Source: Sagittula stellata E-37
Lineage (GTDB): Bacteria; Pseudomonadota; Alphaproteobacteria; Rhodobacterales; Rhodobacteraceae
NCBI RefSeq assembly: GCF_039724765.1
Contig: NZ_CP155729.1
Span: 1,054,001-1,118,000 of the forward strand
Reading direction: 5' to 3'
DNA: 64,000 bases
The notes below the pieces were generated by a model. It ran no database searches and had not been told where the DNA came from. It saw only the letters and a program-made list of their open reading frames with translations. Below are positions 1 through 64,000 of the stretch, piece after piece; position 1 is the stretch's first letter; each line of letters begins with the position of its first letter. Position numbers and translations under genes: made by a program.

Positions 1-950
1 TCGCGCTTGGCTGTCTGGTGGCCGAGGCGCTGAAGGATCGCCTGCCCGCCTTGCCTTTCGCGCTCGAAATCCTGGCCTTCGCCGACGAAGAGGGGGTGCG
101 TTTCCCGACTGCCTTGATCGGCCCGCGTGCTTTGGCCGGGACACTGAAGGCCGATGCACTGGACATGACCGACGTCAACGACGTGGCGATGCGTGACGCG
201 ATGCGGGCATTTGGTGTGGCGGTGGACGATATTGGCGCGGTGCGCCAGTCCCGGGGCGATGTCGTGGCCTACCTCGAAGCGCACATCGAACAGGGTCCAG
301 TCCTGGAGGCCGAGAGCCTGCCGGTTGCCGCCGTCAGCGCGATCTGCGGGATTTCCCGGTTCGAAATACGAATCACCGGAGAGACCGGTCACGCCGGAAC
401 CGTGCCGATGGCCGGGCGGCGCGACGCGCTGGTGGCCGCGTCGCGGATCATCGCGGCTGTCAGCGACGCAGCGGTCCAGGTTCCGGACCTGCGGGCGACG
501 GTGGGCACGCTGGCGCTGAAACCCGGCGCGGTGAACGCCATCCCGTCCGAGGTCCGCTTCCCGCTGGAGATCCGCGCACCGCAAGACACGCTGCGCGAGG
601 CGTTCGAAACCGAGGCCATGGCGCTGGCCCGGGACATCTGTTTCGCGGCCAACTGCGATTTGAAGGCTGTCCAGACCTATGCGCAACCAGCCGCGGTTTG
701 CGACCTGAGCCTCAGGCGAGCGCTGGAAACGGCGATCGGGAAGGCGGACGTCGTGCCGCTGACCATTCCATCGGGGGCGACGCACGATGCGTCTGCGATG
801 GCCGACCTTTGCCCGATCGCGATGCTGTTCGTCCGCTGCCGGGGCGGGATCAGCCACCGGCCAGACGAATTCGCCTCCGCCGCCGACATGGACGTGGCGG
901 TTCGGGTGATGGTGGATGCGATACTGGGCTACGAGGATGATCTTGGCTGA
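1..950 (+). CDS. M20-family allantoate/N-carbamoyl-amino-acid amidohydrolase (5' truncated by window edge)
   Basis: Metal-dependent amidohydrolase of the M20 family (allantoate amidohydrolase / N-carbamoyl-L-amino-acid hydrolase / hydantoinase-carbamoylase group), which hydrolyses carbamoyl or ureido groups. The frame is open to the left edge, so the true start and first metal-ligand His/Asp are outside the window. Visible motifs are FADEEG near the edge (acidic metal ligands), EQGPVLE, the dimerisation-domain GETGHAGTVPM, and the C-terminal CRGGISHRPDEF with its conserved metal-ligand His. It is followed by a 162-bp gap and a CoA-transferase. A role in purine breakdown would fit the nearby xanthine dehydrogenase operon, but carbamoyl-amino-acid substrates are equally possible from sequence. 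Confidence 0.85.
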   Translation, partial: ALGCLVAEALKDRLPALPFALEILAFADEEGVRFPTALIGPRALAGTLKADALDMTDVNDVAMRDAMRAFGVAVDDIGAVRQSRGDVVAYLEAHIEQGPVLEAESLPVAAVSAICGISRFEIRITGETGHAGTVPMAGRRDALVAASRIIAAVSDAAVQVPDLRATVGTLALKPGAVNAIPSEVRFPLEIRAPQDTLREAFETEAMALARDICFAANCDLKAVQTYAQPAAVCDLSLRRALETAIGKADVVPLTIPSGATHDASAMADLCPIAMLFVRCRGGISHRPDEFASAADMDVAVRVMVDAILGYEDDLG

Positions 951-1015
951 AAGGGCCGCCGCTGCGGTACGCGCGTCCTGTCGTCGCGAAGACGGGTGCC
1001 ACTTTGTCGATGCGC

Positions 1016-1060
1016 ATCGTAGGGCGGGGCTGTGTGCCGCCTTGCCCGGCGGCCACAATG
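1016..1060. repeat. Palindromic intergenic repeat (GTAGGGCGGGGC type)
   Basis: GTAGGGCGGGGC followed by CCGCCTTGCCC forms an imperfect hairpin (AGGGCGG...CCGCCTT). The same block occurs inverted as GCCCCGCCCTAC near 29455-29466 behind hisG. Two intergenic copies in one window suggest a small interspersed palindromic element. It lies between the amidohydrolase stop and the CoA-transferase start. Confidence 0.5.
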
Positions 1061-1112
1061 TGCCCGGCAGGCACCCCTTTCCTTCGGCGTCGACTTGCGG
1101 TCCAGTGCGGGC

Positions 1113-2189
1113 ATGCTGAACGGTTTGCGCATCCTTGAATTCGAAGCCCTCGGGCCTGCCCCCTTCGCCGCCATGCACCTTGCGGACTTGGGAGCGGAGG
1201 TGACCGTCGTACATCGCGCCACCCACGACAACCCGTCGAAACAGCCCCGGAACCTGCTCGACCGGGGCAAGCGGTCCATCGTGCTGGATCTCAAGGAGGC
1301 GGCGGATATCGCCGTCGCCAAGGCCTTGGTCCAGCGCTCGGACGCTTTGATCGAGGGGATGCGGCCGGGCGTGATGGAGCGGCTGGGCCTCGGGCCGGAG
1401 GTCGTGCATGCGCTGAACCCGGCTCTGGTCTACGGGCGCATGACGGGTTGGGGGCAGGACGGGCCCCGCGCGCTGCGGTCGGGGCATGACCTGAACTACG
1501 CCGGGCTGAGCGGGATGCTGTTCTACGGCGGTTTGCCAGGCGAGATTCCCGGGGTGCCGCCAACGCTGTTGGGCGACATCGGGGGAGGGGCGCTCTACCT
1601 CACCGTCGGCATACTGAGCGGCGTTCTGAACGCCAGGACGACGGGCAAGGGCTGTGTCGTGGATGCAGCCATCGTGGACGGGACATCGCACATGTTGTCC
1701 CTGCTCCTTTCGATGGGACCGATGTTCTCACGCGAGGCCCGCGGACAATCTCTTCTGGATGGGCCGCACTGGTCGCGCTGTTATGTTTGTGCCGATGGGG
1801 GCCATGTCGCGGTGCAATGCCTCGAACCGAAGTTCTATGCCGAGTTTCTGGAGGTCATGGGGCTGCGCGACGATCCGGGCCTTGCCGATCAGTTCGACCC
1901 CAAGCAATGGCCGGTTCAGACGGCGCGGCTGGCGGGCCTGTTCGCTGCCCGGTCCCGAGACACATGGACGGCACTGTTCGAGGGCTCCGATGCCTGTGTG
2001 GCGCCGGTGCTGAGCCCTGCGGAGGCGCAGGAAGATCCCCATATCGCCGCGCGGGGGATCTGGCGGGAGGGCGTGCCCGCGCCTGCCCCGCGATTCGACG
2101 GCGCGACACGGCCAACGGGCGACATAGCCCTGAGGGGCGCCCATGGCGCGGAGATCCTTGAAACCCTGCGACAGGAAGGCTTGATATGA
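1113..2189 (+). CDS. CaiB/BaiF-family CoA-transferase
   Basis: Class III CoA-transferase / alpha-methylacyl-CoA racemase-type enzyme of 358 residues. The chosen ATG opens with MLNGLRILEFEALGPAPFAA, the standard family N-terminus; in-frame upstream starts would only add non-conserved residues. The LGDIGGGALY segment carries the Asp expected to form the acyl-enzyme intermediate. The C-terminal part (PVLSPAEAQEDPHIAARG) is also typical. The protein acts in the cytosol, moving CoA between carboxylic acids or epimerising a 2-methylacyl-CoA; the substrate cannot be told from sequence. Its stop overlaps the start of the nitroreductase (ATGA), so the two are probably co-translated. Confidence 0.88.
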   Translation: MLNGLRILEFEALGPAPFAAMHLADLGAEVTVVHRATHDNPSKQPRNLLDRGKRSIVLDLKEAADIAVAKALVQRSDALIEGMRPGVMERLGLGPEVVHALNPALVYGRMTGWGQDGPRALRSGHDLNYAGLSGMLFYGGLPGEIPGVPPTLLGDIGGGALYLTVGILSGVLNARTTGKGCVVDAAIVDGTSHMLSLLLSMGPMFSREARGQSLLDGPHWSRCYVCADGGHVAVQCLEPKFYAEFLEVMGLRDDPGLADQFDPKQWPVQTARLAGLFAARSRDTWTALFEGSDACVAPVLSPAEAQEDPHIAARGIWREGVPAPAPRFDGATRPTGDIALRGAHGAEILETLRQEGLI

Positions 2190-2866
2190 CTTCGGACAGG
2201 ATGCCGGCCGAAGACTTCGGCAGGCTTTTGCAGGCGCGGGCCTCGTGCCGTGCATTCACTGACGAGCCCGTCGACCCGGCGCTGGTCGAGGCGGCCCTTC
2301 GAGACGCGCAGCAGGTGCCGTCCTGGTGCAATTCGCAACCGTGGGAAGTGCACGCGTGTGGGCCGGAGGAGACCGCCCGACTGGCCACGGCGTTTTTCGA
2401 CCACGCGCAGTCGGGGGCTCACGCCTCCGACATCCCTTTTCCGAAAGCCTGGGACGGGGTCTACAAGGAGCGGCGCCGGACATGCGGTTGGCAGCTTTAC
2501 GGTGCGCTGGGGATCGAGAAGGGCGACCGTGTGGCCTCTGCCCGGCAGATGCAGGAGAACTTCCGTCTCTTCGGTGCCACCGGATTCCTTTTGATCACGA
2601 CCCCGAAAGTGCTGGGCGCCTATGGCGTGCTGGACTGCGGGGCATATGTGACCGCCGTGCTTCTGGGGCTGGAGGCGCGGGGCATCGGCGCCGTGGCCAT
2701 GGCCTCTGTCGCGGGCTTCTCACCTTTCATGCGGGAGTGGTTCGACGTGGTCAGCGACCGTGACGTGCTGTGCGGGATCGCCTTCGGAACGCCGGAACGC
2801 GCGCACCCGGCAAACAGTTTCCGTACTGAACGCGCCAGCCCGCAAGAGGTTGTGCGCTGGAGGTGA
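2186..2866 (+). CDS. Nitroreductase-family FMN oxidoreductase
   Basis: A 226-residue nitroreductase-like flavoprotein. The N-terminal RASCRAFTDEPVD and PSWCNSQPWEVHA segments match the FMN-binding loops of the family, and the C-terminal half (LLGLEARGIGAVAM, FGTPE) is the usual glycine-rich end. It uses NAD(P)H to reduce nitro, quinone or enone substrates in the cytosol; physiological substrate unknown. The start codon overlaps the CoA-transferase stop (ATGA). The pair could act on one CoA-linked or organic-acid pathway, but that rests only on gene order. Confidence 0.88.
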   Translation: MTSDRMPAEDFGRLLQARASCRAFTDEPVDPALVEAALRDAQQVPSWCNSQPWEVHACGPEETARLATAFFDHAQSGAHASDIPFPKAWDGVYKERRRTCGWQLYGALGIEKGDRVASARQMQENFRLFGATGFLLITTPKVLGAYGVLDCGAYVTAVLLGLEARGIGAVAMASVAGFSPFMREWFDVVSDRDVLCGIAFGTPERAHPANSFRTERASPQEVVRWR

Positions 2867-2867
2867 A

Positions 2868-2906
2868 GCGGGTGGCGAACCCGGCCCTGTCCGGGCCGGA
2901 ACCCGC
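2868..2906. terminator. Strong GC hairpin between convergent genes
   Basis: Nested inverted repeat: GCGGGT...ACCCGC outside and CCGGCCC-TGTC-GGGCCGG inside. It sits between the nitroreductase stop and the convergent aldo/keto reductase stop. There is no U-tract, so it is a terminator-like hairpin serving either strand rather than a classical intrinsic terminator. Confidence 0.55.
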
Positions 2907-2932
2907 ACCCTACATCTTGCAACGCTTTGGAA

Positions 2933-3862
2933 TCAGGCCTCTTCCAGGCGGTCCGTGGCCGGGGGCGGGGTTGGTCCCAGCGCAGTGATGCGGTCGTACA
3001 GGTCCTTGTCCATCGGCCATTTCATGGCCGCGAGCGACGGGCGAAGCTGTGCCTCTGACCGGGCCGACAGGATCGGTGCAGGACGGGACGGATGCCGAGC
3101 GATCCAGGCCACCGCCAGCGTCGCGGCGTCGGTTCCGATCTCTTCGGCCAGATCGGCAAGTGCCCTGGCGGTCTCGTGCATCTGCGCCTCGCCGTATCGT
3201 TTGGCATAACGTTCATCGGTGGCCAGACGCCCGCTCTCGCCGCGTGCGTATTTGCCGGTCAGGAGCCCACCGCCCAGCGGCGAGTAGGGCACCGGGAGGA
3301 TGCCTTCGGACTGGCACATGGGGAGGATTTCGACCTCGGCCTGCCGCTTCACCAGGTTGTACATCGGCTGGATGACATCGATCTTGGTGCCAAAGCCGTG
3401 GGCCGTGGCCTGGGCCTTCATCACCTGCCAGGCGGCGTAGTTGGAAACACCGATGTAGCGAATCGTCCCCGCGCCCCGCAGTTCCGCCAGGGTTTCGAAA
3501 GTCTCTTCCAGCGGTGTGTCGGCATCCCAGCGGTGCATGTAGTACAGGTCGATCGTGTCCATGCCGAGACGTTTCCGGCTTTCGTCCAGCGTTGTCAGGA
3601 TGTTGTGGCGGGAGGCGCCGCCCGGAAAACTGGCTTTGGTCGCGATGAACAGCTTTTCGCGTTCCACCGCGGCGAATCGGCCAAGCAGGGTTTCGGAGGC
3701 GCCGTCGGTATAGACGTATGCGGTGTCGAAATGGCGGATGCCTGCGGCGCGGCAGGCTTCGAACATCTCGGCACTGGCGCGTTCGTCGGCGGATCCGCCG
3801 AACTGCATGGTGCCAAAAGCGAAGCGGGCGGGCGTGTCGCCCGAGATCGTGGTCAGGGTCAT
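2933..3862 (-). CDS. Aldo/keto reductase
   Basis: NAD(P)H-dependent aldo/keto reductase of 309 residues with the (beta/alpha)8 fold. Catalytic tetrad features are visible: DTAYVYTDG (Asp and Tyr), FIATKAS (Lys) and YYMHRWD (His). IGVSNYAAWQV and the late YSPLGGGLLTGKY segments are family hallmarks. The start is placed at MTLTTISGD because the family begins just before the FGTMQFGGSAD strand; a further in-frame ATG at 3928 would add 22 proline-rich, unconserved residues. Transcribed alone on the minus strand, convergent with the nitroreductase. Confidence 0.87.
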   Translation of the reverse strand: MTLTTISGDTPARFAFGTMQFGGSADERASAEMFEACRAAGIRHFDTAYVYTDGASETLLGRFAAVEREKLFIATKASFPGGASRHNILTTLDESRKRLGMDTIDLYYMHRWDADTPLEETFETLAELRGAGTIRYIGVSNYAAWQVMKAQATAHGFGTKIDVIQPMYNLVKRQAEVEILPMCQSEGILPVPYSPLGGGLLTGKYARGESGRLATDERYAKRYGEAQMHETARALADLAEEIGTDAATLAVAWIARHPSRPAPILSARSEAQLRPSLAAMKWPMDKDLYDRITALGPTPPPATDRLEEA

Positions 3863-4081
3863 GACCGGACAGTCGCACGGCGCGGGCTCTGCGGGAAGCG
3901 GGATGTGAGGCGGGGGGCCGCCGGGCATGACCGACGGCAGATGCGACGTTTGTCGGATAAGGGGGAAATGCCTTTCGGCCAGTAGGTTAGAGCGCAGGCT
4001 GGGGCGCTTACGGGCAAGGCCGGCGCACGGGACTCGACAGACTCACGGTGGGCGGGCAGGCTGTCGGGGAGGAGGAGTTTC

Positions 4082-4819
4082 ATGAAAGCTCTTTGCCTGA
4101 CCCTGTCCGTCGTTTGCGCTGTTCCCGTTTGGGCGGGGGAGAGTTGTACCGAGGATGCGATGATCGTGTTCGACGGGTCGGGGTCGATGGCAGAGATGGG
4201 TTTCAATGCCATCGGCGAGCCGCGAATCGTTCAGGCGCGGCAGGCGATGCGCCAGGTGCTGCCGGATATCGCGGTGCTGCGGCGGCTGGGGCTTGTGATC
4301 TATGGTCCCGGTGGCGACCGGACCTGTCGGAACGTCGATCTGCGCCTGACGCCCCAATGGCAGGCGGATGCGCCTATTATCTCGGAAATCGAAGGGCTTA
4401 GACCGGCGGGCGGGACGGCCCTCACGGACGGTGTGCGGCTCGCGGCAGAGACGCTCGACTATCGCAATGTGCCGGGTGCGGTGGTGCTGGTGACGGACGG
4501 GAAAGAGACCTGCGGCGGGACTCCGTGCCAGTTGGCGGCGGAGTTCGCGCGGGAGGCGCCGGGGCTGACGGTGCATGTGATCGGCTTCAAGGTGCGGGGC
4601 GACCATTGGGACTGGAGCACGCCCGACGCGCCGGGCGAGAGCGTGGCCCGCTGCCTTGCCGACGATACCGGCGGGCAGTACCTGAGCGCCGAGACGGTGG
4701 ATGAACTGGTCGGCGCGCTGCGCGTCACTTTGGGGTGCAACGTATTCGGATCTTTGGACAATTTCACGGCGACAGAGTTCGGCGGCCATTGGGGTGCAGG
4801 TCAGGCCAGCCAGCGGTGA
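4082..4819 (+). CDS. Secreted von Willebrand factor A domain protein
   Basis: A 245-residue exported protein. The first ~19 residues are a Sec signal peptide (MKALCLTLSVVCAVPVWAG). The mature part is one VWA domain with a complete MIDAS: DGSGSM, the Thr of GGTALTDG, and Asp in VTDGKET. This implies metal-dependent protein or ligand binding in the periplasm. Four to six Cys residues suggest disulfides. A good purine-rich RBS (gaggaggag) precedes the ATG. No partner gene is adjacent; similar stand-alone VWA proteins are common in Rhodobacterales and uncharacterised. Confidence 0.8.
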   Translation: MKALCLTLSVVCAVPVWAGESCTEDAMIVFDGSGSMAEMGFNAIGEPRIVQARQAMRQVLPDIAVLRRLGLVIYGPGGDRTCRNVDLRLTPQWQADAPIISEIEGLRPAGGTALTDGVRLAAETLDYRNVPGAVVLVTDGKETCGGTPCQLAAEFAREAPGLTVHVIGFKVRGDHWDWSTPDAPGESVARCLADDTGGQYLSAETVDELVGALRVTLGCNVFGSLDNFTATEFGGHWGAGQASQR

Positions 4820-5241
4820 AGGACGTGGCCCAGAACGATGCGCACCGTCTTTTCTTTGCGCCCGGGCGCTGGGCGTGGGCCGGTTGAAAGGGCGCAAGAC
4901 GCAGGTCGCCGCCGAGGGTTAACGCATCTTCATCTCTCAGCCGCGAGGTGGCCCCGTTAACGCAGCGCACGCCCGGGGTGACGGAACGTGCGCCGCCGCG
5001 CAACGGGGCAGGTTTTGTGCGCCTCCCGCCCACGACATCAAGGCGCAAGGAAACCTTCACGCAGATGAACGCGCCGTTACCGGTGAACCGGCCGGTTGTT
5101 AACCTTTTCCAATGTGCGGTGCGCAACGGACCGGGAAAGGTGGTTAACGGGCGGATGTGCCGCACGCCGCGCGCCACCGTATTTCCTTTGACTCGACCCG
5201 CTGTACCGACCGACACTTTTGCAGCTTCCGGGAGAGTGACC
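4820..5241. other. Intergenic region with four GTTAAC sites
   Basis: A 422-bp stretch with no convincing gene on either strand. GTTAAC occurs at 4918-4923, 4956-4961, 5098-5103 and 5143-5148, which is striking in GC-rich DNA. These match the TTAAC half of CtrA-type sites but lack the TTAA-N7-TTAA spacing. The region presumably holds the promoter of the downstream LprI-MliC gene. Confidence 0.45.
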
Positions 5242-5877
5242 ATGAAACGCATTCCGACCCTTTCCGTTTTCGCCACCCTGGCCATGACCGCACCGGGTAT
5301 GGCGCCTGCCGCCGATCCGGCCTTCGACTGCGGCAAGGCCAGTGGCACCGTCGAGGAGATGATCTGCGCGAACGACGGGCTGGCCGAACTCGATCGCGAG
5401 ATGGCGCGACTTTACGGGCTTGCGGTGAACGACCCGGACCTTGGGCAAGAGCGGCTGGATCGGTTGAAGGCGATGCAACGCGGCTGGATCAAGGGCCGCA
5501 ACGACTGCTGGAAAGCCGACAGCGTGGAGGGCTGCGTGGCCGAAAATTACGCCATGCGGATGCATGAGCTGCGACTGGGGTATGGCAACACCCGGTCGGA
5601 TGACGAAGCGGGCATTACCATCGGGCCGCTGGCCTTTGTTTGCGGCGGGCTGAAGGCCGGGATCTCGGCCGTCTTCGTAAACGGGGCGGAGGGGCTGGTC
5701 TCTCTCAGGTGGGACGACAGGAGCCTGGCGCTGACGCAGGCGGTCTCCGGGTCCGGGGCACGCTATGAGGGTGAGAGTTTCGACGGGATCTACGAGTTCT
5801 GGACCAAGGGGCCGGAGGCGTTGTTCACCACGCCCGCCACGGGACAGTTGAACTGCATCGAGGACGATATCGGCTGA
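5242..5877 (+). CDS. Periplasmic LprI-MliC fusion-type lysozyme inhibitor-like protein
   Basis: A 211-residue exported protein. The signal peptide runs from MKRIPTLSVF to about residue 24 (APAA). Next comes a cysteine-containing LprI-like/DUF1311 domain (FDCGKASGTVEEMIC to VEGCVAENYAMRMHEL, about residues 27-115), rich in Asp-Arg/Lys pairs. The C-terminal domain (about 125-211) resembles MliC: it starts FVCGG, has QAVSGSGARYEG and FWTKGPEA, and ends with a paired Cys in LNCIED. MliC and LprI families inhibit c-type lysozyme, so a role in protecting peptidoglycan is inferred. The start is set at the ATG with a GGGAGAG RBS and an immediate signal peptide; upstream in-frame sequence is not protein-like. 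Confidence 0.8.
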   Translation: MKRIPTLSVFATLAMTAPGMAPAADPAFDCGKASGTVEEMICANDGLAELDREMARLYGLAVNDPDLGQERLDRLKAMQRGWIKGRNDCWKADSVEGCVAENYAMRMHELRLGYGNTRSDDEAGITIGPLAFVCGGLKAGISAVFVNGAEGLVSLRWDDRSLALTQAVSGSGARYEGESFDGIYEFWTKGPEALFTTPATGQLNCIEDDIG

Positions 5878-5887
5878 GGGTCCGGGG

Positions 5888-5952
5888 CAGAAGGCCGCTT
5901 CGGGGCTTTCTGCAAGGATCGTATGGCGCCGCACCCTTGGGGATGCGGCGCC
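5888..5952. terminator. Two tandem hairpins between convergent genes
   Basis: Hairpin one (5888-5912) pairs CAGAAGGCC with GGCTTTCTG. Hairpin two (5925-5952) is a perfect 9-bp stem, GGCGCCGCA/TGCGGCGCC. They lie between the LprI-MliC gene stop and the convergent BMP-protein stop and probably end transcription from both sides. There is no T-run. Confidence 0.55.
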
Positions 5953-5966
5953 GGTGGCTTACGCGC

Positions 5967-7040
5967 TTACTGCGGGATTTCCGCGTCGATGCCTTCGACA
6001 TAGAAGTTGAGGCCCGCGAGGTCGCCGTCGGAGGCGGTTTCGCCTTCGGCCAGCCAGACGGAGCCGTCGGCCTTGTTCAGCGGACCGGTGAAGGGGTGGT
6101 ACTCGCCAGAGGCGATGCTTTCCTTCAGGGCCAGCGCTTCGGCCTTCACGTCTTCGGGCACGGCGTCGGTGATTTCGCCGATGCCGACCATGCCTGCGCC
6201 GATGCCGTCCCAGGTGTTGTCCGATTCCCAGGTGCCGTCCATGACTGCCTGGATGCGGTCGATGTAGTAGGGCGCCCAGTTGTCGATGATCGAGGAGACG
6301 CGCGGTGTCGGTGCGTATTCGATCATGTCGGAGGCCTGGCCGAAGGTGATGACGTCACCGGCTTCCTGCGCGGCGGCCTGCGGCGCGGTGGAATCGGTGT
6401 GCTGGAGGATCACGTCGGCGCCGTTCTCGATCAGCGCGCGGGCGGCGTCGGCCTCTTTCGCCGGATCGAACCACGTGTAGGCCCAGATGATCGAGAACTC
6501 GACATCGGGGTTCACCTTCTTGGCGTGGATGTAGGCGGAGTTGATGCCGCGGATGACCTCGGGGATCGGGAAGGAGGCGATGTAGCCGATCTTGTTGGTC
6601 TTGGTCATCTTGCCCGCGATATGGCCCTGGATCGCGCGGCCTTCGTAGAAGCGGGCGGAGTAGACACCGACGTTGTCGGCGGTCTTGTAGCCGGTGGCGT
6701 GCTCGAACTTCACGTTCGGGAACTTCTCGGCCACGGCCATGGTCGGGTCCATGTAGCCGAAGGACGTGGTAAAGATGATGTCGGCGCCGGACAGGGCCAT
6801 CTGGGTGATCGCGCGTTCGGCGTCGGCGCCTTCGGGCACGCTTTCCTGGAAGATGGTCTTCACCTTGTCGCCGAAGTGCTCTTCGACGGCGAGGCGGCCC
6901 TGGTTGTGTTCGTAGGTCCAGCCGCCGTCACCGACGGGGCCCACGTAGATGAAACCGGCGGTCACCGGGTCCTGTGCAAAGGCGGCCTGTCCGAGCGTAA
7001 GCGCGAGTGCGGCGGTGGTCAGCAGGGTTCTGCGGTTCAT
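5967..7040 (-). CDS. BMP-family ABC transporter substrate-binding protein (purine/nucleoside)
   Basis: Periplasmic binding protein of the BMP/PnrA family, 357 residues. It has an N-terminal signal peptide (MNRRTLLTTAALALTLGQAAFAQ). The mature protein begins DPVTAGFIYVGPVGDGGWTY, the family's ligand-pocket strand, and shows FTTSFGYMDPT and HTDSTAPQAAAQEAG segments. BMP proteins bind nucleosides or purines. It is the last gene of a minus-strand operon with two permeases, a double ATPase and xdhABC, so purine or purine nucleoside is the most likely ligand. An AGGGAG RBS lies about 7 nt before the ATG. Confidence 0.9.
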   Translation of the reverse strand: MNRRTLLTTAALALTLGQAAFAQDPVTAGFIYVGPVGDGGWTYEHNQGRLAVEEHFGDKVKTIFQESVPEGADAERAITQMALSGADIIFTTSFGYMDPTMAVAEKFPNVKFEHATGYKTADNVGVYSARFYEGRAIQGHIAGKMTKTNKIGYIASFPIPEVIRGINSAYIHAKKVNPDVEFSIIWAYTWFDPAKEADAARALIENGADVILQHTDSTAPQAAAQEAGDVITFGQASDMIEYAPTPRVSSIIDNWAPYYIDRIQAVMDGTWESDNTWDGIGAGMVGIGEITDAVPEDVKAEALALKESIASGEYHPFTGPLNKADGSVWLAEGETASDGDLAGLNFYVEGIDAEIPQ

Positions 7041-7123
7041 GTTTCAACTCCCTTGGTTGTCTTTTGGGCGGTGTGTTGTTGAACGGTGGTTCCGGGGCGG
7101 GGCCCGGTGTCTTTGGCCTTGGG

Positions 7124-8047
7124 TCAGGTGGTCGCGTGGAACGGCCGCCCGAGCGAGGCCGGCGCGCCATGATGGCCGCGCGCGGAGATGATGACCAGCA
7201 CGAGGATCGTGACGATGAACGGCGAGGCCGAGAGCAGCGCGACGGGCACGTTGGCGCCGGCGGCCTGCAGGTTCAGTTGCAGCACGTTGATCCCGCCGAA
7301 GAGGTAGGCGCCGATCAGCACGCGGCCCGGACGCCAGGAGGCGAAGACCACGATGGCAAGTGCGATCCAGCCGATCCCGGCGGTCATGCCCTCGGTCCAT
7401 TGCGGGACGCGGACGAGCGAGATGTACGCGCCGCCGAGGCCCGCGCAGGCGCCGCCGAAGAAGATCGCGGCCAGCCGGATCAGCACGACCTTGTAGCCGA
7501 GCGCGTGGGCGCTGTCGTGGCTTTCGCCGACGGCGCGCAGGATCAGCCCGGCGCGGGTGAACTTGAGGAAGGCCCAGACGCCGAGCACCAGCAGCAGCGA
7601 GAGGTAGACCATGATGTCGTGGCTGAAGAGCATCCGGCCGACGACCGGCAGGTCCGACAGCACGGGAATGTCGAGCTTGGGGGTCGGCGGGGACTTCATG
7701 CCTTCGTAGGACTTGCCCACCAGCGACGACACGCCCAGCCCGATCATCCACAGCCCGAGGCCGGTGGCCACCTGGTTCGACAGCAGGAACTGCGTCAGGA
7801 GGCCGAACGCCATGGAGAAGATCGCCGAGGCGATGGCGGCGGCGAGGAAGCCGAGGAACGGCGAGCCGGTGCTGACGGCGGTGGCAAAGCCGGTGACGGC
7901 GCCGATGATCATCATGCCCTCGACGCCGAGGTTCAGGACGCCGGCCTTTTCCACGACCATCTCTCCGATGGCGGCCAGCAGGATCGGCGTGGCCGAGACC
8001 ATGATGGAGGCCACGAGGAGGATCGGGTTGATGCTGCTCAGGTCCAT
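7124..8047 (-). CDS. BMP-type ABC transporter permease (second subunit)
   Basis: Inner-membrane permease of 307 residues, of the type paired with BMP proteins (YufQ/NupQ-like). It has roughly eight to ten hydrophobic segments. The EKAGVLNLGVEGMM motif near residues 33-46 is diagnostic of this permease group, and the Gly-rich GIGWIALAIVVFASWRPG lies in the C-terminal half. It should form a heterodimeric channel with the other permease, driven by the double ATPase. Its ATG lies within the end of the small upstream ORF (10-nt overlap), suggesting translational coupling. Confidence 0.9.
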   Translation of the reverse strand: MDLSSINPILLVASIMVSATPILLAAIGEMVVEKAGVLNLGVEGMMIIGAVTGFATAVSTGSPFLGFLAAAIASAIFSMAFGLLTQFLLSNQVATGLGLWMIGLGVSSLVGKSYEGMKSPPTPKLDIPVLSDLPVVGRMLFSHDIMVYLSLLLVLGVWAFLKFTRAGLILRAVGESHDSAHALGYKVVLIRLAAIFFGGACAGLGGAYISLVRVPQWTEGMTAGIGWIALAIVVFASWRPGRVLIGAYLFGGINVLQLNLQAAGANVPVALLSASPFIVTILVLVIISARGHHGAPASLGRPFHATT

Positions 8048-8373
8048 TGCGCTTGCCTCGTCATGGTTTCACCGGCGGTCGGGCCGCCCAGGGGCAGGGC
8101 CGGACATGCGGCCTGAAGGATGGACAGGTCTCGCGGTGTCTTGCGGGGCCGCTTCCCCGTCTCGTTGATCGCACCGGCCCAATGGCGGCACGCCAGAGGC
8201 GTGAGCGCCGTCAGGAGGCCGAGCCCCCTGCATGATCCGGCGGCGAGGATGGAGTGGATCGCCGAAGCCGGGCCAAGGAGGCCGATGAGTGACGTGACCC
8301 GGACGCGTGCAAAGGCCGCGACGAAGGCCGCAATGGCTGCATGGCCAAGGGGTACGGCGGGGGACCCTGTCAT
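8038..8373 (-). CDS. Small hypothetical ORF linking the two permease genes
   Basis: A 111-codon ORF beginning MTGSPAVPLGHAAIAAFVAA. Its ATG overlaps the stop of the upstream permease (ATGA) and its stop lies 10 nt inside the next permease. Without it the operon would hold an unexplained ~320-bp gap. The first half is hydrophobic and Ala/Leu-rich, so it could be a one- or two-segment membrane peptide; the second half is Arg/Pro-rich. Third-position GC looks lower than in flanking genes, which argues against strong coding constraint. No family is recognised. It may be a real small subunit, a translational bridge, or a decayed insertion. Confidence 0.4.
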   Translation of the reverse strand: MTGSPAVPLGHAAIAAFVAAFARVRVTSLIGLLGPASAIHSILAAGSCRGLGLLTALTPLACRHWAGAINETGKRPRKTPRDLSILQAACPALPLGGPTAGETMTRQAQWT

Positions 8374-9455
8374 GCCACCCCCTTCACGCCGAAGCGCAGC
8401 CGGTAGTTGATGAACACGTCCGTGCCCAGCAGGAAGAACAGGAGCATCCCCTGGAAAAGCTGGATGGACGCGCCCGGGAGGCCCAGCATCAATTGCGCCA
8501 GTTCGCCGCCGATATAGGTCAGCGCCATCAGCAGCCCTGCCAGCAGGATGCCGATGGGGTTCAGCCGCCCGAGGAACGCCACGATGATCGCGGTGAAGCC
8601 GTAGCCGGAGTTGAAGTCGATGCTGATCTGGCCCGCGGGGCCGGACACCTCGAACAGCCCGGCCATGCCCGCCAGCAGCCCCGAGAGGCCAAGGCACAAC
8701 AGCACGATCCGCGCCGGGTTCACGCCCGAGAAGCGCGCCGCCCGGGGCGCCTCGCCGGTCAGGCGGACCTGAAAGCCCAGCATGTGACGCGACAGCATGA
8801 CGTAGGCAAAGATCACCGCGATCAGCGCCGCGACCACGCCCCAGTGGGCACCGGTGCCCGCGAAGATCTCGGCATTGTGGGCGGCGTCCCATTGTTTCAG
8901 GTTGCGCGAGCCGGGAAAGCCCATGCCTTCTGGATTGCGCAGAAGGCCGGTGGAGACAGAGCCGAGGATGGTCTCGGCCACGTAGACCAGCATGAGCGAG
9001 ACGAGGATCTCGTTGGTGCCGAGCGTGGTGCGCAGGATCGCCGGGATCATCGCCCAGGCCCAGCCGCCAAGCGCGCCGGCAATGATCATCAGCGGGAAAA
9101 TCAGCGGGCTTTCGGACGGGTAGAAGGCAAGGCCCGCCGCCGCGCCGCAGATCGCGCCCATGATGTACTGGCCTTCGGCGCCGATGTTCCAGATCCCGGC
9201 CTTGAAGCCGATCGACAGGCCGATGGCGATCAGGATCAGCGGCGCAGCCTTCACCAGAAGCTGCGGGCGGGAATAGGCGGCGAACTGCGGGTGGAAAAGC
9301 GGGTCCCAGAACAGCGTGCGGATCGCCTCGAACGGGTTGGCGCCCAATGCGGCAAACAGCGCGGCCCCGGCGATCATGGTCAGCAGCACCGCGATCACCG
9401 GCGTCAGCGCGGACCAGAGGCGGGACGGCTGCGGGCGTTTCTCCAGCCGGATCAT
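8370..9455 (-). CDS. BMP-type ABC transporter permease (first subunit)
   Basis: Inner-membrane permease of 361 residues, related to YufP/NupP-like subunits of nucleoside importers. It has about ten hydrophobic segments; the GFKAGIWNIGAEGQYIMGA stretch (about residues 85-103) is the hallmark of this subfamily, and the C-terminus holds GAELAQLMLG-like amphipathic sequence. It follows the ATPase gene by 48 nt and overlaps the next small ORF (ATGA). With the second permease it would move purine nucleosides or bases delivered by the BMP protein. Confidence 0.9.
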   Translation of the reverse strand: MIRLEKRPQPSRLWSALTPVIAVLLTMIAGAALFAALGANPFEAIRTLFWDPLFHPQFAAYSRPQLLVKAAPLILIAIGLSIGFKAGIWNIGAEGQYIMGAICGAAAGLAFYPSESPLIFPLMIIAGALGGWAWAMIPAILRTTLGTNEILVSLMLVYVAETILGSVSTGLLRNPEGMGFPGSRNLKQWDAAHNAEIFAGTGAHWGVVAALIAVIFAYVMLSRHMLGFQVRLTGEAPRAARFSGVNPARIVLLCLGLSGLLAGMAGLFEVSGPAGQISIDFNSGYGFTAIIVAFLGRLNPIGILLAGLLMALTYIGGELAQLMLGLPGASIQLFQGMLLFFLLGTDVFINYRLRFGVKGVA

Positions 9456-9503
9456 GCGGCGGCTCCGGCGGAGGGCAGGGCCGTCCGGGCGGGGGTCTGC
9501 GGG

Positions 9504-11027
9504 TCAGGCGTGCACATGGGCCACCTCCATGTCGTGTGCGCCGCCCATCATCAGGCCGATCTTCTCGGTATCGAGGTCGGAGACGGGACGCGTGGCGGAA
9601 AGGCGGCCTTCGTTCAGGGCGCCGAAACGGTCGGAGATTTCCATCAGCTCGCCAAGGTCCTGGCTGATGACGACGACGGCGCCGCCCCGGGCCGCCACGT
9701 CGAGGATCGACTGCCGGATAAACGCGGCGGCGGCGGCGTCGACGCCCCATGTCGGCTGGTTGAGGATCAGCACATCGGGGTTCTGCGCGATCTCGCGACC
9801 GACAACGAATTTCTGCAGGTTCCCGCCGGACAGCGCCCGGGCGGCGGTGCCGGGGCCGGGGGTGCGCACGTCGAAATGGCTGATGACCTCCTCGGCGAAG
9901 GTCTGCGTCTTCGACCAGTTGATGAAGCCGCTCTTCACCAGACCCTTGCGCAGGGCGGCGGTGAGCACGGCGTTCTCCGTCAGGCTCATGTCGGGGGCCG
10001 CGGCGTGGCCCAGGCGTTCCTCCGGTCCGGTCAGCAGCCCTTCGGCGCGGCGGAAGGCGGGACCCTGGCGGGCCACGTCCTGTCCTTTCAGGAACAGCGT
10101 GCCGGGGGCCGAGAGCCGTTCGCCCGACAGCGCCATCAGCAGTTCGTCCTGGCCGTTGCCCGCGACGCCGCCGATGCCCAGCACCTCGCCGCCGCGGACC
10201 TCGAAGGTCACGCCCCTGAGCGGCGTGCCGAAGGCGCCGGGGGCGGGCAGGGACAGGTCGCGCGCCTCAAGCAGCACGTCGCCCTTTTCGGTGGCGCGGG
10301 ATTCGGGCGTGGCGAAGGTGGTGCCGACCATCATCTCGGCCAGTTCGCGGGCGGTGGTGTCGGCGGGCGTGCATGTGTCGACCAGCTTGCCCCGGCGCAG
10401 GATCGTCGCGGTATCGCAGAGCGCGCGGATCTCTTCCAGCTTGTGCGAGATATAGAGGATCGAGGTGCCTTCGGATTTCAGTTGCCGCAGGGTGTCGAAC
10501 AGGATGTCCACCTCCTGCGGGGTCAGCACCGACGTGGGTTCGTCCATGATCAGCAGGCGCGGATCCTGAAGCAGGCAGCGGATGATCTCGACCCGTTGGC
10601 GTTCGCCTGCGGACAGCGTGCCGACCGTGCGCGACGGGTCGAGCGGCAGGCCGTAGGTTTCCGAGACCTCGCGGATCTGCCGGGCGAGATCGCCCATGGG
10701 TGGCGGGGTTTCCATCCCGAGCGCCACGTTCTCCGCCACGTTCAGCGCGTCGAAGAGGGAGAAGTGCTGAAAGACCATGGCGACGCCGCCCTGCCGTGCC
10801 TCGGACGGTTTGGCGGGCCGGTAGGGATTGCCGTCGAGCGTCATGGTCCCGCTGTCGGGTTTGACCAGCCCGTAGATCATCTTGACCAGCGTCGACTTGC
10901 CCGCGCCGTTTTCGCCCAGCAGGGCGTGAATCTCGGAGCGGCCGATGTCGAAGGACACGTCGCTGTTGGCGATCACGCCGGGGTAGGCCTTCGTCAGGCC
11001 GTCGATGCGGAGGAGGGGATCGTCCAC
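9504..11027 (-). CDS. Double-NBD ABC transporter ATP-binding protein (BMP/purine system)
   Basis: A 507-residue fusion of two ABC domains, as in RbsA/YufO-type importers. Domain one has Walker A GENGAGKSTL, signature LSAGERQRVEI and Walker B LLIMDEPTS. Domain two has the degenerate P-loop GVAGNGQDEL, signature LSGGNLQKFVVG and VLILNQPTWGVD; such degeneration is usual for the second half of this family. It energises the two permeases encoded downstream. Its start overlaps the 3' end of xdhC by 34 nt, so uptake and xanthine oxidation are on one transcript. Confidence 0.93.
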   Translation of the reverse strand: MDDPLLRIDGLTKAYPGVIANSDVSFDIGRSEIHALLGENGAGKSTLVKMIYGLVKPDSGTMTLDGNPYRPAKPSEARQGGVAMVFQHFSLFDALNVAENVALGMETPPPMGDLARQIREVSETYGLPLDPSRTVGTLSAGERQRVEIIRCLLQDPRLLIMDEPTSVLTPQEVDILFDTLRQLKSEGTSILYISHKLEEIRALCDTATILRRGKLVDTCTPADTTARELAEMMVGTTFATPESRATEKGDVLLEARDLSLPAPGAFGTPLRGVTFEVRGGEVLGIGGVAGNGQDELLMALSGERLSAPGTLFLKGQDVARQGPAFRRAEGLLTGPEERLGHAAAPDMSLTENAVLTAALRKGLVKSGFINWSKTQTFAEEVISHFDVRTPGPGTAARALSGGNLQKFVVGREIAQNPDVLILNQPTWGVDAAAAAFIRQSILDVAARGGAVVVISQDLGELMEISDRFGALNEGRLSATRPVSDLDTEKIGLMMGGAHDMEVAHVHA

Positions 11028-11938
11028 TGTTGATCTTTCTCACTGTCGAGGCGGAGTATCTGCGCGGCAACGCCGATGGCAATGGCCTGCGGGTGCTTGC
11101 CAAGGGCTTTGTGCCCGATCGGACAGCAGATGCGGCCTATTTGGGCATCGGTGTGGCCGAGATCGCGCAGGCGGCGGGTGAAGCGGGCGCGCTTGGTGTC
11201 CGACCCGATCAGCCCGCAAAAGGCAAAGCGATGCGACAGGGCGGCGTGGCACAACGCGAGGTCGAGCGCATGGCTGTAGGTCAGGATCAGGTGGTGCGCG
11301 TCGGGCGGTGCGTGGCGCATCAGGCGCTGCGGATCGGGATCGGGGAGGGTCGTGACGCCTGCGGGTATGGCCTCCGGGAAGCGGTCGGGCGCGGTGTCGA
11401 TCCAGGTGATCGCCACGTCGGGCAGGGGGGACAGGGTGGCGACCAGCGCCCGGCCGACGTGGCCCGCGCCCCAGATCCACAGGGGGCGGCGCGGCGGGGT
11501 CATGGGTTCGACCATCCAGTCGCCCAGCAGCTGCGGCGCGGGGGCCTCGCCTTGCGCGCGGGCGCGATCCGTGAGGCGGCGGACCGGCAGCGGCGCCTCG
11601 CCGGGGCCGCGCGCATAGACGGCGGCGGGATGGGGCAGCGTGTCGGCGGTGAAGTGCTCGGTCAGCAGGGTCACGGCGCCGCCGCAGCACTGGCCAAGCG
11701 CGGGGCCGAGCGGATGGCGGCTGAGACCCGTGCGGGAGAGGGCGTGTTGCGCCGCCTCCAGCTCAAGCGCGCCGCCGCCGATGGTGCCGTCCTGCCCGAA
11801 ACCCTCCGGAGTGGCCCAGACCAGCATGGCGGCGCCAGTTTCGCGCGGGGTGGAGCCTTGCGTCGCCGCCACCACGACCCGCGCGACCCGGCCATGTGCG
11901 GCGCAGGCGCGGGCGAGGACGTCGCGGTCGAAGCTCAT
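10994..11938 (-). CDS. xdhC: Xanthine dehydrogenase accessory protein XdhC
   Basis: A 314-residue XdhC/CoxI-family chaperone that loads sulfurated molybdenum cofactor onto XdhB and protects it before insertion. The N-terminal XdhC domain includes VVVAATQGSTPRETGAAMLV and IGGGALE. A Rossmann-type C-terminal half contains WIWGAGHVGRALV and the late GLIGSDTKRARF segment. The start is the ATG overlapping the xdhB stop (ATGA); the 3' end runs 34 nt into the ABC ATPase gene. Gene order xdhA-xdhB-xdhC is canonical. Confidence 0.93.
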   Translation of the reverse strand: MSFDRDVLARACAAHGRVARVVVAATQGSTPRETGAAMLVWATPEGFGQDGTIGGGALELEAAQHALSRTGLSRHPLGPALGQCCGGAVTLLTEHFTADTLPHPAAVYARGPGEAPLPVRRLTDRARAQGEAPAPQLLGDWMVEPMTPPRRPLWIWGAGHVGRALVATLSPLPDVAITWIDTAPDRFPEAIPAGVTTLPDPDPQRLMRHAPPDAHHLILTYSHALDLALCHAALSHRFAFCGLIGSDTKRARFTRRLRDLGHTDAQIGRICCPIGHKALGKHPQAIAIGVAAQILRLDSEKDQQWTIPSSASTA

Positions 11939-14385
11939 GCGCCGTCCTCGCCGCGCACCCGGCGCACCGCCATCAGCAGCCGTTCCGGCGTGGCGGGCGC
12001 GTCGAGCGCGGGATAGTTCGGGCCGCAGAAGCTGAGCGCGTCCGACAGCGCGAGGAAGTTGGAGATGCCCAGCATCAGGGGCGGCTCGCCCACCGCCTTC
12101 GAGCGGTAGATCGTCGGCTTCACGTTGCGCCCGTCCCAGAGCGCCACGTTGAACACGTCGGGCCGATCGGAGCAGGCGGGGATCTTGTAGGTCGAGGGCG
12201 CGTGGGTCCTGAGGCGGCCCTCGTCGTCCCAGACCAGCTCTTCGGTCGTGAGCCAGCCCGCGCCCTGCACGTAGCCGCCTTCCACCTGTCCGATGTCGAT
12301 GGCCGGGTTCAGGGAACTGCCCGCATCGTGCAGGATGTCGGTGCGCAGGGTGCGGTTCTCGCCGGTCAGCGTGTCGAGCACGACCTCGGTGCAGGCGACG
12401 CCATAGGCGAAATAGTAGAACGGGCGGCCCTGACCCTTCACCCGGTCCCAGGAGATGTCGGGCGTGGCATAGAAGCCGGTGGCGGACAGCCCGACGCGGC
12501 CCTGGTAACACTGCGCGGCGGCTTCGGCGAAGGTCAGCCGCGTGTCGCCCACGGTCACATGGCCGTCGGCGAAGGTGACCTTTTCGGCCTGGGCGTCGTG
12601 CAGGCGGGCCAGGTGCGCGGCCATGGCATTGCGCAGCTTGGCGCAGGCATTGGCGACGGCGGCGCCGTTCAGGTCGGAGCCGGAGGAGGCGGCGGTGGCC
12701 GAGGTGTTCGGCACCTTGGCGGTGTCGGTGGCCGTGATGCGCACGGCGGACATGGGCACGCCGAGGATCGTCGCGGCCACCTGCGCCACCTTCTGGAACA
12801 GGCCCTGACCCATCTCCGTCCCGCCGTGGTTCAGTGCGATGGAGCCGTCCTGATACACATGCACCAGCGCGCCGGCCTGATTGAGGTGCGTCAGCGTGAA
12901 GGAAATGCCGAACTTCACCGGAGTGAGCGCGATGCCTTTCTGCAGGATCGGGTTCTGGGCGTTCCATTCCTCGATCGCGGCGCGGCGGTCGTGGTAGTCG
13001 CATGAGGCGACCAGCGCCTCGGTCATTTCGTGCAGCAGGAAATCCTCGACCGGCTGGCCGTAGGGCGTCGTCTGCACACCTTCGGGCGCGGGCGGGGCTT
13101 CGCCTTCGGGGCCTGCCTGCGTGTCCCCGCGCGAGGTGTGTTCGACGGACGGATCGGGGGCGTGGTGCTGTCCGTGATCGGTGGAGATGTCCTCTGGCCG
13201 GCCCGGCGCGGTGACGGCGGGCGCTTCGGCCGCGTCCACGGGCGCGGCGGCGTAGTAGTTGGCCTGCCGGACCGCCAGAGGGTCCAGACCCAGCGAATGG
13301 GCGATGTGGTCCATCACCCGTTCGATGCCGACCATGCCCTGCGGGCCGCCGAAACCGCGGAAGGCGGTGGCGGACTGGGTGTTGGTCTTCAGCCGGTGGC
13401 TTTCGATGCGGACGGCGGGCAGGTGGTAGGCGTTGTCGGCGTGCAGCATCGCCCGGTCGGCGACGGGCAGCGACAGGTCCTGCGCCCAGCCACAGCGGGC
13501 GTATTGCAGGAACTCGATGCCCTGGACCCGGCCCGCGTCGTCGAAGCCCACACGGTAGTCGATGCGGAAATCGTGGCGCTTGCCGGTGATGGTGAAATCG
13601 TCGTCCCGGTCGTAGCGCATCTTGGCCGGGCGGCCCGTCGCCGCGGCCACGACGGCGCAGGCGATGGCCAGCGCGTTGCCCTGGCTTTCCTTGCCGCCGA
13701 AGCCGCCGCCCATGCGCCGCGTTTCCACCCGGACCTTGTGCATGTTCAGGTGGAGCGCGTGGGCGACCTTGTGCTGGATCTCCGTCGGGTGCTGGGTGGA
13801 GGAGATGACGTGCATGTCGCCGTCTTCCAGCGGGATGGCGGCGGCGGCCTGGCCTTCGAGGTAAAAGTGTTCCTGCCCGCCGATCTCGATCACGCCGTGC
13901 AACGCGTGCGGGGCGGTTCCGATGGCCGCCGAGGCGCCGCCCTTGGACCAGATCACCGGCCCGCCCTCGAAGCGGCTGTCGGCGGCGAGGGCATCGTCGA
14001 CGGTGAGGATCGGCGCCTCTTCCTCGGTCTCGATCCCGGCCAGGCGGGCGGCGCGGCGGGCGGCGAGGTGGCTGGTCGCCGCCACCAGGAAGAGCGGCTG
14101 GCCGAGATAGTGGATCGTGCCGTCGGACAGCATCGGCTCGTCGTGGTTGGAGGGCGAGCAGTCGCAGTCCGACGGCAGGTCGGCATGGGCCCAGACGCCC
14201 ACCACCCCCGGCGCGGCGCGCACCGGATCGAGGTCGAGCGCGGTCAGCGTGCCGCGCGCGATGGGCGACAGCCCGAAGGCCAGGTGCAGCGCGCCTTTGG
14301 GCAGCGGGATGTCGTCGGTGTAACGGGCCTGCCCGGTGACGTGCAGGTGTGCGGTGTCATGTGGCAGCGGAGCGCGGACGGTCAT
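11935..14385 (-). CDS. xdhB: Xanthine dehydrogenase molybdopterin-binding subunit
   Basis: Large subunit of xanthine dehydrogenase, 816 residues, which binds molybdopterin and hydroxylates hypoxanthine and xanthine toward urate. It has GQEHFYLEGQ, GGGFGGKE, AFRGFGGPQG and MGQGL cofactor-binding motifs, and VGEPPLMLG near the C-terminus with the catalytic Glu. It is longer than usual because a Pro/Asp/His-rich linker of about 55 residues is inserted between RQANYYAAAP and TTPYGQPVED (roughly 13077-13240). The start has an ATGA overlap with a 43-codon ORF that bridges from xdhA. It works as (AB)2 with XdhA in the cytosol. Confidence 0.95.
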   Translation of the reverse strand: MTVRAPLPHDTAHLHVTGQARYTDDIPLPKGALHLAFGLSPIARGTLTALDLDPVRAAPGVVGVWAHADLPSDCDCSPSNHDEPMLSDGTIHYLGQPLFLVAATSHLAARRAARLAGIETEEEAPILTVDDALAADSRFEGGPVIWSKGGASAAIGTAPHALHGVIEIGGQEHFYLEGQAAAAIPLEDGDMHVISSTQHPTEIQHKVAHALHLNMHKVRVETRRMGGGFGGKESQGNALAIACAVVAAATGRPAKMRYDRDDDFTITGKRHDFRIDYRVGFDDAGRVQGIEFLQYARCGWAQDLSLPVADRAMLHADNAYHLPAVRIESHRLKTNTQSATAFRGFGGPQGMVGIERVMDHIAHSLGLDPLAVRQANYYAAAPVDAAEAPAVTAPGRPEDISTDHGQHHAPDPSVEHTSRGDTQAGPEGEAPPAPEGVQTTPYGQPVEDFLLHEMTEALVASCDYHDRRAAIEEWNAQNPILQKGIALTPVKFGISFTLTHLNQAGALVHVYQDGSIALNHGGTEMGQGLFQKVAQVAATILGVPMSAVRITATDTAKVPNTSATAASSGSDLNGAAVANACAKLRNAMAAHLARLHDAQAEKVTFADGHVTVGDTRLTFAEAAAQCYQGRVGLSATGFYATPDISWDRVKGQGRPFYYFAYGVACTEVVLDTLTGENRTLRTDILHDAGSSLNPAIDIGQVEGGYVQGAGWLTTEELVWDDEGRLRTHAPSTYKIPACSDRPDVFNVALWDGRNVKPTIYRSKAVGEPPLMLGISNFLALSDALSFCGPNYPALDAPATPERLLMAVRRVRGEDGA
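13077..13240 (-). other. Low-complexity linker inserted in XdhB
   Basis: About 55 residues rich in Pro, Ala, Asp, Glu, Gly and His (for example EAPAVTAPGRPEDISTDHGQ, then SVEHTSRGDTQAG) lie between two segments that are normally adjacent in XdhB. The insertion is in frame and flanked by conserved sequence on both sides. It looks like an unstructured surface loop. Confidence 0.65.
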
Positions 14386-14513
14386 GGTGCGGTGCCCCCC
14401 GGCAGGCTGCCGTGACAGGAAGAGTGAGTATTTGGAAAGCAGAGAAACAGGGGCGCGCGCCCGGAATGGCGGCCGGATTGGCGGCGGGGGGCGCGGTTCG
14501 GTGCACGGGTCAT
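14382..14513 (-). CDS. 43-codon bridging ORF between xdhA and xdhB
   Basis: A short ORF beginning MTRAPNRAPRR. Its ATG overlaps the xdhA stop and its TGA overlaps the xdhB ATG, both as ATGA. It exactly fills the xdhA-xdhB gap. The product is basic and shows no domain. It more likely serves translational coupling than encodes a functional protein; the double overlap could also be chance in a stop-poor, GC-rich gap. Confidence 0.3.
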   Translation of the reverse strand: MTRAPNRAPRRQSGRHSGRAPLFLCFPNTHSSCHGSLPGGTAP

Positions 14514-15868
14514 GGCGTCACCTTCAGCACGTCGGTCTTCGCGCCGATCTGGTCGAGGTACACACGGGAGAGCATGTTGCAGGCGGCGGTGATGCGGTAG
14601 TCGGCGGAGGCGCGCATGTCGGACATCGGCTGGAAGTCCGCCTCCCAGGCGTCCCATGCCTCGATCAGGGTCTGGTCGTCCCAGGGCTGGCCGGTGATCG
14701 CCTGTTCGACGTGGGTCGCACGTTTCGGCGTGGCCGCCATGCCGCCGAAGGCGATGCGGGCGTCGGAGACGATGCCGTCCTCGACGGTGATGTTGAAGGC
14801 GCCGCAGACGGCGGAAATGTCCTGGTCGAAACGTTTCGACAGCTTGTAGACGCGCAGCCGGTCGGGCTGGCGGGGGATGGATATCGCTTCGACGAATTCG
14901 CCGGGGCGGCGGTCCTGCTTGCCGTAGGCGATGAAGAAGTCTTCGAGCAGGATCTGCCGGGCGCCGTCCCGGTGGCGCAGGTGCAGCGTGGCCCCCAGTG
15001 CGATCAGGGCGGGCGGGTTGTCGCCGATGGGCGAGCCGTTGGCGACATTGCCGCCGATGGTCGCGGCGTTGCGCACCTGGGCGGAGCCGTAGCGGCGGAT
15101 CATCTCGGCGTAGCTGGGGTGGTGGTCGGCCATCAGGTCGCGCACGCGGTCCATGGTGACGCCGGCGCCGATGGTGATGGTGTCATCCGTGACTTCGATC
15201 TGCTGGAGGTCGGTGCAGCGGTTGAGGAAGATCAGCGGCTGCGGCCGTTTCAGCGCCTTCGTCACCCAGAGGCCGACGTCGGTGGCGCCCGCCACCAGCG
15301 TGGCGTCGGGGTGCGCGGCGCAGAGGTCGGCCAGCGCGTCGGCGGTTTCGGGCGCGTACTCCTGCGGTGCGGCGTCGGGCGGGGTGTCCGTCATGTGGCC
15401 GGGAACGTCGGCAGAGGTGGCGGCGCGGGCGGCCCGGACGATGGGCGCGTAGCCGGTGCAGCGGCACAGGTTGCCCGCCAGCGCGTCGTCATGGGCGTCG
15501 TCGCCGTTCAGGTGCGCCACCGCCATGGAGACGATGAAGCCCGGCGTGCAGAAGCCGCATTGCGAGCCATGCAGTTCGACCATCGCTTCCTGCACCGGGT
15601 GCAGCGTGCCGTCGGGGGCGGCGATGCCTTCGACGGTGCGCACCGCCTTGCCGTGAAGCTGCGGCAGGAACAGGATGCAGGCGTTCAGCGCGCGGGCGCC
15701 GCGGTTGTCGGTCACCATGACGGTGCAGGCGCCGCAGTCGCCTTCGTTGCACCCTTCCTTGGTGCCGGTCAGGCCGCGTTCCTCGCGCAGCCAGTCGAGA
15801 AGCGTCGCCGTCGGGGAGACGTCCACGAGGCGCACGCTCTCTCCGTTCAGAAGAAAGGTGATGTCCAT
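14510..15868 (-). CDS. xdhA: Xanthine dehydrogenase small subunit (2Fe-2S, FAD)
   Basis: A 452-residue iron-sulfur/flavin subunit. The N-terminal plant-ferredoxin-like [2Fe-2S] ligands are C40, C45, C48 (GCNEGDCGACTV) and C64. The second [2Fe-2S] domain has C104, C107 (SQCGFCTPG), C135 and C137 (NLCRCTGY). The central FAD_binding_5 domain covers about residues 165-340 (VAGATDVGLWV, TIGGNVANGSPIGD), followed by a CO-dehydrogenase flavoprotein C-terminal domain. It passes electrons from the Mo centre to NAD+. First gene of the xdh-ABC operon; a perfect 12-bp palindrome lies about 90 bp upstream. Confidence 0.95.
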   Translation of the reverse strand: MDITFLLNGESVRLVDVSPTATLLDWLREERGLTGTKEGCNEGDCGACTVMVTDNRGARALNACILFLPQLHGKAVRTVEGIAAPDGTLHPVQEAMVELHGSQCGFCTPGFIVSMAVAHLNGDDAHDDALAGNLCRCTGYAPIVRAARAATSADVPGHMTDTPPDAAPQEYAPETADALADLCAAHPDATLVAGATDVGLWVTKALKRPQPLIFLNRCTDLQQIEVTDDTITIGAGVTMDRVRDLMADHHPSYAEMIRRYGSAQVRNAATIGGNVANGSPIGDNPPALIALGATLHLRHRDGARQILLEDFFIAYGKQDRRPGEFVEAISIPRQPDRLRVYKLSKRFDQDISAVCGAFNITVEDGIVSDARIAFGGMAATPKRATHVEQAITGQPWDDQTLIEAWDAWEADFQPMSDMRASADYRITAACNMLSRVYLDQIGAKTDVLKVTP

Positions 15869-16246
15869 TCAGAAAGCCCGCCGCCTTACCTTTTTGCCCC
15901 GCCGTTCCCGACGGAGTGTGCGCCCTCGATGCGGCGTAGAAAGCGCACAATTGTCCCTCTTGAGCTCAAGCTAGGCGGGCGAAAACCGGCTTGGCAAGGG
16001 GTTTTTGCCTTTTATTGCGCCATGCGCGCGCGAGGTGCCTGTTTGCAAGGCTGCGCTTCCCGCCAGCCCCGGGGGGCGGCAACGGCATGCTGTCCAGCGT
16101 TGATTTAACTCAGCTTATAGTTGCTGTCGTTCGGTTGGCATGGCCGGTGTCGGGCTGTCGGATACCGCGCTGTCGCGGGCCGGGTCGACGCTTTGGCCGC
16201 CGCCAGATGGATGTGGCGACGGCGGTACACAGGTCTTCGGTGCCTG
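15869..16246 (-). promoter_or_regulatory. Upstream region of the xdh-ABC operon
   Basis: A 378-bp gap between the SRPBCC gene end and xdhA, all neighbours on the minus strand. No protein-like ORF is seen. It holds the palindrome at 15959-15970 and an AT-richer patch near 16100-16125, and should contain the operon promoter. Confidence 0.5.
15959..15970. promoter_or_regulatory. Perfect 12-bp palindrome, candidate operator
   Basis: CTTGAGCTCAAG is a perfect palindrome centred about 95 bp upstream of the xdhA ATG, in the only long non-coding stretch upstream of the operon. The TTGA...TCAA form suits a dimeric HTH repressor or LysR-type activator. The regulator is not identified. Confidence 0.45.
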
Positions 16247-16702
16247 TCAGGCGTTGGCGGGGGCGGTCGCGACACGCACGAGCGTATCGAGCGCGCCGCT
16301 CCAGCCCTGCGTGTAGTCTTCGAACAGCTCGGGTCCGGCGAAGCTGGCGATCTGGAGCGTCACGGTCAGATGTGTCCCGCCGTCCCGCGCCGCGATGTCG
16401 TGGGTGCAGAGCGATGCCGACAGGAGGTCCCCGCCGATGATCAGCGACTCCGTCGACACGAGGCACTCGGGATCGACGCGGTGGAAGGCGGTGTGCGTCT
16501 CGAACTCCGGCGCTTCCTTCGGGCCGCAGCGGGTCTTTTCATGGCCGCCGGGTCGGCAGTCGAAGGCGTCGATGATGACAACCGCAGTGTCGGAGGGCGC
16601 GCCCCATGCCTCGCGCCCGTCCTTCGTCGTCAGGAGCCGGAACAGCCGGTCGGGGGCGCAGGCGATCTGCCGTTCCAGCGTCATGGTGGTGAAGTCCGTC
16701 AT
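16247..16702 (-). CDS. SRPBCC / AHSA1-like domain protein
   Basis: A 151-residue START-like (SRPBCC, AHSA1) protein with a hydrophobic ligand cavity. Seen are ERQIACAPDRLFRLLTTKDG at the N-terminus, GTHLTVTLQIASF in the central sheet and the C-terminal helix ending YTQGWSGALDTLVRVAT. Its ATG overlaps the stop of the ArsR gene (ATGA). ArsR-SRPBCC pairs are widespread in bacteria; the SRPBCC protein is usually co-regulated by its ArsR partner and its ligand is unknown. Confidence 0.85.
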   Translation of the reverse strand: MTDFTTMTLERQIACAPDRLFRLLTTKDGREAWGAPSDTAVVIIDAFDCRPGGHEKTRCGPKEAPEFETHTAFHRVDPECLVSTESLIIGGDLLSASLCTHDIAARDGGTHLTVTLQIASFAGPELFEDYTQGWSGALDTLVRVATAPANA

Positions 16703-17031
16703 TCTCTGTCCTCCTGTTCGAGACGTTCCGCAAGAAGGGCCAGCCGGTCGAGCCGCCCCTCCCAGATGTTGCGCTGGCGGATGAGCCAGTCTTCGGCGGC
16801 GGCCAGCGGTGCCGGTTCGATGTGGACCATGCGGGTGCGCCCGGTCTTGATCGAGCGTACGATGCCCGCCGCCTCCAGCTTGTTGAGGTGCTTGAGGAAG
16901 GAGGGCAGGGCCATGTCGTGACCGTCGTGCAGGTCGGAGACGGCGGCCGGTCCGCGCGCCAGCCGTTCGATCACGGCCCGGCGGGTCGGATCGGAGAGCG
17001 CGGCGAAAAAGGAATCGAGATGCTGAGCCAT
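16699..17031 (-). CDS. ArsR-family transcriptional regulator
   Basis: A 110-residue winged-helix regulator. It begins MAQHLDSFFAALSDPTRRAV, the classic ArsR N-terminus, followed by the recognition helix MALPSFLKHLNKLEAAGIV and the wing KTGRTRMVHIEP. No metal-binding Cys pair is present, so it belongs to the non-metal branch that regulates SRPBCC partners. First gene of a two-gene operon with the SRPBCC gene and probably autoregulated. Confidence 0.9.
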   Translation of the reverse strand: MAQHLDSFFAALSDPTRRAVIERLARGPAAVSDLHDGHDMALPSFLKHLNKLEAAGIVRSIKTGRTRMVHIEPAPLAAAEDWLIRQRNIWEGRLDRLALLAERLEQEDRE

Positions 17032-17113
17032 ATGGATAGGTATCCACTTGGATAACTATTAGTCAAACGGAAAGTTAGCCAACCGGAAAGGTTTCCCCGG
17101 AAGGCTTGAGGGA

Positions 17114-17713
17114 TCAGGTCTTGTCGGAGAGGTCGGAAAGCCCGTCGCGCAGGATGGCGATTTCGTCGGCCACGGGGCCGGAGGGGCAGGCGGCGCTTTC
17201 GGACCACGCGCTGAACCGGGCGAGAAGCGGCAGGAAGGTCGCGATCTCGTCGCGGGTCCAGTCCTGCAGGTAGCTGCCCAGCACGAGGAACTTGTAGTTG
17301 CGCACGGCATCGACGATTCGCACGCCATGGTCTGTCAGTTCCAGCACGGTGCGGCGGGCGTCGGCCTGGCTGACGGCGCGTTTCAGCATGCCGCGCCCGA
17401 TCAGGTCCGAGGTCATCCGGCTGGCGCGCGACGGGTCGATGTTGAGCCGCTGGGCGACGGTGGAGACCATCGTCTCGGACCGGTCCTCGTCGCCGAATTC
17501 GTTGGCGGGCGCCGAGACGGCCATCAGCACGTCGAGCTGCGCGAGGTCGATGGGCAGGCCCAGTTCGTCGAGCGCCCGGTAGCCCAGTTCGCGCTTGAAG
17601 ACCCGGCGGCGCCAGACCTGCAGGACGGCATCAATGTCCAGCGCGGCCTGAGTGTGGTCGGCGTCGACGCCGGCGCGGGCCAGCTTCTGCTTGAGGATCT
17701 CGTCTCGGTTCAT
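17114..17713 (-). CDS. MarR-family transcriptional regulator
   Basis: A 199-residue MarR-type winged helix-turn-helix protein. The DNA-binding part includes STVAQRLNIDPSRASRMTSD, and the wing is around RAVSQADARRTVLELT. The N-terminal extension (about 60 residues) and a C-terminal helix make it longer than typical MarR. The ATG at MNRDEIL is chosen; an in-frame upstream ATG would add an unconserved segment lying in the divergent promoter. Divergently transcribed from a DHA2 exporter, so it probably represses that exporter and itself. Confidence 0.88.
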   Translation of the reverse strand: MNRDEILKQKLARAGVDADHTQAALDIDAVLQVWRRRVFKRELGYRALDELGLPIDLAQLDVLMAVSAPANEFGDEDRSETMVSTVAQRLNIDPSRASRMTSDLIGRGMLKRAVSQADARRTVLELTDHGVRIVDAVRNYKFLVLGSYLQDWTRDEIATFLPLLARFSAWSESAACPSGPVADEIAILRDGLSDLSDKT

Positions 17714-17787
17714 GGGCTCCACATAGCATGTGCGTTTTTGCTTGTCCCGACGAAATGCATGACGTTGACATGTATCTGCAATCGGCA

Positions 17788-17806
17788 CATATTGATATTC
17801 AAATCC
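17788..17806. promoter_or_regulatory. Candidate MarR operator in divergent promoter
   Basis: TTGATATTCAA (17792-17802, arms TTGA/TCAA) inside the AT-richer patch acatattgatattcaaatc is a near-palindrome of MarR-box style. It lies midway between the divergent MarR and MFS start codons, where one bound dimer could control both. Confidence 0.45.
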
Positions 17807-17889
17807 AGACCGCCCGTACTTGTCCCGTTCCGCCTTCACGGAGCGGGGCACCGGGCGGTTTCAGCGTTGATATCGTGGGAAGCCGTGAA

Positions 17890-19398
17890 ATGTCACTTAC
17901 CGAAACATCTGCCCATTACGAGGAGGCGCCCGAAAATGTCGCGGTGCGGCTCGTTCTGGGCGCCGTGGCGGCGACGCTTCTGTTCGCCTCGCTGGGGCAG
18001 ACCATCGTCTCGACCGCCTTGCCGATCATGGTCGCCGATCTTGGCGGCATGGACCACCTGACGTGGGTCATAACCGCCTATCTGCTGGCGTCGACCATCG
18101 CCGCGCCGCTGGCGGGCAAGCTGGGCGACATGTACGGGCGCAAGCTGGTGTTGCAGTCCGGGATCATCGTCTTCACCGTCGGCGCCGTGATCTGCGGCGT
18201 GGCGATGAACATGGGCATGGTCATCGGCGGGCGCGCCGTGCAGGGGTTCGGTGCGGGCACCCTGATCGTCACCTCCATGGCGACGGTGGGCGACCTGCTG
18301 CCGCCGCGTCAGCGCGGTATGGCGCAGGGTCTGATGGGCGCGGCCTTTGGCGTATCGACGGTGATCGGGCCGCTTCTGGGCGGCTTCATCGTGCAGCACT
18401 GGTCTTGGCACTGGATCTTCTTCGTGAACCTGCCGGTCGGTCTGCTGGCCTTCGTTATCCTCGGCATGGCCCTGCCGCGCCGCGACGACCTGACGAAGCG
18501 CAAGGTCGACTATGTGGGCGCGGCGCTGCTGGCCTCGCTGCTGGCGGCCGTCGTGCTGTTGCCCAACGCGGCACAGACCGCGGGTGGCTGGGGCAGCCCC
18601 GCCGTGCTGGTGCTGATCACGTTTGGCGTGCTGACAACGGTGGGGTTTGTGGTGGCCGAGAACCGCGCCGATGAGCCGATCCTGCCGATGAGCCTGTTCC
18701 GCAACAACACCTTCGTGGTGGTGAACGCCGTGGGCTTCCTTGTCGGTACGGCCATGTTCGGCACGATCACCTTCCTGCCGCTGTTTCTTCAGGTGGTGAA
18801 GGGCGTATCGCCCACCGGGTCGGGCCTGTTCCTTGTGCCCATGATGGGCGGGCTGATCTTCGCCTCGACCATGGCGGGGCGCGTGATGTCGAAGACCGGG
18901 AAGTACAAGTTGATGCCGATGGCCTCGACCGGGCTGCTGGCGCTGGCGATGCTGGTGCTGACCACCATCGGCACGGACAGCCCGCTGTGGCTGATCGGCG
19001 GCGCGATGGTGCTGGTGGGGCTTGGCCTCGGACCGGTGTTTTCCGTCGGTGTCGCAGCGATCCAGAACGCGATCCCGAAGTCGCTGATGGGCGTGGGCAC
19101 GGCCTCGGCCAACATGTTCCGTCTGATCGGCGGCGCGCTGGGAACGGCTGCCTTCGGGGCGGTGTTCAGTGCGGGGCTTGCGCGCAACCTTGCGGGGCAG
19201 GTGCCGGGCGCCGGAGAAGGCGGCCTGCGGTCCATCGGGGCGGATATGGTGCAAAGCCTGTCGCCCGAGCTGCAGGCGCGTGTCATGGACGGCTTCAGCG
19301 CCGCGCTGCACCCGGTCTTCTGGATTGCGACGGCTGCGGCGGTCCTGGCCTGCGTGATGTCCATGCTGTTGAAGGAATTGCCGCTGGCGGGCGAATGA
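17890..19398 (+). CDS. DHA2-family MFS drug exporter
   Basis: A 502-residue major facilitator of the 14-TM DHA2 (EmrB/QacA-like) type, acting as a proton-coupled exporter in the inner membrane. Motif A is visible as GKLGDMYGRK, and motif C-like sequence is GAAFGVSTVIGPLLGGF after TM4. It contains many Gly/Ala-rich helices and a short cytosolic N-terminus (MSLTETSAHYEEAPENVAV). The start is set at that ATG, the last before TM1. It faces a MarR gene and ends at a strong intrinsic terminator. Substrate unknown. Confidence 0.9.
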   Translation: MSLTETSAHYEEAPENVAVRLVLGAVAATLLFASLGQTIVSTALPIMVADLGGMDHLTWVITAYLLASTIAAPLAGKLGDMYGRKLVLQSGIIVFTVGAVICGVAMNMGMVIGGRAVQGFGAGTLIVTSMATVGDLLPPRQRGMAQGLMGAAFGVSTVIGPLLGGFIVQHWSWHWIFFVNLPVGLLAFVILGMALPRRDDLTKRKVDYVGAALLASLLAAVVLLPNAAQTAGGWGSPAVLVLITFGVLTTVGFVVAENRADEPILPMSLFRNNTFVVVNAVGFLVGTAMFGTITFLPLFLQVVKGVSPTGSGLFLVPMMGGLIFASTMAGRVMSKTGKYKLMPMASTGLLALAMLVLTTIGTDSPLWLIGGAMVLVGLGLGPVFSVGVAAIQNAIPKSLMGVGTASANMFRLIGGALGTAAFGAVFSAGLARNLAGQVPGAGEGGLRSIGADMVQSLSPELQARVMDGFSAALHPVFWIATAAAVLACVMSMLLKELPLAGE

Positions 19399-19451
19399 GC
19401 CTGCCGCGGTCAAGGGTGTCTCCCCCGCCCGCGTCAGGTTTACGCGGGATT

Positions 19452-19488
19452 GCCGGTTCCCGAGTCCTCTCGGGGCCGGCCTTTTTTT
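19452..19488 (+). terminator. Rho-independent terminator after MFS gene
   Basis: GCCGG-TT-CCCGAG-TCCT-CTCGGG-G-CCGGC followed by CTTTTTTT: an 11-bp stem with a 4-nt loop and a seven-T run. It lies 54 bp after the exporter stop and is the clearest intrinsic terminator in the window. Confidence 0.92.
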
Positions 19489-19586
19489 CAGGTTTCATGC
19501 GGATGGCTGGCGGATGGCAGGGCGGCGCGACCGCGACCACGTTCGTCTGCATCGGGGCCGACGAGGGGCCAGCCGCGCCCTGGGGC

Positions 19587-20483
19587 TCAGGCCTTGAGGA
19601 AATCCGCGATGCGGGACACCGCTGTCTTCACGCTCAGGATCGAGTTGTGGCCGCCATGCGGGAAGACCGCGACCGTGGCGGTCGGTGTCAGGGACTCAAG
19701 CTTCTGCACGTCGCACACGGGTGCGGCCCAGTCGTCCCTTGCGTGGACCGCCAGCAGGTGCTCGGTCCGTTCGGCGGCGATGGGGTGCCAGGGCAACGAC
19801 AGGTGGAAGGGCGCGCCAAGTTCGCTGACCCGGTCGACAAAGAGGTCCAGGCAGCGCCCGGACAGGCCATATTGCTCACCGCCGTTGCGCACCAGCCGCA
19901 CGAGGTCGAGCGGCGTGGATACCAGCACGACGCGGTCGCAGTGCAGTCCGCCGTCGAGCGCAAACAGCGCGGCGTTGGAACTGACGCAATGCGCGACCAT
20001 CCCGTCGTAGGGGCCGTGTGCCTCCCAGGAGCGGTGGATCGCTTCGGTGATGTCGCGCATGGAACAGACGGTCTGCGCCTTGTGCATGTGACCGGGCAGC
20101 ACGGTGACGTCGACCGAAAGACCGGTCTTGTCCAGCGCCCGCAGCAGGCGGGTGAACTGGCGGTAATGGCCGTCGTGACCCGGCACCACCAGCACGCGGC
20201 GCGCGCCGGGGTGGTGGCTGTGGCGCATGATCGCCATGTCGTCGCCCACCGGCAGGATCTCGAACCGGTGGCGGCCCTTCTCGGCGAGTTCGTCGATGAA
20301 GCCGTGGCTCGAACTGAGATACCGTTCCGCCAGCACGTTCGCCGTGCGCACCGGCGCGATGGCCGCCGCCGTGACAAGTGCCAGACGTTTCAAACGCGCC
20401 TTCAACGTGTCGGGGGGGGCGGGATCGAATTCGGCCTCTTGTTGCGCAAGCGCTGCGCTGGAGAGTTCGGTGGCGTCGTTCAT
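19587..20483 (-). CDS. Alpha/beta hydrolase with Cys at the nucleophile position
   Basis: A 298-residue alpha/beta-hydrolase. The core strand is RRVLVVPGHDGHYRQFTRLL with the oxyanion-type HG-like loop. The nucleophile elbow, normally G-x-S-x-G, reads VAHCVSSNA: Cys sits where Ser is expected and Gly is lost. Later motifs are VHARDDWAAP (acid) and FPHGGHNSIL (His). It could use Cys, as dienelactone hydrolases do, or the following Ser, or be non-catalytic. The N-terminus (about 60 residues) is a helical extension with a hydrophobic patch. Monocistronic and divergent from dnaE. Confidence 0.75.
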   Translation of the reverse strand: MNDATELSSAALAQQEAEFDPAPPDTLKARLKRLALVTAAAIAPVRTANVLAERYLSSSHGFIDELAEKGRHRFEILPVGDDMAIMRHSHHPGARRVLVVPGHDGHYRQFTRLLRALDKTGLSVDVTVLPGHMHKAQTVCSMRDITEAIHRSWEAHGPYDGMVAHCVSSNAALFALDGGLHCDRVVLVSTPLDLVRLVRNGGEQYGLSGRCLDLFVDRVSELGAPFHLSLPWHPIAAERTEHLLAVHARDDWAAPVCDVQKLESLTPTATVAVFPHGGHNSILSVKTAVSRIADFLKA

Positions 20484-20529
20484 GGCTAAGAAACGCTGGG
20501 CTTTCTGGGCTTACGGGACCTACGGGCGA

Positions 20530-20677
20530 TGTACACGAAACTCAAACTGCCGCCCAATAAAGGCATGAGTGGGGCCGCATTGTTGGTTATTTGCGGGCAG
20601 CGGTACTAAAACGGCACGACTGTGCATGGTAGTCCAGTGCTATGTCGTGGGGAAGTGTGGACACTGTTTCGTGTACA
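20530..20677. promoter_or_regulatory. 12-bp inverted repeat in the hydrolase-dnaE divergent promoter
   Basis: TGTACACGAAAC at 20530-20541 is repeated as its exact reverse complement, GTTTCGTGTACA, at 20666-20677, 124 bp apart. Each contains the palindromic core TGTACA. The two sites lie near the two divergent start codons (20483 and 20753), so they may be paired operators of an unknown regulator. Confidence 0.5.
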
Positions 20678-20752
20678 CGCAATGCACGATTCTGCCCGAT
20701 TGCGCATCGGGAGGTGTTCCAGCCGGCCGGAGAAACGCGGTAGGTTGCGGCC

Positions 20753-24253
<3,501 letters not shown>

Positions 24254-24307
24254 GTCGCCTCTTTCCACCGGGAATGGTGCCTGCCTGACGGGGTCTGCGC
24301 CGGTCCC

Positions 24308-24336
24308 GGAAACCGCCACGGAATGGGGCGGTTTCC
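24308..24336 (+). terminator. Hairpin downstream of dnaE
   Basis: Perfect 10-bp stem GGAAACCGCC/GGCGGTTTCC with a 9-nt loop, 54 bp after the dnaE stop. It has no U-run, as is common for terminator-like hairpins in this window. Confidence 0.5.
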
Positions 24337-24419
24337 CGCCGGGCGGCCCGTCTATCCCATGGAACAGTGGACCTTTCCTGCGGCGCCGTTGTACGAGAGG
24401 CGAAACCGCCGGGGGCGAA

Positions 24420-25433
24420 ATGCGCAAAGTTATCATCGGAATGACACTGGTCCTGCTGGCCTCGGGCTGCGGCGATCCCCTGCGGGACGTGCCGCGCCTG
24501 GCCGATGTGCCGGTGGAGGCCGAGGCGGGGCAGGCCGATGTGCTGGCCACCAGTGCCGATACCGAAACGCTGCCCGCCGCTCCGGCGTCCGACACCGCCC
24601 CGAAACGCGGCCTTCTGGGTTTCCTGAAGGGCAAGGCCGACGCTGCGCGGACCCCGGCGGCGGATGCCGCTCAGGCCCCGGTGGGCGATGCCGCTCAGGC
24701 CACGGCGGCGGTGGCCGCCGAGGACGGTGCTGTCACCGACGAGGCCGTGACCGTCGATCTGGCCGACGTGGGCTCTTCCCCTGACGACGCGGAGGTGGTC
24801 GTCGTAGAGGCGGAGGAGCAGCCGCGGCGCAGGGGTCTCTTCGGGCTTGGCGGCGGGGGCGGCAACGACGTCCAGCTTGCTGCGGCCACCACCTCTGGCG
24901 CGCCGCGCGTCAACCGCCGTGCCGCGCCGCGTCCCGGTGCGCCCGACGCGCGCGAGATCGCATTTGGCACCACCTTGCCCTACGGCCAGATCGCCCGGGT
25001 CTGCGGCGTGCCCGGTGCAAAGCTGGGACCGGTCACCCAGACCTGGCCCGAACGTGGACGCGGATACGAGCTGCACGACAGCGCCCCCGGCTCGACCGGC
25101 GCGCACACCTTCTACATGACCGGTTTCAAGGACGGCTGCGCGCGGCAGTTCACCGCCGCGCTGGTGATCTTCGGCTCCCCGGAAAGCTGGGAGCAGATCC
25201 ACTACGGCCCGGCGGGCGAGTCCCTGCCGGTGCTGGCGACGGACAAGGCCTACGAGGGCGTGAAGTCCAAGGTCTGCCGCGTCGGCAAGGGCAAACCCTG
25301 CGGCTCGCGGATGCGGGCGCTGGAGAAGGACACGGTCTTCGTCTCGGTCTACGAACGGTTCGAGGACAACACTCGCTGGAAGAACATCCTGCTGCACGAC
25401 GGCGAAGTGGTTGCCATGGACATGAAGAACTGA
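24420..25433 (+). CDS. Lipoprotein of unknown function with C-terminal Cys-rich domain
   Basis: A 337-residue predicted lipoprotein: signal peptide MRKVIIGMTLVLLASGC with lipobox LASGC (Cys17). A long, low-complexity Ala/Asp/Pro/Gly region follows (to about residue 170), including two similar tracts around ADAAQAP and GDAAQAT and a basic RRRGLFGLGGGGGND turn that echoes KRGLLGFLKGKAD. The folded C-terminal half (about 180-337) starts AFGTTLPYGQIARVCGVPG and has four spaced Cys (CGVPG, GCARQF, KVCRVG, PCGSR). The layout suggests an outer-membrane-anchored domain on a flexible stalk. Similar proteins occur in Rhodobacterales; function unknown. Confidence 0.75.
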   Translation: MRKVIIGMTLVLLASGCGDPLRDVPRLADVPVEAEAGQADVLATSADTETLPAAPASDTAPKRGLLGFLKGKADAARTPAADAAQAPVGDAAQATAAVAAEDGAVTDEAVTVDLADVGSSPDDAEVVVVEAEEQPRRRGLFGLGGGGGNDVQLAAATTSGAPRVNRRAAPRPGAPDAREIAFGTTLPYGQIARVCGVPGAKLGPVTQTWPERGRGYELHDSAPGSTGAHTFYMTGFKDGCARQFTAALVIFGSPESWEQIHYGPAGESLPVLATDKAYEGVKSKVCRVGKGKPCGSRMRALEKDTVFVSVYERFEDNTRWKNILLHDGEVVAMDMKN

Positions 25434-25560
25434 GCTACGGGGCCTTGCAGGTTCGCGCCGGATACATCGCGGGCCGCGGTGCACAGCGACGGGAAGGCCG
25501 GTGCACAGGCCAGCCGGTTGCGGTTCACATTTCAGCTTGAGGCCACGCGCGTGTTGCGCC

Positions 25561-25782
25561 CGGCATGGCATGGGTTTGGGCAGGCGGGGCTTTCGGCAAC
25601 GGCGTGCCTGGCATGGCACGGGTGTGGGCGCTGAGGTTTTCGGGGGAAACCTCGCCTGCCGACTGGCCGCGAAAGGCGGGACTTTCGGGAACGGCGTGCC
25701 TGCCATGGCATGGGTGTGGGCGCTGAGGCTTCCGGGTGAAACCTCGCCTGCCCACCGACCGCGAAAGGCGGGGCTTTCGCGG
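25561..25782. repeat. Tandem ~92-bp hairpin-bearing intergenic repeats
   Basis: Two and a half copies of one unit. A partial copy spans 25561-25608, a full copy 25609-25700 (92 bp) and a third 25701-25782. Shared blocks are GGCATGGCAYGGGTKTGGGC, GGTGAAACCTCGCCTGCC-like sequence, CGCGAAAGGCGGGRCTTTCG and GGCGTGCC. The last copy ends in a perfect hairpin CCGCGAAAG-GCGGGG-CTTTCGCGG next to the slyX stop. Together with flanking sequence this fills the 350-bp gap between the lipoprotein gene and slyX; no gene is seen. Confidence 0.75.
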
Positions 25783-25783
25783 T

Positions 25784-25990
25784 CTAGTAATGCGGGGGTT
25801 TTTCGTCTCCGAGGAAAATGCTGCCGGAGGTGTCCGTGTCCCGCTGGGCCTCGCGGCGAAGCAGGATCTCCACCCGTCGCGAAACGTCGCGCAATTCACG
25901 GTCCTGTCGGGCCACCACGTCGGACAGGTCGTCGACCGTCCTGAGAAGGTGGGCCATCTGCTCTTCGAGGCGGCTCATGTCATCCGTCAT
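25784..25990 (-). CDS. slyX: SlyX-family protein
   Basis: A 68-residue SlyX homologue. It is an almost continuous coiled coil: [20 protein letters not shown] then [20 protein letters not shown]. It ends in the family's C-terminal motif EKPPHY. SlyX function is unknown; it is a small cytosolic coiled-coil protein. Divergent from hisS, with its 3' end abutting the hairpin repeats. Confidence 0.85.
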
Positions 25991-26131
25991 GTCTCGTTCC
26001 TCCTTCAATTGGCAGAGAGCCCATGGATATTTGCATGCGCCCGTCTCCGCAAGGGCACCCTTGCTTGCCCACGCGCCGCCTTCCCGATAGAGGGTGCGCG
26101 ACAATGCAGCAGTGTAACCGGGACCGGTGCC

Positions 26132-27634
26132 ATGGCCAAAGTGAAGAAAGCCCCCCGCCCCAAGGCGCAGACGCCGAAGGGGTTCCGCGACTATTTCGGA
26201 CACGAGGTGCGCGAGCGCACCGAGATGCTGTCGAAGATCGCCGGGGTGTACCATCGGTACGGCTTCGAGGCGCTGGAATCCTCGGCGGTGGAGACGGTCG
26301 AGGCGCTTGGCAAGTTCCTGCCCGATGTGGACCGCCCGAACGAGGGGGTCTTTGCCTGGCAGGACGAGGACGACACCTGGATGGCGCTGCGCTACGACCT
26401 GACGGCGCCGCTGGCCCGGGTCTATGCCGAGCATCGCAACGACCTGCCGCTGCCTTACCGGCGGTTCGCGATGGGGCCGGTCTGGCGCAACGAGAAGCCG
26501 GGGCCGGGGCGCTATCGCCAGTTCTACCAGTGCGACGCGGACACCGTGGGCGCGCCTTCGGTCGCGGCGGACGCGGAGATCTGCGCGATGCTGGCGGATA
26601 CGCTGGAAGAGGTGGGCATACCGCGCGGCGACTACCTGATCCGGGTGAACAACCGGAAGGTTCTGAACGGTGTGCTTCAGGCGATGGGCGTCACCGAAGA
26701 GGGGCAGGCAGCGAACGTCCTGCGGACCATCGACAAGTTCGACAAGGTCGGCGAGTCCGGTGTGCGCGAGCTGCTGGGCAAAGGGCGGCTGGATGCCTCC
26801 GGCGCCTATATCGATGGCGTGGGCCTTGCGCCGGAGCAGGCGGAGCCGGTGCTGGCTTTCCTGACCTCCAAGGGTGCGACCAACGACGAGACGCTCGCCA
26901 ATCTGCGCAACGCGGTGGGCGAGGCCCCGGTCGGTGCGGAAGGCGTGGATGAGTTGGCGGAGATCGCCGACCTGCTGGCCGCCCAAGGCTACGGTCCCGA
27001 CCGCATCGTCATCGACCCGTCGGTGGTGCGGGGTCTGGGCTACTACACCGGGCCGGTGTTCGAGGCGGAGCTGACCTTTGAAATCCTCGACGAGAAGGGC
27101 CGCAAGCGGCAGTTCGGCTCGGTCGCCGGGGGTGGCCGCTATGACGACCTCGTGAAGCGGTTCACCGGGCAGGTGGTTCCGGCGACAGGTGTCTCCATCG
27201 GGGTGGACCGGCTCTTGGCCGCGCTGCGCGAGAAGGGTCGCATCGTCGGGTCGGAGACCGGGCCGGTTGTCGTCACCGTGATGGACCGTGACCGCATGGC
27301 CGATTACCAGGCGATGGTGGCGGAGCTGCGGCAGGCCGACATTGATCCGAAGGATCCCAGCAAGGGCAAGATCCGGGCGGAGGTCTACCTCGGCAACCCG
27401 AAGAACTTCGGCAACCAGCTCAAGTACGCGGACAAGCGCAACTCTCCGGTGGCGATCATCGAAGGCGGTGACGAGAAGGCGCGCGGCGTGGTGCAGATCA
27501 AGGACCTGATCCTTGGCGCGAAGATCGCCGAGAATGCCAGCCTTGAGGAGTGGAAGGAACGGCCTTCGCAGTACGAGGTGGCCCGTGGCGACCTGGTGGC
27601 CAAGGTGCGCGAGATCCTGGAGGGCCAGACGTGA
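26132..27634 (+). CDS. hisS: Histidyl-tRNA synthetase
   Basis: Class II aminoacyl-tRNA synthetase of 500 residues, charging tRNA-His. Motif 1 is near the N-terminus ([18 protein letters not shown]), motif 2 is [20 protein letters not shown] with the catalytic Arg, the HisA-type region is [11 protein letters not shown], and motif 3 is [15 protein letters not shown]-terminal anticodon-binding domain follows. The start ATG is the one just before [11 protein letters not shown]; longer in-frame extensions run through non-coding repeat DNA. The stop overlaps the GTG of hisZ. Confidence 0.97.
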
Positions 27635-28725
27635 CGTTGCAGGCTAACAGGGCGAAGGCATTCGCGTTGCGCGACCGGTTCGAGGCGGCGGGCGCCGTCC
27701 CGGTCGACTGCGCCGTGCTGCAACCGGCGGAGGTGCTGCTCGACCTCTACGGCGAGGATGTGCGCACGCGCGCCTTCGTGACCGTCGATCCGGTCCGGGG
27801 TGAGGTCATGCTGCGCCCGGACTTCACCGTGCCGGTGGTGCAGATGCACATGGCCGAAGGGGCGGAGCCGGCGCGCTACACCTACGCGGGCGAGGTCTTT
27901 CGCCGGCAGGAGGACCATCCGGAGCGCGCACCGGAGTATTTTCAGGTGGGCTACGAGGTCTTCGACCGGGCGGACCCGGCGGCGGCGGATGCCGAAGTCT
28001 TTGCCACCTTCGCCGAGGCGCTGGCGCCCTACGCGCTGCGCCCGGTGGTGGGCGACATCGGTATCCTGACTGCGGCGGTCTGGGGGCTGAACACCACGGA
28101 ACAGCGCCGCGTGGCCCTGATGCGGCACATCTGGCGGCCACGTCGCTTCCGGGCGCTGCTGGACCGTTACGCGGGCCGGGTGCCGGTGCCCGCGTCGCGC
28201 ACGGCCCTTCTGGCAGCGGACGACCCGATGGCCGGGGCGGGTCCGATGATCGGCCTGCGTTCTGAAGAAGAGATCCGCGAACGGATAGAGGTGCTGCGCG
28301 CCGATGCCGCCGAGCCGCCGCTGGCGGACGAGCAGGTGGCCCTGATCGAGACGCTGCTGAAGGTGTCCGAGGACTGCCCGCACGCGCTGGAGCACCTGCG
28401 CGACATCGCTGTGGACATGCCCGCCATCGGTGCGGCGGTCGACCGCTTCGGCGCGCGCTGCGACGCCATGGCGGCACGCGGCGTAGACGTGACGCACCTG
28501 TCCTTCGAAGCGAGCTATGGCCGCACCTCGATGGAGTATTACGACGGTTTCGTCTTCGGGTTCCTTTGCGCGCAGCGGCCGGACTGGCCGGCGGTGGCGA
28601 CCGGGGGGCGTTACGACGCGCTCACACGGCAGCTTGGCCAGGGGCGCGAGATTCCGGCGGTGGGCGGTGTGATCCGCACCGGCCTGCTGGTCGACCTGGA
28701 GCGGATGCGGGAGGCGGGTCAATGA
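27631..28725 (+). CDS. hisZ: ATP phosphoribosyltransferase regulatory subunit
   Basis: A 364-residue HisZ, a HisS paralogue lacking aminoacylation that binds short-form HisG and confers histidine feedback inhibition. It shows [36 protein letters not shown] and the class II-like [16 protein letters not shown]. The GTG start overlaps the hisS stop (GTGA) and is followed at once by homologous sequence ([17 protein letters not shown]); the stop overlaps the hisG ATG. The hisS-hisZ-hisG order ties His-tRNA charging to control of the first histidine-synthesis step. Confidence 0.95.
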
Positions 28726-29420
28726 CGATCAAGCTGGGCGTGCCCTCCAAGGGGCGGCTGATGGAGAAGACCTTCGACTGGTTCGGTGCGCGCGGCGTGA
28801 TGCTGTCGCGGACCGGGTCGGAACGGGAGTATTCCGGCGCGGTCGAGGGGGTCGACGGCATCGAACTGGTGCTGCTGTCGGCCGGAGAGATCCCCCGCGA
28901 GCTGGCGGCGGGGCGGGTGCACCTTGGCGTGACGGGCACCGACCTCGTGCAGGAGAAGCTGGTGCAATGGGACCAGAAGGTCGCGCCGCTGGCGGAGCTG
29001 GGGTTCGGTCATGCGGACCTGATCGTCGCGGTGCCGCAGGCCTGGGTCGACGTCGATACGCTCGACGACCTCGATGGGGCGGCGGCGGCCTTCCGCGCGC
29101 GGCACGGCTTCCGGATGCGGATCGCGACAAAGTACCACCGGCTGGTCCGTGGTTACCTGCACATGGGCGGGGTCGCGGATTACCAGCTTGTCGACAGCCA
29201 GGGCGCGACCGAGGGCACGGTGAAAAACATGACGGCTGAGGCGGTGGCGGACATCACCTCCACCGGCGAGACGTTGCGCGCCAACCAGCTCAAGATCCTG
29301 GGCGATGAGCCGGTGCTGCGGTCGCAGGCGACTCTTTACCGGTCGCGGTTGGCCGACCTGTCCGATAGCCAACGCAGCGCTCTCCGCGCGCTGTGCGATC
29401 GTCTGGGCGCCGAGGGATAA
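28722..29420 (+). CDS. hisG: ATP phosphoribosyltransferase catalytic subunit (short form)
   Basis: A 232-residue short-form HisG that condenses ATP with PRPP in the first step of histidine biosynthesis. Key segments are KLGVPSKGRLMEKT, HLGVTGTDLVQE and RIATKYHRLVRGYL, with the PRPP-loop region VDSQGATEGTVKNM. It lacks the C-terminal regulatory domain of long HisG, so it needs HisZ. The ATG overlaps the hisZ stop (ATGA). Confidence 0.97.
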   Translation: MTIKLGVPSKGRLMEKTFDWFGARGVMLSRTGSEREYSGAVEGVDGIELVLLSAGEIPRELAAGRVHLGVTGTDLVQEKLVQWDQKVAPLAELGFGHADLIVAVPQAWVDVDTLDDLDGAAAAFRARHGFRMRIATKYHRLVRGYLHMGGVADYQLVDSQGATEGTVKNMTAEAVADITSTGETLRANQLKILGDEPVLRSQATLYRSRLADLSDSQRSALRALCDRLGAEG

Positions 29421-29439
29421 AAGCGCCCGGCACCTGACG

Positions 29440-29468
29440 GGGCAGGGCGGCGCAAAGCCCCGCCCTAC
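29440..29468. repeat. Palindromic intergenic repeat (inverted copy)
   Basis: GGGCAGGGCGG-CGCAAAG-CCCCGCCCTAC forms an AGGGCGG/CCGCCCT hairpin between the convergent hisG and yghU ends. It carries the GCCCCGCCCTAC block that is the reverse complement of the repeat near position 1019. It may also serve as a bidirectional terminator. Confidence 0.5.
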
Positions 29469-29478
29469 AGGAGGCCGG

Positions 29479-30312
29479 TCAGCCTTTGAGAACGGCGTCG
29501 ATGTCCGCCGGACTGTGCCGTTCCTCCACGAAGCCTTCGCCGGTGCGGTTGACGATGCGGCCACGCTGCACCGGCTCACGCTCCTGCAGTTCGTCGGCCC
29601 AGCGGAGCACGTTGGTGTAGCTCTTCACGTCGAGGAATTCGCCCGCGTCGTAGGCCTGACCGTGCACGGTGCGCCCGTACCACGGCCAGATGGCCATGTC
29701 GGCGATGGTGTAGTGGTCGCCCACCATGTAACGGCTGGAGGCGAGGTGGCGGTCCAGCACGTCGAGCTGGCGCTTCACCTCCATCGTGAAGCGGTTGATC
29801 GGGTATTCGTACTTCTCCGGCGCGTAGGCATAGAAGTGGCCGAAGCCGCCGCCGAGATAGGGCGCGCTGCCCATCTGCCAGAACAGCCACGAGAGCATCT
29901 CGGCCCGCTGGTCCTTTGGCCCGAGGAAGGCGTCGAATTTCTCGGCCAGGTGCATCAGGATCGCGGCGGATTCGAACACCCGCACCGGTGTGTCGCCGGT
30001 GTGGTCCATCAGCGCCGGGATCTTGGAGTTGGGGTTCGCCTCGACGAAGCCCGATCCGAACTGGTCGCCGTCGCCGATCCTGATCAGCCAGGCGTCGTAC
30101 TCCGCCGCGTGGCCGGCGGCCAGGAGCTCTTCGAAGAGGATGGTCACCTTCTGGCCATTGGGCGTGCCCATGGAGTAGAGTTGGTAGGGATGATCGCCCA
30201 CCGGCAGGACCTTGTCATGCGTGGCGCCTGCAATCGGACGGTTGAGGTTGGCCCAGGTGCCGCCGGACGGCTGGTCCCAGGTCCAGACCTTGGGGGGGAC
30301 ATAATCGGTCAT
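29479..30312 (-). CDS. yghU: YghU-type glutathione S-transferase (disulfide-bond oxidoreductase)
   Basis: A 277-residue Nu-class GST. The N-terminal extension (YVPPKVWTWDQPSGGTWANL) is diagnostic for YghU, the thioredoxin-like domain holds PNSKIPALMDH and VFESAAILMHLAEKF, and the C-terminal helical domain begins QMGSAPYLGGGFGHFY. These enzymes bind two glutathiones and have disulfide reductase activity in the cytosol. An AGGAGAT RBS is 5 nt before the ATG. Divergent from the ydcF-like gene with a 63-bp spacer. Confidence 0.93.
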   Translation of the reverse strand: MTDYVPPKVWTWDQPSGGTWANLNRPIAGATHDKVLPVGDHPYQLYSMGTPNGQKVTILFEELLAAGHAAEYDAWLIRIGDGDQFGSGFVEANPNSKIPALMDHTGDTPVRVFESAAILMHLAEKFDAFLGPKDQRAEMLSWLFWQMGSAPYLGGGFGHFYAYAPEKYEYPINRFTMEVKRQLDVLDRHLASSRYMVGDHYTIADMAIWPWYGRTVHGQAYDAGEFLDVKSYTNVLRWADELQEREPVQRGRIVNRTGEGFVEERHSPADIDAVLKG

Positions 30313-30375
30313 TGTGATCTCCTGTCGCTTGCCAGCAACGTAAGGGATGGGACGGCAAATGCCAGAGGGGGATCT

Positions 30376-30846
30376 GTGCGGATACGCGTTGCACTTGTGC
30401 TGGGGGCCAAGGTGCTGGAGGGCGGCGCGCCGTCGCCCGCGCTGCGCCGTCGGGCAGCCCACGCCGCCGGTCTGTACCGCTCCGGTGCCGTCGATGCCCT
30501 GCTGGCCACGGGTGGCGCGCTGTGGGGCGGGCCGAGCGAGGCGGAAGTGATCGCGCGGCTGTGTGCCGAGGCGGGCGTGCCGGAAACGGCGCTGGTGCTG
30601 GAAGAGGCGGCGCGCAACACGCGTGAAAACATCGCCCTGTCGCTGCCGCTGCTGGCACGGATGGAGGCGCGCCGGGTGGTGATCGTTACCGACCGGGCGC
30701 ATGCGCCGCGGGCACGGCTGGTGGCACGGCGGCACGGGCTGGAGGCCGCGGTGTCCTGCCCGGTGCCCGCGCCGTGGAGCCTGGGCCGGGCGCGCGGGGT
30801 GATGCGCGAGAAGGTCGCTTACGGCTGGTACTGGCTGCGCGGCTAG
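30376..30846 (+). CDS. YdcF-like DUF218 protein
   Basis: A 156-residue DUF218/YdcF-type protein. It starts at a GTG (RIRVALVLGAKV, the first beta strand) and has GLYRSGAVDALLATGG, EEAARNTRENI (the conserved acidic N-T-x-E-N motif) and VIVTDRAHAPRA. The family has a Rossmann-like fold that binds S-adenosylmethionine or acts in envelope metabolism; exact role unknown. There is no membrane segment, unlike the longer SanA/ElyC relatives. Convergent with the DUF1489 gene, 8 bp apart. Confidence 0.85.
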   Translation: MRIRVALVLGAKVLEGGAPSPALRRRAAHAAGLYRSGAVDALLATGGALWGGPSEAEVIARLCAEAGVPETALVLEEAARNTRENIALSLPLLARMEARRVVIVTDRAHAPRARLVARRHGLEAAVSCPVPAPWSLGRARGVMREKVAYGWYWLRG

Positions 30847-30854
30847 GCGTCGGG

Positions 30855-31286
30855 TCAGATCACGCCGATTTCCGCAAGTGCACCGGCCAGTTCGGGCGGC
30901 AGCGGGTCCTCTGCCGCGCGCGAGGCGGGCAGGTCGGCGGGGGCGTCGCCGGTGGCGAGGTAGCGCCAGCCCTGGAAAGGACGCTTGGGAGTGGTCTGCA
31001 CGCGGATCAGCCCGGGCTCCAGCACGATGGCGCAGCGTTCGATCCCGTCCTGTCCGGTCACCCGGTCGAGCCGCGCTATTCTCTGCCGGGCCTGTATCAG
31101 GCCCTTGATGACCCAGAAGATCGATCCGCCGTTCAGCACCTCGGCCTCGCGCCGGGGCCACATGCGGGTGACATGGCGCGGCATTCCTTCCGGCCAGCGC
31201 GGGGCCTGCGCGGTCTGCCAGGCGGCGAGATCCTCGACCGACTCGGTGCCGACGGAAAGCTTCAGGAGGTGGACGGTGGCAGGCAT
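30855..31286 (-). CDS. DUF1489-family protein
   Basis: A 143-residue protein of the alphaproteobacterial DUF1489 family. Seen are VHLLKLSVGTESVEDLAAW at the N-terminus, THVTRMWPRR-like RHVTRMWPRR, GGSIFWVIKG and PKRPFQGWRYL. The function is unknown; the family is conserved and cytosolic, with no signal or membrane segment. The ATG at MPATVHLLKLS matches the family start; the upstream in-frame extension is not conserved. Confidence 0.85.
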   Translation of the reverse strand: MPATVHLLKLSVGTESVEDLAAWQTAQAPRWPEGMPRHVTRMWPRREAEVLNGGSIFWVIKGLIQARQRIARLDRVTGQDGIERCAIVLEPGLIRVQTTPKRPFQGWRYLATGDAPADLPASRAAEDPLPPELAGALAEIGVI

Positions 31287-31432
31287 GGTGACGTCCTCGG
31301 CGCGTTGGTTGGGGTGTCCCGGTCGGGAGCTACAAGATAGGGTGTTGCCTTCTGGACGCAAGCCCGGGCGATCACCTTGCAAGACGTGCCCAGCGGTTGC
31401 ATGACTGATCCCGCGTATGCGCGGAGGCCGTG

Positions 31433-32692
31433 ATGACGCCGAAGATCCTGACAACGATGAAAACCTACGACCGCGAGACCCTGCGCGCCGATGTGCTGGC
31501 GGGGATCACGGTGGCGATGGTGGCCCTGCCGCTGAGCCTTGCCATTGCGGTGGCGTCCGGGGCAGGGCCGGAGAAGGGGTTGGTGACGGCCATCGTCGGC
31601 GGTTTCCTGATCTCGCTGCTGGGCGGCAGCCGGGTGCAGATCGGCGGGCCGACCGGCGCCTTCATCGTGGTCGTCTACGGTGTGATCGCCGAACATGGCT
31701 ATGACGGGCTGGTGCTGGCCACGCTGATGGGCGGGCTGATCCTGCTGATCGCGGGCGCGCTGAAGGCCGGGCGGCTGATCCGGCTGGTGCCGGAGCCGGT
31801 GATCAACGGGTTCACCATCGGCATTGCGGTGATCATTGCCACGAGCCAGCTGAAGGACCTGCTGGGCCTCGACGCGGATGTGCCAGCCGAGTTCTTCGCC
31901 AAGCTGGGCGCGCTATGGCAGGCGCGGGACGCGGTCAGCGGCGCGGCACTGGGGGCCGGGCTGGCCGCGATGGTGCTGATCGTGGCGCTGCGCCGGGCGT
32001 TCCCCAAGTTGCCGGGCCTGATCGTCGCCGTGGCGCTGGTCTCGGCCGTGGTGGCGGTGGCGGACCTGCCGGTGGACACTATCCGCAGCCGGTTCGGCGA
32101 CCTGCCGCGCAGCCTGCCGTTGCCCGCCGTGCCAGAGGTCACGCTGGCGCGGCTGGCGGAACTGCTGCCCTCCGCGCTGATCATCGCTTTCCTCGCCGGG
32201 GTCGAGTCGCTCCTGTCGGCCATGGTCGCAGACCGGATGAGCGGCGGCCACCATCGCCCCAACGCCGAACTGCTGGCGCAGGGGGCGGCGAACGTCGGAT
32301 CGGCCCTTTTCGGGGGGCTGCCGGCAACCGGCGCCATCGCGCGGACCGCCACCAACGTGCGGGCCGGTGGGCGGACGCCGGTGGCCGGGCTGGTGCACGC
32401 GGTGACGATCCTCGTGGTGATGCTGGTGGCCGCCCCGCTTGCCGGATACATGGCGATGCCCGCGCTCGCCGGGCTGCTGATCCTGACCGCGTGGAACATG
32501 AGCGAGCCGCACCGCTGGGCCAGCTATCTGAAAGAGCGCCGGTCCGACCAGGTGTTGCTGGTGCTGACCTTCGTGCTGACGGTCGTGGCCGACCTGACGG
32601 TGGCCATCGGCACGGGCGTTGCGCTGGGACTGGCACTGCGCCTTGCCCGGCGGCAGGTGCCGGACGCCGATTGGGAACCGCGCGACCGCTGA
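31433..32692 (+). CDS. SulP-family anion transporter without STAS domain
   Basis: A 419-residue SulP (SLC26-type) inner-membrane transporter for sulfate, bicarbonate or another anion. About ten to twelve hydrophobic helices are seen. GITVAMVALPLSLAIAVASG and GGSRVQIGGPTGAFIVVVYG in the first half are the SulP signature, and GVESLLSAMVADRMSGGHHR and GLPATGAIARTATNVRAGGR follow. It stops right after the last helix, so the cytosolic STAS domain is absent. The ATG at 31433 follows GGAGG by 5 nt; a GTG three nt earlier is also possible. Confidence 0.9.
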   Translation: MTPKILTTMKTYDRETLRADVLAGITVAMVALPLSLAIAVASGAGPEKGLVTAIVGGFLISLLGGSRVQIGGPTGAFIVVVYGVIAEHGYDGLVLATLMGGLILLIAGALKAGRLIRLVPEPVINGFTIGIAVIIATSQLKDLLGLDADVPAEFFAKLGALWQARDAVSGAALGAGLAAMVLIVALRRAFPKLPGLIVAVALVSAVVAVADLPVDTIRSRFGDLPRSLPLPAVPEVTLARLAELLPSALIIAFLAGVESLLSAMVADRMSGGHHRPNAELLAQGAANVGSALFGGLPATGAIARTATNVRAGGRTPVAGLVHAVTILVVMLVAAPLAGYMAMPALAGLLILTAWNMSEPHRWASYLKERRSDQVLLVLTFVLTVVADLTVAIGTGVALGLALRLARRQVPDADWEPRDR

Positions 32693-32864
32693 CCTTTGCA
32701 TCCCTGCGCGGTCAGTCTGCGATAAGGCCGATGACGTCGGAACACCTTTGCTGGCCAACCGCCTTTCCGCACGATATGGTGTTCGCCTGATCCCCGACTC
32801 CAACAAGTTGCGTGACCTGCGCCCTCTCTGCCTGTCTTCCCTCGCCGAAGGAGAATCGCCCGCC

Positions 32865-35153
32865 ATGACTCGTTTCGCCGCGCCCATCGCCGAACAGATC
32901 TGGGACATGAAGTATCGCCTCAAGGAGGCGGATGGCACGCCCATCGACCTGTCGGTGGAAGACACCTGGCGGCGCATCGCCCGCGCGCTGGCCGAGGTCG
33001 AGGCAGAGCCCGCCGTCTGGGAAGACCGGTTCTACGCCGCGCTGGAGGACTTCAAGTACCTGCCCGCGGGCCGGATCACCGCGGGGGCGGGCACCGCGCG
33101 CTCGGTCACGCTGTTCAACTGCTTCGTCATGGGCACGATCCCCGACACCATGGGCGGCATCTTCGACATGCTGAAGGAGGCCGCGCTGACCATGCAGCAG
33201 GGCGGCGGCATCGGTTACGATTTCTCCACCATCCGGCCCAAGGGCGCACCGGTCACGGGCGTGGCCGCCGACGCCTCCGGCCCGCTGTCGTTCATGGACG
33301 TCTGGGATGCGATGTGCCGCACGATCATGTCCGCAGGCAGCCGCCGGGGCGCGATGATGGCGACCATGCGCTGCGACCACCCGGACATCGAGGCCTTCAT
33401 CGGCGCGAAGTCCGACAGCGCGCGGCTGCGGATGTTCAACCTCTCCGTGCTGGTCACCGACACCTTCATGGAGGCGGTGAAGGCCGACGGCCCCTGGGAT
33501 CTCCAGTTCGACGGTACGGTCTACCACACCGTGCAGGCGCGCGACCTGTGGAACCGCATCATGCGCGCGACCTACGATTACGCCGAGCCGGGGGTGATCT
33601 TCATCGACCGGATCAACAAGGCCAACAACCTGAACTACGTGGAGACGATCGCCGCCACCAACCCCTGCGGCGAGCAGCCCCTGCCTCCCTACGGTGCCTG
33701 CCTCCTGGGATCGGTGAACCTTGCCCGGCTGGTGGCCGAGCCCTTCACCGACGCCGCCCGTCTCGACGAGGATGCGCTGGACGAGCTGGTGACCTGCGCC
33801 GTGCGGATGATGGACAATGTGGTCGACGCCTCGCGCTTCCCCCTGCCGCAGCAGGAGGCGGAAGCGCAGGCCAAGCGCCGCATCGGGCTTGGCGTCACGG
33901 GGCTGGCGGACGCGCTCCTGATGATGGGCCAGCGCTACGGGTCCGAAGAGGCCGCCGTCCAGGCGGAGGGCTGGCTGAAACGGATCGCCCGCGCCGCCTA
34001 CCTCGCCTCCGTCGATCTGGCGAAGGAGAAGGGCGCCTTCCCGTTGTTCGACGCAGAGAAGTACCTCGCCTCCGGCAACATGATGGCGATGGACGAGGAC
34101 GTCCGTTCGGCGGTGCGGGAACACGGCATCCGCAACGCGCTGGTGACCTCCATCGCGCCCACCGGGACGATCTCGCTTTACGCCGGGAACGTGTCGTCGG
34201 GGATCGAGCCGGTCTTTGCCTACGCCTACACCCGCAAGGTGCTGCAGAAGGACGGCACAAGGACCGAGGAGGAGGTCGTCGATTACGCCGTGCAGATGTA
34301 CCGCGCGGTGCACGGCGAGGACGCCGAACTGCCCGACTATTTCGTGAACGCCCAGACGCTCGCCCCGCTTGAACACGTCCGCATGCAGGCCGCGGCGCAG
34401 AAGTGGGTGGACAGCTCGATCTCGAAGACCATCAACTGCCCGGAAGACATCTCTTTCGAGGACTTCAAGGAAGTCTACATGGCGGCCTACGAGACCGGCT
34501 GCAAAGGCTGCACCACTTATCGCCCGAACGACGTGACAGGGTCCGTGCTGAGCGTGTCGGAAGAAAAGAAGGCCCCCGAGGTCGTTGCCAACTCCGACGC
34601 CGAACCGCAGACCCCGCACGGCGACGTCATCTACATGTCCGAACCCTTCGACCGGCCCGAGCACCTGGAGGGTAACACCTACAAGCTGAAATGGCCCGAC
34701 AGCGAACACGCCATTTACCTGACGATCAACGACATCATCGTGGGCGGGCGGCGCCGGCCCTTCGAGGTCTTCATCAACTCCAAGAACATGGAACACTTCG
34801 CCTGGACCGTGGCGCTGACCCGGATGATCTCGGCGGTGTTCCGGCGCGGCGGGGACGTGTCCTTCGTGGTCGAGGAACTGAAGGCCGTCTTCGATCCGCG
34901 CGGCGGCGCCTGGGTGCAGGGCAAGTACATCCCGTCCATCCTCGCGGCCATCGGCGGCGTGATCGAACGCCACATGATCGCCATCGGCTTCCTGGAAGGC
35001 GAGGGCAAGGGCCTGAAATCCGACCCCACCGCGAAGGTTGTCGGCCTCGACGCCCCCCGCGGCAAAGCCTGCCCCTCCTGCGGCCAGTTCTCGATGATGA
35101 TGGTCGAAGGCTGCATGACGTGCTCGTCGTGCGGCCACTCCAAGTGTGGTTAG
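32865..35153 (+). CDS. nrdJ: Adenosylcobalamin-dependent ribonucleotide reductase (class II)
   Basis: A 762-residue class II RNR that makes deoxyribonucleotides using coenzyme B12. The N-terminal half has KYLPAGRITAGAGT, FNCFVMGTI (first redox Cys) and MQQGGGIGYDFS. The active-site finger loop is ATNPCGEQPLPPYGACLLGS, with the radical Cys. TSIAPTGTISLYAGN follows, then a TSCPD domain (from INDIIVGGRRRPFEVFINS to about residue 710) and a Cys-rich tail with CPSCGQ and CMTCSSCGHSKCG. It is the shorter form lacking long insertions. The upstream region shows no cobalamin riboswitch. A mobile island begins just past its stop. Confidence 0.96.
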   Translation: MTRFAAPIAEQIWDMKYRLKEADGTPIDLSVEDTWRRIARALAEVEAEPAVWEDRFYAALEDFKYLPAGRITAGAGTARSVTLFNCFVMGTIPDTMGGIFDMLKEAALTMQQGGGIGYDFSTIRPKGAPVTGVAADASGPLSFMDVWDAMCRTIMSAGSRRGAMMATMRCDHPDIEAFIGAKSDSARLRMFNLSVLVTDTFMEAVKADGPWDLQFDGTVYHTVQARDLWNRIMRATYDYAEPGVIFIDRINKANNLNYVETIAATNPCGEQPLPPYGACLLGSVNLARLVAEPFTDAARLDEDALDELVTCAVRMMDNVVDASRFPLPQQEAEAQAKRRIGLGVTGLADALLMMGQRYGSEEAAVQAEGWLKRIARAAYLASVDLAKEKGAFPLFDAEKYLASGNMMAMDEDVRSAVREHGIRNALVTSIAPTGTISLYAGNVSSGIEPVFAYAYTRKVLQKDGTRTEEEVVDYAVQMYRAVHGEDAELPDYFVNAQTLAPLEHVRMQAAAQKWVDSSISKTINCPEDISFEDFKEVYMAAYETGCKGCTTYRPNDVTGSVLSVSEEKKAPEVVANSDAEPQTPHGDVIYMSEPFDRPEHLEGNTYKLKWPDSEHAIYLTINDIIVGGRRRPFEVFINSKNMEHFAWTVALTRMISAVFRRGGDVSFVVEELKAVFDPRGGAWVQGKYIPSILAAIGGVIERHMIAIGFLEGEGKGLKSDPTAKVVGLDAPRGKACPSCGQFSMMMVEGCMTCSSCGHSKCG

Positions 35154-35168
35154 GGTCAAACAGGGGCT

Positions 35169-35245
35169 TGTTGTGACGACTGTGATGACAAGCTAAATTT
35201 GGCCATTTTCCGGGGAAAACGGCCATTTCACAAGTTATCGACGGC
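35169..35245. mobile_element. Possible transposon end next to nrdJ
   Basis: Sixteen bp past the nrdJ stop the composition shifts to AT-richer DNA beginning TGTTGTGACGACTGTGATGA. It has direct repeats TGTGACGAC/TGTGATGAC and two GGCCATTT copies around TTTTCC-GG-GGAAAA. A TGT terminus with repeated short sites is what TnsB/Mu-like elements carry. The TnsB-like gene lies 1.6 kb away. No matching second end was found by eye, so this is tentative. Confidence 0.3.
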
Positions 35246-35458
35246 TATTGGGGAAGACCTCTCCAAAAGCCGTTATTGTGGAGGCGCCGAAGCAATTCTC
35301 GAGCCGGAACGCCACTGACTGGAACATGGGTCCGCAAAGAACTCGACGCAAAACGATATCCGAAGTTTTTGTGGTTTTCTGGTATGCGATCCGGCGTCGG
35401 GGCCGTGCTCCGATCGGAAAGCATTTTTTTACGTGCCAGTTTGCATCCGCCGAAAGCA

Positions 35459-35494
35459 AGAAGGCCGCGAGCATCCTCGCGGCCTTCGAGTTTT
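35459..35494. terminator. 12-bp stem intrinsic terminator
   Basis: GAAGGCCGCGAG-CATC-CTCGCGGCCTTC followed by GAGTTTT on the plus strand, with TTCTTGCTTTC on the other side. It sits between nrdJ/island DNA (plus) and the end of the minus-strand hypothetical gene and can act in both directions. The rest of 35154-35537 contains no gene. Confidence 0.75.
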
Positions 35495-35537
35495 GTATGA
35501 GCGGCGGCGCGCCCTCACATCAGTCGGTCTGGTCGCC

Positions 35538-35981
35538 TCACGCGGCCTTTGTGCTGTTCATCATGAGGGCGGCATCGATCCTGGCTGCCAGTAGGTCTCG
35601 CATCGCGAGGATCTGCCGGAAGCCCCGCCGCAGCCTGTCGCGAGCAGCGCCCGTTTCAGAAAGAATAGGGACAGCGGAGACACGACCGACGGCTCCGAGT
35701 TCGGGGTCGTCGGTGCCGTCGAAGACGTTTCGGAGGCCAAGGGTTTGGTGAGCGATGGCCTGGTCGAGAAGGTCTTCGATGCATCCTATTTCCTTGGCCG
35801 CGGCCGCGGCCTCGGACAGCGGTCCGTGCCGGCGCAAGACGGATAGAGCTTGCAGAATCGTATTGAGGTCGGTCGCGGCCAACTCCGCATCATTGCGCTG
35901 GACCTGCTCGTGCAGGACGTCGAGCCCTCGCAGAATGCGCGTGCAGAGTTCCTTGTCTGTCATTCGGTCGAAGTATTTCAT
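35538..35981 (-). CDS. Hypothetical helical protein (island gene)
   Basis: A 147-residue protein with no family recognised. It begins MKYFDRMTDKELCTRILRGL and appears almost wholly alpha-helical, with repeated Ala/Leu/Glu/Arg heptad-like stretches (VQRNDAELAATDLNTILQAL, EIGCIEDLLDQAIAHQ). No signal peptide or membrane segment is seen. It is 66 bp downstream of a similar-sized helical gene on the same strand, both inside AT-richer DNA next to a transposase, so they are likely cargo or accessory genes of the element. It could be a regulator or a small toxin/antitoxin-type protein, but nothing in the sequence decides this. Confidence 0.6.
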   Translation of the reverse strand: MKYFDRMTDKELCTRILRGLDVLHEQVQRNDAELAATDLNTILQALSVLRRHGPLSEAAAAAKEIGCIEDLLDQAIAHQTLGLRNVFDGTDDPELGAVGRVSAVPILSETGAARDRLRRGFRQILAMRDLLAARIDAALMMNSTKAA

Positions 35982-36047
35982 GGCTGTGTCCTCGTCTCGT
36001 TGCTGGGATGTGGCGAGCGGTCGGCCGTGTCCGGTCGATCTGCTGTT

Positions 36048-36461
36048 TTAGGCTGCATCGTTGACCTGGAGGGCGAGTGCTCGGGCATCCCGGGCATCGT
36101 CCAGTTCGCCGATCTCGACGAGAAGATCGTAGAGCCGGTCAGTGATAAGACAGAGCTCCTCCATCTCCGGACTGGCCGAGACGACGAGAACCCAGGACGA
36201 GAGGTCGGGTTCGAGCGCGTCGATGATCGGATCGAGTGAAAGCAGCCTGTGGAGGGCGACCAGCCGGAGACGGCTCGTCCGATCGAGACGAGATACCTCT
36301 GGCAGATCTGACATGAGCCGCAGCAACCGAGCCTTTCCGGCATCGCCGTCGATCAGCGCGGCAGCGTTGCACAGAGCATCTCCGTGCTCGGCACAATGTA
36401 CCCGGCCGGCAGCGAGTTGAGGGTTGAGGGAAAGGGTCTTTGTGGGTAGTCGGCGCAGCAT
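36048..36461 (-). CDS. Hypothetical helical protein (island gene)
   Basis: A 137-residue protein of unknown function starting MLRRLPTKTLSLNPQLAAG. It is Leu/Asp/Arg-rich and predicted mostly helical (KARLLRLMSDLPEVSRLDRT, LYDLLVEIGELDDARDARA). It resembles the adjacent downstream gene in size, helix content and acidic C-terminus, so the two may form a pair and share the promoter near 36470. No conserved motif, signal peptide or membrane span is visible. The codon use looks less GC-biased than core genes here, which fits acquisition by transfer. Confidence 0.55.
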   Translation of the reverse strand: MLRRLPTKTLSLNPQLAAGRVHCAEHGDALCNAAALIDGDAGKARLLRLMSDLPEVSRLDRTSRLRLVALHRLLSLDPIIDALEPDLSSWVLVVSASPEMEELCLITDRLYDLLVEIGELDDARDARALALQVNDAA

Positions 36462-36809
36462 GTGGTCCTCCGTTGTTGCGCGTCTGCCATTTCCGGCAGC
36501 GTCAAGACTGTCCGTCGCTATTTCCGTGAGGGTGCTCCTGCTTCATGTGCTGCGGAGTAGAGTTCCTCCTTCCGACAAGGAGATTGGCCACAAGGCGCCG
36601 CAACGAAGAAAAACACTCGGGTAGATGCTGGTCATGCCGTCGCGCTTCCACGCCGATCCATAGGGGATCTCGGTGCGGCTGCTGGACTGCGCGTTGTGCT
36701 GAACCGGGAGCGCCGTCCGCGCTTGTCAGAGCCCAGCAACCTCGGAACATGGAAAGGCCCCCGCAGTTTGTGTCGACTGCGGTGGCCTGTCGTGTCCCGG
36801 GCATTGGGC
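36462..36809. other. Intergenic island DNA without recognisable gene
   Basis: A 348-bp stretch between the TnsB-like gene stop and the upstream hypothetical gene. Short open frames exist on both strands but show no protein-like sequence or start signals. It could be the remains of deleted transposition genes (TniB/TnsC and TniQ normally follow the transposase) plus the promoter of the two small genes. Confidence 0.4.
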
Positions 36810-39059
36810 CTACTTGTCCCCGAATGACCAATCCGCGTCGGGGTCCGCAAAGGCATTAGGAGCGCCAGCCGCATGGGAGGCATGGTTCGGAGCCGCGAGA
36901 ACTGGGTCCCTCGCCCGGCGCTCGGGTTGCGTGACTGACGGCGCCGTCGGCAGGTCAATGCCCAGACCGTCGGAAGCGGGGTACAGCCGAAGAGTGTCCG
37001 GCGTCTCGTCCACCTCAAACCCGATCAGGTAGCGGTCCTCGAGTTCCGCAATGCGCTCCTTGGAGTAGTCGTCGACGAACAGCCATTGGCGGGCGATGGC
37101 ATTGGCGTTGATCTCGCGGAGGCGGGTCATCGCGTTGAAGATGACTTCCTGGTCGATCTTTTTCTGTGCCGCGACCGACGCGCGGACCTCGCGCACCGCC
37201 AACATCCAGGTCTGTGCACGCTCTCCGTGGAAGCGTTCGAAGACGGAAGGCACCTCGATCCACTTACCGTCCAGTTCCACTGCGATCGCGCCGAGATCCT
37301 CCGAATACCAGCGTACACGGACCTCCTTCTCGGTGTTGTGCATGAACCAGCGGGCGAGCACCTCTGAATGATAGCGAATGCCCAGAACCGAGATGCCCTT
37401 CTTGGACACCGTCCGTTTCAGCCGGGTGCCGAGTGCCCTGCGCCGCAGCCCGAGTGCGGGCATCGGCGCGACGCCATACCGCCCGACGAGCCGGTTCCAG
37501 CAATTGAGGGGCGTTTCCCCGTTCAGGCCTGCATGCGGGCGGCGATGGTACACGTCGACGACCCAGCGAACCAGTGCCTCACTGAGTTCCTCGGCCGTCA
37601 ATGCTGCCCGGGCTTCGGAGTCGTAGTCGCCCTTGACGACGGTGTTGCTGAAGGTTCTCCCAGTGAGCCGTCCGATGAAGTTGTTCGCCATCGTTCCGAA
37701 CAGGCGCTCGATCCGCGCCCGGAACTCCGGCATCCCGGCCGGGCCGGCGTCGATATTGATCCCGAGATCGGTCGCGCCGACCCTTGTGTCGAAGTCGATG
37801 AAGGCGGAGCCGCAATCGGTGACGATGAGCTCAGGCGTGCCGGACATGTTCCATGGAGAATGCGCACCAACCGCGTCTGCCCATACCCCCTTGTCGCGCA
37901 CGATCATGTCCATCGTCTGCATTGCGCTGCGCTTGCTGGGCGATCGTGAGAGCTTCATGGCTACGACACAACGAGTTGTGCAGCACTCAGCAGCAGTCAG
38001 GAACCAGCGTGCCATCTTGCCCTCTTCCAGGCCGAGGCTAGACTTCTCCTCCTGGCTCAATATCGACCAGATGCCCGATTCCGCCAACGGGGCCATGACA
38101 TCGACCTGCCATTCGTCCATCTCGACGCGTTCGAACGGACGAGTGAGTTCCAGCCCCTTTCCGACCGGCGCATTGCGCTTGCGGGCTTCTTCCAGTCCGA
38201 AACGCGCTATGTCCACCTCGAAGGGGTCGAGCTTCCTTCCCGCGAGGTGGATCGTCTCGCGAGACGGCGTCACAAGGGGCCTCGTGCTCTCGCCAAGCTT
38301 CTCACCGGCCGCTTCCCGTTTTCGCAGCTCTTGGCGACGAAGGTTTTCGGCGATGAAGGCGTTGTCTACGTCTTCTACCACTTGAGCGACAGACGGTTGC
38401 TCCATGGTGAGATAATTGCGGACCGTTCGGGCCAAAAGCGCAAGTTCGTCCGGACCAAGGCGACGGCTGCGACGACCTTGACCGCCCTGATCATATAGGG
38501 CCGCCATACCATCCCGGCGAAAGGCGGCAACGCGTTTCAAGAGTCGGCTCGCGCTGATCTTCGTGGGAACGATCATGGTATTGCCGTGTGCCGGGAACGG
38601 GTCGCCTTCGCTGGGCACAGAAAGGTACTTGCTGGCGCGGAACTTGATCTCCGCCAAGGCGGCCTTTACGGACTCCTCGGTTCGTTTGACCTTACCCTCG
38701 GCTTCCATTTCCAGGAATGCACGGATCAAGGACTCGTGGTATTTGGCTTTCTGTTGCTGCTTCAACGAAAGCGCGGACAGTTCTTGTGTCGGGAGATTCA
38801 GCCTGCGTTTCGCATGATCCGGAAGGAATGCGTCACGCCGGTGTTCGATCTCTCCTGAATTGACCCGCTGCGAGAGCATTGCGTGCGTGAAGGATTCCGC
38901 GACACTCAGGAGGTCAGTTCTCCGAAAGGTGTATCCGAATTCGTTGCTCTCAGATGGACGGTAAGAGATGCCATCGATGATTACCTCATCATATTCGCCG
39001 AAGGCAAAACGCGACCTTGTTGCAGAAAGAGGCTCCGGGATTCGCTTCGTGAAGCCCAT
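36810..39059 (-). CDS. TnsB/Mu-like DDE transposase, 5' end replaced by IS sequence
   Basis: A 749-residue transposase of the TnsB/TniA/Mu A type, which joins transposon ends to target DNA. It has helical DNA-binding domains (LPTQELSALSLKQQQKAKYH, SASRLLKRVAAFRRDGMAAL) and an RNase-H core with DDE residues in VEMDEWQVD (about 316), VTDCGSAFID (about 412) and FRARIERLFGTM (about 450); the last two are the usual ~35 apart. A Mu-type C-terminal beta domain follows (RYGVAPMPAL, RVRWYSEDLGAIAV). The first ~15 codons (MGFTKRIPEPLSATR) come from an IS end, so the native N-terminus is lost. No TnsC/TniB or TniQ gene is nearby; it is probably a relic. Confidence 0.85.
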   Translation of the reverse strand: MGFTKRIPEPLSATRSRFAFGEYDEVIIDGISYRPSESNEFGYTFRRTDLLSVAESFTHAMLSQRVNSGEIEHRRDAFLPDHAKRRLNLPTQELSALSLKQQQKAKYHESLIRAFLEMEAEGKVKRTEESVKAALAEIKFRASKYLSVPSEGDPFPAHGNTMIVPTKISASRLLKRVAAFRRDGMAALYDQGGQGRRSRRLGPDELALLARTVRNYLTMEQPSVAQVVEDVDNAFIAENLRRQELRKREAAGEKLGESTRPLVTPSRETIHLAGRKLDPFEVDIARFGLEEARKRNAPVGKGLELTRPFERVEMDEWQVDVMAPLAESGIWSILSQEEKSSLGLEEGKMARWFLTAAECCTTRCVVAMKLSRSPSKRSAMQTMDMIVRDKGVWADAVGAHSPWNMSGTPELIVTDCGSAFIDFDTRVGATDLGINIDAGPAGMPEFRARIERLFGTMANNFIGRLTGRTFSNTVVKGDYDSEARAALTAEELSEALVRWVVDVYHRRPHAGLNGETPLNCWNRLVGRYGVAPMPALGLRRRALGTRLKRTVSKKGISVLGIRYHSEVLARWFMHNTEKEVRVRWYSEDLGAIAVELDGKWIEVPSVFERFHGERAQTWMLAVREVRASVAAQKKIDQEVIFNAMTRLREINANAIARQWLFVDDYSKERIAELEDRYLIGFEVDETPDTLRLYPASDGLGIDLPTAPSVTQPERRARDPVLAAPNHASHAAGAPNAFADPDADWSFGDK

Positions 39060-39368
39060 GTAGTAGCGGGCTTTTATGAGCAGACCGCCGAAGCCGCCCT
39101 GCAAGACCGCCAACTGGCCCGCGTATGATCAGGCGCTGAAGCGGCGCGGATCGATGACGGTCCGGTTCGATCACTCGATGCAATGGGAAGCGATGCCTTC
39201 CGGGCGTCGCGGCCGCCAGCAGGCGTACAGCGATGCGGCGATCCAGGCCTGTCTCACCCACAAGGTTCTGCTCTGCCTGCCCATCCGTCAGACGACAGGG
39301 GTCGTGGCGAGCTTGCTGGAGCTGTGCAGCCTCGGCTGGGCCGTGCCCGACTTCAGCACCCTGTCACG

Positions 39369-39412
39369 TCCACTGCCCGGCAGGCGCATCTGCAAGACGC
39401 TGCCGAGAGGGG
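39369..39412 (-). repeat. Short insert A (44 bp)
   Basis: In reverse complement it reads CCCCTCTCGGCAGCGTCTTG...CCTGCCGGGCAGTGGA. Removing it joins ctgtcacg to ccagaaga, giving LSR-QKT as expected for the transposase. A CGGCAG/CTGCCG stem lies inside. Confidence 0.8.
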
Positions 39413-39569
39413 CCAGAAGACATCGGACGCGACCATCCCGTATCGCGGATCCAAGGGGCCGTTGCACCTGCGCGTGGACAACACCGACGTCAAGGTGGAA
39501 GGCGAAGGCGGGTGGCACACGCGCAAGCATGGCGGCTCGAAACGGCGCGTGTGGCGCAAGATCCTCATC

Positions 39570-39609
39570 CCTTGCCCGGCAGGGTCGTGCGTCGCATGAT
39601 CCCGAGAGG
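39570..39609 (-). repeat. Short insert C (40 bp)
   Basis: In reverse complement it starts CCTCTCGGGATCATGCG and ends CCTGCCGGGCAAGG. Removing it joins atcctcatc to gccgtcgac (WRKILI-AVDEE), restoring frame. Confidence 0.8.
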
Positions 39610-39669
39610 GCCGTCGACGAGGAAACATTGGAGATCCGGGCTATCGAGACCACCTCCAGCACTGTCGGC

Positions 39670-39710
39670 CCCTCTCGGCAGCATGCTGCGCATGCGCCTG
39701 CCGGGCAGTG
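39670..39710 (+). repeat. Short insert B (41 bp)
   Basis: CCCTCTCGGCAGCATGCTGC...CCTGCCGGGCAGTG. Nearly identical to insert A but in the opposite orientation. Removing it joins gtcggc to gacgcgccg (STVG-DAPML). Confidence 0.8.
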
Positions 39711-39842
39711 GACGCGCCGATGCTGCCCGACCCGCTCTGCCAGATCCCGGCGAACGAGGAGATCGCCAAGGTGACGGCCGACGGCGCATATGACACGCGT
39801 GCCTGCCATGACGCCATCGCGGCCCGCGGAGCAGCCGCGTTC

Positions 39843-39877
39843 GGGCATTCTCTCGGACCAATGGCGTTCATGCCCTC
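39843..39877. repeat. Short insert E (35 bp, divergent)
   Basis: Starts GGGCATTCTCTCGG and ends ATGCCCTC, with terminal GGGCAT/ATGCCC inverted repeats. It shares only CTCTCGG with the others. Removal joins gcgttc to actccgccc (AAAF-TPPRRN) in frame. Its exact ends are uncertain by a few bases. Confidence 0.6.
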
Positions 39878-40026
39878 ACTCCGCCCCGCCGGAATGCCCG
39901 GCCCTTGAAGCCGGACACGGCAGGGGCCCGCGCACGCAACGAAATCCTACGAACATCGAAGCTCTTGGGCCGTGCGCTCCGGCGGAACTGGAGCGGGGAC
40001 CACCGGCGGAGCGGGGGCGAGACGAA

Positions 40027-40069
40027 CCCTCTCGGGATGTTCCCTAAGAAAACACCCTGCCGGGCAATG
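40027..40069 (+). repeat. Short insert D (43 bp)
   Basis: CCCTCTCGGGATGTTCCC...CCTGCCGGGCAATG. Same orientation as B. Removal gives GAG ACG AAA ATG AAC (ETKMNC), restoring the conserved C-terminal block of the transposase. Confidence 0.8.
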
Positions 40070-40270
40070 AATGAACTGCGTGAAGCCGCTCGGCCAGCGG
40101 CCGATGTCGCGGGACTTCGACCGCCAGGTTGCCGAAGTCCGGATTCGCGCGGCGGTCCTGAACCGCTTCACCGCAATCGCCATCCCGGTCACCGTGGCTG
40201 CGGGATAAGCGTTTCCGGAGAAGGGGAACTGCGGCCATCAGCCGTTTTGTGCAACAGCGCCGTGCCTGTG

Positions 40271-40388
40271 TCAGATGTTGCCCGCGGCGAGGTCGGCCTG
40301 CGCCTTTGCGAGCGCATCCGAAAGCGTCGCGACGATGCGGTCGATGTCGGTGCGGCGATCGGCAACGTTGACGCGGTCAGGATCGTAT
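40271..40388 (-). pseudogene. 3' fragment of an aminotransferase/decarboxylase-like gene
   Basis: A minus-strand frame ending at the TGA of 40271-40273 reads DPDRVNVADRRTDIDRIVAT then LSDALAKAQADLAAGNI. This resembles the C-terminal end of PLP-dependent aminotransferases or decarboxylases. In-frame sequence upstream meets a stop within three codons and runs into the LysR gene, so only about 37 codons remain. The IS right end is 9 bp past its stop. Family assignment is tentative. Confidence 0.4.
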
Positions 40389-41273
40389 GGGCCTTACCAC
40401 TCCGTAGTCGCCGCAGAGGTCCGCGAGGACTGCGTGCAGGAGGGCGATGATTTCAGCGCGCGGCGCCGCAGTCCTTTCGACGATGCCGATCTGGCGGGTC
40501 ACCTGCGGGGCGCCGAAGGCCAGGCGCACGATGTTCAGATCCTCGGGTTCCTGCAGGGCAACATGCGGCACCACCGATATGCCCAGACCCTGCCGCACGC
40601 CTGTGACGATCGATCCGATGGTGTCGATTTCGGCCACGTCATTGGTTACGACGCCGAGACGGGACAACTCGGTATCGATCAGGTTCGCCAGCGGCACGGC
40701 GCTTCGGAAACGGATGTAGGGCCGCGTGTTCAACAGTTCGATCGGGTCGCTCGCTTCCATGCCACGCGGTACGATCAGCCAGAGCGGTTCACGCAGGAAC
40801 GGGCTCCAGCGCAGGGTGTTGGGAATCCCTAGGTGTTCCGCGACGATAGCGGCGTCGAGCCGTCCGCCGGCCACGTCCGCGATCAGGGTCGAGGACAGCG
40901 ACACACGCAGGCTTGGCTTCAGGTCCGGGTAGCGTCCGCGCATCTGTACCATGGCGCGCGGCAGCAGGTTCAGCGCGCTCGACCGGACCGATCCCAGCAT
41001 CAGCGTTCCGGCGATCTGGTCGCCGCGCAGGCTGGCCCTGGTGTCCTCGGCGCGTCGCAGGATATCCTCTGCCATTTCAATGACCTGAAGTCCTTCGGGT
41101 GTGATCCTGGGCGGTCGCGTGCTGCGGTCGAAGATGGTCACGCGCAGCTCCTCCTCAAGCGCGTGAACCTGTTGGCTGACGGCCGAGGGCGTCAGGCCGA
41201 CAAGGTCCGCCGCCTGCGCGAAGGTGCCATGGGATTGAATGGCCAGAAGGGTCTTCAGTTGCCGGGTGTCCAT
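40377..41273 (-). CDS. LysR-family transcriptional regulator
   Basis: A 298-residue LysR-type regulator. The HTH is MDTRQLKTLLAIQSHGTFAQ through LVGLTPSAVSQQVHALEEEL, and the effector-binding domain begins around GTLMLGSVRSSALNLLPRAM. The ATG at 41273 is chosen as it matches the family start; an in-frame ATG at 41303 adds ten residues. It is divergent from the hydroxyacid dehydrogenase, so it probably controls the carboxylate cluster to its right. The last residues (GVVRPIRS) abut a foreign gene fragment, so the native C-terminus may be slightly altered. Confidence 0.9.
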   Translation of the reverse strand: MDTRQLKTLLAIQSHGTFAQAADLVGLTPSAVSQQVHALEEELRVTIFDRSTRPPRITPEGLQVIEMAEDILRRAEDTRASLRGDQIAGTLMLGSVRSSALNLLPRAMVQMRGRYPDLKPSLRVSLSSTLIADVAGGRLDAAIVAEHLGIPNTLRWSPFLREPLWLIVPRGMEASDPIELLNTRPYIRFRSAVPLANLIDTELSRLGVVTNDVAEIDTIGSIVTGVRQGLGISVVPHVALQEPEDLNIVRLAFGAPQVTRQIGIVERTAAPRAEIIALLHAVLADLCGDYGVVRPIRS

Positions 41274-41461
41274 GATCAAATCCAGTTTCTCTAAATCTAA
41301 CAACCAGAATTACGCGCTTTTGTGAAGTCATTCTTGGCGATACGGTTCCCACCCAAGGAGGACACCCATAGCCGGTTCGGGAGACCGCTGTGGGCCAATC
41401 GAAAAACAGAGACACGAAATGGCGCGCCCCGAGGCTTCGGGACGCTGTGGAGACATGTGCG

Positions 41462-42472
41462 ATGAGCAAGACAATCCTCGTTACGGGGCCCGACCTCGAT
41501 CCGGCGGCTGCCCGACTGGTGGCCGATCATGGCTATCAGACGGTGCATACCCCGCCCTATGCCGATAGCGCGGTGATTTCCGAATATCTCCAGAAGACCG
41601 GTGCCGAGGGGATCGTGTCGCGCATGGGGCGTCTCGACGCCGCCGTCATGGACGCGGCGCCGCAGCTCAAGGTGATTTCGAAGCACGGTGTCGGGGTCGA
41701 TAACATTGACATTCAGGCCGCTGCCGATCGGGGTATCCCGGTGCTGGTCGCGACCGGTGCCAACGCCGTGTCCGTGGCTGAACATGCCATCGCGCTGCTT
41801 CTGTCTTGCGCCAAGCGGATCCTGCCGCTTGACGCCGGGCTGCGGGACGGGCGCTGGGAAAAGCCGGGCTTCGCGGGACGCGAAATTGCCGGATCGACCA
41901 TGGGCCTGATGGGCATGGGCGCCATCGCACAGGCCACGGGCCGTATGGCCAAGGGACTGGGTCTGACCCTCATCGGTTACGATCCGTATGCGCCGGACAG
42001 CGCCTTCGAGGAACTCGGCGTCACCCGCTGCGACAGCTTCGAAGAGCTTCTGGCGGGGTCCAATGTGCTGAGCCTGCATTGTCCGCTGACCCCCCAGACG
42101 CGGCAGATCCTGAATGCAGACGCAATCGCCCGGATGCCGGAAGGGGCCTTTGTGGTCAACACCGCCCGCGGCGGGCTGATCGACGAGCCGGCGCTGCTGG
42201 CCGCGATCCAGAGCGGTCATCTGGCGGGCGCGGGCCTCGACACCTTCGCGGTCGAGCCGCCCGAGGCCGACCACCCGTTCTTTGCCGAGCCGCGCATCGT
42301 GCTGACCCCGCATATCGGCGGCGTCACCCGCCAGGCGGGGGCGCGGGTCGGCGTCGATGCCGTGCGCGGGATCTTCCAGATCCTCGACGGGCAGCCCGTC
42401 GCTCCCGAACGCATCATCAACCGAAAATTGCTGGCCGCCGCACAGGCCGAGCCGGCCAATATGGAGAAATGA
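41462..42472 (+). CDS. D-2-hydroxyacid dehydrogenase (SerA-like)
   Basis: A 336-residue NAD-dependent D-isomer 2-hydroxyacid dehydrogenase. The substrate domain includes GIVSRMGRLDAAVMDAAPQL and KHGVGVDNID. The nucleotide-binding motif is MGLMGMGAIAQATGRMAKGL, a slightly altered GxGxxG. Catalytic Arg is in NTARGGLIDE, Glu in AVEPPEADHP and His in LTPHIGGVT. It oxidises or reduces a 2-hydroxy/2-oxo acid in the cytosol. First gene of a plus-strand operon divergent from LysR, followed without a gap by the RraA-like gene. Confidence 0.92.
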   Translation: MSKTILVTGPDLDPAAARLVADHGYQTVHTPPYADSAVISEYLQKTGAEGIVSRMGRLDAAVMDAAPQLKVISKHGVGVDNIDIQAAADRGIPVLVATGANAVSVAEHAIALLLSCAKRILPLDAGLRDGRWEKPGFAGREIAGSTMGLMGMGAIAQATGRMAKGLGLTLIGYDPYAPDSAFEELGVTRCDSFEELLAGSNVLSLHCPLTPQTRQILNADAIARMPEGAFVVNTARGGLIDEPALLAAIQSGHLAGAGLDTFAVEPPEADHPFFAEPRIVLTPHIGGVTRQAGARVGVDAVRGIFQILDGQPVAPERIINRKLLAAAQAEPANMEK

Positions 42473-42474
42473 AC

Positions 42475-43155
42475 ATGACCACCGGGTTCCGCATCCTCAA
42501 ACGCGACCGCGTCGCCGCCCCTGAGATCGTCGCCGAATTCGCCAAGCTGCCCGTCGCCAACGTGTCGGACAGCATGTCGCGCATGACGGCCGCCGGATCG
42601 CGCCTGCGCCCGATGCACACGTCCGGCGGCATGGCGGGCGTCGCCCTGACCGTCAAGGCGCGCCCCGGCGACAACCTGATGCTGCACGCCGCCATCGACC
42701 GCGCTGTGCCCGGCGACGTGATCGTCGTCGATGCGGGCGGCGCGCTGGACAATGCGCTGATGGGCGAGCTGATGCTGGCCTATGCGATCAAGAAGGGCGT
42801 TGTCGGCTTTGTCATCGACGGCGCGATCCGCGATCTGGACAACTTCCGCGAGACGAACCTGCCCACATGGGCGGCGGGCGTCACCCATCGCGGCCCGTAC
42901 AAGGACGGCCCCGGAGAGGTGAACGTGCCCATCGCCATCGACGGCATGGTGATCCACCCGGGCGACATCGTGATCGGCGACAGCGACGGTGTGCTCTGCG
43001 TGCCCATCGACGAGGCCGAGACGATCCTGAAAGCCACTCAGGACAAGTCTGCGAAAGAAATCAAGCAAATGGCAGACATCGAAGCCGGCACAAATGACCG
43101 GACCTGGGTCGACCGCGCGCTCAAGGAACGCGGCTGCGCCCTGCTCGACGACTGA
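42475..43155 (+). CDS. RraA / HMG-CHA aldolase-like protein
   Basis: A 226-residue member of the RraA-like (PF03737) family, which contains 4-hydroxy-4-methyl-2-oxoglutarate/4-carboxy-4-hydroxy-2-oxoadipate aldolases as well as true RraA. Seen are LPVANVSDSMSRMTAAGSRL, GDVIVVDAGGALDNALMGEL and VGFVIDGAIRDLDNF; the DGAIRD Asp/Arg and G-E-L are metal and pyruvate-binding residues in the aldolases. Its setting among carboxylate transporters favours an aldolase role yielding pyruvate. The ATG with GGAG 8 nt upstream is chosen; an ATG 6 nt earlier overlaps the previous stop. Confidence 0.85.
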   Translation: MTTGFRILKRDRVAAPEIVAEFAKLPVANVSDSMSRMTAAGSRLRPMHTSGGMAGVALTVKARPGDNLMLHAAIDRAVPGDVIVVDAGGALDNALMGELMLAYAIKKGVVGFVIDGAIRDLDNFRETNLPTWAAGVTHRGPYKDGPGEVNVPIAIDGMVIHPGDIVIGDSDGVLCVPIDEAETILKATQDKSAKEIKQMADIEAGTNDRTWVDRALKERGCALLDD

Positions 43156-43182
43156 AACAACCGCATCAAACGGAGGAGTAAC

Positions 43183-44136
43183 ATGCTCAATATCTTCAAG
43201 AAAACCGCCATCGCAGGTGCGATGATCCTGTCCGCAGGGGCGGCGCTGGCCGAATATCCCGAAAAGCCCATCGAGGTGATCGTCGGGTACTCGGCCGGTG
43301 GTGGCACCGATGTCATGGCGCGCACCGCCGCGCCCTTCATTGAGAAATACCTTGGTGAGGGCGCCAGCCTTGTCGTCAAGAACATGCCCGGTGCCTCTGG
43401 CCAGATCGGCGTTACCGAGGCGGCCAATGCCGAACCGGATGGCTACACGCTGGGCACCTTCAACCTGCCGGGCATGATGGCGCGCACCATCGACCGCGAG
43501 GCGGATTACAACCGCGACAGCTTTACCTACTTGGCCAACGTGGTGAACGATCCCAACGTCATCGTGACCTCCAAGGCGAGCGGGCTGGATACGCTGGACA
43601 AGCTTCTCGAAGAGGCCAAGGCCAATCCCCTCGCGATCACCGTCGGCATGTCGAGCCTTGGCGGCGATGACCATTTCGCGCTGATCAAGCTGGAGCAGGC
43701 CACCGGGACCGAGTTCACCATCGTCCCGTTCAAGGGCTCTGCCCCCGCACGGACCGCGCTGCTGGGCGGCCATGTCGCCATGGGCATCCTGAATATCTCG
43801 GAAGTGGCCGAATTCCAGGACCAATTGAACGTGCTGGGCGTCGCCACCAATGAGCGTTCGCAATTCGCCCCTGACCTGCCGACCTTCAAAGAGCAGGGTC
43901 TGGACCTCGTGAACGGCTCCTTGCGCGGCTTCATCGCGCCCGCCGGACTGCCCGAAGACGTGCAGGCCAAGCTGATCGGTGCCTTCGAGCAGCTTTCCGG
44001 CGATCAGGAGTTCCTTGACGCCATGGCCGCGACCGCCAACCCGGTCGAAGTTGTGACCGGCGAGGAGTTCAAGCAGCTCACGTCCGATCTCTATGACCTC
44101 GCCAACGGCGTGTGGCAAACCACCCCTTGGAACTGA
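43183..44136 (+). CDS. tctC: Tripartite tricarboxylate transporter substrate-binding protein
   Basis: A 317-residue periplasmic TctC-family binding protein. The signal peptide ends near ALA (residue 23). The mature N-terminus EYPEKPIEVIVGYSAGGGTD is the carboxylate-binding loop, NMPGASGQIGVTEAANAEPD follows, and the protein ends WQTTPWN. It feeds the TctB/TctA membrane pair encoded downstream. It is clearly paralogous to the TctC at 47230 (shared VIVGYSAGGGTDVMART, GYTLGTFNLP, LSSLGG-DHFA). An AACGGAGGAG RBS precedes the ATG. Stem-loops follow the stop. Confidence 0.95.
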   Translation: MLNIFKKTAIAGAMILSAGAALAEYPEKPIEVIVGYSAGGGTDVMARTAAPFIEKYLGEGASLVVKNMPGASGQIGVTEAANAEPDGYTLGTFNLPGMMARTIDREADYNRDSFTYLANVVNDPNVIVTSKASGLDTLDKLLEEAKANPLAITVGMSSLGGDDHFALIKLEQATGTEFTIVPFKGSAPARTALLGGHVAMGILNISEVAEFQDQLNVLGVATNERSQFAPDLPTFKEQGLDLVNGSLRGFIAPAGLPEDVQAKLIGAFEQLSGDQEFLDAMAATANPVEVVTGEEFKQLTSDLYDLANGVWQTTPWN

Positions 44137-44144
44137 GACCATGT

Positions 44145-44197
44145 GCGTGAGGGGGAAATCTCCCTCACGCCACCCAGTCACCGAGGGCGTCGCCCTC
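44145..44197 (+). terminator. Two hairpins after tctC, inside the operon
   Basis: GCGTGAGGG-GGAAATCT-CCCTCACGC (44145-44170, perfect 9-bp stem) then GAGGGC-GTC-GCCCTC (44183-44197). No T-run. Their place just after a binding-protein gene and before the membrane genes suggests 3'-end protection or partial attenuation, giving more TctC than TctBA. Confidence 0.6.
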
Positions 44198-44231
44198 AGA
44201 CATCCCCCCCCCTCATACCGAAGGCAATTCC

Positions 44232-44693
44232 ATGCCCGAGAGCCGTAATTCCCGCCTGACAAGGCCCGAAACCCTGACTGCGGTCGGCATCATCGTGGTC
44301 GCCGCCGGGTTCCTTGTTCCGACCTATGATCTGCGCGCGATTTCCGCGCTGCTGCCCGCCGCCATGCTGATCGGCCTGATCGTGCTGTCGGTGTTCCTGT
44401 TGCTTGCCGATCAGCGCAAGGCCAGCGCCGGCGAAGACGCCGCGCCCATGACCAAGGCGCCCAAGCGGGTGATCGGGGCCTTCCTGATGATCGTCAGCTA
44501 CGCGCTGGCCTGCGATTTCGTCGGCTTCTACATCAGCACCGCCGTGACGATCCCTCTGGTCGCGTGGACCTTCGGCTACCGCAGCCCGGTTGGCCTGCTG
44601 ATCGCGACCGTGATCGTCGTCGGCACGATCTGGGCGATCTTTGATTTCGGGATGTCGCAGGACTTCCCCGCTGGCCGTCTCTGGGGGCGTTGA
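44232..44693 (+). CDS. tctB: TctB-family small membrane subunit
   Basis: A 153-residue TctB with four predicted transmembrane helices: PETLTAVGIIVVAAGFLVPT, ISALLPAAMLIGLIVLSVFL, VIGAFLMIVSYALACDFVGF and a C-terminal pair around GLLIATVIVVGTIWAIFDFG. It is the small integral subunit of the tripartite tricarboxylate transporter and works with TctA. The N-terminal MPESRNSRLT is cytosolic. Three nt separate it from tctA. Confidence 0.9.
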   Translation: MPESRNSRLTRPETLTAVGIIVVAAGFLVPTYDLRAISALLPAAMLIGLIVLSVFLLLADQRKASAGEDAAPMTKAPKRVIGAFLMIVSYALACDFVGFYISTAVTIPLVAWTFGYRSPVGLLIATVIVVGTIWAIFDFGMSQDFPAGRLWGR

Positions 44694-44696
44694 ACC

Positions 44697-46196
44697 ATGT
44701 ATTCCGATCTTCTCCATGCCTTGCCGGATGTCTTCGCCTGGACGAACTTTGCCGCTGTCGTGATCGGCGTGATCGCGGGCATCGTCGTCGGCGCCATGCC
44801 GGGCCTGTCGGCCACCATGGCGATTTCCGTCCTCGTGCCCTTCACCTTCGGCCTTGAGCCACTTGTCGCGCTCGGCCTGATGGCGGGCATCTATAACGGC
44901 GCGATGTATGGCGGGGCCATTCCCGCCGTGCTGCTGCGCATTCCCGGCACGCCTGCCGCGGTCGCCACCACATTCGACGGCTACCCGATGGCGCAGAAAG
45001 GCGAGGGCGGCTTCGCGCTTCAGGTCGCGGTTGTGTCCTCGTCCATCGGCGGCATCGCCTCGGCCTTTGCGCTGATGCTGCTGGCTCCGCCGCTCTCCAA
45101 GGTGACGCTGCTGTTCGGCCCGTCGGAAGTGTTCTGGGTCGCGGTCTTCGGCCTCGCCTCGATCATCTTCCTTTTGGGCGGCAACCCGGTCAAAGGCCTG
45201 ATCTCGGCCTGTTTCGGGGTCTTCGTGTCGGTGATCGGCTCGGACCCGATCTATGGCAACGACCGCTTCACCTTCGGCCAGCTCGAAATGCTCGACGGCA
45301 TCAACATCGTGATCCTGCTGGTCGGCCTCTATGCGCTGCCGCCAGTGATCGACCTGCTGGAAACGCCGCTCAAGACCGATGGTGTCAACAGTTCCAAGCT
45401 GGGGACCGAGCCGATCTGGAAGGCGCTGCCGCGTATGAAGTCCTTCTGGAAGACCTGGCTGCGCGGTTCCTTCCTTGGAATCTGGATCGGCATCCTGCCC
45501 GGCGCGGGTGGCTCCATGGCGGCCTTCATGTCCTACAACGAGGCGCGCCGCACCTCGAAGCATCCCGAAACCTGGGGCGAGGGCGAGCCCGAGGGCGTCG
45601 CCGCCGCCGAGGTCGCCAACAACGCTGACACCGCATCGGCGCTGATCCCGGCGCTGACGCTGGGCATCCCGGGCACCGCCGTGGCTGCGGTCATGCTGGG
45701 TGGCCTGCTCGTGCATGGCCTGCAACCGGGGCCGATGCTGTTCCGCGACAACCCGGACATCGTCTTCGGCTTCATGTGGCAGTTCCTGTTCGGTGCGATC
45801 CTGCTGGTCCTGTTGGGCGGCTCGCTGGCGACCAACTCATTTGCCCGCCTGCTGAACCTGCCGCGCCCGCTTCTGGGGTCGGTGATCATCGTGCTCATGC
45901 TGATCGGCGTTTACTCGATCCATGGCCGCATGTTCGACGTGTACCTGATGCTTGGCTTCGGTGCGATTGGCTGGGTGATGGACCGGCTCAAGTTCCCGCT
46001 GCCGCCGGTGGTGCTGGGCCTGATCCTTGGCGGTTTCGCCGAAGAGAACCTGCGCCTTGCCCTGCGGATCGGACGCGGCGACCCGATGGTGCTGTTCCAG
46101 AACTGGACCAGCCTGATCCTCGTGGCGCTGACCGTCGCCGTGGTTGTCGGCCCGACGCTGAAGAAGCGCTTCATCGACAGCCGCAAGAAAGCATGA
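44697..46196 (+). CDS. tctA: TctA-family large membrane subunit
   Basis: A 499-residue TctA with about twelve helices, the transport channel of the tripartite tricarboxylate transporter. Signature motifs are GIVVGAMPGLSATMAISVLV, ALGLMAGIYNGAMYGGAIPA, and the repeat half GILPGAGGSMAAFMSYNEAR with PEGVAAAEVANNADTASALI. Transport is ion-coupled and needs the TctC proteins. Its stop overlaps the amidohydrolase start (ATGA), linking uptake to hydrolysis. Confidence 0.95.
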   Translation: MYSDLLHALPDVFAWTNFAAVVIGVIAGIVVGAMPGLSATMAISVLVPFTFGLEPLVALGLMAGIYNGAMYGGAIPAVLLRIPGTPAAVATTFDGYPMAQKGEGGFALQVAVVSSSIGGIASAFALMLLAPPLSKVTLLFGPSEVFWVAVFGLASIIFLLGGNPVKGLISACFGVFVSVIGSDPIYGNDRFTFGQLEMLDGINIVILLVGLYALPPVIDLLETPLKTDGVNSSKLGTEPIWKALPRMKSFWKTWLRGSFLGIWIGILPGAGGSMAAFMSYNEARRTSKHPETWGEGEPEGVAAAEVANNADTASALIPALTLGIPGTAVAAVMLGGLLVHGLQPGPMLFRDNPDIVFGFMWQFLFGAILLVLLGGSLATNSFARLLNLPRPLLGSVIIVLMLIGVYSIHGRMFDVYLMLGFGAIGWVMDRLKFPLPPVVLGLILGGFAEENLRLALRIGRGDPMVLFQNWTSLILVALTVAVVVGPTLKKRFIDSRKKA

Positions 46197-47233
46197 TCGC
46201 GAGTCCGCATCATAAGGTCCGCGAGGATTGGCTGGCCCTGGGGCAGGAGGAGACTCTTGCCCCGGAGCAGCCGATCTTCGACTGCCATCACCACCTTTGG
46301 GATCGGCCCGAAGGGCGCTACCGGGCCGAGGAGCTGATGGCGGATGTTGGCGCGGGCCATGATGTGCGGGCGAGCCTTTATGTTCAATGCCGTACCGGCT
46401 ACCGCGATCATGGCTCCGAAAGCCTGCGACCAGTGGGCGAGGTCGAAACCGTGCTCGACTGGACGCGCGGGCAGGATCGGTTTCCGGCGGGCATCGTCGC
46501 CATGGCGGACCTGCAACTGGGCGATGATGTGCGCCCGGTGCTCGAAGCGCTGACCGAGGCCGGGCAGGGCCGGGTGGTCGGCATCCGCAACACCACCGCC
46601 TGGCATGCCGATCCGGCGGTGCGTTCCAATCCCAACCCGCCCCCCGAGGGCCTGTTGCAGACCAGCGCCTTCATCGACGGCGCACGGGCGCTGGCCGCCC
46701 ATGGCCTGACGCTCGACGTCTGGGCCTACCAGACACAACTGGACGAGGTCCGCGCCCTGGCCGAGGCCGTGCCGGAGCTGACCGTCATTGTCGATCACTG
46801 CGGCGGCCCGCTTGGCGTTGGCCCGCATGACCGCTTCGACACACAAAATTTCCGCGCCTGGCGCGATGCGCTGGCCCCTGTTGCCGCGCTGCCCAACACG
46901 CGCATCAAGATTGGCGGCTTCGGTCTGGGCGTCTTTGGCTGGCGCTACGCAGACGCGGCGCTGCCGCCGCATTCCGATAGACTGGCCGAGGATTGGCGCC
47001 CTTGGGTGGAAACCTGCCTCGACCTCTTCGGACCGACCCGCGCCATGTTCGAAAGCAACTTCCCCGTGGACAAGGGGCAGGTGGGCTATCGGACGCTGTG
47101 GAACGCTTTCAAACGCCTTGCCGCGCCGCTGAGCCAGCGCGACCGCGATGACCTGTTCTGGCGCAGCGCCGCGCGCGCCTACGGCATCGACGACCATATT
47201 TTCGCACATGACCACCGGAGGATACCGTCATGA
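46193..47233 (+). CDS. COG3618-type amidohydrolase (lactonase-like)
   Basis: A 346-residue TIM-barrel amidohydrolase of the COG3618 group, which includes 2-pyrone-4,6-dicarboxylate and L-fuconolactone hydrolases. The metal-site start is IFDCHHHLWD, later VIVDHCGGP, and MFESNFPVDKGQ holds the conserved C-terminal Asp region. It would open a lactone or cleave a C-O/C-N bond of the imported acid in the cytosol. It overlaps tctA upstream and the second tctC downstream (both ATGA), so all are one translation-coupled unit. Confidence 0.88.
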   Translation: MIASPHHKVREDWLALGQEETLAPEQPIFDCHHHLWDRPEGRYRAEELMADVGAGHDVRASLYVQCRTGYRDHGSESLRPVGEVETVLDWTRGQDRFPAGIVAMADLQLGDDVRPVLEALTEAGQGRVVGIRNTTAWHADPAVRSNPNPPPEGLLQTSAFIDGARALAAHGLTLDVWAYQTQLDEVRALAEAVPELTVIVDHCGGPLGVGPHDRFDTQNFRAWRDALAPVAALPNTRIKIGGFGLGVFGWRYADAALPPHSDRLAEDWRPWVETCLDLFGPTRAMFESNFPVDKGQVGYRTLWNAFKRLAAPLSQRDRDDLFWRSAARAYGIDDHIFAHDHRRIPS

Positions 47234-48171
47234 AAACACCCCTTACCGCGCTTGCGCTGGCCCTCGCGGCCACCGCCGCATTCGCCGAATACCCCGACAA
47301 GCCCGTCGAGGTGGTCGTCGGCTATTCCGCCGGTGGCGGCACCGACGTGATGGCGCGCACCGTGGCGCAATTCCTCGAGCGGGAGCTGGGCGACGGCGCA
47401 TCCGTCGTGGTCAAGAACATGCCCGGCGCCGGGGGGCAGATCGGCTTTACCGAGGTCTCCGAGGCGACACCCGACGGCTACACGCTGGGCACCTTCAACC
47501 TGCCTGCGGCCCTTGCCCTGACCAAGGACCGCGCGGCGGATTACGATGTGGACAGTTTCACCTATCTCGCGAATTTCGTTGAAGATCCGAACACGATCAC
47601 CGTCGCCGCGACGTCGCAATTCCAGACGCTGGCCGAGCTTCTGGACGCGGCCAAGGCCGATCCCGGCGCTATCACGCTGGGTCTGTCGAGCCTTGGCGGC
47701 AACGACCATTTCGCCGCCAACATGATGCAGGACGCAAGCGGCGCGGAATTCACGCTGGTGCCGTTCAAGGGCGCATCGAACGCGCGCACTGCGATTATGG
47801 GGGGGCACGTGGCCGCCGGAACCATGACGCTGGGCCAGACCTCGAACTTCCCCGACGACCTGCGCGTGCTGGCGGTGCTGGCCGACGAACGGTCGCCCTT
47901 CCGCCCGGATGTGCCGACCGCCAAGGAGCTGGGCTATGACGTGCAGATGTCGTCGCTGCGCGGCATCGTCGCCCCCGCGGGGCTGGACGAGGCGACGACC
48001 GAGCAGCTGCTCCGCGCGTTGAGCGCCGTCAACGAGAACCCCGACTTCCAGGCGATGATGGCCGAGCAGGGCAACCCGATCGCCTTCATGGCGGGCGATG
48101 ATTTCGCCGAGACCGCCGCCAAGCAGGACGGTATCGCTGCCCAAATCTGGGCCGAAACGCCCTGGAAATAA
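47230..48171 (+). CDS. tctC: Second TctC-family binding protein (orphan paralogue)
   Basis: A 313-residue TctC homologue with signal peptide MKTPLTALALALAATAAFA and mature start EYPDKPVEVVVGYSAGGGTD. It shares most motifs with the TctC at 43183 (GYTLGTFNLP, LSSLGGNDHFA, VPFKGASNARTAI, ETPWK end) but has no TctA/TctB of its own. Either it shares the upstream TctBA with a different ligand, or it is a sensor-type binding protein. The ATG overlaps the amidohydrolase stop. Confidence 0.93.
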   Translation: MKTPLTALALALAATAAFAEYPDKPVEVVVGYSAGGGTDVMARTVAQFLERELGDGASVVVKNMPGAGGQIGFTEVSEATPDGYTLGTFNLPAALALTKDRAADYDVDSFTYLANFVEDPNTITVAATSQFQTLAELLDAAKADPGAITLGLSSLGGNDHFAANMMQDASGAEFTLVPFKGASNARTAIMGGHVAAGTMTLGQTSNFPDDLRVLAVLADERSPFRPDVPTAKELGYDVQMSSLRGIVAPAGLDEATTEQLLRALSAVNENPDFQAMMAEQGNPIAFMAGDDFAETAAKQDGIAAQIWAETPWK

Positions 48172-48218
48172 GACCGCTGCACCAGAAAGACCCCACTGAA
48201 TTTCGGGAGGAGAACAGT

Positions 48219-49223
48219 ATGAGATACGGGACAGGCACCGCACTTGCGGCTGCGCTGCTGCTTGGCGCGCTGCCGGCATCAGCCGAGAGCGATCCTGATC
48301 TGTCGGCGCGCCATGTGGCCGCTGCAGAGGCCGCCGCGGGAGAGGACCTTGCGCATGTGCTGGGCCATTGCAAAAAGATCGGCAAATCCTTCACCATTCC
48401 CCATGACAAGGGACACGAGATGCTGGAGCGCCTCGTCGGGAAGGGCGACCTGCGCACCACGGCGATCTTCGACAACCTGATATTCCTTGGCACATCCTGG
48501 GTGACTGCCTGGGCGATCCCCACGTCCGACGGCATCATCTTGATCGACGCGCTCAACAATGAAGACGAGGCAAAGCGTTTCATCGAAGGCGGATTGCGCG
48601 ACATCGGGCTTGATCCGGCGGACATCAAGAAGATCGTCGTGTCCCACGCACATGGTGACCATTACGGCGGCGCGGTCTATCTGCAGGAGAAATACGGCGC
48701 CGAAATCATCATGTCGGAGACCGACTGGCAGGAGCTGGAGAAGGACGAACTTCAGTTCGACGACCCGCTCTGGGGCCGTCCGCCGGAGCGCGATGTGAGC
48801 ATCGTGGACGGCGACACGGTGACCTTGGGCGATACGACGCTCACCCTGCTGGAAACACCGGGCCACACGCCCGGGACCGTTTCGACCATTGTCGATGTGA
48901 CGGACGATGGCGAGGCGCACAAGGCGATCATCTGGGGCGGCAACGGGCTGAACTTCGGGCCGAACGCCGCGCAGTTCGTGCAGATGATCGACTCTCAGCG
49001 TCGCCTTGCCGCGATGGCCGGCGAGGAAGGCTTTGACGTGTTCCTGTCGAACCACAAGACCCTCGATGCGACCTACACCAAACTCGACGCCATGGAGGCC
49101 GGGGCCGAGGGCAATCCCTTTGTCATCGGGGCGGACCAGGTGGAGCGGGCCTTTACAGCGATGAGCCATTGCGTCGCCGCGCAGCTGGCAAGCTTCGACC
49201 CCGTGGCCGTTCCAGCCGACTGA
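48219..49223 (+). CDS. Exported B3-like metallo-beta-lactamase-fold hydrolase
   Basis: A 334-residue MBL-fold protein with a signal peptide (MRYGTGTALAAALLLGALPASA), so periplasmic. The zinc motif is SHAHGDHYGG (HxHxDH), then ETPGHTPGTVSTI (His ligand) and LSNHKTLD (candidate last His), an arrangement like subclass B3 enzymes, with no bridging-ligand insertion. Possible roles are lactone or ester hydrolysis before uptake, or beta-lactam hydrolysis; context favours the former. A GGGAGGAG RBS is present. Located between the second tctC and the TRAP genes. Confidence 0.85.
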   Translation: MRYGTGTALAAALLLGALPASAESDPDLSARHVAAAEAAAGEDLAHVLGHCKKIGKSFTIPHDKGHEMLERLVGKGDLRTTAIFDNLIFLGTSWVTAWAIPTSDGIILIDALNNEDEAKRFIEGGLRDIGLDPADIKKIVVSHAHGDHYGGAVYLQEKYGAEIIMSETDWQELEKDELQFDDPLWGRPPERDVSIVDGDTVTLGDTTLTLLETPGHTPGTVSTIVDVTDDGEAHKAIIWGGNGLNFGPNAAQFVQMIDSQRRLAAMAGEEGFDVFLSNHKTLDATYTKLDAMEAGAEGNPFVIGADQVERAFTAMSHCVAAQLASFDPVAVPAD

Positions 49224-49280
49224 AACAAGACGGAGCGGGCCGCGACGCCCGCCCCGACACTTTGAATCCGGAGGAAAATC

Positions 49281-50249
49281 ATGACCATCAAAACCCTCGG
49301 CGCCGCTGCGCTGATCGCCGCGTCCGCCACCGTCGCCCATGCCGACGACTGGACCGCCTACACCTATTCGTCCGTCTCGACGACGTCCGCCGTCAAGGGC
49401 ATGCAGCGTATCGTCGACCGCGTCGCGGAAGACACCGACCTGACCATCGACCTGCACCTTGGCAAGACCTTGCAGATCGCGTCCGCAGACATCACGCAGG
49501 CCGTTGGCGATGGCATCATCGACATGGCGGCAGACTTCTTCTTCTCGGGCAGCGTGCCGATCGCGCGGGTGCTGAACCTGCCGATGCTGATCGAGAACGA
49601 CGAGGAATGGGCCAAGGCCTATGCCGCGATGGAACCGACGCTGGTCGAGGCCTTCGCACAGCAGGGTGTCGTGCTGCTGGGCGGCTACCGCTACCCGGAG
49701 CAGACGATCTTCACCACGTTCGAGATCAGCTCGCTGGCAGACCTCGAAGGTCACAAGATCCGCGTGACCTCGCCCGAGCAGGGCAAGTTCATCGAGGAAT
49801 TTGGCGGCGCGCCGATCACCCTGTCGGGTTCCGAAGTACCGACCTCGCTGGAACGCGGCGTGATCGAGGGGGTGCTGACCGCCTCTGCCGGCGGGGCCAA
49901 GAACTGGCACGAATTCCTGCCCTACAACTACCGTTTCGCGGTGAACTACGGCAACTCGATGATCATCGCCAATCAGGACAGCTTTGACGCGCTGTCTGAG
50001 GAGACGCAAACCAAGCTGCGCACCATCGTGGCGGAAGAGGGGCCCGCAACCACGGCGGCCTTCCTTGAGGACGAAGAAGCGCAGAAGGCCTCGCAATCCG
50101 AGGCGGGCATGACGCTGGTCGAGGCGGCCGAGGGCGACGCCGCCATGGCGAGCGAAAAACTGGCGCCGTACTGGGAAGCCTGGGCCGAGGAGAACGGTCC
50201 GGAGTATGTCGAAGCCCTCGCCACTGTGCGCGAAGCCATCGGCAAGTAA
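49281..50249 (+). CDS. dctP: TRAP transporter periplasmic binding protein (DctP)
   Basis: A 322-residue DctP-type solute receptor. Signal peptide MTIKTLGAAALIAASATVAHA, mature start DDWTAYTYSSVSTTSAVKGM. The ligand-binding Arg region is GHKIRVTSPEQGKFIEEFGG with ITLSGSEVPTSLERGVIEG, the usual TRAP signature that salt-bridges a carboxylate. It delivers an organic acid to DctQM. A GGAGG RBS is present. DctPQM follow in order, the third carboxylate importer type in this cluster. Confidence 0.95.
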   Translation: MTIKTLGAAALIAASATVAHADDWTAYTYSSVSTTSAVKGMQRIVDRVAEDTDLTIDLHLGKTLQIASADITQAVGDGIIDMAADFFFSGSVPIARVLNLPMLIENDEEWAKAYAAMEPTLVEAFAQQGVVLLGGYRYPEQTIFTTFEISSLADLEGHKIRVTSPEQGKFIEEFGGAPITLSGSEVPTSLERGVIEGVLTASAGGAKNWHEFLPYNYRFAVNYGNSMIIANQDSFDALSEETQTKLRTIVAEEGPATTAAFLEDEEAQKASQSEAGMTLVEAAEGDAAMASEKLAPYWEAWAEENGPEYVEALATVREAIGK

Positions 50250-50250
50250 G

Positions 50251-50766
50251 ATGCAGACGCAGAGCAGAACGGGGCCGGCATCGGCCGGCCCCATTTTCGA
50301 CGTTGCCGCGTGGATCACGGGCGCGGCAACCGGCTTGGTCCTCGTGGCGCTGGTCTCGCTGGTCTGCCTCGAGGCGCTGCTGCGCGGCGGTTTCAACTAC
50401 TCGCTGGGCTTTGCCGAGGAACTGACCGGCTACGGCGTCGTCTTCATGACCTTCTTCGGTGCGGCCCTCGCACTGCGAAGCCATGCGATGTTCCAGGTGC
50501 ATTTCCTGCTGGACACCTGGCCCGAGGGCACGCGCCGCTGGCTGATCCGCATCTTCGCGCTGATCGCGCTGGTGATCTGCGTGATCCTTGCGTGGAAGAC
50601 CAAGGATCTGACGCTGTCGTCCTTCTCGCGCGGCAAGTTCGCCCCGACCGTCCTGCGCACCCCGCTGTGGATTCCGCAGATCATGCTGCCGGCGGGCTTC
50701 TCCGTTCTGGCGTTTTTCTTGGTCGAGCAGCTGCTGCTGACCTTCCGCAAATTCGAGGAAACCTGA
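50251..50766 (+). CDS. dctQ: TRAP transporter small permease (DctQ)
   Basis: A 171-residue DctQ with four transmembrane helices (VLVALVSLVCLEALLRGG, LTGYGVVFMTFFGAALAL, FALIALVICVILAWK, MLPAGFSVLAFFLVEQL). The conserved FAEELTGYGVVFMTFFGAAL and RSHAMFQVHFLLDTWPE segments match the family. It contacts DctM and DctP. The ATG one nt after the dctP stop is chosen over an in-frame ATG within dctP. Confidence 0.92.
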   Translation: MQTQSRTGPASAGPIFDVAAWITGAATGLVLVALVSLVCLEALLRGGFNYSLGFAEELTGYGVVFMTFFGAALALRSHAMFQVHFLLDTWPEGTRRWLIRIFALIALVICVILAWKTKDLTLSSFSRGKFAPTVLRTPLWIPQIMLPAGFSVLAFFLVEQLLLTFRKFEET

Positions 50767-50767
50767 C

Positions 50768-52060
50768 ATGGAAGCGATCCTCGCTTTCGGCCTGCTGATC
50801 GGCCTGATCCTTGGCGGCATGTGGGTGCAATTCGCCGTTGCGGGCGCAGGGCTGACCTATATCTGGCTGCTCAAGGGCTTTGGCGGCTGGAAGGCGCTCG
50901 GTCTCGTCAGCTGGGGCGCGGCCAACAGCTTTACCCTTGCCGCCATTCCGCTTTTCGTGCTGATGGCCGAGATCCTGCTGGGCTCGGGCCTGTCGACGCG
51001 GCTTTATAATGGTGTCGCGCCGTTCATGCGGCGGCTGCCGGGGGGCTTGCTGCACACCAACATTGCCGGTAGCGGCATCTTCGCGGCGATCTCGGGCGGC
51101 TCGGCCCCCACCGCCGCCGCCATGTCCACCGTCGCTCTGCCGGAGCTGTCCGCGCGCGGGTACAACAAGCGCCTGGTCGCCGGGTCGCTTGCCGCGGGCG
51201 GGACGCTGGGCATCCTCATCCCGCCGTCGATCACCATGATCATCTACGCCACCTTCACCGAAACCTCGATCGCACGCCTGTTTGCCGCCGGTCTGGTGCC
51301 GGGGATCGTGCTGGCGCTGTGCTACATGGGCTTCATCATGGCGCGTGTGCTGATCAACCCCAAGCTGGCGCCGAAGAATGATACCAAGGCCAGCGCCGGG
51401 GATCTGGGCCGCGCGCTTCTGGACATCGTGCCCTTCCTGATGCTGATCTTCATCGTCCTCGGCAGCATCTATGGCGGTTTCGCCACCCCGACCGAGGCCG
51501 GGGCCGTGGGCACCGTCGGCGCCATTCTTATCGCCGGGATCTATCGCAAGCTCAGCCTGAAACTGCTCAAGGACGCGCTGTCGCGCACCGCGTCGATGAG
51601 CGGCAACATCCTGTTCATCGTGTTCACCTCGATGATCTTCGCCTATGCGACCGCGCTGTCGGGCATCGGGGAGGACCTTGTTGGGATGCTGGAAGAGGCC
51701 AATGTCTCGCGCCTGACCTTCCTGCTGATCATAATGGTGGTCTTTGCGATCCTGGGCTGCTTCATGGAAGGGCTGGGCATGATCGCGATTATCGTGCCGG
51801 TGATCTTCCCGGCGCTGATGGCGATGGACGTGGACCCGATCTGGTTCGGCGTCTTCGTGGTGATCCTGGTGGAACTGGGCCAGCTCACCCCGCCGCTGGG
51901 CGTGATCCTGTTCGTCGTGGCCTCCTCCTCGGACGAGGTGAAGGTCGAGGATGTGATCATGGGCACATTGCCCTTCTTCCTCATCATCGTCGCCTTCATG
52001 CTGCTGTTGATCGGCGTGCCCGACATCGCGCTGTTCCTGCCGGAGTTCACGTTCGGATGA
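50768..52060 (+). CDS. dctM: TRAP transporter large permease (DctM)
   Basis: A 430-residue DctM with about twelve helices, the sodium-coupled channel subunit. It shows FTLAAIPLFVLMAEILLGSG, SGIFAAISGGSAPTAAAMST, LGILIPPSITMIIYATFTET, GGFATPTEAGAVGTVGAILI and ELGQLTPPLGVILFVVASSS, all TRAP-DctM hallmarks. The stop overlaps the SMP-30 start (ATGA), tying this uptake system to a lactonase. Confidence 0.95.
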   Translation: MEAILAFGLLIGLILGGMWVQFAVAGAGLTYIWLLKGFGGWKALGLVSWGAANSFTLAAIPLFVLMAEILLGSGLSTRLYNGVAPFMRRLPGGLLHTNIAGSGIFAAISGGSAPTAAAMSTVALPELSARGYNKRLVAGSLAAGGTLGILIPPSITMIIYATFTETSIARLFAAGLVPGIVLALCYMGFIMARVLINPKLAPKNDTKASAGDLGRALLDIVPFLMLIFIVLGSIYGGFATPTEAGAVGTVGAILIAGIYRKLSLKLLKDALSRTASMSGNILFIVFTSMIFAYATALSGIGEDLVGMLEEANVSRLTFLLIIMVVFAILGCFMEGLGMIAIIVPVIFPALMAMDVDPIWFGVFVVILVELGQLTPPLGVILFVVASSSDEVKVEDVIMGTLPFFLIIVAFMLLLIGVPDIALFLPEFTFG

Positions 52061-53007
52061 CGCACACCTATCCTTTCCCTGAGCCCGTCGTCATCGACGC
52101 CGAGGTCTTCACCGAACTGCCCGCTGCGCTGCGCCGCACCGCCCAGCCATCCTACTGGGCGGAAAAGAACCGGCGCGGTGCCCCCGCGGACAGCTTTGTC
52201 GAGGGGCCGTCGTTCGATGCGCAGGGCAGCCTGTACTTTGTCGATATCCCCTTCGGTCGGGTCTTCCGCGCCAATCCGGGGGGCGGGATCAGCCAGATCG
52301 CCGAATACGACGGCCAGCCCAACGGGTTGAAGATCCATCGCGACGGGAGGATCTTTCTGGCTGACTATCAGAACGGCATCATGCTGCTGGACCCGGACAC
52401 GGGGGCCGTGACCAAGGCGCTCGGCGATGCGGACACCGAAAGCTTCAAGGGCTGCAACGATCTGCATTTCGGGCGCGACGGGGCGCTCTATTTCACTGAC
52501 CAAGGCCAGACCGGACTGCAGGACCCCACGGGTCGGGTCTGGAAGTGGCAACCCGAAACGGGCGCGCTGACCTGCCTGATCGACAAGGTGCCCAGCCCCA
52601 ATGGGCTGGTGCTGGATCTGGCCGAACATGTCCTGTTCTTGGCCGTAACGCGGGCCAATGCGGTCTGGCGCCTGCCCATGTCGCCGTCGGGCCGCGTCAA
52701 CAAGGCGGGGCTGTTCATCCAGTTCTCGGGAGGGCGCGCCGGGCCGGACGGACTGGCGCTGACGTCGGATGGCGGCGTGGTGGTGTGCCAGACCGGCATG
52801 GGCCTCGTGTGGGTGCATGACGTGCTGGGCCGGCCCATCGCCGTGGTGCGCAGCCCGCGCGGTCTGGGCACGACCAACTGCGCCTTTGGCGGGCCGGAGG
52901 GGCGGACCCTCTTCATCACCGAGTCGGACAGCGGTAGCATCCTGAAGGCCGAGTTTCCCGAAAGCCTCGGCATTGCCGGCGCACCGATGTTCTCGGGCGC
53001 GCTTTAG
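52057..53007 (+). CDS. SMP-30/gluconolactonase-family protein
   Basis: A 316-residue six-bladed beta-propeller of the SMP-30/gluconolactonase/LRE family, with divalent-metal-dependent lactonase activity. Metal-ligand segments are visible: VEGPSFDAQGSLYFVDIPFG (Glu), CNDLHFGRDGALYFTD (Asn, Asp), and PSPNGLVLDLAEHVLFLA; the final FGGPEGRTLFITESDSG closes the propeller. It would convert a sugar or organic-acid lactone to the free acid. No signal peptide. It ends convergently with the hydroxyacid oxidase, stops overlapping by 4 nt. Confidence 0.9.
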   Translation: MTHTYPFPEPVVIDAEVFTELPAALRRTAQPSYWAEKNRRGAPADSFVEGPSFDAQGSLYFVDIPFGRVFRANPGGGISQIAEYDGQPNGLKIHRDGRIFLADYQNGIMLLDPDTGAVTKALGDADTESFKGCNDLHFGRDGALYFTDQGQTGLQDPTGRVWKWQPETGALTCLIDKVPSPNGLVLDLAEHVLFLAVTRANAVWRLPMSPSGRVNKAGLFIQFSGGRAGPDGLALTSDGGVVVCQTGMGLVWVHDVLGRPIAVVRSPRGLGTTNCAFGGPEGRTLFITESDSGSILKAEFPESLGIAGAPMFSGAL

Positions 53008-54137
53008 ACCGGGTGCAGGATTCCGGGGCCGATCTCTGACAGGTCCCGGAGACCCAACAGGCCGAGATTACGATGCACCTCGGCCTTCAGGATGTCGGCA
53101 GCGCGCTCGACCATCGGCTGACCGCCCAGCGTCGCCGCATAGAGAAACGGCCGCCCCACCAGCACCATGTCCGCGCCAAGCGCCAGCGCCTTGATCACAT
53201 CGGTGCCGCGCCGGATGCCGCCGTCGATCAGCAGCCCCATGTCGCCCGCCTGTGCCCGCGCCTCTGGCAGGAGTCGCAGCGGCGAGATAGCGTGGTCCAA
53301 CTGCCGCCCGCCATGGTTCGACAGCACGACCGCGTCACAGCCAAGCGCGCGGGCGTGTGCGACGTCGGCGGGCGCGATCACGCCTTTCAGCAACAGCTTG
53401 CCGGGCCAGAGGTCGCGCATCAGCGCGAGGTGATCCCAATTCAGGTGATCCTTGCGCCCGAAATCCCGCGCCGCCTGTTTCGAGATGATCGGTGCGCCGC
53501 GCACGGCATCGGAATTCTCGAAATGCGGCATGCCCCGCATCAGCGTGGGCAGGAAGGTGCCCAGCACCCAGCGCGGCTTGATGGCGAAGTCCCAGATCAG
53601 GCGGGGCGACACCTTGAGCGGTGTGGAAAAGCCCGCGCGCAGGTTGTTTTCGCGGTTGGCCAGGACTGCGGTGTCGGCGGTCAGCATCAGGGTGCCGAAG
53701 CCTGCCGCCTTTACCCGGGCGATCAGGGCGCGGATGCGGTCCTCCTCGCCGGGCAGATAGGCCTGGAACCAGGCTTTCGGGTTGGCCGTCACCACGTCTT
53801 CCATGCGGGTCAGGGACGACCCGGAAAGCACGAAGGGCAGGCCGGCCGCCGACGCCGCGCGGGCGAGGGCCACGTCCCCGTCGCGAGCCATCAGCGCCGA
53901 AAGGCCCATCGGCGCGACGCCGAAGGGCGCCGTGTAGCGCTCGCCCAGAAGGGTGGAGGCGGTCGAGCGCCCCTCGACCCCGCGCAACACGTTCGGCACC
54001 AGCCGCCAGGCGTCCAGCGCATCGCGGTTGTCCTGTCTTGCCGCGTTCGTCTCTGCCGCGCCCGAGATGTAGCCGAAAAGCGGGCGCGGCAGACGCCGCC
54101 GCGCGGCAGGTTCGAAGTCATCCATGGCCAGAAACAT
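53004..54137 (-). CDS. FMN-dependent alpha-hydroxyacid oxidase/dehydrogenase
   Basis: A 377-residue L-2-hydroxyacid oxidising flavoprotein (LldD/glycolate oxidase/mandelate dehydrogenase group). FMN and active-site signatures are FGVAPMGLSALMARDGDVAL, VLSNHGGRQLDHA (catalytic His and substrate Arg) and LIDGGIRRGTDVIKALALGA. It oxidises an L-2-hydroxy acid to the 2-oxo acid, possibly membrane-associated. The ATG overlaps the amidohydrolase stop on the same strand (ATGA). Last gene of the minus-strand TctCBA operon. Confidence 0.93.
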   Translation of the reverse strand: MFLAMDDFEPAARRRLPRPLFGYISGAAETNAARQDNRDALDAWRLVPNVLRGVEGRSTASTLLGERYTAPFGVAPMGLSALMARDGDVALARAASAAGLPFVLSGSSLTRMEDVVTANPKAWFQAYLPGEEDRIRALIARVKAAGFGTLMLTADTAVLANRENNLRAGFSTPLKVSPRLIWDFAIKPRWVLGTFLPTLMRGMPHFENSDAVRGAPIISKQAARDFGRKDHLNWDHLALMRDLWPGKLLLKGVIAPADVAHARALGCDAVVLSNHGGRQLDHAISPLRLLPEARAQAGDMGLLIDGGIRRGTDVIKALALGADMVLVGRPFLYAATLGGQPMVERAADILKAEVHRNLGLLGLRDLSEIGPGILHPV

Positions 54138-54904
54138 CAGAACCCGTAGAGCCTCTCAGGATTGCCCCACATGCACCGCGTAAAGCTATCCTGACTCAAT
54201 GCCTCGCGGCACAGCTCCAGCATCGGCGGAATTTCGGGCACCGGCTCGGGGGTCATCACATGCGGCCAGTCGCTGCCCCAGATGATCTGGTCGGGAAAGG
54301 CTGCGCCAAGGCGTTCGATCAGCGCGCTCAGGTCGCCGTAGGGCCCGATATCGGTGCTGACACGCGTGGGCGACAGCTTGGCCCAGACGCGCCCCGTCTC
54401 GAGCAGGCGGAACAGGGGGGCGGGCGCGGCAGGATCGACATGGCCCATATGGTCCAGCACCAGCCGCAGCCCCTCGGGCAGATCGGCCACCATATCGGCA
54501 AGCCGGTCAAAGCTGCGCGGCTCGGTGTTCAGCTCGATGTGCCAGCCGACCTCGGCCACGTGTTTCGCAAGGTCTGGAAGCTGATCTAGCGCGCTGTCCC
54601 CAAGCCTTGCACGGTCCTGAATGCGGGTCGCGCGGATGCCGGCGGCATGCAGCGCTTGCAGGTCGGCATCCGCGTCGATCATCGCAACGCCGCGCAGGGC
54701 GACGGGTCCATCGGTGCCCAGAACCTCCACCAACCGGCTGTTGTCCGTCCCGTCGACCGAGGCCTGCACCACCACCGCACGGCGCGCGCCCAGCGGCGCG
54801 GCCTCATCCATATAGTCGCGGATGTCGCGGGCGGGCGGCACGTAGGCGCCGGTCTGCGGGGCCTCGGTCTTGGCAAAGGAGTGGATGTGGCAATCGGTGA
54901 TCAT
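54137..54904 (-). CDS. LigI-like amidohydrolase (COG3618)
   Basis: A 255-residue TIM-barrel amidohydrolase. The start is ITDCHIHSF (HxH metal site), with LVLDHMGHVD and the LigI-like WGSDWPH (catalytic Asp). It is short for COG3618 but close to 2-pyrone-4,6-dicarboxylate hydrolase in motif layout. It would hydrolyse a lactone of the acid imported by the adjacent TctCBA. Both ends overlap neighbours by ATGA (tctA upstream, hydroxyacid oxidase downstream). Confidence 0.85.
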   Translation of the reverse strand: MITDCHIHSFAKTEAPQTGAYVPPARDIRDYMDEAAPLGARRAVVVQASVDGTDNSRLVEVLGTDGPVALRGVAMIDADADLQALHAAGIRATRIQDRARLGDSALDQLPDLAKHVAEVGWHIELNTEPRSFDRLADMVADLPEGLRLVLDHMGHVDPAAPAPLFRLLETGRVWAKLSPTRVSTDIGPYGDLSALIERLGAAFPDQIIWGSDWPHVMTPEPVPEIPPMLELCREALSQDSFTRCMWGNPERLYGF

Positions 54905-56376
54905 ATGCGGGGCTTTCTCAGGCTGAAGAACAGGCTGATCGCCAGCGACAGCACGGTCAATGCCACAAGCCCGATGGTGATGGGCGAGCCCACAAAGATG
55001 CCATAGCCTCCGCCCGAGGTCAGAAGGGCCTGTCGCAGGCTCTGTTCGAACGGCGCGCCAAGGATCAGCCCGATCAGCAGCGGCGGCAGGGGGAAGTTCG
55101 CGCGCCGCAACAGGAACCCCAGCACGCCCGCGCCCAGCATCACCCAGACGTCGAATAGGCTGTTGTTCACCGAAAACGCGCCGAAGATGGCGAGGATCGT
55201 GATCGCGGGCAGCAGGTGGCGCGGCTGGATGCGAGTGACGTGGATCGCCACGCGGAAGAACAGCAGGCCAAGGATCACCGTCGGGATCGACGACAGCAGA
55301 AGCGCCTCGAAGATGGCGTAGACCTCCAGCCCGTGGTCGCGGAACAGGAACGGCCCCGGTGCCAGCCCGTGCAGCATGAAGGCGCCAAGGATCACCGCCG
55401 TCACCGCATCGCCGGGGATCCCCAGTGCCAGCGTCGGCACCAGCGCGCCGCCGGTGACCGCGTTGTTGGCCGCCTCGGGCGCGGCAACGCCCTCGGGCGC
55501 GCCTTTGCCGAACGTATCCGGATCGGCAGAGCGCGAGCGGGCGAGGCTGTAGCTCATGAACGCGGGCACGGTGGAGCCGATCCCCGGCAGGATGCCGACA
55601 AAGGTGCCAATGATCGAAGACAGCAGCAGCGTCACCCGCATCCGCCAGAGCTCCACCAGCCGCACCACCGAGCTTTTCAACGGCGGCACCTCTGCATCGC
55701 CCACCAGCGGCTCGCGGTCGAAGGCTTGGAGCAGCACCTCGGACATGGCGAAGAGGCCGATCAGCACCGGGATCAATTGGAACCCATTCTCGAAGGCGAA
55801 GGAGCCGAAGGTAAAGCGTGGCGTGCCGCTGATCGGATCAAGCCCGACGATACCGGCGCAGGCCCCCACGAGAACCATGATCAGTGCGTCGAGCTTCGAT
55901 CCGCCACCGAACAGCACGATGACCAGCAAGGCGAACAGCATCAGCATCGCCATCTCGGCCGGGCCGAAATCCAGCGCGAAGCGGGCCAACGGCTCGGCCA
56001 GTGCCATCAGGACGAGGCAGCTGAAGATGTTGCCGATGACGCTGGCATAAAGGGCAAAGCGCAGCGCCCTGCCGCCCTCGCCACGGCGTGCCATGGCGAA
56101 ACCGTCGATGGCCGTCGCCGCCGACGACGGCGTGCCCGGCACGTTCAGCAGCACCGCCGAGATCGAGCCGCCGAAGATCGCGCCCTGGTAGACGCCGAGC
56201 AGCAGGATGATCGCCGGGATCGGCTCCATCGAGAAGGTGACCGGGATCAGCAGCGCGATGGCCATGGTGGGCCCGAGGCCGGGAATCGCCCCGATGATGA
56301 TCCCCGCGACGATGCCGGCCACAGCCGCGAACAGCACCCAGAGGTTCAGGAGTTCGAGAAAGGCATCGACAAGCAT
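54901..56376 (-). CDS. tctA: TctA-family large membrane subunit (second system)
   Basis: A 491-residue TctA with about twelve helices. Motifs are GIIIGAIPGLGPTMAIALLI, LLLGVYQGAIFGGSISAVLL, LPGIGSTVPAFMSYSLARSR and PEGVAAPEAANNAVTGGALV. It forms the channel of a second tripartite tricarboxylate transporter with the TctB and TctC upstream in the same operon. Sequence differs enough from the 44697 copy to suggest another substrate. Its stop overlaps the amidohydrolase ATG. Confidence 0.95.
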   Translation of the reverse strand: MLVDAFLELLNLWVLFAAVAGIVAGIIIGAIPGLGPTMAIALLIPVTFSMEPIPAIILLLGVYQGAIFGGSISAVLLNVPGTPSSAATAIDGFAMARRGEGGRALRFALYASVIGNIFSCLVLMALAEPLARFALDFGPAEMAMLMLFALLVIVLFGGGSKLDALIMVLVGACAGIVGLDPISGTPRFTFGSFAFENGFQLIPVLIGLFAMSEVLLQAFDREPLVGDAEVPPLKSSVVRLVELWRMRVTLLLSSIIGTFVGILPGIGSTVPAFMSYSLARSRSADPDTFGKGAPEGVAAPEAANNAVTGGALVPTLALGIPGDAVTAVILGAFMLHGLAPGPFLFRDHGLEVYAIFEALLLSSIPTVILGLLFFRVAIHVTRIQPRHLLPAITILAIFGAFSVNNSLFDVWVMLGAGVLGFLLRRANFPLPPLLIGLILGAPFEQSLRQALLTSGGGYGIFVGSPITIGLVALTVLSLAISLFFSLRKPRI

Positions 56377-56415
56377 GGCTCGCGTTCCTTTGAGGTCTGG
56401 AATGGATGGGCAGGC

Positions 56416-56880
56416 TCAGGGCAGGGGGATGCTAAGCCCGTGCCGTCCGCCATAGGTCACAACGGCTGCCACGATCAGCGGCAGAACCAGCAAGAGGGGA
56501 CGGCGTTCACCCAGCATGAGGGCCACGACGATCCCGGCACCGGCGGCCCCGAAGAAGAACCCGACCTGCGGCATCGTCCATAGCGCCGCTGCGCTGCTTG
56601 CGGTGACGGTCAGGACCCGGCCGAGCCGGACGGGATCGCCAAGCGGGAAATCCTCGGCGCGCAGGCTCAGGACAAGGCGGAGCGCCACGACCGCCGCCAG
56701 CAGCCAAAAGGCAACGCGGGGAAAACTGCGCGCATCCGGTCCGGAGGCGCCGAAGCCGAACACCTGGATCTGGCTGTCGAGACTGTAAAGCCCCCATGCC
56801 GCTGCCGCCAGCAACAGCCCGGCGGTCAGCGTCCGAAAGCCGGGGCGGGCGACCCCGCCCCCCTGGCCGTTGGTGCTCAA
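56416..56880 (-). CDS. tctB: TctB-family small membrane subunit (TTG start)
   Basis: A 154-residue TctB with four helices (LTAGLLLAAAAWGLYSL, VAFWLLAAVVALRLVLSL, VLTVTASSAAALWTMPQ, and the pair GFFFGAAGAGIVVALML/PLLLVLPLIVAAVVTY). The reading frame has no early ATG; translation most likely begins at the TTG that overlaps the upstream tctC stop (TTGA), so coupling probably drives it. Partner of the second TctA. Confidence 0.83.
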   Translation of the reverse strand: MSTNGQGGGVARPGFRTLTAGLLLAAAAWGLYSLDSQIQVFGFGASGPDARSFPRVAFWLLAAVVALRLVLSLRAEDFPLGDPVRLGRVLTVTASSAAALWTMPQVGFFFGAAGAGIVVALMLGERRPLLLVLPLIVAAVVTYGGRHGLSIPLP

Positions 56881-57827
56881 TTTCCGAGATCCTTGGCGAT
56901 CTCACGGTAGGCTGCGAGGTTCTCCTCGATCGTCGCGGCGAGATCTTGGCCCGACATGATCCGCACCGGTTGGCTGAGATCGGTCATGAAGGTCTTGAAC
57001 CCATCCGACGAGGCCACCTCGGTGAAGGCGGATTCAAGCTTGGCGATGATCGCCGGATCGGTACCTGCGGGGGCCATGATGCCGACGATCGACGGGAATT
57101 CCGCCGCCAGCCCTGCCTCTTTCAGCGTCGGGGCATCGGGGAAGTCCGGGTCGTTTGTGCCGTCGAGCACGCCCAGAAGACGCAGCTGGCCGTCCTGCAC
57201 GAGGTCGCGATAAGCCGGGACCAGTGCCGCGTCCACGTGGCCGCCCAGCACCGCCGCCGTCGCCTTGGAGGCACCGTCGAAGGGCACGTGCTGCAGCATC
57301 GCGCCGGTGTCCTTGGCAACCGAGGCAAAGGCGAGGTGCGCGCCGCCCATGGCGCCAGCGGTGCCATAGGTCACGGCGCCGGACTTGGCGCCCTCGATCA
57401 TCGCGTCGAGCGTGTCGTAGGGGCTGTCCGCCGGAACCACGACGCCGTGGAACGGGCCGGAGTAGTTCAGGATCGGGATGAAGTCGGCCAGCGTGTCATA
57501 GCCCACATCGCGCAGCGCCGGTGTGACGAAGGACGGGGACGAGGTCGTCGCGATCAGCGTGTAGCCATCGGGCTCGGCCGACGCGACGGAGCGCATGGCA
57601 TTGGTGCCGCTGGCGCCTGGCTGGTTTTCCACGACGATGGGCTGGCCGAGGATTTTCTCGGCCATCGTCGCCATCTGGCGCGCCGAAATATCGGTGGTGC
57701 CACCCGCCCCATAGGGCACCACAAGGGTGATCGGACGGGTCGGGTAATCCTGCTGCGCAACGGCGGCAAGCGGCGTGATCGCCATCCCGGCCAAAAGGGC
57801 CAGGGTCGAACGGCGTGTGTATGTCAT
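56877..57827 (-). CDS. tctC: TctC-family substrate-binding protein (second system)
   Basis: A 316-residue TctC with a twin-arginine-like signal peptide (MTYTRRSTLALLAGMAITPL, cleaved near VAAQ). The mature start is QDYPTRPITLVVPYGAGGTT, followed by NQPGASGTNAMRSVASAEPD. First gene of the minus-strand operon tctC-tctB-tctA-amidohydrolase-hydroxyacid oxidase, divergent from a LacI gene. The ATG with GGAGG about 6 nt upstream is chosen; an in-frame upstream ATG would precede the signal peptide by 39 unlikely residues. Confidence 0.95.
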   Translation of the reverse strand: MTYTRRSTLALLAGMAITPLAAVAQQDYPTRPITLVVPYGAGGTTDISARQMATMAEKILGQPIVVENQPGASGTNAMRSVASAEPDGYTLIATTSSPSFVTPALRDVGYDTLADFIPILNYSGPFHGVVVPADSPYDTLDAMIEGAKSGAVTYGTAGAMGGAHLAFASVAKDTGAMLQHVPFDGASKATAAVLGGHVDAALVPAYRDLVQDGQLRLLGVLDGTNDPDFPDAPTLKEAGLAAEFPSIVGIMAPAGTDPAIIAKLESAFTEVASSDGFKTFMTDLSQPVRIMSGQDLAATIEENLAAYREIAKDLGN

Positions 57828-57994
57828 GGTATCCTCCCAAGGATCGAAAGTGCTGGCCGATGTCCGCGGCTGTTGCCTCGACATGTATTGGCCACCGATG
57901 CGTCTATGCGCCACCAGATGTCCGGCCTCCCACCGGATACTCATTCATGACATTTGTGTTTTCTTAACAAAAGCGCGAAAAATTTAAGATCAAG

Positions 57995-58015
57995 AACAGG
58001 TATTCTTCACCTGTT
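57995..58015. promoter_or_regulatory. Inverted repeat AACAGGT-N7-ACCTGTT
   Basis: Perfect 7-bp arms separated by 7 bp, in an AT-richer stretch of the divergent control region. Size and symmetry fit a dimeric regulator site, for example for the adjacent LacI-type protein. Confidence 0.5.
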
Positions 58016-58055
58016 GGTCGGTCCATCTCAGGAACTGGGAGCGGGCGCAGGCTCT

Positions 58056-58136
58056 GATGATGTAACCGCTCCCCTTTGTGGATCCTCCCAGACCCACCTT
58101 GGCAAACAGATGCCGCCGGGGGGCGGTTACATCATC
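58056..58136. promoter_or_regulatory. 14-bp perfect inverted repeats flanking 53 bp
   Basis: GATGATGTAACCGC at 58056-58069 and its exact reverse complement GCGGTTACATCATC at 58123-58136; the arms extend to 19 bp with one mismatch. The TGTAACCG core resembles a half-site of LacI/GntR-type operators. The pair could allow looping by a tetrameric repressor, or be the ends of a tiny mobile element. Confidence 0.55.
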
Positions 58137-58313
58137 AAGGTCCTTTGCTGCACTAAATACTATCAAAGGAGCGGCATCAAACCGCGACAGGTCCAGTCCG
58201 ACGATCGGGGAGCAGCTCAGGGCTGCGCCCCCCGCCAGCCGTGAAACTTCTATACCTTTCCACGCGGTTCGGGCTAAAAGTGGGCTGGCCGATGAAAGCG
58301 TGAGCAGAGCAGG

Positions 58314-59348
58314 ATGACCACCAACAGCAAGATGCGGCGGAAAGGCCCGGTGACGGCCAAGCAGGTGGCGGATTTCGCCGGGGTGTCGCGCGCCGCAGTG
58401 TCGCGCAGCTTTACGCCTGGCGCCAGTGTTTCGGCCGAAACACGGCGCAAGGTCATGGCGGCTGCGGATCATCTTGGATACCAGGTCAACCACCTTGCAC
58501 GCGGGCTCATCAGTTCGCAGAGCGGTCTGGTCGCGCTGATCGCTGCCGAGATCGAAACGCCCTATCGCGCGGCGCTGCTTTCGGCCATGGCGCAGGCGCT
58601 TCAGACCGCGGGCAAGACGCCGATCCTGATCGCCACCGAGCGGTCGGATGAAAGCGTGCGCAATGCCCTGAACCAGGCGACCAGCTATCGCACCGAAGCG
58701 GCCATCGTGCTGTCGGGCATGCCCGACACGGCGCTGACCGAGATGTGCCTGAGCCACGGCATGCGGCTCGTGCTGATCAATCGTGACGACGCGCAACCGG
58801 GCACGCTGCAGATCCGGCTCAACGACCGGGCAGCCGGGGAAACCGCGTTCAACACGCTGTTGCGCACCGGCTGCAGGCGCATAGCGCTGATCGCGTCGGA
58901 CGCGGGTACACCCAGCCTTGTCGGGCGCATCGACGGGTTCGAGGACGCCGCGCGGGCGCAAGGAGTAGAGATCACAAGGGTGGTGTCGGGCGCGACCTCT
59001 TACGAGACGGGTCTGCAGATCGGCACGCAGCTTTTTTCGCGGCCCGACCGGCCCGACGGCGTGTTCTGTGTGACCGACCTGCTGGCCTGCGGGGTCATGG
59101 ACGCGGCGCGGCAACGCTTCGGCATGCGGGTGCCCGACGATGTGTCCTGCATCGGCTATGACGACATTCCGCAGGCGGCGTGGGAAAGCTACCAGCTCAC
59201 CACCTTTGCCCAGCCCATCGACGAGATCACCGAGGCCGCGATAGACTGGCTGGCAGCGCCGCCAGAGGACGACACCCGCAGCGAGACCGTCGAACTGAAC
59301 GCGCCGCTGATCTGGCGTCAGACTCTACCCCGTCTCGCCGCGTCCTGA
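58314..59348 (+). CDS. LacI-family transcriptional regulator
   Basis: A 344-residue LacI-type regulator. The HTH is VTAKQVADFAGVSRAAVSRS with the hinge LGYQVNHLARGLISSQ, and the periplasmic-binding-protein-like effector domain covers about residues 65-340 (LVALIAAEIETPYRAALLSA, DGVFCVTDLLACGVMDAARQ, VSCIGYDDIPQAAWESYQLT). Divergent from the second tctCBA operon, which it probably represses through the inverted repeats between them. Ends convergently against the Na/Pi cotransporter gene with no spacer. Confidence 0.93.
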   Translation: MTTNSKMRRKGPVTAKQVADFAGVSRAAVSRSFTPGASVSAETRRKVMAAADHLGYQVNHLARGLISSQSGLVALIAAEIETPYRAALLSAMAQALQTAGKTPILIATERSDESVRNALNQATSYRTEAAIVLSGMPDTALTEMCLSHGMRLVLINRDDAQPGTLQIRLNDRAAGETAFNTLLRTGCRRIALIASDAGTPSLVGRIDGFEDAARAQGVEITRVVSGATSYETGLQIGTQLFSRPDRPDGVFCVTDLLACGVMDAARQRFGMRVPDDVSCIGYDDIPQAAWESYQLTTFAQPIDEITEAAIDWLAAPPEDDTRSETVELNAPLIWRQTLPRLAAS

Positions 59349-61016
59349 TCAGGCGCCTTCGCTGACGCCTTGTCCGTGGTGGGGTTCGGGCCGGGCGGGG
59401 CTGCGCAGGCGGCTTTCGTCCAGCATCCCCTGCTCGTCGAGGATGGGGTGCGCGACAGAGGCAAGATGCGCCGTGATCCGTTTCAGATCCCGCAACATGT
59501 CCAGATGCAGCGAGCTGGTGCCGACGCTTTCGCTGCGCGCGGCGCGCAGGCGGGCGAGGTGGCGTTCCGCCGATTGCCGCTCGCGGCGGCGCACCTCGAC
59601 CTTGTTCTCGATCATTTCGCGCGCCAGACCGGGGTCCTCGGTCGCGAAAACGGTCTGTGCCGTCTTCAGCGTGTCCAGAGTCATCGAGAACAGGCCGATC
59701 AGCTCGTCGAACCCTTCGTCCGAAAAGCGCAGTTTTTCGTCCGCTCGCTTGCGGGCCATGGCGGCAAGGCCTTTCTCGGCGATGTCGCCCACATGTTCCA
59801 GGTTGATGACATAGTCGACCACGGCGATGGCACGGCGGCTTTGCCGGTCGCTCAGCTCGTGCCGCAGCAGGCGCGCGACGTACAGTTTTACCTCCTGCTG
59901 TGTGCGGTCGATGCGGTCTTCCAACTCGGGCACGGTCTCCAGGGGCGCGGCGTCCATGGTTCGGAAAGAGGCGAGGATTTGCAGCAGCATGCGCTCGATC
60001 ACGTCGCCCACGGCCAGCACTTCGCGGGTGGCGCTGGCCAGGGCGACGACCGGTGTCTGCAGCTCGTCCTCTGCCAGAAAGCGCGGGGCCGCCTCGTGCG
60101 GGGCGGTCACGTCCGGCAAGAGACGGTCGAAAACCCGGGCGAGCGGCTCTGCCAGCGGCCAGCCGACCAACAGCAGCGCAAGGTTGAACGCAAGGTGCGC
60201 CGCGATCGGATCGGAGAGGGCGGCAAGGTCCAGGACGGGCAGGGCGGCAAGCACGATCGACGCCCCGAACCCGCGCAGGGCGAGGTTCGCCAGGGTCAAT
60301 CGCCGCATGGCCGGGGCGGCGCCCGATGTCGCTATGACGGCCGGCAGTGCGCCACCGATGTTGGCGCCCAGAACCAGCGGAATGACCAGATCCTGCGAAA
60401 GCTGTCCCGCTGCGGCGAGCGAGGCGATCATCATCACGGCGGCCAGGCTGGACGCGGAGAGCAGCGCGATCAGCGCCGCGAAGGCGAGGGCGACGACGGG
60501 TGTGCTCGACAGCATTGCCATCAGGGTGGTCAGCGCGTCGGATTCCCGGATCGGGGTGCTGGCGGCGTCGAGCAGCCCCAGCGACAGCAAGACCAGTCCG
60601 ACCCCCACGATGGCGCGGCCAAAGCCGATGCGCCGTGCCCCCCGTCCGCGCCCGACCATATGTCCCACGAGGATCGCGAGCGGTGAGATCCAGCCAAGGT
60701 GCAGCGAGACCACCCAGGCGGTGATCGCCGTGCCCACGTTCGCGCCCAGCATCGCGACCTGCCCCTGGCGCGAAGTCATGATGCCGCGCTCTGCGAACGA
60801 GGCCGCCAGAAGCGCCGTCGCGGTCGAACTTTGCAGCGCCAACGTCACCCCCAGTCCCGACAGCATCGCCCTCGGTCCCGTGCGTGTGCCAAGCGCAAGG
60901 AAATGCCGCAGCCGCGCCCCGACGGCCCTGTCGACACCGGCGCGGATCTGCGACAGGCCCACCAGCAAGAGCGCGACGGCCCCACCGAGGTTCAGCAGCA
61001 CGACGGTTTCGGACAT
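59349..61016 (-). CDS. Na/Pi cotransporter family protein with PhoU-like C-terminus
   Basis: A 555-residue NptA/YjbB-type protein. The membrane half holds two Na/Pi repeats, each with the QSSTAT-type motif: ALQSSTATALLAASFAERG and the second half SLAAVMMIASLAAAGQLSQD with GANIGGALPAVIATSG. The C-terminal 220 residues are helical PhoU-like (VIERMLLQILASFRTMDAAP, VDYVINLEHVGDIAEKGLAA). It moves phosphate across the inner membrane, in these families often outward. Last gene of a minus-strand group with phosphatases and an ABC ATPase. Confidence 0.92.
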   Translation of the reverse strand: MSETVVLLNLGGAVALLLVGLSQIRAGVDRAVGARLRHFLALGTRTGPRAMLSGLGVTLALQSSTATALLAASFAERGIMTSRQGQVAMLGANVGTAITAWVVSLHLGWISPLAILVGHMVGRGRGARRIGFGRAIVGVGLVLLSLGLLDAASTPIRESDALTTLMAMLSSTPVVALAFAALIALLSASSLAAVMMIASLAAAGQLSQDLVIPLVLGANIGGALPAVIATSGAAPAMRRLTLANLALRGFGASIVLAALPVLDLAALSDPIAAHLAFNLALLLVGWPLAEPLARVFDRLLPDVTAPHEAAPRFLAEDELQTPVVALASATREVLAVGDVIERMLLQILASFRTMDAAPLETVPELEDRIDRTQQEVKLYVARLLRHELSDRQSRRAIAVVDYVINLEHVGDIAEKGLAAMARKRADEKLRFSDEGFDELIGLFSMTLDTLKTAQTVFATEDPGLAREMIENKVEVRRRERQSAERHLARLRAARSESVGTSSLHLDMLRDLKRITAHLASVAHPILDEQGMLDESRLRSPARPEPHHGQGVSEGA

Positions 61017-61030
61017 GCGCGGGGCTCCTC

Positions 61031-62599
61031 TCAGGCGGTGGGGTGAACGGGTTGGCGGAACGGACCGGCTTCCGTTTCGGCGTCGCGGACGAAATCGGAC
61101 AGGCGGCGCAGGAACAGTGCCCAGAAGGCGCCGCGTTCATCCCGTGCTGCTTCGGGGAGACGCGTGGCGAAGCTCTTGTAGAGCGCCCTGCGAGACGCGC
61201 TCAGGTCGTCAAGGCCCATCACCCCGGCGGCGCGCAGCCTGTACCAGTCGCCTATGATTTCGGACAGCGGCAGGACCTCTCCGACGGGGGCTGCCCCGGC
61301 GTAGCCAAGTGCGTCGTCAAGCGTGCCGTTCGCTTCGGTCGCCCGTTCGGGCGGCCATTCGCGCGGCAGGTAACGGTGCTGCACAAGGGCATCCACATGC
61401 GCCCTCAGGAAGCCGCCATAGTCCGGTGCGGCGCAGACCCCGGCAGAAGAGACCGGGTCCTCGCTCCGGTAGGCCCCGAGGATGCGCGCGTCGACGGGCA
61501 GATCGCCGAGGCTCACGTCTTCGACGGTCAGCCCTTCGGCGTCGAAACGTGCCACGCAAAAGCCCGCCGGACAGGCGACCAGCGAGGGCACGGCGACGTT
61601 GACCAGTTGCCGCCCCTCATGGTGCAGCGTGCTGCGGCGGCGCACGTGCAGGTGGCCGCTGAAATGCACCCCGATCCCTGCTGCGCAAAGCGCCTCGCCG
61701 ACCTCCGGCCTCGGACGGCGCAGCGCGGTCGAGGTGGCACCGAACAGCCTTTCTTCGGACTGGCCATCATCCCGGTAGGGGTCGAGCATGGGGTAGTGCG
61801 AAAAGCACATCAGCCGCTTGTCCTGCAAAGCGGCCCGCTGCGCGACATCCGCCATCCACGGCAGCAGGTGCGGTTTGACCCGTTGCACGGCGTTCCATCC
61901 GGCGTTGGTGCTGTCGATGACCGCGTCACCGATGCCGGTCGGCTCGAACACGTTCGCGTCGATCATCAGGAACCACAGACCCGGCACGGGTTCCACGAGG
62001 TAGCTTGCATCGAACAGCCGCAGCACGGTGCCCCCATCGCTGGAACGGCAATCGCAACGGCGCGCGGCAGGGGATGGATCGGTGCCGAAAGGCGTTTCCC
62101 AATGCAACACATCGGCCTGCGGGACAAAGCCATGCGCGGCCATGCGCATCACGCCGGTTTCATGGTCCGCGCAGTACATCGAGGGGTCGTGACGCGCATC
62201 CGGTCCGGCCTTGCTCGACACAACGACCGGTCGGGCGGTGGCATCGAGGAACTCCTTGGCGTGATCGCGGCCGTGGGGGCCAAAGCTGTCGTGATTGCCC
62301 GGCAGCGCGAAGAACCGCAGGCCGGGACGCGCCTCCAGCCGCGCCAGCAGGGCCGAGACGCAGCGCGCCTGCCCGTCGTCGCTGTAGTCGCCAAGCAGCA
62401 CCACGTCGCGCAGACCCATGGCCTCGATCCGGTCGAGCGCGGCCTCCAGCGCGGCGGCGCTTTCGTTGAATACGCGGGTGGAAGAGCGGGTGTCTGACCA
62501 GCTGCGCAGGCTCAGTCCGTCCGGCCCGCGCACGCCGTAATCCGCACCCAGCGGGTGGTAATGCGCGTCGGCGATGATGGCGAAGCGATGCTCGGTCAT
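61031..62599 (-). CDS. Metallophosphoesterase
   Basis: A 522-residue calcineurin-like phosphoesterase without signal peptide, so cytosolic. Metal-binding motifs appear in order: FAIIADAHYH (D-x-H), VVLLGDYSDDG (GD), ALPGNHDSF (GNHD), MCFSHYPM (H) and HFSGHLHVR (GHxH). The final ~150 residues form a helical extension (YLPREWPPERATEANG and beyond) not typical of short phosphodiesterases. It likely releases phosphate from an imported phosphoester. The ATG at MTEHRF is chosen; a GTG 24 nt earlier overlaps the phosphatase stop. Confidence 0.9.
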   Translation of the reverse strand: MTEHRFAIIADAHYHPLGADYGVRGPDGLSLRSWSDTRSSTRVFNESAAALEAALDRIEAMGLRDVVLLGDYSDDGQARCVSALLARLEARPGLRFFALPGNHDSFGPHGRDHAKEFLDATARPVVVSSKAGPDARHDPSMYCADHETGVMRMAAHGFVPQADVLHWETPFGTDPSPAARRCDCRSSDGGTVLRLFDASYLVEPVPGLWFLMIDANVFEPTGIGDAVIDSTNAGWNAVQRVKPHLLPWMADVAQRAALQDKRLMCFSHYPMLDPYRDDGQSEERLFGATSTALRRPRPEVGEALCAAGIGVHFSGHLHVRRRSTLHHEGRQLVNVAVPSLVACPAGFCVARFDAEGLTVEDVSLGDLPVDARILGAYRSEDPVSSAGVCAAPDYGGFLRAHVDALVQHRYLPREWPPERATEANGTLDDALGYAGAAPVGEVLPLSEIIGDWYRLRAAGVMGLDDLSASRRALYKSFATRLPEAARDERGAFWALFLRRLSDFVRDAETEAGPFRQPVHPTA

Positions 62600-62615
62600 G
62601 GGGTCACGCACGGTG

Positions 62616-63242
62616 TCATTCACTGCGCGGGGATCCCGCTGCCATCGCCTGCGCCCACGCCGCGGCTTCGCGGGCGGCCTCCAGCAACATCGGCTTGGGG
62701 GTCTCGAACCACTCGTCGGGCCGCAGTTGCCGCGCCTCGCGCACATGGGCCACCGCGTCGTCCAGCGTCGGGAACCGCTCGGGTGCCTCGACATGCAGCA
62801 GCAGCGATACGAGCGCCACCGACCGGCTGCGCCCGGCGCGGCAGTTGACCAGCACGTTGCCGCCGTCCTTGAACGGGTAAGTGGGGCGGTCGGGCATGGT
62901 CTGCCGCAGCGCGCCCTGCAGGATCAGCAATCCCGCCAGCATCATCGCCGACGGGTTGCCGTCGCCGTCGATCATCCCGATCTTGTAATAACGCAGCGCA
63001 CCGTAACCCGCCGCGACCTTGCCGTCGCCGGGATCCATCAGCACCCGATCGACGAGGTCGAAATCGAGGTTCACTGCGCAGTTCACAAGCACGCGGATGT
63101 CATGGGTGCGCAGCAACGCCATGTCGCGCGCACCCTCCATGCCGCCAATGTAAATCGTCGCACCATGCGGGCCGATCCCCTCTGCAATGGGGCTGATAGC
63201 CGGGCGGTCGTATACCGGCGCGCTGCGGTCGTCGTCCTTCAT
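62616..63242 (-). CDS. Dual-specificity-type protein tyrosine phosphatase
   Basis: A 208-residue phosphatase with the CX5R signature in VNCRAGRSRSVALVSLLL; the usual His before Cys is Asn, as in some DSP-like enzymes. IYIGGMEGARDMALLRTHDI and VLVNCAVNLDFD form the typical DSP fold start. It would dephosphorylate a protein or small phosphoester. Two nt separate its ATG from the stop of the upstream ABC ATPase gene, and it overlaps or abuts the metallophosphoesterase, so all are one operon. Confidence 0.85.
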   Translation of the reverse strand: MKDDDRSAPVYDRPAISPIAEGIGPHGATIYIGGMEGARDMALLRTHDIRVLVNCAVNLDFDLVDRVLMDPGDGKVAAGYGALRYYKIGMIDGDGNPSAMMLAGLLILQGALRQTMPDRPTYPFKDGGNVLVNCRAGRSRSVALVSLLLHVEAPERFPTLDDAVAHVREARQLRPDEWFETPKPMLLEAAREAAAWAQAMAAGSPRSE

Positions 63243-63244
63243 GC

Positions 63245-64000
63245 TCACTCCGCCGCGATGCTGGCAGGCGCTTCGGCCCGCTGCAGGATGTTCTCGCCGC
63301 TGGCTGTGTCGAAGACCATGGCGTGCGCCGGGTCGAAATCGAGCCACACCCGGTCCTGGGGCCAGCTTTCGCGGAACTGCGCCACCAGCACCGTGACCCT
63401 CTGGTCGGGCAGGTCGAGGCTGACGATGGTTTGCGAGCCGGTCGGCTGGACCACGTCGATCTGTGCCTCGACCGCGCCATCCTTCGGGGCCGTGTGGATG
63501 CGCAGATGCTCGGGGCGGACCGCGACCCGCACCGCGCCGCCGCCGTAGCCGCCCGCCGCCATCTGGAAGCCTAAGCCCGCGCCCGAGATCCAGAGCCCGC
63601 CGTCGCGCGGCTCGGCCATGGCATCGAAGAGATTGACCTTGGGATCGCCGATGAACTCGGCAACGAAGAGGTTCGCGGGGTGGTGGTAGATCTCGTAAGG
63701 GGTGCCGGCCTGCTGGATACGCCCGTCGTTCATCACCACGATCATGTCGGACATGGTCAACGCCTCGACCTGATCGTGGGTCACGTAGACGGTTGTTGCC
63801 TTCAACTCGCGCGAAAGACGCTTCAGCTCGGCGCGCATCTCGGTGCGCAGCACGGCATCGAGGTTCGACAGCGGTTCGTCCATCAGCAGGACGCCGCTGC
63901 GTGCCGCGATCAGCCGCGCCACGGCGACACGCTGCTGCTGTCCGCCCGACAGTTCGGAGGGGTAGCGGTCCTGCAGCCCTTCGAGCTGCACCTTCTTCAA
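63245..64000 (-). CDS. UgpC/MalK-type ABC transporter ATP-binding protein (5' truncated by window edge)
   Basis: The C-terminal 251 residues of an ABC ATPase; the frame runs off the right edge and the Walker A motif lies outside. Seen are signature [16 protein letters not shown], Walker [13 protein letters not shown], switch [15 protein letters not shown] and the two OB-fold regulatory domains ([24 protein letters not shown]) of the CUT1 family. These serve sugar or sn-glycerol-3-phosphate/organophosphate importers. The phosphatase and phosphoesterase genes directly downstream favour a phosphoester substrate. Confidence 0.9.

Follow-up and report, generated by a model that had tools for sequence, protein, structure and literature searches.

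The window analysed here is a stretch of 64,000 nucleotides (64 kb) of the genome of Sagittula stellata E-37. At positions 39076–40208 of its forward strand it carries an interrupted IS903-like transposase gene of the IS5 family, which is recognized by the Pfam domain DDE_Tnp_1_5 in its first piece and by tblastn with ISPko1. Directly next to the interrupted IS, at 36810–39113 on the reverse strand, lies a gene of 766 aa that contains a Mu transposase C-terminal domain (PF09299). Over the end positions tried for the IS, none gave a target duplication of 8 or 9 bp. The initial annotation of this DNA had described five short inserts in the transposase gene, four of them with shared ends and two of these in each orientation, and a covariance model run over the 64-kb window detects exactly these four (53–66 bits). 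When all five pieces are omitted (39371–39411, 39570–39609, 39670–39710, 39843–39877 and 40027–40069), 310 codons are open where 309 had been claimed, a length equal to the 310 aa of the intact ISPko1 transposase.

Copy 1 (39371–39411, 41 nt; model R1, 60.5 bits) lies on the reverse strand, antisense to the gene, and splits DFSTLSR from RQKT; in the alignment to ISPko1 the frame is continuous without it, and its insertion site is also used in locus L075. The 44 bp given earlier for this insert (39369–39412) are corrected to 41 nt on the combined strength of model and ISPko1 alignment, because removal of 44 nt also keeps the frame and the frame alone does not decide. Copy 2, equally antisense on the reverse strand, extends over 39570–39610 (41 nt) according to the model (R1, 59.0 bits) and over 40 nt (39570–39609) according to the frame, its removal as 41 instead of 40 nt leading to a stop after 191 codons; it splits KILI from (A)VDEE, and the same or a neighbouring position is occupied in L111 and L203. 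Copy 3 (39670–39710, 41 nt, forward strand, sense to the gene; R1, 66.2 bits) splits TVG from DAP at a site common to L013, L075, L080, L104, L160 and L240. Copy 5 (40027–40069, 43 nt, likewise forward and sense; R1, 53.3 bits) is inserted just before KMNC, at a site common to L009, L012, L172, L240, L251 and Phaeobacter inhibens. The remaining piece of 35 nt (39843–39877, no strand assigned) had been counted as a fifth insert. It does break the frame, a stop occurring after 236 codons when it is left in, but its membership of the family is unconfirmed: it scores 0.6 bits with the model, and shuffled sequences align equally well in 58 of 2000 cases with one consensus and in 495 and 369 of 2000 with two others. 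It is possibly a decayed copy.

The four recognized inserts thus occupy positions that are the same as, or neighbouring to, those used at other loci. An intact relative with these sequences at identical positions had been named as an argument against mobility; similar elements at the same or neighbouring positions do exist, but the genes that contain them are interrupted too, and insert-free relatives such as ISPko1 are intact genes. A segment of L013 (2745–3507) is 99.9% identical to 39588–40350 of the window and starts in the middle of the insert 2 hairpin, a rearrangement that seems to have broken at the hairpin tip. A second IS903-like gene with five elements, resembling that of the window, is present on a plasmid of Leisingera sp. 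NJS201 (L286).

Fold, distribution and target of the hairpin element

The element starts with CCCTCTC and ends with TGCCGGGCARYG, and between these ends lies an inner stem of variable sequence and conserved pairing. In the typical 41-nt form, CCC and TCTC precede the inner stem, which is followed by TGCC, GGG and CARYG; CCC pairs with GGG in an outer stem of 3 bp, and TCTC stands opposite TGCC in a 4x4 internal loop. Lengths range from 33 to 47 nt, those of 41, 43 and 37 nt being the most frequent. Among 23 seed sequences, 92.4% of the pair cells are standard compared with 35.5–43.1% in slid controls, and there are 45 double-change cells against 11.8 after shuffling, a number matched by none of 500 shuffles. 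That the inner stem varies in sequence and length and yet stays paired suggests that folding matters, while the folds of single copies are not exceptional (n = 5, z -1.94 to 0.39). Of 720 stem cells in 80 distinct copies of 41 nt, each from a distinct site, 678 form Watson-Crick pairs, and the mismatches include 12 G-T and 15 A-C; with these two about equal and no G-U excess, nothing indicates that either strand is maintained as RNA. A comparison of positions 39000–40300 of the window with Rfam returned a microRNA model as its best hit (28.6 of 168 bits) and no RNA family match. Nine element sequences recur letter for letter, each at two or more distinct sites. At L184 (position 2952) and L115 (1293) the ends are kept and the inner hairpin is deleted, and element hairpins seem prone to such internal deletion. 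A subtype with a GTG...CAC pair is concentrated at IS427 site 639 and IS903 site LLI|DST.

In the genome of the window (G000, 5.29 Mb), the model gives 42 hits at E<=1 and 38 at E<=3e-4, the four weaker ones being left out of the classification. A genome search for the exact-end pattern, proposed in the initial annotation, returned 17 matches against none for a reversed control. The 38 copies are distributed over the window (4), L013 (2), the L009/L010/L012/L015/L018 group (15), L054 (1), L011 (2), L014 (1), L016 (3), L017 (2), L020 (2), L021 (1), a fourth site in L012 (1), L052 (1), L053 (1), L055 (1) and L019 (1). An IS gene lies at or beside the element for 35 of the 38 by tool evidence and for the remaining three, two in L017 and one in L019, by eye, from a reading of frames. 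L017 has HTH_Tnp_1 just upstream, and L019 contains a short IS481-like start with a TPP-enzyme gene on one side and a GntR gene on the other; L019 resembles L092, of which a piece scores best with the NCBIfam IS481 model, below the whole-protein cut-off of that model.

In three genomes of the same genus, 34 (G001), 40 (G003) and 0 (G002) copies are present at E<=0.01. A survey of 41 genomes found the element in 15, all within the 25 genomes of the same family and in none of the 16 from other families of the class. Across the family, in which the element is dispersed among marine bacteria, hits at E<=1e-4 occur in 92 of 296 genomes; with 21 candidates scored per genome, the copy numbers of this survey are lower bounds. 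In named genomes, the exact-end scan produced at least 120 stretches; the 80 listed are mostly from Rhodobacteraceae or the Roseobacter group, and the outliers among the matches listed (Sanguibacter, Methanolinea, Rhizobium) include some that are perhaps due to chance. Matches also occur in nine viral contigs. Those in two of the viral contigs, L262 and L266, score low (37.5 and 33.5 bits) and are perhaps due to chance; they lie in a frame that looks DNA methyltransferase-like by eye.

For the analysis of the target, 81 of 328 model hits were set aside because of decayed ends or short flanks, and the remaining 247 represent 170 sites that are distinct by flank. Their consensus is approximately C^GAYG (C 78%, G 78%, A 69%, Y 85%, G 56%), which places the insertion 3' of CRTC on the opposite strand. 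Both element orientations occur, also within one gene. The initial annotation had suggested that the inserts could be minimal non-autonomous mobile elements, and this is supported by the 170 distinct sites in many genera and by alignment with insert-free relatives, present in the loci at hand for 104 of the 164 sites with enough flank. The net length difference at these 104 empty sites is 0 in 65, +1 in 26, -1 in 9, -2 in 3 and +2 in 1, and insertion is without target duplication. The clearest single case is L011, in which an insert-free copy adjoins a copy with two clean 41-bp inserts. In a frame-restoration test, which is blurred by antisense frames, the frame is restored by exact removal at 77 sites, by +1 at 55, by -1 at 53 and with the insert kept at 35; when gaps of at least 3 residues are excluded, and with the same blurring, the corresponding numbers are 47, 27, 24 and 1. 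Codon-bias scoring did not identify the coding frame. The qualifier non-autonomous is supported by absence, as neither an enzyme nor an autonomous form appears in the data searched.

Residence in IS genes and hot sites

By protein similarity, the 170 sites form 63 groups. With one open frame per group scanned against Pfam, 13 groups (99 sites) are transposases, two of which (4 sites) have representatives just below the Pfam cut-off, and a further 35 sites match the transposase pieces labelled in this way. In a stricter test, 129 of 170 sites match a labelled transposase piece from another locus, compared with 8 of 340 control C^GAYG sites of the same loci located more than 1.5 kb from any element (Fisher p 6e-73) and 6 of 340 located more than 2.5 kb away; because the transposase library was built from element flanks (99 sites), the comparison favours sites over controls, and a few pieces of DNA are entered twice, as different loci. 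The clustering of copies in IS elements, raised as a question in the initial annotation, is thereby established for most sites. The IS types, partly by our own assignment, are taken to be IS5/IS903, IS5/IS427, IS3, IS21, IS66, IS1182, IS256, IS630 and IS110. Of 50 single open frames beside elements, Pfam labels 16 as transposase and 2, beside L019, as another gene, and gives nothing for 32; many of the scanned pieces are probably in the wrong frame. Among the 36 sites without label, 8 belong to groups that read as IS genes by eye. In L066 and L155 the elements lie in a non-IS setting that is toxin-antitoxin gene-like by eye.

This residence could in principle reflect survivorship: insertion would occur anywhere at C^GAYG, and copies would persist mainly in dispensable ISs and be multiplied by IS transposition. 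IS copies are indeed dispensable and multicopy, and insert-bearing copies do spread. One Sagittula IS is present in five full copies and one partial copy that have their insert positions in common as far as each reaches, and two of them, at different loci, are identical over 309 codons. Two of the four copies of this IS (the L018 group) that have both ends are flanked by 9-bp target duplications with one mismatch, as judged by eye after the start of the IS was shifted by 1 bp, and the other two have none; the duplications indicate that at least some of these copies moved with the inserts aboard, probably in trans. However, under pure survivorship intergenic DNA and accessory genes should retain copies as well, which is at odds with the excess over control sites, and the recurrence of hot sites across genera also speaks against it. 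We therefore regard survivorship on its own as unlikely.

Hot sites are evident in IS427-like copies, in which 36 of 39 mapped inserts lie at five positions and 3 elsewhere, with L075 and L164 in this set being one and the same DNA; each of these five positions is always occupied in a single orientation, in different genera. For IS903-like copies, 61 inserts were mapped to 14 positions, 19 of them to LLI|DST; the mapping includes repeated copies of the same IS and a few inserts counted twice at neighbouring phases. LLI|DST and TA|DGAYD presumably correspond to codons of catalytic Asp residues of the DDE family. Inserts are more scattered in two IS3 groups, with 27 at 22 positions and 23 at 18. 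A target matrix built from other families (a 4-bit motif) did not rank the hot positions highest. Some elements at the same site differ by 1 in 40 although the IS copies that carry them are only about 60% alike and share no tract, and these insertions therefore look younger than the split of the ISs, which speaks against vertical inheritance. Recombination accounts for part of the shared sites but not for those of several cross-genus pairs. The shared insert of L080 lies inside a recombined stretch. In this locus (G001:C14:2000-8000), two IS903-like copies form a mosaic and are near-identical over about 220 bp, a sign of gene conversion.

Fate of the interrupted transposases

The effect of insertion can best be followed on plasmids of P. 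inhibens, which carry an ISPko1-related IS with one 41-bp insert. Compared with the insert-free ISPko1, pS is about 0.19, pN 0.023-0.036 and w 0.11-0.17, which indicates that the P. inhibens gene was under selection until lately. Twelve copies from 10 strains were compared, chosen from 39 records (60 of 86 listed) to include shorter spans. They differ by 7 synonymous and 31 nonsynonymous changes (site-corrected ratio 1.44), part of which could be alignment errors next to gaps. Three different deletions that destroy the frame, of 10, 13 or 14 bp, are distributed over 5 of the 12 copies. The insert is identical in all 12, and its continued presence led us to reject frequent scarless removal. Selection before and drift after insertion indicate that the insert kills the transposase in P. 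inhibens. Drift is also apparent in the six Sagittula copies of the L018 group, with pairwise w of 0.67-1.24 among them and of 0.21-0.36 to the insert-free L113 (G003). Among the 40 of 96 candidates scored in G000, the closest other relatives of this group are fragments that are about 75-78% identical, including an insert-free one on C5. In these two lineages, the best testable ones, the substitution patterns show a loss of selection on the transposase after insertion. Three IS427-like copies of G001 that share two insert sites (L074, L075 and L082) have w of 0.17-0.24 (0.14 under an alternative alignment) and pS of 0.22-0.48. Such low w is not expected for genes dead since a shared insertion, and could be explained by separate insertion at hot sites or by recombination, as in L080.

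The low w of these IS427-like copies could also be taken to mean that interrupted transposases work, the insert being removed from the message as a mini-intron or skipped in translation. Mitochondrial byp elements and T4 gene 60 are precedents for bypass. The lesion counts point in the same direction: the alignments of the 82 insert-bearing copies show 137 inserts, compared with 17 frame changes elsewhere in the gene and 58 stops, the 24 insert-free copies contain 10 frame changes and 11 stops, and no other lesion is seen in 46 of 82 insert-bearing and 13 of 24 insert-free copies, although 12 loci doubled as references in these counts, which favours the insert-bearing side. Against this, both orientations occur within one gene and two unrelated RNA motifs would need removal, the P. 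inhibens copies drift and acquire frame-breaking deletions after insertion, the L018 group drifts as well, and the stems have no G-U excess. Bypass or splicing was set aside because of the inserts in both orientations and the drift in the two lineages, and we hold it to be highly improbable. The presence of several copies in one gene before other damage suggests that, once an IS is reached, insertion is fast relative to decay.

Proposed movement of the element and its relation to known systems

Taken together, we assign a probability of about 0.6 to the interpretation that the inserts are one family of miniature mobile DNA hairpins, moved as a folded strand by a trans-acting enzyme, which silence the IS copies they enter. 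In this model, the element would move as a folded single DNA strand. The enzyme that excises or copies it would read the outer stem, the internal loop and the 3' tail, with the inner part needed only as a stem, and would act in trans, encoded by none of the copies seen. IS copies would be inactivated, in many cases at codons that are conserved or even catalytic, and the broken copies could still spread through transposition in trans, recombination and plasmid transfer. Stems that vary but remain paired suggest that a folded DNA strand is what is recognized, in the manner of REP or IS200-type movement, and insertion 3' of CRTC on the opposite strand would suit the logic of HUH (Y1-type) transposition; covariation, empty sites and C^GAYG would agree with a possible single-strand working of HUH (Y1/Y2) enzymes.

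A more specific proposal is that the element is of REP type and is mobilised by a Y1 transposase (RAYT) with its gene elsewhere. The single hairpin, the unpaired tail, the lack of target duplication and the position 3' of CRTC on the other strand are in its favour, and CGTC-tagged REP families without a known transposase have been described from Alphaproteobacteria (PMC3733652). However, the Y1 domain (PF01797) has no match in G000 and is absent from the element-rich G001 and G005, and among the 296 genomes elements are found in 13 of 31 with Y1 and in 79 of 265 without (Fisher p 0.22). A Y1 gene of G103 lies about 600 bp from an element, on one side only (L182, taken as the same contig). A RAYT as the moving enzyme is hence distinctly improbable.

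The inserts might instead represent solitary ends of IS91 or Helitron-like (Y2) elements, since a hairpin, a short 3' tail, the lack of duplication and fixed 3' target bases form a layout that we take to fit such elements. Elements are present in 14 of 32 genomes with Y2 (PF04986) and in 78 of 264 without (p 0.11), and Y2 is found in 5 of the 9 genomes with at least 9 copies compared with 27 of the 287 others (p 0.001), an excess that was chosen after the fact and is confounded by IS load. Moreover, the element-rich G001, G080, G090 and G305 lack a Y2 match and, in the loci read by eye, no copy with these ends surrounds a Y2 gene, and this origin is quite unlikely. More generally, neither G000 nor, by eye, the 1.49 Mb of loci contained a longer copy with the same ends around a gene. 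The 16 left ends of one type (GGGA/GTGA) in G000 are all part of known copies; of the 20 right ends, 4 stand alone, compared with 2 for a control pattern. Among the 82 unpaired ends listed for the 1.49 Mb of loci, inspection by eye showed mostly known copies detected once more, broken copies or chance matches. In G240, two IS91-type (Y2) genes (C7:268176-268794 and C8:276489-277113) are each split in two, with 37 nt between the matching pieces, and might hold short elements.

A stronger form of the preferred interpretation would make the element an IS-silencing agent, with a trans-acting system that would insert hairpins into conserved and often catalytic codons of IS genes, several of them per gene and within a short time. 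This is speculative and, on the whole, doubtful. If true, mobile elements would be shut off with the host genome undamaged, and the system would be either a host defence or a parasite of transposons. Should insertion indeed be directed at IS genes, transposons would be subject to a kind of control that is new. With these inserts, some of the frame-broken transposases in genomes of the Roseobacter group are not the product of random decay, and the natural pairs of insertion and empty site offer a route to the DNA-inserting enzyme.

Small palindromic repeats are common in bacteria, and the families described, in the accounts drawn on here, are mostly intergenic and best known with a Y1 partner. 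The hairpin element, in contrast, precisely interrupts what are mostly genes of other mobile elements, from about ten IS families. It differs from a MITE of a DDE transposon in that the outer match spans only 3 bp and there is no target duplication (0 net in 65 of 104). The small dispersed repeats of cyanobacteria are very small structured mobile repeats and resemble it in size and structure, in different hosts. Rickettsia palindromic elements are likewise located inside protein genes, of many kinds and with frames kept, whereas the hairpin element breaks mostly IS genes. Literature searches returned no earlier description of it, and a search with the end sequences only unrelated human papers. 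Further parallels are the REPINs, REP doublets that adjoin RAYT genes and form non-autonomous hairpin DNA mobilised by RAYTs, with folded-strand transposition proposed (PMC3116915); the hairpin element is single and G000 has no Y1 gene. The CGTC- and GTAG-tagged REPs (Di Nocera 2013; PMC3733652) are single hairpins of 20-40 bp with heterogeneous stems, some of them intragenic. The CGTC families are presented there as typical of Alphaproteobacteria and without a dedicated transposase, as having stems of 8-9 bp with AT pairs first, loops of 4-5 bases and tails that are mostly CCA, and as lying mostly downstream of or between genes (PMC3733652). A small single hairpin and a heterogeneous stem are shared, and neither kind of element is known to have a dedicated transposase. 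The hairpin element differs in its 3-bp outer stem, 4x4 internal loop and CARYG tail, in its location mostly in IS genes, and in that CRTC is here the reverse of the target consensus GAYG, varies by site and is not a tag of the element itself. In all, the hairpin element works like a REP-type element and lacks the features that define CGTC REPs and RAYT-moved REPs, and the surprising part is its residence in IS genes, with hot sites at catalytic codons.
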